The notes below the pieces were generated by a model that ran no database searches, had not been told where the DNA came from, and was given only the letters and a program-made list of their open reading frames with translations. The translations under genes were made by a program, and so were the position numbers. From Gemmatimonadota bacterium (GTDB taxonomy: Bacteria; GCA-2686955), in the NCBI GenBank assembly GCA_002686955.1, contig NYZA01000106.1, positions 1 through 8,950 of the forward strand: 8,950 bases of DNA, written 5' to 3'. Below, in pieces: positions 1-8,950 of the stretch; the first letter of the stretch is position 1, and every line of letters starts with the position of its first letter.

Positions 1-230
1 ACGTATCCTGCGAAGGTAAAGAGCGGAATCGGAACCAGCGTCGGATTCGTCAGCCGAACCATGTCGACCACCGACTGCATTCCGGCGACCAGGAGCTGAA
101 TGGAGAAGGGCTCGGTGGCGTCGTACACACTCAGGCAGAAACCACCGATCGAGATTGCCGCGAGAACCGCGAATAGGGGCGTTCCCAGAATGGCCAGGAG
201 GATGAGAAGGACGATGATGAGCAGCATCAT
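1..230 (-). CDS. dctM: TRAP transporter large membrane subunit, DctM type (N-terminal part, cut by window edge)
   Basis: Only the first 76 codons are present; the gene continues past the left edge. The product should be the large integral inner-membrane subunit of a TRAP transporter, which carries the substrate path and couples uptake to a sodium (or proton) gradient. The visible part begins MMLLIIVLLILLAILGTPLF, a first membrane helix with the small-residue turn and proline typical of DctM starts. A second hydrophobic stretch follows (AVLAAISIGG), and near the edge comes LVPIPLFTFAGY, matching the family's conserved 'IPLF...G' segment. The ATG at 230-228 overlaps the dctQ stop codon as ATGA, which suggests translational coupling. 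A second ATG directly after it (227-225) would shorten the protein by one residue. Identity rests on both this motif and the gene's place after dctP and dctQ. Confidence 0.85.
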   Translation of the reverse strand, partial: MMLLIIVLLILLAILGTPLFAVLAAISIGGFCLSVYDATEPFSIQLLVAGMQSVVDMVRLTNPTLVPIPLFTFAGY

Positions 231-868
231 TCGTTCCCCTCGCCCGCCGCTGTCTCAGCGAAGTCCGCCGCATCCGCCGTTTCGCCCCCCTTCTCCACCT
301 CCGCCCCGGCGACTCCAAACGCCGCTCTTCCGAAAAATCGCAGCGACATCACCGAGAAGCCGACCGGCACGATCAAGGTCGCCACCCAGTCTCGGATCGG
401 GATCTGGATCGCTTCCCCCAGGGTGATTGTGAAAGCGGTGCCCTCGTCTCCGACGAGGTAGTCGATCCACGGGCCGAAAAGGGCATCGGGGAGGATCCAG
501 CCGAAGGGGGCGAGCAGGGTGGCGCCCGGCTCGAGCGGCAAGAAAACGCAAGAGGAGGCAACGAAGAGAACGAGAGTGACCACGCCCGCGGCGAGATCGG
601 CAACGATTTCAGCCACGCGCGCCGGGCCAGCGGGAAGAAAGCGAGAAAGCGCATCGACCGAGATATGGCGACCCCGGCGCGTGGCCACCGACGCCGCGAG
701 GAATCCGATCCAGAGGACGGAGTAGCGAATGGCCGGGTCGGCCCAGAGGAGCGACGCCCCCATCTTTCTGAGCACGACCTGCAACACACCCAGCACGATC
801 ATCGAGAACAGAAAGGACGCCAACAGCGCCTGCTCGATGCCGTGGATCCACCGCAGGATCGTCTTCAC
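227..868 (-). CDS. dctQ: TRAP transporter small membrane subunit, DctQ type
   Basis: This is a predicted 213-residue inner-membrane protein, the small subunit that pairs with DctM. I chose the GTG at 868-866 because GAGGAG lies 4 nt upstream and the protein then opens with VKTILRWIHGIEQALL, a usual DctQ beginning. Starting at the upstream ATG at 979 would add 37 hydrophilic residues overlapping dctP. Hydrophobic helices lie near residues 14-34, 45-63, 85-108 and 165-183. The conserved cytoplasmic segment after helix 2 is visible as ATRRGRHISVDALSRFLP, matching the family pattern R-x-G-x-H-I-x-V-D. Two features are unusual: a long stretch of about 50 residues between helices 3 and 4, and an Ala/Glu/Gly-rich acidic tail of about 25 residues. 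Together they make it longer than most DctQ proteins (roughly 150-180). It follows dctP by 16 nt and overlaps dctM by 4 nt. Confidence 0.88.
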   Translation of the reverse strand: MKTILRWIHGIEQALLASFLFSMIVLGVLQVVLRKMGASLLWADPAIRYSVLWIGFLAASVATRRGRHISVDALSRFLPAGPARVAEIVADLAAGVVTLVLFVASSCVFLPLEPGATLLAPFGWILPDALFGPWIDYLVGDEGTAFTITLGEAIQIPIRDWVATLIVPVGFSVMSLRFFGRAAFGVAGAEVEKGGETADAADFAETAAGEGNE

Positions 869-872
869 TCTG

Positions 873-878
873 CTCCTC
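873..878 (-). promoter_or_regulatory. Ribosome binding site deciding the GTG start of dctQ
   Basis: On the minus strand the sequence reads GAGGAG, then caga, then GTG. This good Shine-Dalgarno match lies 4 nt before the GTG at 868 and inside the short dctP-dctQ gap. It supports the GTG over the longer reading from 979. Confidence 0.6.
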
Positions 879-884
879 GGCGGG

Positions 885-1907
885 CTATCGGCTGCTCGGA
901 TTCTCTCGGGACGCTCGATACTCTTCGAGTGCCCCGAGCACCAAGCCCAGCGTTTCGCGATCGTACAGCTTACCCACAAGCCCCTCGCGAGCCTTGGCTC
1001 CGATCGTTTCCCACGATTCCACCATCGATTTGTCCACCGGTATGACCTTGATCCCCTCCTTCCGCATTCGCGAGATCGCCGTCTTCTGGTCTTGGCGCGT
1101 CAGGTCGTTCAGAGTCGCGGAGTGGCGCCTGCAGATCTCCAGCACCTTCGCACGGTATTCCATGGGGATCTTGTCGAACTGTTTCTTCGTGACGATCACC
1201 GCCCCAAGCGCGTCGGTGAATGGCAGGTCCATCATGTACTTGACCCGCGTGAACCATTGGAGTCCAACGGCCGCGTATGGGGATGTGTAGATCGCGTCGA
1301 TCAGTCCGGTCTGCAATGAGGTCAGCACGTCGGTGATCTGGAGCGGAGTCGGGTTGATCTCGAAGGCATCGAAAAAGGCCTCGGCCAGAGGATCGCCTTC
1401 CCACATCCACATTCGTACCTTTCGAAGATCGTCGACGTCGCGAATCGGCGTATTCGCGAAGATGTGAACGAAGCCGACCTCCGCCCATCCCAGCAGAACG
1501 TACCCCTCCTCCTCGAGGGAATCGAGGAATCGAGACTCCAGGCTGGCGCGAACATGGTCCACTTCGTCGTAAGTTCTATAAAGGAAAGGCACCTCTAGAG
1601 CCCGGATCTTCGGCAAAATCTCGCCGAGCCCCACTCCCGTGAATCCGCCTCCATGGAGCTGTCCAACCCGCATCTTGCGTAGAACATCGTGCTCGTCCCC
1701 GGCGACGCCGCCCGGATAGAACTTGAGCTTCACCGCCCCGCCGGTGGCGCTTCCGACCTCTTCGTTCATCGCCTCCATCACCTTCATCCAGGTCGTTCCA
1801 GGTGGGGCGAGCGTAGCGATCTTGAGCGTGACGCCGGGGGCCGAGCCGGCGGCGAGGAAGATGAGAAGGGCGGAGGTGAATGCGCCGCGCAAGTCTCTGA
1901 GCTGCAT
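885..1907 (-). CDS. dctP: TRAP transporter periplasmic solute-binding protein, DctP/TatP type
   Basis: This is a 340-residue periplasmic protein that should bind the substrate and deliver it to the DctQ-DctM membrane pair. It starts with a signal peptide (residues 1 to about 25: basic start, then TSALLIFLAAG). The mature part opens with TLKIATLAPPGTTWMK, the standard first beta strand of the family. Further hallmarks are FYPGGVAGDEHDVLRKMRVGQL (62-84 region), GWAEVGF (140-146), and KVRMWMWEGDP (163-173). Arg165 in the last motif occupies the position of the conserved arginine that binds carboxylates in DctP proteins. LQTGLIDAIYTSP (198-210) is the usual later ligand-pocket segment. The start is backed by GAGGAG 8 nt upstream. 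The length is normal for the family. Ligand identity cannot be read from sequence. Treponema TatP homologues paired with TatT have been proposed to bind hydrophobic or amphipathic ligands, so a simple dicarboxylate should not be assumed. Confidence 0.92.
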   Translation of the reverse strand: MQLRDLRGAFTSALLIFLAAGSAPGVTLKIATLAPPGTTWMKVMEAMNEEVGSATGGAVKLKFYPGGVAGDEHDVLRKMRVGQLHGGGFTGVGLGEILPKIRALEVPFLYRTYDEVDHVRASLESRFLDSLEEEGYVLLGWAEVGFVHIFANTPIRDVDDLRKVRMWMWEGDPLAEAFFDAFEINPTPLQITDVLTSLQTGLIDAIYTSPYAAVGLQWFTRVKYMMDLPFTDALGAVIVTKKQFDKIPMEYRAKVLEICRRHSATLNDLTRQDQKTAISRMRKEGIKVIPVDKSMVESWETIGAKAREGLVGKLYDRETLGLVLGALEEYRASRENPSSR

Positions 1908-1915
1908 GGATTGGG

Positions 1916-1921
1916 CTCCTC
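1916..1921 (-). promoter_or_regulatory. Ribosome binding site of dctP
   Basis: The minus strand reads GAGGAG 8 nt before the ATG at 1907. It fixes the dctP start and is stronger than the site in front of tatT, consistent with more binding protein than TatT being made. Confidence 0.55.
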
Positions 1922-1941
1922 TTCGGGATCAACGCGGACGC

Positions 1942-1971
1942 CGTGGCGCCACGACTGCCGATGCTCATCGG
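1942..1971 (-). other. Two small inverted repeats in the tatT-dctP gap
   Basis: Inside the 78-nt gap lie a perfect 12-bp palindrome, CGTGGCGCCACG (1942-1953), and a short hairpin, CCGAT-gagc-ATCGG as read on the transcript (1958-1971). Neither is followed by a T run, so neither looks like a classical terminator. They could shape mRNA stability between the TatT and DctP cistrons, or be chance in GC-rich DNA. Confidence 0.3.
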
Positions 1972-1985
1972 TGGGGTGTTACAGG

Positions 1986-2855
1986 CTAGAACCACTCCTC
2001 CGCGAGGGTGAGCAGCCCTTCGGCCTTTCTCTTGGCGATAGAATTGGCCAGCCCCGCGTCCGGATAAAGTCCATCGGGCCGATCCAGGACCCAGGTCAGA
2101 GTCTCGACAAAGAGCTCCTCGTCCCAGGCTTGCCGGGCAAAATACTGCGCATAGAACACGTGGGCGAGAAGATAGTTGTTGTGGGTGAGGGAGAAGACGT
2201 GGTCGAAATGCCGCTGAGCGCGAACCGGATCCCCGCCGAGGATCTTGGATCTGGAGGCATAGTAGACGCCCAGAAAGAGGTGGGGCCCGGCATGATAGAA
2301 GCTCGGATCGATCTCGAGTGCCCTGCGCATCAGAGCCTCGGCTCTCGGCAGGTCCGCGAGCGCCTCGGTATCGTCGAGGTTCAGATTGATCCAAGAACCC
2401 CAGGAGTTGGCGGCCCAGAAGATCGCCTCCAGCCGGTCGTCGTCGAGATTCCGGACAGCTTCCTGAAACCCCGCGAGGTTCCCGGCGAGTGCTCGGGCAA
2501 AACGGTCATCGTGCCGGGTGAGCACGTCGAAAGCGTGGCCGCGTGCGCGCAGATAGAGGCGACTGGCGCGTTCCCGGTCGACATCTTCGACGAATCCGAG
2601 CGCGTAGCCGGTAATGCTCCGGGCCTGGACCAGATGAAGCGCGTCGTCTTCGGGAGATGTCTCCAGAAGGCCATCTATGAGGAGAATCGTCCCCGGCAAT
2701 CCGTCTCTGACGAGGTCGAGATCGGTATCACGCTCGATCTTGTTGGCCGCATCGACCATGACGGGGTCGAGAAAGCCGATGGCCGCCCGGTTCATGGCGC
2801 CACAGCCCAATGCGGTGAGGGCAGGAAACCCGATCACCCACAGTGATTTCCGCAT
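1986..2855 (-). CDS. tatT: TatT-like TPR lipoprotein, TRAP transporter-associated
   Basis: This is a 289-residue protein resembling the TRAP transporter TatT component family, whose founding member is Treponema pallidum Tp0956. That protein is a periplasmic TPR-fold lipoprotein that forms trimers and contacts the TRAP binding protein. Here the N-terminus is a short hydrophobic segment ending in TALGC, so Cys18 is a likely lipidation site, although Ala at -3 and Leu at -2 fit the lipobox only loosely. The body is almost all helical with TPR-like pairs: about 55-91, 93-135, 168-200 (AEALMRRALEIDPSFYHAG) and 207-245 (RAQRHFDHVFSLTHNNYLL). The AIFWAANSWGSWINL stretch (144-158) is characteristic of the family as I know it. 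The start codon at 2855 has a modest AAGGG 10 nt upstream. It is the first gene of the TRAP operon, 78 nt before dctP. Function is inferred from family and position. Confidence 0.85.
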   Translation of the reverse strand: MRKSLWVIGFPALTALGCGAMNRAAIGFLDPVMVDAANKIERDTDLDLVRDGLPGTILLIDGLLETSPEDDALHLVQARSITGYALGFVEDVDRERASRLYLRARGHAFDVLTRHDDRFARALAGNLAGFQEAVRNLDDDRLEAIFWAANSWGSWINLNLDDTEALADLPRAEALMRRALEIDPSFYHAGPHLFLGVYYASRSKILGGDPVRAQRHFDHVFSLTHNNYLLAHVFYAQYFARQAWDEELFVETLTWVLDRPDGLYPDAGLANSIAKRKAEGLLTLAEEWF

Positions 2856-3275
2856 CGTCGGATCACCCTTCCGAGTGGAGGTCGCTCATTTGAGGAAGAT
2901 CGCGCGATAGAGGGAAGGCCTACGATCCAATCGGCGGGAAGGAGGGCGAGAAGCAAGTTCCGTCGGATCGTGTAACTGCCCTGCACGCAACGAGAAAGCG
3001 AGGAATACCCAGGCTAGAGGACAGGCGTGGCGGTGTCAATTCGCCAATTGGGAATCCAACGCTTCGACACGGAGCGTTAGTCGACAGAGGGACGAAAAGG
3101 TGGACGGATGACCGAGTATTGGTTCACTGATCGCCGTCATTCGCAACCAGGCCCGCCCAGTGGCTCCGCTTGCCCGAACGCGCCGCCCTTGTCGCCGGCA
3201 AGACGAAGCAAGCCCGCCGCGCCCCACTCCGCTCGACTCGCTGACCCGGATTTCGCGCCAACTTCTGTAGCCGCG
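2856..3275. other. Non-coding part of the divergent intergenic region, TRAP side
   Basis: I see no credible gene here: open frames on either strand are short, lack ribosome sites and give Arg/Ser/Pro-rich low-complexity products. It contains the TRAP-side promoter candidate. Two small inverted repeats lie near it: CAATT-cgcc-AATTG (3037-3050), which overlaps the candidate -35 box, and AACGCT-9 nt-AGCGTT (3058-3078). The first could be an operator by position, but a 5-bp arm is weak evidence. Nothing recognisable was found at 3080-3275. Confidence 0.5.
3011..3039 (-). promoter_or_regulatory. Candidate sigma-70-type promoter for the tatT-dctPQM operon
   Basis: The minus strand carries a perfect TTGACA (3039-3034), a 17-nt spacer, then TAGCCT (3016-3011), which matches the -10 consensus at T1, A2 and T6. 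Transcription would start near 3004 and leave a leader of about 150 nt before tatT. The -35 match and the exact spacing are good. The -10 is weak, and the sigma preferences of this organism are unknown. Confidence 0.4.
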
Positions 3276-3379
3276 AGCGTCGCCCGTCGGAGCTGAGCTG
3301 CCGCGAAGCGGCCAACAACTCCCCCCGGCCGCGAGCTCCAAGCGTCGCCCGTTGGAGTTGAGCTGCCGCGAAGCGGCCA
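3276..3379. repeat. Two direct copies of a 39-nt repeat, 65 nt apart start to start
   Basis: Copies lie at 3276-3314 and 3341-3379 and differ at only two positions, both C in the first copy and T in the second. Each contains the self-complementary core CCGC-gaa-GCGG. In the second copy the complementarity extends outward: GTTGGAGTT (3351-3359) pairs with AACTCCAAC (3385-3393), and GAGCTG pairs with CAGCTC. This gives about 19 pairs with two single-base bulges. This architecture resembles REP/BIME-type or small MITE-like extragenic elements. No transposase is nearby. Confidence 0.7.
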
Positions 3380-3389
3380 GCTCCAACTC

Positions 3390-3424
3390 CAACCTCATGG
3401 GCTGCTCCGCAGCCCATGAGGTTG
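3390..3424. repeat. Perfect 16-bp inverted repeat with 3-nt loop
   Basis: CAACCTCATGGGCTGC, then TCC, then GCAGCCCATGAGGTTG forms a perfect 16-bp stem. Its left edge shares bases 3390-3393 with the outer arm of the preceding repeat hairpin, so the two folds compete. No T run follows in either direction, which argues against an intrinsic terminator. It sits between the two divergent transcription units and overlaps the weak -35 box of the receptor-side promoter candidate. Confidence 0.75.
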
Positions 3425-3450
3425 TGCCTTCCGCCCCTCTCTGCTAGCCT
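3422..3450 (+). promoter_or_regulatory. Weak promoter candidate facing the TonB-dependent receptor
   Basis: TTGTGC (3422-3427), a 17-nt spacer and TAGCCT (3445-3450). Only the TTG of the -35 box matches consensus. The -10 hexamer and spacer length are identical to those of the divergent TRAP-side candidate. If real, the leader before the receptor is about 400 nt long. Confidence 0.22.
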
Positions 3451-3861
3451 CCCGCCGAGTTCTGCCTTGGAATCCGTAAGTCGCTTTACCGTAGCGGCTT
3501 GCGTCGTGAGGCAATGCAGCGCGCATTCGCCGAACGGCGGGAAGCCGGTCACGATCCTTCCGGAGGTGCGCTCCACACACCCTTGATCAAGCTCTCGATC
3601 CGGGAATCTCGATGCCCGTGCATCCCCGCTACCGGCGTGTTTTTCCGAATATCAGTCGAGCAACGTTCCGACCCCGTCCCGTGGGAGCGATGGCCGCAAG
3701 CGGCCGACCGATCTCAGACGCTCCCGCTCAGACGGGTGCCGCGCGCCGCCGCCACCCCTGCCGCAAACCCCTCGCGGCGAGGGAATGGCGCGACAGGCGG
3801 CTCCACCGAAATGGACCGGGGTTTCGATGCCCGAACCCTCTTCCCAACAGGGAGTCTTCCT
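3425..3861 (+). other. GC-rich untranslated leader region before the receptor gene
   Basis: The receptor frame stays open upstream to 3499, but nothing in it looks coding: the true start is set by a signal peptide and ribosome site at 3862. Possible RNA structure includes AAGTCGCT/AGCGGCTT (3478-3500, one G-U). It also includes a nested fold of GGGAGCG (3683-3689) with CGCTCCC (3719-3725) enclosing GGCCG-caag-CGGCC (3692-3705). CCCTCG-cgg-CGAGGG (3769-3783) and a bulged GGGTTTCG/CGAACCC (3819-3838) just ahead of the ribosome site complete the set. I could not match the set to a known riboswitch class. Confidence 0.4.
3849..3854 (+). promoter_or_regulatory. Ribosome binding site deciding the receptor start
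   Basis: AGGGAG lies 7 nt before the ATG at 3862, and a textbook signal peptide follows directly. This supports 3862 over the in-frame ATG at 3499. Confidence 0.65.
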
Positions 3862-6678
3862 ATGACCTCGAGATTTGGCAGTTTCCTGCTGGCTGTCGCC
3901 CTGGCGGCTGGCCTGGCGGCACCTCAGGCTCTCGCCGGTGTGGCCGGCAAAGTAGCCGGCAAGGTGATCGACCAGGATTCCGGCGCCGGCTTGGCGGCCG
4001 CGAATGTGGTGCTCGTCGGAACACTCTACGGTGCCAGCACCGACGACAACGGCAACTACTACATCCTCAACGTACCCGCGGGCTCCTACGACCTGCGAGT
4101 CGATTACATCGGTTTCAAGAGCTTTGTTCTTCGGAATGTGAAGGTATCTCCCGATCTCACCACTCGCGTGCCGCTCGCTCTCGAGGCGACCGCCCTCGAG
4201 CTTGGAACCGAGACCATCGTGATCGCCGAGCGCGAGCTCATTCAGCCCAGCATCACGAATTCCTATCGTGTGACCAGCGGCGAGGAAATCGAAGACGCCC
4301 CGATTCGCGGCTACCAGCAAGCGGTCGCGATCAGCGCGGGTGTCGTATCGGACGACGAAGGAGACATGCACTTCCGTGGCGGACGCGGAAACGAGATCGC
4401 TTTCTACGTGGACGGAGTGCTCCAAAACGACCTGCTATCGGGCAACAACAACACAGATGTCTCGTCGGGCGCGATCGAAGAGGTCTCCGTGCAGAACGGC
4501 GGATTCAACGCCGAGTACGGCTACGCGATGTCGGGCATCGTCAATGTCGTGACCAAAAGCGGTCGGCAGGATTGGACCGGACGCGTCGAGGCTGTGACCG
4601 ACGCCGCGGCCGGCGACTGGGCCAACACACTGAGCTTCGGCTACAACCTCGTGAATGCATCCGCCGGCGGCCCGCTCGGCACCGATAAGCTGACGCTCTT
4701 CGGGTCCGTGGAGTACGAGAACACCGATGACAAGAACCCCTCTCCGATAACCGTCTCCGACGGAGGTATTCTCGGCCACAATTCGCTCGAGAGTCTCAAC
4801 GGCACGGCGAAGCTCACCTACAAGCCCAGCGAGAGCTTCTCTCTGCAGGCGTCGTACCTGAGATCTCAGCGTGATCAACTCGACTACACCACCGTGAGCC
4901 GAACTCTCAATGAAGGAGATGCTTGGAAGTACAACCTCGATCATGCGCCGCGGATCGAGGACTACACCAACAACGTCGGCCTGAAGGCTACGCTCTTCTT
5001 TGGAGACGCTACCTTCGCGGAGGTTCGCGGATCGTTCTTCCAGACAGATTATCAAAGAGGCGACGGCTTGTTCTTCGACGACCTAGTCTTGTATGAAGGG
5101 TTTGGATCCGAGTTCGATAGTACTGGCCTTTTCTACAAGAGCAGCACTTCGTTCGACGACTATCTGCACCGCAATTCCCAAAAATACGAGGTGGGCGCGA
5201 GCATCGTACACCAGTTCACCGATATCTTCACGGCTGGATTCGATCACGAGATCAAGACCGGCGTCGAGTACCAACAGCACACCTTGCGAAGCTATCGGAA
5301 TGCGTCTCCATCAAAGGGGCAGGACGCGGACGGCTACAAGGATGTCGACGCGTACGGGTACGACAAGAATGGCAAGGAATACGATGGCAATGATGACTTC
5401 ACCGAATTGCTGTCCGCACCCAAAGAGCCGTTGCTCTTCGCCGCCTATCTTCAAGACAAGATGGAGTTCGAGGATCTAATCGTCAACGCGGGCATCCGTT
5501 TCGACTATTTGGATTCCAAGACCAATATCTTCAAGAATCTGTCCAATGAATTGCAGGTCGACAAGACACTCGACCTCGCCAGGGCGGGCGGCGACACTCT
5601 CCAATTGGACGAGGAAGATTTCGAGCCAGCAGCCGCGTCAACGCAGATTTCCCCCCGCGTAGGCGTAAGCTTCCCCGTCAGTGAGCGCACCAATTTCCAT
5701 CTGAACTACGGCCGCTTCTTCCAGCAGCCCAATCTCAACGATCTCTACTCTGGCTTGGCCTGGTACGATATCCTGCTCGTTCAGTCTGCCTTTGCGGCGC
5801 AGGTGGGCAATCCCAATTTGGAAGCGCAGCGCACAACTGCCTACGAAGTTGGGCTCAAACACGAAATCAGCGACGGAATGATGGTTGATGCCACGGCATT
5901 CTACCGAGACACTGAAGGACTGATCAACCTCGCCAGTCAGGACGGCAAGCCGTCCGGTTTCATCGCTCCATTCAACCTCGATGTGGGAACCAACAAGGGT
6001 GTCGATCTTGTCTTTGAAATGCTGCGCCGCAACAAGTTGAGCGCAAGAGCAAGCTACACACTCTCTTTTGCCCAAGGAACGGGTTCGAGTGATAACTCGA
6101 CATTCAACAATGTATGGCTAGATTTCGAGACGGCCAAGACAACAAAGGCGCTCGATTTCGATCAGCGACACACATTCAACGTCGCGCTCGATCTCCGGAA
6201 TCGCGATGGTGAGGGGCCGAGACTCCTCGACATGCATCCGCTAGAGAACGCCGGCTTGAACTTCATCATTCAAGGAGGCAGCGGTCTCGCCTATACGGCG
6301 ACCGATATCCACAATGCGATGGATTTGGGCTCAGTTCCGCGGTTCGAGCCTGTTGAGGGCATCAATCAATCGTATCGGCCATGGAACGCGAGAGTGGACA
6401 TGAAAGCGAACAGGGAGTTTTCGACAGCAGGCGCTAACGCGAATCTGTACGTCGAAGTGCTGAACTTGTTCAATCGCGCAAACGCAGTGGACATCTACAC
6501 TGCTACCGGAACAGCCACCGACGATGGATACCTCGGATCGGCGGCTGCCGAAGCCCTAGTCTCGACCTTGGAGATGGACCCGGATCTCTACCGTGCCCAA
6601 TACTCCGACCGGCTGTCCAACCCCTTCTTCTGGGATATTCCGCGTCTAGTCCGCGTGGGCCTGGTTCTCAGCTTCTAG
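3862..6678 (+). CDS. TonB-dependent outer-membrane receptor with N-terminal carboxypeptidase-regulatory-like domain
   Basis: This is a 938-residue outer-membrane protein, predicted to import or bind an unknown ligand using TonB energy. Residues 1-25 are a signal peptide ending in PQALA. Residues about 28-110 form a carboxypeptidase-regulatory-like beta sandwich (GKVIDQDSGAGLAAANVVLV, then TDDNGNYYILNVPAGSYDL). TETIVIAE (116-123) resembles a TonB box. The plug follows at about 130-235, with FRGGRGNEIAFYVDGV and the closing SGIVNVVTKSG. The rest is a roughly 22-strand barrel ending in RLVRVGLVLSF, a normal outer-membrane beta-signal with terminal Phe. The late LDFDQRHTFNVAL and LNLFNRANAVDIY motifs are common in this receptor family. 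A loop at about 488-514 is rich in Asp, Gly, Asn and Tyr. The layout is SusC/Oar-like, but no SusD follows, so a glycan role is not supported. The next gene begins 29 nt downstream and is probably co-transcribed. Confidence 0.9.
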   Translation: MTSRFGSFLLAVALAAGLAAPQALAGVAGKVAGKVIDQDSGAGLAAANVVLVGTLYGASTDDNGNYYILNVPAGSYDLRVDYIGFKSFVLRNVKVSPDLTTRVPLALEATALELGTETIVIAERELIQPSITNSYRVTSGEEIEDAPIRGYQQAVAISAGVVSDDEGDMHFRGGRGNEIAFYVDGVLQNDLLSGNNNTDVSSGAIEEVSVQNGGFNAEYGYAMSGIVNVVTKSGRQDWTGRVEAVTDAAAGDWANTLSFGYNLVNASAGGPLGTDKLTLFGSVEYENTDDKNPSPITVSDGGILGHNSLESLNGTAKLTYKPSESFSLQASYLRSQRDQLDYTTVSRTLNEGDAWKYNLDHAPRIEDYTNNVGLKATLFFGDATFAEVRGSFFQTDYQRGDGLFFDDLVLYEGFGSEFDSTGLFYKSSTSFDDYLHRNSQKYEVGASIVHQFTDIFTAGFDHEIKTGVEYQQHTLRSYRNASPSKGQDADGYKDVDAYGYDKNGKEYDGNDDFTELLSAPKEPLLFAAYLQDKMEFEDLIVNAGIRFDYLDSKTNIFKNLSNELQVDKTLDLARAGGDTLQLDEEDFEPAAASTQISPRVGVSFPVSERTNFHLNYGRFFQQPNLNDLYSGLAWYDILLVQSAFAAQVGNPNLEAQRTTAYEVGLKHEISDGMMVDATAFYRDTEGLINLASQDGKPSGFIAPFNLDVGTNKGVDLVFEMLRRNKLSARASYTLSFAQGTGSSDNSTFNNVWLDFETAKTTKALDFDQRHTFNVALDLRNRDGEGPRLLDMHPLENAGLNFIIQGGSGLAYTATDIHNAMDLGSVPRFEPVEGINQSYRPWNARVDMKANREFSTAGANANLYVEVLNLFNRANAVDIYTATGTATDDGYLGSAAAEALVSTLEMDPDLYRAQYSDRLSNPFFWDIPRLVRVGLVLSF

Positions 6679-6696
6679 ATGCAGAAATGCGGAATC

Positions 6697-6702
6697 GAGG
6701 AG
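6697..6702 (+). promoter_or_regulatory. Ribosome binding site of the exported protein
   Basis: GAGGAG lies 5 nt before the ATG at 6708 and 18 nt after the receptor stop codon. It favours 6708 over the second in-frame ATG at 6714. Confidence 0.65.
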
Positions 6703-6707
6703 TGACA

Positions 6708-8950
6708 ATGTCGATGAATCGAAACAAATGGTCGCTGACCGGAGCTGCCGCCACGGTCGCAGTGCTGGCAACGACAACGGCGGTTCTGGCGAGGCCAAGT
6801 GGTGCACCGAGCCTGAACAAGACGGCCTTTCGTGACCAACAAACGCTTGGTGTCAACAACTGGGGCCTCGAGATCACTAACTACGGATCGTTTGGCTATG
6901 ACATCGCCGGCTCGAATGCAGGCGGCGAGTTTCCACGAGGATCCGGTTATCACGTGCTGTTCGCTGGCGGTTTTCAATTCGGGACTCTGGTCGACGGCAC
7001 ACCGCAAGTAAGCCAAGTGGAGTTCGAGTCGGATTTTCAACCAGGCGCGATTATTAACGTCTCAACGATAGAAGCGGACTCGCTTCCCCCTCTCCCCGTC
7101 GGGGATCTCTTGGCCGATGATCCTGCGGGACCCGATCAGCGGGTTTTGATGGCGACACGCACGGGCGAGTTGCCCACCGACTGGCCGGATACAGTCGATG
7201 TTATCGGCGATGCGGCGACCTACGCCACATTCAACGATCTCGATGCCACACTGTCTTCCGACGCTGGGCAGGCACCGCTAGGGATAGAGGTTTCGCAGCA
7301 CTCATTTGCGTTCGCGAAGCAAGGTGCCCAGGGTGATATCGTCTATCTTCGGTTTTTTCTCTCCAACAAGTCAGATCAGAACTACACCGATTCCTACGCC
7401 GAAGTCTGGTTCGATCCAGACAACGGATCGGCCGGCAACGACCTGACCGGTTCCGATGTCGAGACCTCACTTGGCTACGTCTACAACGCTGATGAGGAGA
7501 GTCGAAACACCGCCATGGGTGCCGATTTCTTCCAAGGACCGATCGTATCTGACACCACCTCAACAGTGGTGAGGCGCGGCGGGGTCACCTTCAACAAGAC
7601 GGAGGATTACGAGTTCATCGAGGGCGATGAAGAGATCGAGGACCAGCGCGTGCTGGGAATGAGCGCCTTTTCGTTCTACATCAACGGCACCGATCCCGAC
7701 ACCGATGAAGAGCGATACAACCTGATGAGGGGGCTGACCCGCGAAGGCGTCACACGAACCAACGGCCCCTTCGACTACGCGGGCGATCCTGTCACCGGTG
7801 AGGGTGTCAACGACGCAGCCCCGAACGACAAGCGCATGGCTCTGATCACCGGGCCGTTCACGTTGGGCCCCGGAGAGACTCAGGAAGTCGTTGTCGCGAT
7901 CATTGCGGCAGAAGTAACTAGTTCCGAGGATCCACTGGTGGCTTTGACAGCACTTCGCGAGACCGACCGCGAAGCACAAATCGCCTATGACTTCGACTAC
8001 ATCCAACAAGCACCGCCGCCCCCGCCGGTTACCATCGCCTATGCGTATGACGGCGAGGCCCTGTTGACCTGGGACAGTTCCCCGGAGAACGCGGAGGACA
8101 CCTTTGGAGAAAAGCTGAGCCTCGGCGAGCTCCGCGAGGTGCAGGACACGACGCTGGTCATCACCGAGCTCGATAGCCTGGGCAACGTCATATCGTACGA
8201 AGAAGTGATTGGAACGACGACGATCGGATATGACAAATTCGATTTCCAAGGCTACCGAGTCTACCGGAGCGAAACCGGGGACACCGGAAGCTGGGAGCTC
8301 TTGGCGGAGTACGACGTGGTTGACGGCGTAACGGAAGTCGCGGCACGTGTGTTCAACAACACACTGCAAGAAGACGAAGTTTCGCAGCTCCACATCGGCA
8401 CCGATTCGGGACTTGCCTACTTCTTCAACGACATCGGCCTGCAAAACGGGAGGCCCTACTACTACTCCGTGACATCGTACGACTACCAGCCGATGACGAC
8501 ATTGGAACGGACCCTGGAGAGCCTCCAAACCGGGAACATGTTCCGAGTCGTTCCGAAGGAGCTCCCGGCCGGCTACGACTATGCCGGCGCTTCCGCGGAC
8601 GTCGACAGCCTGGTCGAGCATACCGGCACCTCGGATGGGTCTGTCACAGTCTCCGTCGTGGATCCTTCGAAGGTCACGGGCGACGACTACATGGTGACCT
8701 TCCGCGACTTCGAAAAGGTGACGCTCGAGGGCGACACGGTGACGGTGCCTGGTTGGGATCTGATCAACGAATCGACTGGAGACACGGTTCTCGCGATGCA
8801 AGAGAATCAGGCAGGCGACGCGGCCTATCAGGTCGCCGATGGTCTCCTCGTCAAGGTGATCGGCCCGCAACCCGGCTGGAAAGAGAACGTCAAAGGCAAC
8901 CCGATGATCGATGAGGTCATTGCGGTTGCTCCCGACGATGTTCCCTACAC
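6708..8950 (+). CDS. Large exported protein with split FnIII-like module, function unknown (C-terminus beyond window)
   Basis: The frame is open for 747 codons and runs off the right edge. Residues 1-28 are a signal peptide (basic start, then LTGAAATVAVLATTTAVLA). Residues about 35-430 form a region I recognise in style from exported proteins of FCB-type and related candidate phyla. Its signatures are NWGLEITNYGSFG, an aromatic GSGYHVLFAGGFQFG, EVWFDPDNG, LGYVYNADEESRNTAMGADF leading into FQGP, YNLMRGLTREG, and ITGPFTLGPGETQEVVVAII. A proline linker (PPPPP, 436-440) leads to an FnIII-like module at about 441-594: ALLTWDSSPE, FQGYRVYRSE (513-522) and PYYYSVTSYDY. About 35 extra residues lie between its first strands and GYRVYR. 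The remainder is beta-rich, with repeated acidic segments. The missing end might carry a sorting or anchoring domain. It follows the receptor by 29 nt, so a surface partner role is plausible. It is not SusD: the helical TPR body is absent. Confidence 0.85.
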   Translation, partial: MSMNRNKWSLTGAAATVAVLATTTAVLARPSGAPSLNKTAFRDQQTLGVNNWGLEITNYGSFGYDIAGSNAGGEFPRGSGYHVLFAGGFQFGTLVDGTPQVSQVEFESDFQPGAIINVSTIEADSLPPLPVGDLLADDPAGPDQRVLMATRTGELPTDWPDTVDVIGDAATYATFNDLDATLSSDAGQAPLGIEVSQHSFAFAKQGAQGDIVYLRFFLSNKSDQNYTDSYAEVWFDPDNGSAGNDLTGSDVETSLGYVYNADEESRNTAMGADFFQGPIVSDTTSTVVRRGGVTFNKTEDYEFIEGDEEIEDQRVLGMSAFSFYINGTDPDTDEERYNLMRGLTREGVTRTNGPFDYAGDPVTGEGVNDAAPNDKRMALITGPFTLGPGETQEVVVAIIAAEVTSSEDPLVALTALRETDREAQIAYDFDYIQQAPPPPPVTIAYAYDGEALLTWDSSPENAEDTFGEKLSLGELREVQDTTLVITELDSLGNVISYEEVIGTTTIGYDKFDFQGYRVYRSETGDTGSWELLAEYDVVDGVTEVAARVFNNTLQEDEVSQLHIGTDSGLAYFFNDIGLQNGRPYYYSVTSYDYQPMTTLERTLESLQTGNMFRVVPKELPAGYDYAGASADVDSLVEHTGTSDGSVTVSVVDPSKVTGDDYMVTFRDFEKVTLEGDTVTVPGWDLINESTGDTVLAMQENQAGDAAYQVADGLLVKVIGPQPGWKENVKGNPMIDEVIAVAPDDVPY

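Follow-up and report, generated by a model that had tools for sequence, protein, structure and literature searches.

A conserved three-gene unit of TonB-dependent receptor, putative type IX-secreted protein and PorV/PorQ-family barrel in little-studied bacterial phyla

Introduction

Does a large exported protein that is encoded directly behind a TonB-dependent receptor act as the partner of that receptor, and by which route would it reach the cell surface? The question is raised by the window, the complete stretch of 8,950 nucleotides analyzed here, which is the whole of contig C106 in a 4.28 Mb Gemmatimonadota genome of 270 contigs. SusC/SusD is the well-known nutrient importer of Bacteroidota, and the original prediction, made from the window alone, had read the two genes as an analogue of it that lacks SusD. 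We found that receptor, exported protein and a barrel of the PorV/PorQ family form a conserved three-gene unit, here termed the trio, that is present in many little-studied bacterial phyla. The open-access literature yielded no published description of it, an absence that is weak evidence, as subscription journals lay outside the search.

Results

Gene content of the locus

The receptor and the exported protein are both present as predicted (Table 1). The clear signal sequence MTSRFGSFLLAVALAAGLAAPQALA opens the receptor, N-terminal of its domains, and plug and barrel both exceed their Pfam cut-offs, which bears out its description as a TonB-dependent receptor with signal peptide, plug and barrel. 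A gap of exactly 29 nt (6679-6707) with the strong ribosome-binding site that had also been foreseen separates it from the ATG of the exported protein at 6708, whose frame contains a signal sequence and stays open to 8948 (747 codons). The pair itself, however, proved incomplete. As the end of the window overlaps exactly, over 78 bp, with the start of contig C257, the exported protein comprises 1081 residues; an end at the contig edge or a break in the assembly was ruled out by this exact overlap with a single contig and by the one continuous frame. Its C-terminal domain and stop codon lie past this overlap, and a third gene follows on C257.

Table 1. Features of the window and of the adjoining part of contig C257 (locus L004).
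Feature	Position	Strand	Basis or remark
TonB-dependent receptor, trio subfamily, 938 aa	3862..6678	+	Pfam and trio-receptor HMM; ATG at 3862, stop codon 6676-6678
Receptor CarboxypepD_reg, residues 31-107	3952-4182	+	Pfam E 4e-17, over cut-off
Receptor Plug (PF07715), residues 131-221	4252-4524	+	Pfam E 2e-7, over cut-off
Receptor barrel (PF00593), residues 339-869	4876-6468	+	Pfam E 1e-31, over cut-off
Ribosome-binding site GAGGAG of the exported protein, within the 29-nt gap	6697..6702	+	sequence
Exported, predicted T9SS-type surface protein, codons 1-747 of 1081	6708..8950	+	remainder on contig C257 (L004, up to 1081)
N-terminal supersandwich domain, residues 40-433	6825..8006	+	AlphaFold2 model (pLDDT 80.5) and VIA-align
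Putative fibronectin-type-III-like beta domain, ~residues 440-606	8025..8525	+	model and Foldseek matches of a homologue
Assembly overlap with start of contig C257, 78 bp, exact	8873..8950		sequence match
Stop codon of the exported protein	L004:1079-1081		beyond the window, contig C257
PorV/PorQ-family barrel gene, 330 aa	L004:1140-2132		contig C257, 58 bp past the exported-protein stop

The third gene product belongs to the PorV/PorQ family, scoring 170 bits against NCBIfam NF033709 (cut-off 90), but it is not PorV, PorQ or PorV2 proper, where it reached 65, 101 and 76 bits against equivalog cut-offs of 250, 220 and 325, respectively. Nor does it match the family model of the PorP/SprF shuttles: TIGR03519 gave 14 bits on its first 147 residues (cut-off 90.55), and the full protein had no match at E 1e-5. 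For the exported protein, the AlphaFold2 model of the 747-residue window part (mean pLDDT 80.5) consists mainly of strands, so that the predicted label of a beta-rich protein of at least 747 residues was right. The model of a full-length homologue reached a mean pLDDT of 85.8, and both models are nearly all strand, except for one long helix after the supersandwich domain. Note that fold searches were filled by this domain and barely covered residues ~440-930. A Pfam search of the exported protein revealed no enzyme domain. Pfam matches to Hemocyanin_M and Retro_M were below cut-off and were taken as chance.

The surroundings hold further features. Upstream of the receptor, in the GC-rich intergenic stretch at 3240-3420 of the window, a motif around GAGCTGCCGCGAAGCGGCCA is repeated, and an inverted repeat lies around CCTCATGGGCTGC/GCAGCCCATGAGG. 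A TRAP transporter set at 227-2855 on the minus strand reads away from the trio and comprises TAtT (TRAP T-component, E 1e-71), the solute-binding protein DctP and DctQ, with the DctM gene probably located beyond the contig end. On C257, a sensor histidine kinase that could regulate the operon lies directly downstream of the PorV gene (L004:2208-3638), and an unusual protein of 1061 residues (L004:13147-16329) unites a peptidase MA-like domain, a WD40-like propeller and an Omp85-type barrel.

Recurrence and co-inheritance of the trio

A public genome collection was scanned with the exported protein only, and the 80 best loci were thus obtained without selection for neighbours. Same-strand trios of receptor, exported protein and PorV-type barrel were complete in 62 of them (59 by script, with L090, L102 and L139, where frames were mis-called or broken, added by eye), with median gaps of 30 and 19 bp. 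Six more were cut by a contig end but consistent, one was uninformative, and 11 had no receptor immediately upstream, from which we conclude that the exported protein can work alone. The locus names include Ignavibacteria, Neomarinimicrobiota, KSB1, Calditrichota, Eisenbacteria, Kryptonia, Handelsmanbacteria and Cloacimonadota. The second sample was taken from one phylum – Marinimicrobia, judging from the coincidence of named loci (L169 = L091, L172 = L106, L179 = L144) – and was selected by the N-terminal domain only. Here, the exported family was found in 91 of 120 genomes, and 18 primary matches, four of which repeat loci of the first sample, yielded 17 complete trios and one that was cut. 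Five of these matches come from genomes of ~0.9-1.0 Mb that keep a single copy each. Adjacent, same-strand homologues, the test that had been proposed along with the original prediction, are thus found in several phyla and in a fixed order, and as they make up most of the homologous loci there, the arrangement is far above chance. The window genome itself contains two further trios, on contigs C82 and C159. Of its seven TonB receptors, three sit in trios, as does every one of its three PorV/PorQ proteins above cut-off.

The three genes also share their history. For 72 trios, tree distances correlated with Spearman coefficients of 0.86 (receptor and exported protein), 0.78 (exported protein and PorV) and 0.82 (receptor and PorV), and the nearest neighbour was identical in all three trees in 62.5% of cases. 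The window trio pairs with L050 in all three trees and the C82 trio with L049, while L077 pairs with L096 and L085, from the same assembly as L077, with L087. Paralogous trios within one genome thus keep their own partners, and species history alone does not explain the agreement of the trees. Recurrence and co-inheritance together rule out chance adjacency, although the latter could reflect co-regulation. As judged by profile scores, the trio receptors form a subfamily of their own: with an HMM built without the receptors of the window genome, its three trio receptors scored 828 (the window receptor), 557 and 252 bits, versus at most 105 bits for its non-trio receptors.

A recurring fourth gene was sought and ruled out, as neither of the two candidates is constant. 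In 16 of 58 trios (L078:14272-16995 and 15 other loci) the gene after PorV encodes a GWxTD-domain protein, in some cases in two copies, and a large protein with a PIG-L domain, similar to GlcNAc deacetylases, takes this place in nine (L093:7821-10067 and eight others). Two loci contain arrays of four tandem exported-protein copies with a short tail and with neither receptor nor PorV in between (L100:108-11503, L124:413-13702). Near some trios we also observed a more distant second arrangement of receptor and exported protein (L107:1-5487, L110:1-6110, L124:17459-23691, L148:16815-22729), which may represent a further class of the module.

The C-terminal domain and the secretion system of the genome

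The exported protein ends in a domain of the form PNPY...IRIFNVAGDLVRTL...GVYAAHI...KFAII, with the PNPY motif and a conserved lysine in the last strand. In NCBIfam this domain matched the C-terminal domain (CTD) of PorZ with E 1.7e-4, under the whole-protein cut-off of that model, and a family profile run against solved structures likewise retrieved the PorZ CTD (5m11, E 5e-4). Foldseek with the full-length homologue model returned PorZ as the top match, with PorU also among the best. A Sec signal sequence thus coexists with a C-terminal Ig-like domain related to known CTDs, as in cargo of type IX secretion (T9SS). The canonical type A models miss it: the window protein is below the Pfam cut-offs of Por_Secre_tail and FlgD_ig, each of which gave only one weak match among eight family members, and the window CTD scored 110 bits with a model of the trio CTDs, versus 9.5 bits with one made from 20 canonical CTDs of flanking genes. 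It is this combination of PorZ/PorU likeness with failure of the canonical models that leads us to call the domain a T9SS-type CTD, predicted from sequence and model to be a separate subtype.

The system itself is present in the window genome, with the translocon SprA on contig C17 (523 bits in all, cut-off 200) and, as sortase, a PorU-like C25 peptidase (245 bits) that adjoins a PorV-like barrel on contig C29. Among 60 relatives, 11 genomes encode the exported family, and 10 of these have SprA; of the 49 that do not encode it, 6 have SprA (Fisher p 1e-6). All eight additional family-bearing genomes likewise possess SprA, which thus regularly accompanies the family but also occurs without it. 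Within the streamlined genus no co-loss of SprA and trio was found: three sister genomes in which no trio was detected have kept SprA, and their assemblies are all more fragmented (60-110 contigs).

Beyond the last CTD strand the trio proteins carry a short tail. It is exactly nine residues long in all 53 proteins that an automatic rule could measure, out of 61 examined, and F or Y is the last residue in 51 of the 61. The window tail reads QGTEELGVF, and others are, for example, QEQQILDRF and QPEERLDVY. A tail of at least six residues is present in 53 of 61 trio proteins versus 4 of 23 paralogues that stand alone (p 4e-9), where it mostly has one to four residues; in L075, for instance, NRE are the last residues of the lone copy, where its trio sister reads NREQRYLHM. 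A tree computed from the sequences minus the tail places its shortening at several distinct points, along with loss of the trio context, and four lone copies bear a canonical CTD instead of the trio type. Exceptions exist in both directions. The trios on C82 and C159 of the window genome lack the tail, which is thus not needed for every trio, as do their relatives L049 and L061; it is longer in L050 and L095, and a few lone copies retain nine residues (L079, L104, L176). Model confidence falls at the tail, as it would for a peptide that depends on a partner.

The N-terminal domain

Aligned by VIA-align with glucodextranase (1ug9), the N-terminal domain gave a Z score of 20.7 at an rmsd of 2.8 over 232 residues, well above the Z of 7 to 8 that the tool states as usual noise. 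It also aligns with the supersandwich N-terminal domains of glucoamylase and many GH94 and GH116 enzymes. For glucodextranase, bacterial glucoamylase, GH94 phosphorylases and GH116 glucosidases the shared fold is evident at Z 16-21, but identity is only ~10-14%, and the exported protein lacks a catalytic barrel after this domain: the (alpha/alpha)6 barrel of GH15, GH94 and GH116 is absent in the models of both the window part and the full-length homologue. Residues of the domain are strongly conserved, and the Asp-rich loop DPDxGxAxDDxxGCD is almost invariant. A sugar-enzyme fold minus the catalytic barrel fits ligand binding and suggests a glycan as the ligand. The supersandwich, however, also occurs in non-sugar proteins, and the fold alone shows no function. 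No CAZyme was found constantly linked to the trio.

Relation to SusD

An analogue of SusD by homology was ruled out, as the exported protein has no SusD match and SusD-like_3 (PF14322) is absent from the window genome, with a positive control genome. Counted by PF14322 alone among the SusD models, SusD turned up in 1 of 60 relatives and in 1 of the 11 genomes that encode the exported family; in the second phylum, 12 of 120 genomes had it, always as a single copy. In the signal region of the exported protein, ...VAVLATTTAVLARPSG, there is no cysteine and hence no lipobox, the mark of the surface lipoprotein of SusCD, and NCBIfam matches of the receptor up to E 1 included no SusC model and hence no SusC/RagA signature. 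The predicted association without SusD therefore holds in its core, recurring in genomes almost devoid of SusD, but not as a pair, given the PorV/PorQ-family barrel and the T9SS-type CTD. A C-terminal signal for another secretion route with unlinked partners had been named as an argument against the idea. Such a signal is present, but as the partner of the route is encoded next door, the CTD refines the idea rather than refuting it.

Discussion

The trio has its nearest precedents in two systems and is a member of neither. With SusC/SusD it shares the receptor-partner logic, a TonB-dependent receptor with an N-terminal carboxypeptidase-regulatory-like domain beside a surface protein thought to capture the ligand; it differs in that the partner is mostly beta, of T9SS type and free of a lipobox cysteine, with no SusD, in the receptor not matching SusC models, and in the PorV-family barrel as a third member. 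With the type B cargo–PorP/SprF pairs (SprB-SprF, PG1035-PorP; PMC12618676, PMC9143113) it shares a cargo gene placed directly before that of a small outer membrane barrel, as a cognate pair. There, the PorP/SprF-type barrel can be both shuttle and anchor for its cargo, a precedent for cognate barrels that hold cargo at the surface (PMC12618676, PMC9143113). The trio barrel, however, is of the PorV/PorQ family, the CTD resembles those of PorZ and PorU and is followed by a tail of nine residues, and a TonB receptor precedes both. The attachment complex of PorU/PorV and PorZ/PorQ also combines CTD-bearing surface proteins with PorV/PorQ-family barrels, and the trio CTD is nearest to PorZ in sequence; yet that complex has no TonB receptor, and the window genome has its separate PorU-like/PorV-like pair on C29.

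We consider it about an even chance that the three proteins form one outer membrane surface complex, in which a T9SS-delivered partner of the TonB receptor, SusD-like in function but unrelated to SusD, is held by a dedicated PorV paralogue. The 1081-residue protein would leave the cytoplasm by its Sec signal and use its CTD to cross the outer membrane via the translocon SprA. The adjoining barrel would act as dedicated shuttle and anchor, taking the CTD from the translocon and retaining it, uncleaved, on the cell surface. According to published work, extension of T9SS C-termini is tolerated (PMC11285876), and a CTD can combine a secretion signal with a targeting signal (PMC12618676). The tail may be an address to the protein's own barrel or receptor, away from the general PorV/PorU pathway. 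Anchored over or beside the receptor, the exported protein would capture a ligand, probably a glycan, with its sugar-enzyme-like domain and pass it on for import with TonB energy.

The receptor might, on the other hand, share the operon only because it is needed under the same conditions, with the exported protein being a surface adhesin, coat or scaffold on a PorV-type barrel. This would suit a large beta protein of several domains that has FN3-like regions and whose homologues also occur by themselves, as receptor-free arrays of four copies (L100, L124), and T9SS cargos are often adhesins or enzymes according to the literature. We nevertheless regard it as unlikely in view of the receptor gene that immediately precedes it on the same strand in the majority of loci across several phyla, the co-inheritance of paralogous sets, the separate subfamily of trio receptors and the strong conservation of N-terminal domain residues. 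If the function were enzymatic, the exported protein would be an enzyme, or the relic of one, that acts on glycans outside the cell while the receptor imports the products. The fold shared with GH15, GH94 and GH116 enzymes and the PIG-L-like deacetylase adjoining some trios point that way, but with the catalytic barrel missing from both models and no Pfam enzyme domain this is the least probable reading, and we give it little credence.

Receptor and barrel could also both work on the export side, with TonB energy contributing to assembly, sorting or release of the exported protein on the surface and nothing being imported. Three genes that travel together, and a tail tied to the trio context that would fit an assembly signal, are compatible with this. 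In model species, however, it is established that SprA and the T9SS motor power export with no TonB receptor involved (PMC10994853), some paralogues have no receptor, and the trio receptors keep the plug and barrel of ordinary importers, so that we think it quite improbable.

If the complex of receptor, T9SS-delivered partner and barrel is real, TonB-driven import and type IX secretion, normally studied apart, would be linked in one operon. The tail of exactly nine residues on a CTD subtype offers a testable sorting signal, and current family models (Por_Secre_tail, PorV, PorQ) miss the trio proteins or leave them unnamed. The trio may do the job of the SusC/SusD importer in bacteria mostly without SusD, and this would suggest a way of large-ligand uptake without SusD in abundant uncultured FCB bacteria, including Marinimicrobia with genomes of near 1 Mb.
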